The notes beneath the pieces are model-generated. The model had not been told where the DNA came from. It did not search any database and was given only the letters and a program-made list of their open reading frames with translations. The translations under genes were made by a program, and so were the position numbers. Below are positions 1 to 12,468 of a stretch of DNA of 12,468 nt, in pieces. This DNA is from Candidatus Adiutrix sp. (lineage in GTDB: Bacteria; Desulfobacterota; Desulfarculia; Adiutricales; Adiutricaceae). How positions within the stretch are numbered: the first letter of the stretch is position 1; the number at the start of each line of letters is the position of its first letter. Location of the stretch: NCBI GenBank assembly GCA_031273445.1, contig JAISRV010000431.1, positions 1-12,468 on the forward strand. Reading direction: 5' to 3'.

Positions 1-231
1 GTTCATTTCATGTGCGGCCTATCGAACATCAGCTACGGCCTGCCGGCCCGCAAGTTCATCAACCGCATTTTCATGGCCCAGGCCATCGCCTCCGGCCTTG
101 ACGGCGCCATCATCAACCCCCTCGACACGGGCATGATGGGCGCCATCGCCGCCGCCGAGGCTCTGGCCGGCAAAGACAAAAGCTGCATTCGCTATCTAAA
201 GGCCTTCCGCAACAAACTGATCGAAGCCTGA
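1..231 (+). CDS. Methyltetrahydrofolate:corrinoid methyltransferase, C-terminal part (5' end outside window)
   Basis: The reading frame is open from the first base and ends in TGA at 229-231, so only about 76 C-terminal residues are present. The peptide carries CGLSNISYGLP near its start, then INRIFMAQAIASGLDGAI and NPLD. These are hallmarks of the last strands and helices of the pterin-binding TIM barrel in methyltetrahydrofolate:corrinoid methyltransferases (AcsE/MtgA-like, related to dihydropteroate synthase). Family members move the methyl group of methyl-tetrahydrofolate to a cob(I)alamin protein in the cytoplasm, in the Wood-Ljungdahl pathway or in demethylation systems. Which pathway applies cannot be decided because partner genes such as acsCD or cooS would lie upstream. 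The family assignment is by recognised motif and is fairly sure; the exact substrate protein is not. Confidence 0.85.
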   Translation, partial: VHFMCGLSNISYGLPARKFINRIFMAQAIASGLDGAIINPLDTGMMGAIAAAEALAGKDKSCIRYLKAFRNKLIEA

Positions 232-254
232 CCCTAATCGCCGCTTTCGCCGCG

Positions 255-288
255 ACGGCCCGCGTATTTCGCCGCGGGCCGTTTTTTT
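255..288 (+). terminator. Intrinsic terminator of the methyltransferase gene
   Basis: A perfect 10-bp GC-rich stem (255-264 with 273-282, arm ACGGCCCGCG), an 8-nt loop and a run of seven T at 282-288 form a textbook Rho-independent terminator 23 bases after the stop codon. It separates the methyltransferase unit from the coiled-coil/OmpA/GTPase genes. Confidence 0.92.
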
Positions 289-357
289 GCGCGCCCGGCC
301 TGACAAGGCCGACAGGCCAAAAATAATCGCCGCATAGCGGCCGGCCGCACCTGCCGC

Positions 358-385
358 TTGCCAAATTGTCATAAACAGGTAAAAT
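358..385 (+). promoter_or_regulatory. Candidate sigma-70 promoter for the coiled-coil gene
   Basis: TTGCCA (358-363) and TAAAAT (380-385) each match the sigma-70 consensus at five of six positions, with a 16-base spacer. It lies after the upstream terminator and about 150 bases before the first start codon of the three-gene cluster, implying a leader of roughly 140 bases. No transcript evidence is available, so this is a sequence-only prediction. Confidence 0.45.
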
Positions 386-446
386 ATGGCAAGGATGAAA
401 TGCCGGCGCGGTCGCCGAACCGGCGGCGTCCTCACTCCACACCTGT

Positions 447-471
447 CTCCGGCGGCTTGGCCGTTCCGGAG
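447..471 (+). other. Hairpin in the leader of the coiled-coil gene
   Basis: CTCCGG (447-452) pairs with CCGGAG (466-471) around a loop that itself contains GGC/GCC. It sits between the candidate promoter and the start codon. There is no T tract, so it is not a terminator. The rest of 232-532 shows no coding frame that I would support; two nearby copies of CTTGATTCC (about 496-518) form a short direct repeat. Confidence 0.4.
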
Positions 472-532
472 CTTACTTCGGAAAGAGCCGGCGGGCTTGA
501 TTCCGCAGGCTTGATTCCCATAAGTTAGGATA

Positions 533-1423
533 ATGACCATGACTCAACGCACGCCGCGCAGCCAGACTGATTCATCCCATGCGGAAGCCCCCATGGAGCA
601 GGTTCGTGAAATCCTTTTCGGCGCTCAACTGAAAGATATGGAAGTGCGCTTCCAGCGTCAGGAGGAACGCCTTTTACGGGAGATTCATGAAGTCAAGGAT
701 TCTCTGCGTAAACGCCTGGATTCTTTGGAACATTTCATGAAAAGCGAAGTCTCGTCGCTCCTGGGGCGACTCAAGGAAGAGCAAAATGAAAGGGCGGCGG
801 CTCTTAAAGACGAGCAAAGGGAGCGAAGCGAGGCCATCAAGTCGGAACAAAGGGATCGGGCTGAACTCCTGGCCGTGGAAAAACGTGAGCGAACCGAAGC
901 CGTCAAGACCGAGCAGAGGGAACGGACGGAAGCCCTATCCCAGATGACCGGCGACCTTTTGGCCCTTTCGGAAACTTTCGACCGCAGGGCCGCCAAACTT
1001 TCCGACGCCCTTGACGCGACGGAAAGGGAGCTGCGGGAACTGTTCATGGTGGAAAACGGCCGCCTGACCGACAAAATCGAGGCCAAATACAACGACGCCC
1101 TGAGCGTTCTTTCCAAAACCGCGGCCCAGATCCGTTCCGATATGGTTTACCGCACGGCCCTGTCCACGATGATGACGGAAACGGTCATGAGTCTGAGCAA
1201 GCCCTGGAATCTGGAGGCGGCCGCGGCGGATGAGGCTTTCGCCGGCGACGAGCCGCCGGCCGAACGCCTGGACGGGTCCAACGGCTCGGACGAATATCAC
1301 GGCCGCGCGGCGGAGAGCCAGCCCTGGAGCGAGGCCGGCGAAGAGGTCCCCGGCTCTCCCTGGGACGGCGCTGAGAATGACGATCTGGTCAATCAGGAGA
1401 ATGCCGAAAGAACTCATAATTAA
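533..1423 (+). CDS. Cytoplasmic coiled-coil protein of the OmpA/GTPase cluster
   Basis: A 296-residue protein with no signal peptide or membrane segment. Residues 21-77 are an amphipathic helical region beginning MEQVREILFGAQLKDMEVRF. Residues 80-134 are five 11-residue repeats of the type LKxEQRERxEA, a hendecad coiled coil. Residues 135-215 continue helical, and the C-terminal 75 residues are acidic and probably disordered. From memory of the family, similar proteins occur beside OmpA-domain proteins and small GTPases in cyanobacteria and other bacteria, which fits the next two genes. No enzymatic motif is visible, so a scaffold or filament-like adaptor role is inferred. AGGA at 527-530 lies only two bases before the first ATG but eight before the second (539), so translation may begin at 539; a third candidate is Met21 at 593. 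The function is not experimentally known to me. Confidence 0.85.
   Translation: MTMTQRTPRSQTDSSHAEAPMEQVREILFGAQLKDMEVRFQRQEERLLREIHEVKDSLRKRLDSLEHFMKSEVSSLLGRLKEEQNERAAALKDEQRERSEAIKSEQRDRAELLAVEKRERTEAVKTEQRERTEALSQMTGDLLALSETFDRRAAKLSDALDATERELRELFMVENGRLTDKIEAKYNDALSVLSKTAAQIRSDMVYRTALSTMMTETVMSLSKPWNLEAAAADEAFAGDEPPAERLDGSNGSDEYHGRAAESQPWSEAGEEVPGSPWDGAENDDLVNQENAERTHN
770..934 (+). repeat. Five 11-residue (33-bp) hendecad repeats inside the coiled-coil gene
   Basis: Residues 80-134 divide exactly into five units: LKEEQNERAAA, LKDEQRERSEA, IKSEQRDRAEL, LAVEKRERTEA and VKTEQRERTEA. Each has a hydrophobic residue at position 1, acid at 4, a conserved R at 8 and mostly A at 11. An 11-residue period favours a slightly right-handed or straight coiled coil, or a surface-lying helix, rather than a classic heptad. 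Confidence 0.85.
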
Positions 1424-1666
1424 CCAAACAGGACGCTATGGTCGCCGCGCGGAAACAGCCGTTCTCATTTCGGGCCGGCTGTTTAAAAAGAACAGGTCGG
1501 CTCGATAGGGCCGACGGAGCGAAGCGACTGGCCCCAGAGGCCGATAAACCGTCCGCCAGGCGAAAATCGCGCTTTTTGCCCGGCTAGGACCAGCCACGAC
1601 AAGCCTCCAGGCCAAAATGAGAATTGCCGCGCGGTAGTGTTCTGTTTTGTTCCGGTCAGGATAAAT
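1424..1666 (+). other. Intergenic region with stable hairpins, no gene seen
   Basis: A perfect 9-bp stem AAACAGCCG/CGGCTGTTT (1453-1461 with 1476-1484) is followed by A-rich, not T-rich, sequence, so it is not a standard terminator. GTCGG/CCGAC (1496-1500 with 1511-1515) and the alternative GGGCC/GGCCC (1508-1512 with 1530-1534) are mutually exclusive hairpins. The loop of the second carries GAGCGAAGCGA, also present in the loop of the large palindrome near 5960. Whether the coiled-coil gene is cotranscribed with the next gene across this gap is unclear. Confidence 0.55.
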
Positions 1667-4099
1667 ATGGGTATTTTGGGTATCTTTAGAAAACGTCCTC
1701 TCGACGCCGAAACCTTCGCTCACGCCTCCGCGGTTGGGCCGCCGCCCGAGGCGCCGCCGGCTGAAGCGGCCGTCCGCGGCGGTTTGCCCGAGGCGGCGCC
1801 GGAGAGCGCGGCGCCGTGGGGCGAAAGCGTGGATGAAACTTTCACGCCCGCCTGTCAGGAGGCGCCCGGCAACGGCCAAAGCGCGGCGGAGACTTTCGCG
1901 CCCGCTTTTCCGGAGGCGCCCGGCGAGGACGAAGGCGCGGCGGAAGCGGGGCCGGACGAAGAGCCGTCGGCTCCGAAAGAGCCGGAAAGCCGCGAAGAGC
2001 CGTATTTAAAAGGCGCGGCGGAAGCGGGGCCGGACGAAGAACCGCCAGCTCCGAAAGAGCCGGAAAGCCGCGAAGAGCCGTATTTAAAAGGCGCGGCGGA
2101 AGCGGGGCCGGACGAAGAGCCGCCAGCCCCGAAAGAGCCGGAAAGCTACGAAGAGCGTTACTTAAAAAATATCGAGCGGCTGGCTTTTCCGGCCGCGGCC
2201 AAGCCGGCCCCGGAACCGGAGAAGGCGTCGGCGGAAGACTGGCCGCCCGCCCCGGACCCGCAGAGCGAGCTCGGCCGGCTCAGAACCATGATTCTGGGCC
2301 GTGAAATAGCCCAGGTGGAGGCCTTGCGCCGCACCTTGACCGAGCCCGGCCCGCACGCCAAAGCCGTCAGCCAGGTCATAACCGAGGCGCTTTTGCTGCG
2401 CTCCAAAGAAGACGACAAGCTGGGCGCGGTTTTAAGGCCCACGGTGGAGCGAATCTTTAAAGCTTCCGTGGACCGCGACCCGGAAGCCCTGGCCAGCCAG
2501 CTTTTCCCGGTCATAGGCCCGGCCATTCGCCGTTCCGTTTCGGAGGCTCTTTTTTCAAAGCTGCAAAGCTTCAACACCACCCTGGAAACGAGCTTGTCGC
2601 TCAAAGGGCTCAAGTGGCGCGTCGAAGCTTTGCGCACCAGGAAAACATTCAGCGAAATAGTGCTTTTGAAGACCCTGGTGTATCAGGTCGAGGAAATTTT
2701 TCTGATTCACGCGGAGACCGGAACAGCGCTGGAACACCTGCAAATAGAAGGCCTCGAAAATAGAGACACCGACATGGTGGGCAGCATGCTCACCGCCATC
2801 CTGTCCTTTATCCGGGACAGCTTCACCCGGGCCGGCCACGACAACCTCGAGACGATGCAGTTCGGCGAACGCACGATTTACTTCCGGCGCTCCGGTCAGA
2901 TGTATCTGGCCTGCGTGGTCCTGGGTTCTCCCCCGGCCGCCTTGCCGCAGGAGCTGCAGGAGGCGCTGGACCTGATAGTCGTGGAATGCGCCGAAGACAT
3001 GGCGAACTTCAGCGGCGACATTGAGGGTTTTAAAAAAGCCCGGCGTTATCTGTCTGATTTTCTGATCGCCAAATACAAGGAAAAACCCCGCCAAATGTCT
3101 TTTCTGTCGCGTGTGGTCATTTTTATGATCATAGCGGCTCTCCTGGGCGGGGCCGGCTGGCTCTATCGCCGGCATTACGAAGAAATTCAGCGGCAAGAGG
3201 CGACGGCGGCGGCGGCGGAGCAGGCTCGGATAAAGGCGGAGGAAGCCCTGGCCCTGGAAGCCGAAACTTTCCGGGTTCATCTGGACGAACTGGATAATAC
3301 CCCGGGGCTGGTTCTCGTCCGGGTCGCGCCCAGCCGGACCGCGGCCCCCTGGGAGATAACCGTGCTTAAGGACGTGCTGGCCAGGGAGCCGGAAGAAATT
3401 CTTCTGGAGAAGAATCTGCCGCCCGGGCGGTTTAAAATTTTCGTCCACCCCTATCTGTCCCTTGATCATGAAATAGTCAAAGCCAGGGTCGAATCGGCCA
3501 TTGAGCCTCTGCCCGGGGTTGAAATGACTTTTGACGACGCCGCCGGCGTTCTGAAATTCGCCGGTTCCGCTCCCATGGGCTGGATTATGGACACCAAGGA
3601 AAGAGCCCAAAGCATAGTCGGCGTCAGATCAGTGGACGTCAGCGGCCTCACGGACCCGCGTATGGCCGAGCTGGAGGCTTTGTTGGCGGAGATCAACGGC
3701 GTGATCATACACTTCCCCGTCAACAAAGATGAGCCCACGCCGGAAGACGCCCCGAAGCTGGCGGCCGCGGTCGACAAGGTGGCGGAGCTGGAACAACTGG
3801 CCGCCGCCATGCAGATTTCCGTCAGTCTGGTCATATATGGCCATGCCGACGCCACCGGACGCGACAAATATAATTACGAATTGAGCCAGGAGCGGGCCAA
3901 AACGGTGGCCGCCATGCTTTACGCGCGCGGCTCCGCCGTGCCCGTCTCCACTTACGGGCTGGGCGCGCAGTTCGCCGCGCCCGCTGAAGGCGCCGGGGAG
4001 GCGGCCGCCAATCCGGCCAGCCGCAAAATAGAATTGCGGGTTCGCTTCACCCAGGGCCTCTACGCCGGCGCCGTTGAAAAAGGTCGAATTTTGCCTTAG
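1667..4099 (+). CDS. Single-pass membrane protein: cytoplasmic longin/roadblock-like domain, TM helix, periplasmic OmpA domain
   Basis: An 810-residue protein. The ATG at 1667 is chosen because AGGA (1658-1661) lies five bases upstream; an in-frame GTG at 1637 has no such site. In order: a Pro/Glu/Ala-rich tether to about residue 200 with three 26-residue repeats (90-167); a helical region with LGRLRTMILGREI and LFPVIGPAIRRSV (about 202-340); a compact alpha/beta segment about 340-470, where VYQVEEIFLIHAETG, DTDMVGSMLTAILSFIRDSF and strands near LETMQFG resemble a longin/roadblock layout; basic residues, then a TM helix at 483-500; a coiled coil; a BON-like stretch about 570-665; and an OmpA_C domain from about 685 with GHADATGRDKYNYELSQERA, matching the peptidoglycan-binding NxxLSxxRAxxV pattern. 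Basic residues before the TM put the N-terminus inside. It ends 41 bases before the GTPase gene, its probable partner. The OmpA call is firm; the longin-like reading is inferred from apparent secondary structure. Confidence 0.9.
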   Translation: MGILGIFRKRPLDAETFAHASAVGPPPEAPPAEAAVRGGLPEAAPESAAPWGESVDETFTPACQEAPGNGQSAAETFAPAFPEAPGEDEGAAEAGPDEEPSAPKEPESREEPYLKGAAEAGPDEEPPAPKEPESREEPYLKGAAEAGPDEEPPAPKEPESYEERYLKNIERLAFPAAAKPAPEPEKASAEDWPPAPDPQSELGRLRTMILGREIAQVEALRRTLTEPGPHAKAVSQVITEALLLRSKEDDKLGAVLRPTVERIFKASVDRDPEALASQLFPVIGPAIRRSVSEALFSKLQSFNTTLETSLSLKGLKWRVEALRTRKTFSEIVLLKTLVYQVEEIFLIHAETGTALEHLQIEGLENRDTDMVGSMLTAILSFIRDSFTRAGHDNLETMQFGERTIYFRRSGQMYLACVVLGSPPAALPQELQEALDLIVVECAEDMANFSGDIEGFKKARRYLSDFLIAKYKEKPRQMSFLSRVVIFMIIAALLGGAGWLYRRHYEEIQRQEATAAAAEQARIKAEEALALEAETFRVHLDELDNTPGLVLVRVAPSRTAAPWEITVLKDVLAREPEEILLEKNLPPGRFKIFVHPYLSLDHEIVKARVESAIEPLPGVEMTFDDAAGVLKFAGSAPMGWIMDTKERAQSIVGVRSVDVSGLTDPRMAELEALLAEINGVIIHFPVNKDEPTPEDAPKLAAAVDKVAELEQLAAAMQISVSLVIYGHADATGRDKYNYELSQERAKTVAAMLYARGSAVPVSTYGLGAQFAAPAEGAGEAAANPASRKIELRVRFTQGLYAGAVEKGRILP
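1934..2167 (+). repeat. Three tandem 78-bp repeats encoding a 26-residue acidic/proline unit
   Basis: Copies at 1934-2011, 2012-2089 and 2090-2167. Copies 1 and 2 differ at three bases by eye; copy 3 differs more, mainly at its end. Each encodes GAAEAGPDEEPxAPKEPES followed by xEExYLK. The high nucleotide identity points to recent duplication or gene conversion, so copy number may vary between strains. The repeats lengthen the disordered cytoplasmic tether of the OmpA-domain protein. A weaker, older repeat (ETFxPAxxEAPG) precedes them. Confidence 0.95.
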
Positions 4100-4140
4100 A
4101 TATTTATGCTGGGAAACAAAAATACATTGGCGGGAGACAA

Positions 4141-4641
4141 ATGATACTAAAAAAGAAGATATGCATGTTAGGCTCTTTCGGGGTCGGGAAAACCGCCTTG
4201 GTTCAGCAATATGTAAATTCCATGTTTTCCGATGTCTACCTCTCTTCCGTGGGCGTGAAAATCAGCAAGAAAACAGTGCGGACCGACGGGACTTCCGTGG
4301 ATTTTGCGCTGTGGGACCTGGAAGGCCAGGACGACTATGGCGCGGTCAATATCTCCTATCTGCGAGGCGCCGCGGGTTTTTTTCTCGTGGCCGACGGCGT
4401 CCGGGGCGAAACCCTGTCGGTGGCGCTGAGTCTGCGCGCCAAAGCCCTGGATACTCTGGGCGCCGACACCCCGCACCTTCTGCTGGTCAATAAAGAAGAT
4501 TTGAAAGAAAAATGGGAAATAACGGATAAGGTTCTGGATTCGCTTAAGGCCTATGGCGTCAGGCTGCTTCTGACCAGCGCCAAGACCGGGCTGAATGTGA
4601 ATGAGGCGTTCACCCTTCTGGCCAAGGACATGTTGGAGTAA
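4141..4641 (+). CDS. Ras/Rab-like small GTPase
   Basis: A 166-residue single-domain GTPase with all G motifs: P-loop GSFGVGKT (11-18), switch I SSVGVKI with Ser36 where Rab proteins have Thr, G3 DLEGQ (59-63) with the catalytic-type Gln kept, G4 NKED (117-120) and G5 TSAK (145-148). The WDLEGQDDY context and the length match the bacterial Rab-like group rather than Era/Obg, EF or Roco proteins. There is no C-terminal cysteine or membrane anchor, so membrane recruitment must come from a partner. GGAG at 4133-4136 precedes the ATG by four bases. The gene follows the OmpA-domain protein after only 41 bases, so the two are probably cotranscribed. No separate GAP or GEF gene is visible; the cytoplasmic part of the OmpA-domain protein is the natural candidate. 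The GTPase assignment is firm; the cellular role is inferred. Confidence 0.95.
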   Translation: MILKKKICMLGSFGVGKTALVQQYVNSMFSDVYLSSVGVKISKKTVRTDGTSVDFALWDLEGQDDYGAVNISYLRGAAGFFLVADGVRGETLSVALSLRAKALDTLGADTPHLLLVNKEDLKEKWEITDKVLDSLKAYGVRLLLTSAKTGLNVNEAFTLLAKDMLE

Positions 4642-5086
4642 TTCCGGCCTTGCCCTTCCTGAAAACGCGGCTTTGGCTATTTTGGACGGCGCGCTTAAAT
4701 CCGTCCCTCAAAGCAGGGCCGGAATTAAGCTCCGGAAATTTTCTTGAGAATGCGATTTTCAAGAAAATTCGACAATTGCATTGTCGGCCAGTCGCTCTCG
4801 CGCCTGGCCGGCGCCCTGTATGGTTATAAGGAACTAACCGCACAGTGCGCCAGGCTCGGCTTCAGCTTGACCTCCAAGGCGTCTCGATGGAAAATTATGC
4901 CGTCCCGGCAGTAAAACTTTGCCGCCTTTTTAGGGCGGTTTGAAGTTAAAAGGGACGCCCTGTTGTATATTTATATTGATTTCATCATGTTAATTATTGG
5001 CATGGCCTTTGCTTCACTACTTGTCGCGGCTCGGCGTCCGTCAAAAACGCGCCGGCTAAAACCAAACAACGACAGGGAGTTTCACC
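4642..5086 (+). other. Structured intergenic region with a chain of hairpins, no gene seen
   Basis: The perfect arms AATTCCGGCC/GGCCGGAATT (4640-4649 with 4717-4726) start at the GTPase stop codon and enclose GACGG/CCGTC. These are followed by AATTTTCTTGA/TCAAGAAAATT (4737-4747 with 4759-4769), GACAAT/ATTGTC (4771-4776 with 4780-4785), GGCCAG/CTGGCC (from 4786), GGTTA/TAACC (4822-4839) and CCGCC/GGCGG (4922-4938). No arm has a convincing T tract. It could be a decayed small mobile element or a 3' UTR/ncRNA region. An AT-rich stretch at 4961-5000 may hold the MerR promoter, but I could not place a good -35/-10 pair. Confidence 0.55.
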
Positions 5087-5425
5087 ATGCCCATGATCAT
5101 CAAAAAAGACTGGCTGACCATCGGGGAAGTTTCCGAACTGACGGGCGTGCCCATACATACATTACGCTATTGGGAAAGCGAGTTCGACGGCTATTTCAGC
5201 CCGCTGCGCACTTCCGGCCGTCAAAGGAGATATGACGAGGAGGCCGTCGCCCGCGTTCTGGAAATTAAAACGCTGCTGAAAGAGGAGAAATACAGCATCG
5301 CGGGGGCCCGTCAGGTTCTTTCGCGCAAGATGAACCCCAACGGCGCCCTGCTTGGCTCGCTGGCCGCCGACGAACGCCTCCCCCTGCCCGCCGCCGTCAT
5401 GGCGCCCCACAGCAACGTCAACTAA
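5087..5425 (+). CDS. Small MerR-family transcriptional regulator
   Basis: A 112-residue protein. Residues 10-29 (LTIGEVSELTGVPIHTLRYW) are the helix-turn-helix and tyrosine-containing turn typical of MerR proteins. Residues 33-50 form the wing, ending SGRQRRYDEEAV. A second helical pair, including KEEKYSIAGARQVL, follows to about residue 82. The C-terminal 30 residues are Ala/Pro-rich and have no long dimer helix or metal-binding cysteines, so this is a short, sensor-less member. AGGGAG at 5074-5079 gives a seven-base spacing to the ATG at 5087; a second ATG two codons on is also possible. It stands alone between two structured intergenic regions, so its targets cannot be deduced from context. 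The family call is firm; the ligand and regulon are unknown. Confidence 0.9.
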   Translation: MPMIIKKDWLTIGEVSELTGVPIHTLRYWESEFDGYFSPLRTSGRQRRYDEEAVARVLEIKTLLKEEKYSIAGARQVLSRKMNPNGALLGSLAADERLPLPAAVMAPHSNVN

Positions 5426-5429
5426 CCAG

Positions 5430-5676
5430 CCAGGGCTCCGCCCTGGACCCCGGATGCTCCGCATCCGATCCGTAGGGGCCTGGTCGGCGGGCGGTTGTTG
5501 GTCGGCCGGGACCGCCAGCGGAGGCTGCGCCAGGGCTCCGCCCTGGACCCCGGATGCTCCGCATCCGATCCGTAGGGGCCTGGTCGGCGGGTGGTTGTTG
5601 GTCGGCCGGGACCGCCAGCGGAGGCTGCGCCAGGGCTCCGCCTTGGACCCCGGATGCTCCGCATCCGATCCGTAGG
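5430..5676 (+). repeat. 100-bp tandem REP-like units (about 2.5 copies) directly after the MerR gene
   Basis: Units begin at 5430, 5530 and 5630, an exact 100-base period. Units 1 and 2 appear to differ at one position; unit 3 follows the pattern to about 5676 and then diverges. Each unit opens with two adjacent hairpins, CCAGGGCtccGCCCTGG and CGGATGCtccGCATCCG, followed by GATCCGTAGGGGC and a G/T-rich tail. The first hairpin begins four bases after the MerR stop codon. Paired-hairpin, GC-rich extragenic repeats of this type are typical REP/BIME elements. All frames through it are artefacts of the repeat. Confidence 0.92.
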
Positions 5677-5786
5677 TAGGGGCAGGGTCTGCCCGCCCGC
5701 TTGGTCGGTCGGGGCGTTGCGCGTGATTTCATCCCGGCGTAAAGTTTCAGCGCCTTTGTTCAATCTCTATTCAATGTCTTTGTCCG

Positions 5787-5825
5787 CTGCCTTCGTTTAC
5801 TGCCTTCGTTTACTGCCTTTGTTCA
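5787..5825 (+). repeat. 13-bp tandem repeat, three copies, in an AT-richer island
   Basis: The unit CTGCCTTCGTTTA occurs at 5787-5799 and 5800-5812, with a third copy at 5813-5825 carrying two changes. It lies in a pyrimidine-rich stretch (about 5740-5860) that stands out from the GC-rich surroundings. A 32-codon frame runs through it, but no ribosome binding site supports it. Confidence 0.8.
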
Positions 5826-5906
5826 TCGTTTTTATTGATCTGATTAGCCTTAGCGGGGCCGACGCCTCATGATTTCAGCCCGACCTGAAGCCTCTAAAGA
5901 CAGCAG

Positions 5907-6020
5907 CGGACGGGCTGATGAATTCTTCGGAAAGCCGCCCGATTTCAGGCCATTTGTCTGAGCGAAGCGAGTTATGGCCTGAAATCGGGCGGCTTGGAGA
6001 AGAAATCATCAGTCCGGCCG
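5907..6020 (+). repeat. 114-bp imperfect palindrome with a perfect 22-bp core stem
   Basis: Bases 5932-5953 are the exact reverse complement of 5974-5995, around a 20-base loop containing GAGCGAAGCGAG. Pairing resumes outside the core: GATGAaTTCTTC opposite GAAGAAaTCATC, then CGGACGGGCTGATG (5907-5920) opposite CATCAGTCCGGCCG (6007-6020) with two mismatches. Total arm length is about 50 bases. It encodes nothing I can support. A MITE-like remnant, a bidirectional transcription barrier between convergent genes, or a folded RNA would all fit. Confidence 0.9.
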
Positions 6021-6050
6021 CCGGAAAAATGCCGGCCGGCCTCAGCCTCG

Positions 6051-6089
6051 CCCGGCCTTGGAGCCCGGCCTTGGGGCCCGGCCTTGGCG
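6051..6089 (+). repeat. 13-bp tandem repeat, three copies (CCCGGCCTTGGxG)
   Basis: Units start at 6051, 6064 and 6077, with only the last bases changing (AG, GG, CG). It lies next to the large palindrome and adds to the repeat island between the MerR and rlpA genes. The period differs from the 12-bp repeat at 6221 and the sequence is unrelated to the 13-bp repeat at 5787. Confidence 0.8.
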
Positions 6090-6149
6090 CCGGCCGCCCG
6101 GGCCTCGACTCACTTGACCTCCGCGGCTGTTCCAGCTAAAATTCAGAGA

Positions 6150-6279
6150 GGGGCAAGCCGCGCCCCGGCCGGCCGATAACCATCGTCGATCAGGCCGCAA
6201 TGGATCGGGTGCGAAGCATGAGGCGGTTGCCGAGGCGGTTGCCGAGGCGGTTGCCTCAGGGTCCAGGGCTCTGCCTTGG
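6150..6279 (-). repeat. Degenerate inverted copy of the 100-bp REP-like unit, expanded by a 12-bp tandem repeat
   Basis: Read on the minus strand from 6279, immediately after the rlpA stop codon, the order matches the unit at 5430: hairpin CCAAGGCagaGCCCTGG, then GACCC, then a diverged second hairpin (ATGCTTCGCACCCGATCC), then CCTGATCGACG and TCGGCCGG, corresponding to CCTGGTCGGCG and TCGGCCGG. Between the two hairpins lie three copies of a 12-bp unit, AGGCGGTTGCCG on the plus strand (6221-6232, 6233-6244 and a partial third). Homology is judged by eye. The first hairpin and GATCC core are convincing, the tail less so. Confidence 0.65.
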
Positions 6280-7104
6280 TCAGCGTCTGAGAATGCTGGT
6301 CTGGCTGTAGCCGTTTCTGCTCAGGCGGCTGCGCAGGCTGTCGGCCGCCTGTTGGCTGCCCAGCCCGTCTATGGAGACCAGAAAGCGCATTTGGTCGCCT
6401 TGGCGTTTCAGGCCCAGACGGACGGAAGAATAGTCGCGCTTCAGTTCGCTTAAAAGTTTTTCCGCCAGGTAGGGGTCGCTGCCCAGAACCACCTCTACGC
6501 CGAAGAACCGCGCCCCGGCTTTTCCCGCCGCCGCGCTTCGGGTCGCCGCGTCGCCCCGTTTTTCTTCCGCCGCCAGGCGGCGGGCTTGTTCTCCGGTTAT
6601 GGCTTTGAGGCTGACGCGAGCCAGCCCGGCTCTCAACATGCCCATTTCCTGGGCCGCGGCCCGGCTTAAGTCAATGACCCGCCCTTTTATAAAGGGGCCG
6701 CGGTCGTTTATCCGCATGGTCATGACCTTTTTATTGTCAAGGTTAGTGACCTCGACCCAGGTATGCAGCGGCAGCGTTTTATGGGCGGCGGATATTTTGT
6801 TCATATCGTAGACTTCGCCGCTGGCGGTTTTGCGCCCATGAAAAGGTTCGCCGTACCATGAGGCCTGGCCTTTTTCCTTGAAGCCCTCCGCCGAGGCTAG
6901 TATATAATAGCGTTGACCTTTGATTACATAGGACTTGCCGCTTCTTTTGGGGCCGAAAGCGCAGCCGCAGAGGCTGACGGCCATCAGAAGCGTTAAAATG
7001 AACCGGCCATATTTCAGGTTTTTAAAAAAATTGCCGGTCTTCGCTTCAGCGGGCTTGTCTATGGAGGATTTAAAATCGTGAAAATAAGAGGCTTCCTGGC
7101 TCAT
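6280..7104 (-). CDS. rlpA: RlpA-type septal lytic transglycosylase lipoprotein with SPOR domain
   Basis: A 274-residue protein. Hydrophobic residues 35-47 lead to a lipobox SLCGC with Cys48 as the lipidated residue, so it should be an outer-membrane lipoprotein. Residues 79-166 are the double-psi beta-barrel catalytic domain: GQASWYGEPFHGRKTASGE, AAHKTLP, INDRGPF and VIDLSRAAA. Glu97, Asp100, His108 and Asp134 sit at the conserved RlpA positions. Residues 200-274 form a SPOR domain, which in this family binds glycan strands lacking stem peptides at the division septum. Known members cleave such denuded strands and help daughter cells separate. The ATG is supported by AAGGAG six bases upstream (plus-strand 7111-7116), but it gives an unusually long 34-residue region before the hydrophobic core and a 27-base head-on overlap with dacB. 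No better internal start is visible. Confidence 0.93.
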   Translation of the reverse strand: MSQEASYFHDFKSSIDKPAEAKTGNFFKNLKYGRFILTLLMAVSLCGCAFGPKRSGKSYVIKGQRYYILASAEGFKEKGQASWYGEPFHGRKTASGEVYDMNKISAAHKTLPLHTWVEVTNLDNKKVMTMRINDRGPFIKGRVIDLSRAAAQEMGMLRAGLARVSLKAITGEQARRLAAEEKRGDAATRSAAAGKAGARFFGVEVVLGSDPYLAEKLLSELKRDYSSVRLGLKRQGDQMRFLVSIDGLGSQQAADSLRSRLSRNGYSQTSILRR

Positions 7105-8541
7105 ATAAAACTCCTTGCCGCCGCCGCCGGCGCGCTGACCCTAATTTTGAACCTGGGCCTGGCTGAACCGTCGGCCGCCGAAACCCAAATTCAAAAGAAG
7201 AAAACCCAGGCAAACGCCACAGGAAAGAAAACAACAAAAAAAAGCTCGCCAAAGACCGGGGCGGCGCTTAAAAAAACTTCCAAATCCGGTAAGTCAGCTA
7301 AAAAAAGACCAGCCGCCAAGCGGGCCGACCAGGCCCTTTCCCTGCCGTGGCCGCAAAACCTGCAAGCCCTGGTCGGCGACGGCGCGGTTCTGGTGGTCGA
7401 CCATCACGCGCCCAAAGGCCAGCCCAGGGAACTATACGCCTACAATGCGGAGAAGGCCTATGTTCCTGCTTCCATCATTAAAATCGTCACTTCCGGGGCC
7501 GCACTTGAATTTTTTGGCCCTGATTATCGGTTTAAAACCGATTTTTTGTTGACTGCCGACAAAGACTTGTGGGTAGTCGGTTACGGAGACCCATATCTTG
7601 TGTCGGAAGAATTGGCCCAAGCCGTCAAGGGCCTGCAAAAAAAAGGCTTGAAAGAGGTGCGTCATCTGTATCTTGACGGCTCTTATTTTCAAAAGGGGCT
7701 GGTGCTCGACGGCAACACCCAGACCAGGAACCCTTACGACGCCTATAACGGCGCCGTCAGCGTCAACTTCAACACCATCAATTTTGCCCGCGACAAGAAA
7801 GGCACGGTGCTGCGTTCCTCGCCGCATATTCCGCTGACCCCACTGGCCAGGGAGATGGGCGCCAGTTTCAAGCGCAGGGGCTCTTTTTGCCTCAATATTT
7901 CCGAAAGCCCGGAAATGGCTGAATTGCACGCGGGCCAGACCATAAGGGCTCATCTGGAAGAAGCCGGCGTTAAGGTGAGGGGGGAAATTATTGCCGGGCA
8001 GACCGCGCCTAAGCGGCTCCAGGTTTTTTATTCTCACGTTTCCTCAAAAAATATGGAAGACAATATACGCAGCCTGCTGGAGCATTCCAACAACTTTATG
8101 ACCAATCAGATTTTTCTGGCCCTGGGGGCCGAATTATACGGCGCCCCGGCCACCCTGGAAAAGTCGCGGCTAGCTATGGCCGAATATTTCAAGCGCCATT
8201 CGCTCAGCCCCATTTTCATGGGCGACGGCAGCGGCTTGAGCCGCCAGACCACCCTTACCGCGCGGCAGATGGCCGCTGTTTTGGAAATCGTCGAGCCGGA
8301 ACGCCATCTCTTCCGCAACTGCGACGACGGTCAAGTATTATGCAAGACCGGGACCATGAGCGATATAAAGACTTTAGCCGGATATATCCAGCGCCCGGGC
8401 GACCCCGACCGCCCGATCAGCTTCGTCGTTCTCCTCAACGGGACTTCCTATCCGGCCAAAATCCGCAATGACGTGCTGTCGATACTAAAGGCGGAATTCG
8501 CCCCGCCTCTCCGCCCGGCCTCAAGCGCCGGCGGCCGCTGA
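7078..8541 (+). CDS. dacB: PBP4-type D-alanyl-D-alanine carboxypeptidase/endopeptidase
   Basis: A 487-residue protein with a signal peptide (hydrophobic 12-28, likely cleaved near the Ala-rich stretch by residue 34). Residues 40-84 are a lysine-rich low-complexity linker with 15 Lys. The class C penicillin-binding domain follows, with all three active-site motifs: SIIK (Ser132, Lys135), SNN (337-339) and KTG (423-425). The PYDAYNGAVSVNFNTI and GDGSGLSR stretches are also typical of peptidase family S13. The enzyme removes terminal D-Ala or cuts peptide cross-links in periplasmic peptidoglycan. Translation starts at GTG 7078, with GGAGGA at 7063-7068 nine bases upstream. This ribosome site lies inside the divergent rlpA gene. 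The pairing with rlpA suggests shared control of wall remodelling. The spacing between the first two motifs is a little shorter than in E. coli PBP4, but the fold appears complete. Confidence 0.95.
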   Translation: MKIRGFLAHIKLLAAAAGALTLILNLGLAEPSAAETQIQKKKTQANATGKKTTKKSSPKTGAALKKTSKSGKSAKKRPAAKRADQALSLPWPQNLQALVGDGAVLVVDHHAPKGQPRELYAYNAEKAYVPASIIKIVTSGAALEFFGPDYRFKTDFLLTADKDLWVVGYGDPYLVSEELAQAVKGLQKKGLKEVRHLYLDGSYFQKGLVLDGNTQTRNPYDAYNGAVSVNFNTINFARDKKGTVLRSSPHIPLTPLAREMGASFKRRGSFCLNISESPEMAELHAGQTIRAHLEEAGVKVRGEIIAGQTAPKRLQVFYSHVSSKNMEDNIRSLLEHSNNFMTNQIFLALGAELYGAPATLEKSRLAMAEYFKRHSLSPIFMGDGSGLSRQTTLTARQMAAVLEIVEPERHLFRNCDDGQVLCKTGTMSDIKTLAGYIQRPGDPDRPISFVVLLNGTSYPAKIRNDVLSILKAEFAPPLRPASSAGGR

Positions 8542-8606
8542 CGGCGGCTTCCAGGCCGAAAAGCCCCGCCGGCGCCGCGGGCGGCGAAAAAAATCAAAAA
8601 AAACGG

Positions 8607-8635
8607 TTGACAGAATTTTCAATATCTGCTAAAAC
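8607..8635 (+). promoter_or_regulatory. Strong sigma-70 promoter of the str operon leader
   Basis: A perfect TTGACA (8607-8612), a 17-base spacer and TAAAAC (8630-8635, four of six) precede a likely start near 8642. It is the best promoter in the window and lies after dacB and before the leader and terminator that precede rpsL. Confidence 0.8.
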
Positions 8636-8641
8636 ACCAAA

Positions 8642-8820
8642 ACCATGTCGATGCTCTCAAGCACCTGAGTATGACTTCCGGCCGAAAGCGGCCAATAAGG
8701 AAGCCCAACCTTGAGAATATCGTCGCTTTACCGGCGGCTCAAGCGCGAGCTTGACGGTAAAAAGCCCTTTCCGGGTGCACCTCGGGGAAACTGGCGAGCC
8801 GAATTACGGCTTTTTTATTT
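8642..8820 (+). ncRNA. Structured leader or small RNA upstream of rpsL, attenuator-like, family not recognised
   Basis: Between the promoter and an intrinsic terminator lies about 180 bases with well-formed helices: P0 TCTCAAG/CTTGAGA (8655-8661 with 8710-8716) enclosing P1 (CTTCC/GGAAG at 8675 and 8699, plus GGCCG/CGGCC); P2 TTTACCG/CGGTAAA (8727-8733 with 8755-8761) capped by TCAAGC/GCTTGA; and P3 TTTCC/GGAAA (8768-8772 with 8786-8790). AAAAAGCC (8759-8766) can pair with GGCTTTTT (8808-8815), which would break both P2 and the terminator, as in an antiterminator. I do not recognise the cobalamin, TPP, c-di-GMP, glycine, SAM or Moco consensus. It is either a cis-acting switch for the ribosomal operon or a separate small RNA. 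Confidence 0.6.
8797..8820 (+). terminator. Intrinsic terminator at the end of the rpsL leader RNA
   Basis: AGCCG (8797-8801), loop AATTA and CGGCT (8807-8811) run into six T and then ATTT. The stem is short (5 bp), which suits a conditional terminator. It stands about 155 bases before rpsL, so transcription from the promoter at 8607 must read through it, or another promoter must lie between 8820 and 8960. Confidence 0.75.
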
Positions 8821-8877
8821 GTGGATCAAAGCCAGTCTTCCGCCGCCTTGAGGTCCTAAGGCTCGGTAAGGGGATTA

Positions 8878-8918
8878 TTTTTGTCTGACTAATTTTTGTC
8901 TGACTAATTTTTGTCTAA
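8878..8918 (+). repeat. 15-bp tandem repeat upstream of rpsL
   Basis: TTTTTGTCTGACTAA is repeated at 8878-8892 and 8893-8907, with a partial third copy from 8908 (TTTTTGTCT, then AATG). It lies between the leader terminator and the rpsL ribosome binding site (AAGG 8962-8965). It could be a repeated operator, an A/T-rich RNA landing site or simple slippage; nothing in the sequence decides. Confidence 0.85.
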
Positions 8919-8973
8919 TGAAGCCGCCCCGTGAAACACAGGCCGCTTTAGGCCGGGTAATAAGGTTGAACAC

Positions 8974-9345
<372 letters not shown>

Positions 9346-9420
9346 GCGCCGTTTCGCTGATTCGACCGACGCTTCAGTTCTGACTTTTCAGCCATATTTT
9401 TCGACGACAGGTAGGTTAAG

Positions 9421-9891
9421 ATGCCCAGGCGCAGAGAGGTTTCCAAACGGGAGATCACTCCCGATCCGAAATACGGCAACAAGATGGTGGCCCGTTTCAT
9501 CAACAATCTTTTGCGTAAAGGCAAAAAGAGCACGGCCGAGCGCATTTTCTACGGCGCCATCGACATCATCGCCGAAAGAACCAAGGACGATCCCTTAAAG
9601 ACGTTTGAAAGAGCCCTGGAGCAGGCCAAACCGGCGGTGGAAGTCAAAAGCCGCCGTGTGGGCGGTTCGACCTACCAGGTGCCGGTGGAGATTCGCCCTG
9701 ATCGCCGTAATGCCCTGTCGATCCGCTGGCTGATCAATTATGCCCAGAACCGCGGCGAAAAAGGCATGGAGGCCAAACTGGCCGGCGAGTTGATGGACGC
9801 GGCGCAGGGCCGCGGCGGTTCCGTCAAAAAACGGGAAGACACCCACCGCATGGCCGAGGCCAATAAAGCCTTCGCCCACTACCGCTGGTAG
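9421..9891 (+). CDS. rpsG: 30S ribosomal protein S7
   Basis: 156 residues, the standard length. The sequence opens [20 protein letters not shown], contains [19 protein letters not shown] and ends in the C-terminal helix with [20 protein letters not shown]7 nucleates assembly of the 30S head by binding the 3' major domain of 16S rRNA and lines the E site. In E. coli it also represses its own operon by binding mRNA between rpsL and rpsG; here that gap is 75 bases and I cannot confirm an equivalent site. TAGG at 9412-9415 lies five bases before the ATG. Second gene of the str operon. Confidence 0.99.
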
Positions 9892-10004
9892 TTCCCGACT
9901 TGTTGCCGCCGCCGTGGTCGTTCCGGCGGCCGACTTTTGTTCAAGCCTAGGCGCGCGCTTTTCAAAAAGCCGGCGCGGAGGGCGAAAAAAGCGCGCATGC
10001 GCCC

Positions 10005-10044
10005 CGGCCTTAAAGGCCGTCGCCGGCTTTGAAGGCCGGTTTTT
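10005..10044 (+). terminator. Attenuator-like paired hairpins between rpsG and fusA
   Basis: Segment 1 CGGCCT (10005-10010) pairs with segment 2 AGGCCG (10014-10019). Segment 3 CCGGC (10023-10027) pairs with segment 4 GCCGG (10035-10039), followed by TTTTT (10040-10044), a terminator-like hairpin ending one base before the fusA ribosome binding site AAGGA. Alternative pairings exist: segment 2 with CGGCTT (10024-10029, one G-T) and CGGCCTT (10005-10011) with AAGGCCG (10032-10038). No obvious leader peptide is seen. The stem is short and could equally gate ribosome access. Confidence 0.5.
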
Positions 10045-10057
10045 AAGGATTCAACTT

Positions 10058-12160
<2,103 letters not shown>

Positions 12161-12380
12161 CCGGCCTTTCCGGCTGACGCCTTCAACCGGCGATTTTTGC
12201 AATTAATCGCCATTATAGGCCCGGTCGGCGGCAAAAGCGTCGTGATTTCGGACTTTGAACGAAATCAGGCCTGATGAGTTCATTCGGCGATTCAAGAAAT
12301 AAAATTATCCGCGGCGGCCCCTTTGGCCCGCCCGATTAAAGCGCCCGCTATATCGCAAAAGAAGGGCAGTGGAGGCGAAA
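12161..12380 (+). other. fusA-tuf intergenic region with hairpins
   Basis: AGCCGG/CCGGCT (12159-12164 with 12170-12175) begins at the fusA stop codon. GGCGATT/AATCGCC (12189-12195 with 12205-12211) follows. GATTTCG/CGAAATC (12244-12250 with 12260-12266) runs into the palindrome ATCAGGCCTGAT (12264-12275). None has a T tract, so complete termination is unlikely. TAAAAT at 12300-12305 could be a -10 box for tuf, but the only nearby -35 candidate (TTCATT, 12279-12284) is 15 bases away. The 220-base gap makes a separate tuf promoter or a processing site plausible. Confidence 0.5.
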
Positions 12381-12468
12381 ATGGCCAAAAAGAAGTTTGA
12401 CCGCACCAAACCCCATGTCAACGTCGGCACCATCGGACATATCGACCACGGCAAAACCACGGCCACCG
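12381..12468 (+). CDS. tuf: Elongation factor Tu, N-terminal part (3' end outside window)
   Basis: The first 29 codons are present. They read [20 protein letters not shown] followed by IDHGKTTAT, the EF-Tu N-terminus with the complete P-loop [10 protein letters not shown]-Tu delivers aminoacyl-tRNA to the ribosome in its GTP form. GGAGG at 12371-12375 lies five bases before the ATG, the strongest ribosome binding site in the window and fitting for one of the most abundant proteins. Its place after fusA completes the rpsL-rpsG-fusA-tuf order. Confidence 0.97.

Follow-up and report, generated by a model that had tools for sequence, protein, structure and literature searches.

The three consecutive genes analysed here, from a 12,468-nucleotide stretch of DNA (hereafter the window), encode a hendecad coiled-coil protein, an envelope-spanning protein and a Ras-superfamily GTPase, and are proposed to belong to a Rup-type relay in which a wall-anchored, longin-like receptor would switch a GTPase controlling a diguanylate cyclase. 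We regard the chances of this reading as evenly balanced. It builds on directly observed features, namely the genes themselves, their co-occurrence and order in other genomes, an intact set of GTPase motifs, an unlinked output protein with a GGEEF motif and an upstream RxxD site, and the exchange of output enzymes between relatives.

Gene set and conservation

The three genes lie one after another on the plus strand of the open-reading-frame list (Table 1), and the initial annotation was right to treat all of them as real. A terminator-like hairpin at 254–283 (11 pairs, nine of them G–C) is located 5′ of promoter-like sites at 300–327 and 358–385; these sites are consensus matches only, as are the 13 terminator-like and four promoter-like sites found in total, compared with 8.0 and 1.5, respectively, in shuffled sequence. 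Elsewhere in the window, a 100-bp tandem repeat (5429–5676; 2.5 copies, 98% matches) is found just 3′ of a MerR-like gene, and 2.7 perfect copies of the 15-bp repeat ATTTTTGTCTGACTA (8877–8916) are found upstream of an rpsL-like gene.

Table 1. Positions of the features within the window, with the evidence on which each was delineated.
Feature	Positions	Strand	Basis
Coiled-coil protein, 296 aa, cytoplasmic	533–1423	+	ORF; lag-11 repeat; no TM-like stretch
Hendecad (11-residue) repeat, approximately residues 76–137 of the coiled coil	758–943	+	Lag identities
Longin-like/TM/OmpA membrane protein, 810 aa	1667–4099	+	ORF, Pfam, alignment of relatives
Low-complexity Pro/Glu/Ala-rich N-terminal stretch, variable among relatives	1667–2233	+	Alignment
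Conserved cytoplasmic region, residues 190–317, helical-looking by eye, preceding the longin-like part	2234–2617	+	Conservation
Putative longin-like cytoplasmic domain, residues 318–475	2618–3091	+	Recurrent weak Fuz_longin_1 matches
Single transmembrane helix, residues 483–501	3113–3169	+	Hydropathy: one strong hydrophobic stretch
Periplasmic BON-like region, by eye (tentative)	3446–3655	+	BON in one homologue
OmpA-type peptidoglycan-binding domain, residues 699–767	3761–3967	+	Pfam OmpA, E = 4.3e-9
Rup-type Ras-superfamily GTPase, 166 aa	4141–4641	+	Pfam Ras, PDB Rab10/Rab8, G1–G5 motifs
G3 motif WDLEGQ; its Gln aligns with Ras Gln61 and is lacking in most relatives	4312–4329	+	Alignment
Intergenic stretch, site of the output gene in most relatives; none here	4642–5086	.	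Neighbour comparison

The hendecad periodicity ascribed to the first protein was confirmed by 24 identities at lag 11 and 21 at lag 22 over residues 76–155, where the other lags from 3 to 21 gave at most 11, and by a hydrophobic period of 3.667 over residues 29–190 that was equalled by 0.1% of shuffles. Among 140 related coiled-coil proteins, the genes of which are positioned directly 5′ of the membrane-protein gene, 75 likewise had lag 11 as their best lag within the range 5–19. A Pfam search with the window protein returned nothing above cut-off.

The third protein was verified as a Ras/Rab-like GTPase by matches to Pfam Ras (1.6e-28) and, in the PDB, to Rab10 as the best hit (6.7e-23), with Rab8 also among the best. 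Motifs G1–G5 are intact and there is no TM-like stretch, in keeping with the earlier statement that the GTPase has no membrane anchor of its own. Across 131 distinct systems (identical GTPase sequences counted once), switch I holds Tyr in 128, Gly in 128 and Lys in 125 (three gaps), the G3 Asp59 is present in 128, and the position of Ras Gly12 is Phe in 102. A D-G-T/V-R motif was observed at Asp85–Arg88 (window 4393–4404), with Arg88 in 130/131 systems and Asn in the aligned Rab10. A tandem pair of GTPase genes was found within one operon at L205:7483–8615.

Relatives were collected with a membrane-protein scan (476 relatives), in which the 80 loci among the matches listed, not counting the window, held the GTPase in 76, the coiled-coil gene in 77, the N-terminal domain of the fourth protein in 63 and a further small conserved protein or domain in 37; neither type of output was present in nine of these 80 listed loci. 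The loci holding coiled coil, membrane protein and GTPase numbered 130 (124 distinct systems, six genomes being present twice); their order was coiled coil–membrane protein–GTPase–output in 86, a further 22 had a small protein between GTPase and output in this order, and nine lacked an output gene in the locus. The GTPase was found in all 12 genomes searched, which comprised nine with incomplete fetched loci, the window's own (G000) and two genus mates, and where it was absent from the locus (L015, L027, L033 and L087) it was encoded elsewhere in the genome. Co-occurrence of the three families, the check put forward in the initial annotation, was thus strongly positive in the 80 loci, the 12 genomes and the 130 loci of fixed order, and its view of the genes as a functional module is upheld by the GTPase and coiled-coil counts.

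At E 1e-30, the window's phylum yielded the membrane protein in 14/395 genomes, and the phyla of L064, L085 and L036 yielded it in 9/199, 51/398 and 3/50 genomes, respectively. Within the window's family, the GTPase was detected in 32 of 37 genomes, and in 11 of the 12 with a completeness of ≥90% and a contamination of ≤5%. The genus has it in five of seven genomes, with none in G1067 (91% complete) or G1070 (81% complete). A tree of the cytoplasmic region of the membrane protein joins the window lineage with cyanobacterial and other systems.

Membrane protein and its cytoplasmic domain

The frame of the membrane protein is open from GTG 1637 to 4099, and ATG 1667, which gives 810 residues, is the preferred candidate start because some relatives open likewise with MG..F; an MG start was seen in just 17 of 143 related ORFs, each read from its first start codon. 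The low-complexity stretch that follows includes a 78-bp (26-residue) tandem repeat at 1932–2167. The single transmembrane helix and the OmpA domain bear out the trans-envelope topology proposed at the outset, and within the OmpA domain N736 and R743 are invariant and D728 nearly so among 23 aligned sequences. The BON-like region is tentative: a Pfam BON match was obtained for homologue P0070 only (E = 0.0079) and none for the window protein, and more than one copy may occur in some relatives, as suggested by repeated matches in some genomes. Of note, locus L155 (929–10270) encodes a 3113-residue membrane-protein relative directly 3′ of a coiled-coil gene, and GTPase or output matches were not found in its 12-kb stretch. 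The JGI label “OOP family OmpA-OmpF porin”, carried by many of the homologues P0002–P0064, does not fit the layout of cytoplasmic domain, TM helix and OmpA domain.

The cytoplasmic domain probably adopts a longin fold. In the window protein, its sole Pfam match up to E 1 was Fuz_longin_1 (PF19036; E = 0.13, 12.9 bits), and the matching segment of homologue P0039 reached 6.3e-5 and 23.6 bits, under the Pfam cut-off of 26.1 bits, so that neither gave a match at the curated threshold. Fuz_longin_1 was also the commonest Pfam family among relatives of the domain, with 8/81 and 6/77 in two partly overlapping sets, followed by Robl_LC7 (3 and 1) and Intu_longin_1 (2 and 1); P0039 alone matched it among 25 full-length homologues, and alone among 30 scanned singly. 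A scan of 20 genomes with the PF19036 model did not recover the membrane protein, no longin or roadblock chain was retrieved when the PDB was searched with a profile of the domain, and a PDB search with P0039 alone returned OmpA chains and, again, neither longin nor roadblock chains. Such sub-threshold matches and negative hhalign and PDB searches would suit an unrelated alpha/beta fold that merely tethers the GTPase, an explanation that we consider unlikely given the recurrence of three longin/roadblock families among the 32 families matched and the placement of Fuz_longin_1 on one and the same segment in the window protein and in P0039. Assigning a longin fold to a domain left without an assignment in 2014 is accordingly offered as plausible, if unproven. 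The initial annotation had described a longin/roadblock-like layout: its longin half is retained at the level of the P0039 match, whereas an MglB-type roadblock was not supported, as hhalign against 27 Robl_LC7 domains from the phylum gave approximately 1% (0.8–0.9%) and a control with reversed columns reached a similar score.

If the domain is a longin, exchange activity towards the GTPase may be envisaged. The alignment column that we take, from the Rab7 sequence, to be that of Ypt7 Lys38 contains Leu in 81, His in 23, Gln in 18 and Lys in only two of the 131 GTPases, which counts against such activity; the Tyr just before it is present in all 128 that have a letter there. According to the available text of the sources, Lys38 of Ypt7 serves exchange by Mon1–Ccz1 (PMC5216073), a longin heterodimer that acts as a RabGEF (PMC5216073, PMC12383261).

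Output protein and the glutamine contrast

The fourth (output) gene is absent from the window. A full-length gene, encoding the conserved N-terminal domain followed by GGDEF, was located elsewhere in the genome (G000:C276:3461–4453), a draft assembly that is 72% complete and has GTPase and output on separate contigs. Its product is 56% identical to that of L035 over residues 3–313 (E 1.8e-116) and shares 76% and 72% identity with its counterparts in two genus mates. It reads RKND, five residues and GGEEF, an arrangement typical of diguanylate cyclases that are active and subject to product inhibition. A bactofilin-like gene, recognized by eye (L160:2210–2824 in G000:C276), precedes the unlinked output gene by approximately 640 bp.

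The output gene adjoins the GTPase gene in the genus mates G260, G1068, G1069 and G281. The four-gene operon is intact in G260 and G1068. In G1069 a contig end carries the GTPase with the output, and in G281 one contig carries coiled coil and membrane protein and a second one the GTPase and output. As assembled, the operon is thus broken up in two ways within the genus, with its parts kept. In seven of the 12 genomes searched, the window's fourth protein had a match extending over the N-terminal domain, and in the other five GGDEF parts only were matched; in one of these five, G615 (L216), the N-terminal domain was found on another kind of protein. The coiled coil, which had been offered as effector or scaffold, is less likely to be the effector because the usual output is the fourth protein, unlinked here.

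The outputs are swappable behind the conserved N-terminal domain. Among 29 fourth proteins, GGDEF and HATPase_c occurred in 13 each, HD in two and sigma-54 AAA in one. A second set of 64 outputs (63 distinct, four of them also among the 29) carried adenylyl/guanylyl cyclase domains in 28, GGDEF in 21, HATPase_c in six, SpoIIE in five, EAL in four, and HD and sigma-54 AAA in one each, several domains per protein being possible; since this set was chosen as output matches of at least 200 residues in later loci, supplemented with a handful from the early loci, these shares do not represent a random sample. The N-terminal domains fall into two types that may be related, given a weak end-to-end alignment (hhalign 7%, E 0.005). 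As this domain is the constant part while the enzymes vary, it would be the docking site. PDB profile searches with it and with the small fifth protein gave no credible match, and a PAS-like nature considered for both found no database support.

The residue at the Ras Gln61 position of the GTPase was compared with the site of the partner glutamine in the output, which is assumed to be the Gln named in PMC4316618. Of the 131 systems, 89 have the fourth type of output domain, and seven (the window, L159, L027, L033, L015, L020 and L087) were paired across contigs of one genome. Where the partner has Gln (55 systems), the GTPase has Glu in 46, Lys in four, Ile in two and Asp, Ala and Val in one each, and never Gln; where it has Arg (29 systems), the GTPase has Gln in 18, Lys in seven, Arg in two and Ser and Glu in one each. 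The partner has neither residue in five of the 89 (two Gly, one Met, one His and one gap). Thus, all 18 systems with a G3 Gln, the window included, pair it with an output Arg, an exclusion with a Fisher p of 3.6e-11 when kinship is disregarded. On a tree of 88 systems, from which L057 was omitted for its gap at the site, the GTPase Gln changes twice (in the window's clade of 17 and in L030) and the partner Gln five times, and an independent-pairs test could not reach significance. The exclusion is complete in this set, yet with only two GTPase changes on the tree we treat it as a lead rather than proof. A tie between the GTPase Gln and loss of the fourth gene was also considered, and was dropped because Gln-bearing relatives keep that gene alongside.

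The 2014 authors, in the available text of PMC4316618, suggested that the output supplies the Gln in trans. Under that explanation, the output N-terminal domain would act on GTP hydrolysis, the output being a GAP whose Gln has here moved into the GTPase. The mutual exclusion fits this scheme, as does an Arg three residues past the Gln site that is kept in 86 of the 89 systems, but the changes on the tree are few, a partner Arg also occurs beside GTPase residues other than Gln, and the Gln sits where the N-terminal domain ends, perhaps in a linker helix as judged by eye. We therefore hold the GAP scheme to be doubtful. The contrast between lineages nonetheless offers a natural experiment for testing if GTPase and effector share catalysis.

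Proposed relay and relation to known systems

In the relay that we propose, the OmpA domain would hold the membrane protein to the wall, the longin-like domain would bind the GTPase in the cytoplasm and promote GDP/GTP exchange, and the coiled coil would scaffold the complex. The GTP-loaded GTPase would then dock on the conserved N-terminal domain of the output and set its enzyme activity, the output here being the diguanylate cyclase encoded elsewhere in the genome. With the signal presumably running from receptor through GTPase to diguanylate cyclase, c-di-GMP would be governed by the condition of the wall or envelope. Weighing against the relay are the sub-threshold longin matches and negative searches, the poorly conserved exchange Lys, the placement of GTPase and output on separate contigs of an incomplete draft and the two genus genomes in which the GTPase was not detected.

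A structural scaffold, in which the GTPase would time assembly of an envelope-spanning complex (for polarity, division or wall synthesis) with the enzymes secondary, has in its favour the OmpA anchor and the coiled coil, the RlpA-like and D-Ala-D-Ala carboxypeptidase-like wall genes seen by eye downstream and the bactofilin-like gene near the unlinked output, but it is improbable, as the operons of relatives with listed flanks showed none of those neighbours and the next gene is usually an output enzyme. The neighbour link to wall enzymes was itself dropped because it is not common to the listed relatives.

A bolder form of the proposed relay, for which the chances are slim, would make the wall-anchored bacterial longin receptor the exchange factor for a Rup GTPase, of the prokaryotic group nearest to eukaryotic Rab/Ras, which would directly drive cyclases through the docking domain, with the catalytic Gln moved between effector and GTPase. 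If so, the longin–Rab pairing exists in bacteria and could predate eukaryotes. Should the longin assignment hold, receptor, exchange domain, Ras-like switch and cyclase would be found within one bacterial operon, providing a tractable system for the origins of G-protein signalling and perhaps connecting the condition of the cell wall to c-di-GMP or cAMP.

Yeast adenylyl cyclase is controlled by Ras; similarly, 28 of the 64 outputs carry a class III cyclase domain and neighbour a Ras-superfamily GTPase. Unlike in yeast, the window's own output is a diguanylate cyclase and the link is a prediction from the genes. As in the MglA–MglB systems of Myxococcus and Thermus, a small GTPase is encoded with a partner that is proposed to be of the longin/roadblock kind, although this partner is a membrane protein without a roadblock profile match, unlike MglB. 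The G3 Asp, which we take to be the residue replaced by Thr in MglA, is kept here. The replacement of a conserved residue by Thr in MglA is given in the available text of PMC3000849. With FUZ, MON1 and HPS1, the window protein shares a weak match to the first longin domain and a Rab-like GTPase partner; the eukaryotic longin RabGEFs differ in being heterodimers, each subunit of which has three longin domains (PMC12383261, available text), and their exchange Lys is not conserved here. Actinobacterial conservons (CvnA–D) likewise combine a GTPase, a small partner and a signalling protein in one operon, but their membrane protein is a histidine kinase, their partner is MglB-like and no OmpA protein is named for them in the available text of PMC4316618.

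The closest counterpart is Rup Group 1 of Wuichet and Sogaard-Andersen (2014), a predicted system that the available text of PMC4316618 describes as a coiled-coil protein, a protein with a domain of unknown nature followed by TM and OmpA, a Ras-superfamily GTPase and an output; the remark in the initial annotation that related gene sets exist in other bacteria was therefore correct. According to the same text, the fourth gene encodes a c-di-GMP enzyme or histidine kinase with an N-terminal region bearing an invariant Gln, the known members are said to be without the catalytic G3 Gln, and as of 2014 no Rup member had been experimentally characterized, the one of Nostoc punctiforme being transcribed; no experimental study of any Rup system was found in the available text of the later literature searched (including PMC4915359 and PMC13015309). 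Adenylate or adenylyl cyclase has no mention in the main text of PMC4316618, in contrast to the cyclase outputs seen here. The window shares with Group 1 the coiled-coil and domain–TM–OmpA proteins beside the GTPase and an output with a conserved N-terminal region, and differs in that its GTPase has the G3 Gln, its output has Arg for the conserved Gln and the formerly nameless domain is proposed to be longin-like. Because its fourth gene is not adjacent and its G3 Gln is present, the window system is filed as a variant of Rup Group 1, not as a plain member.
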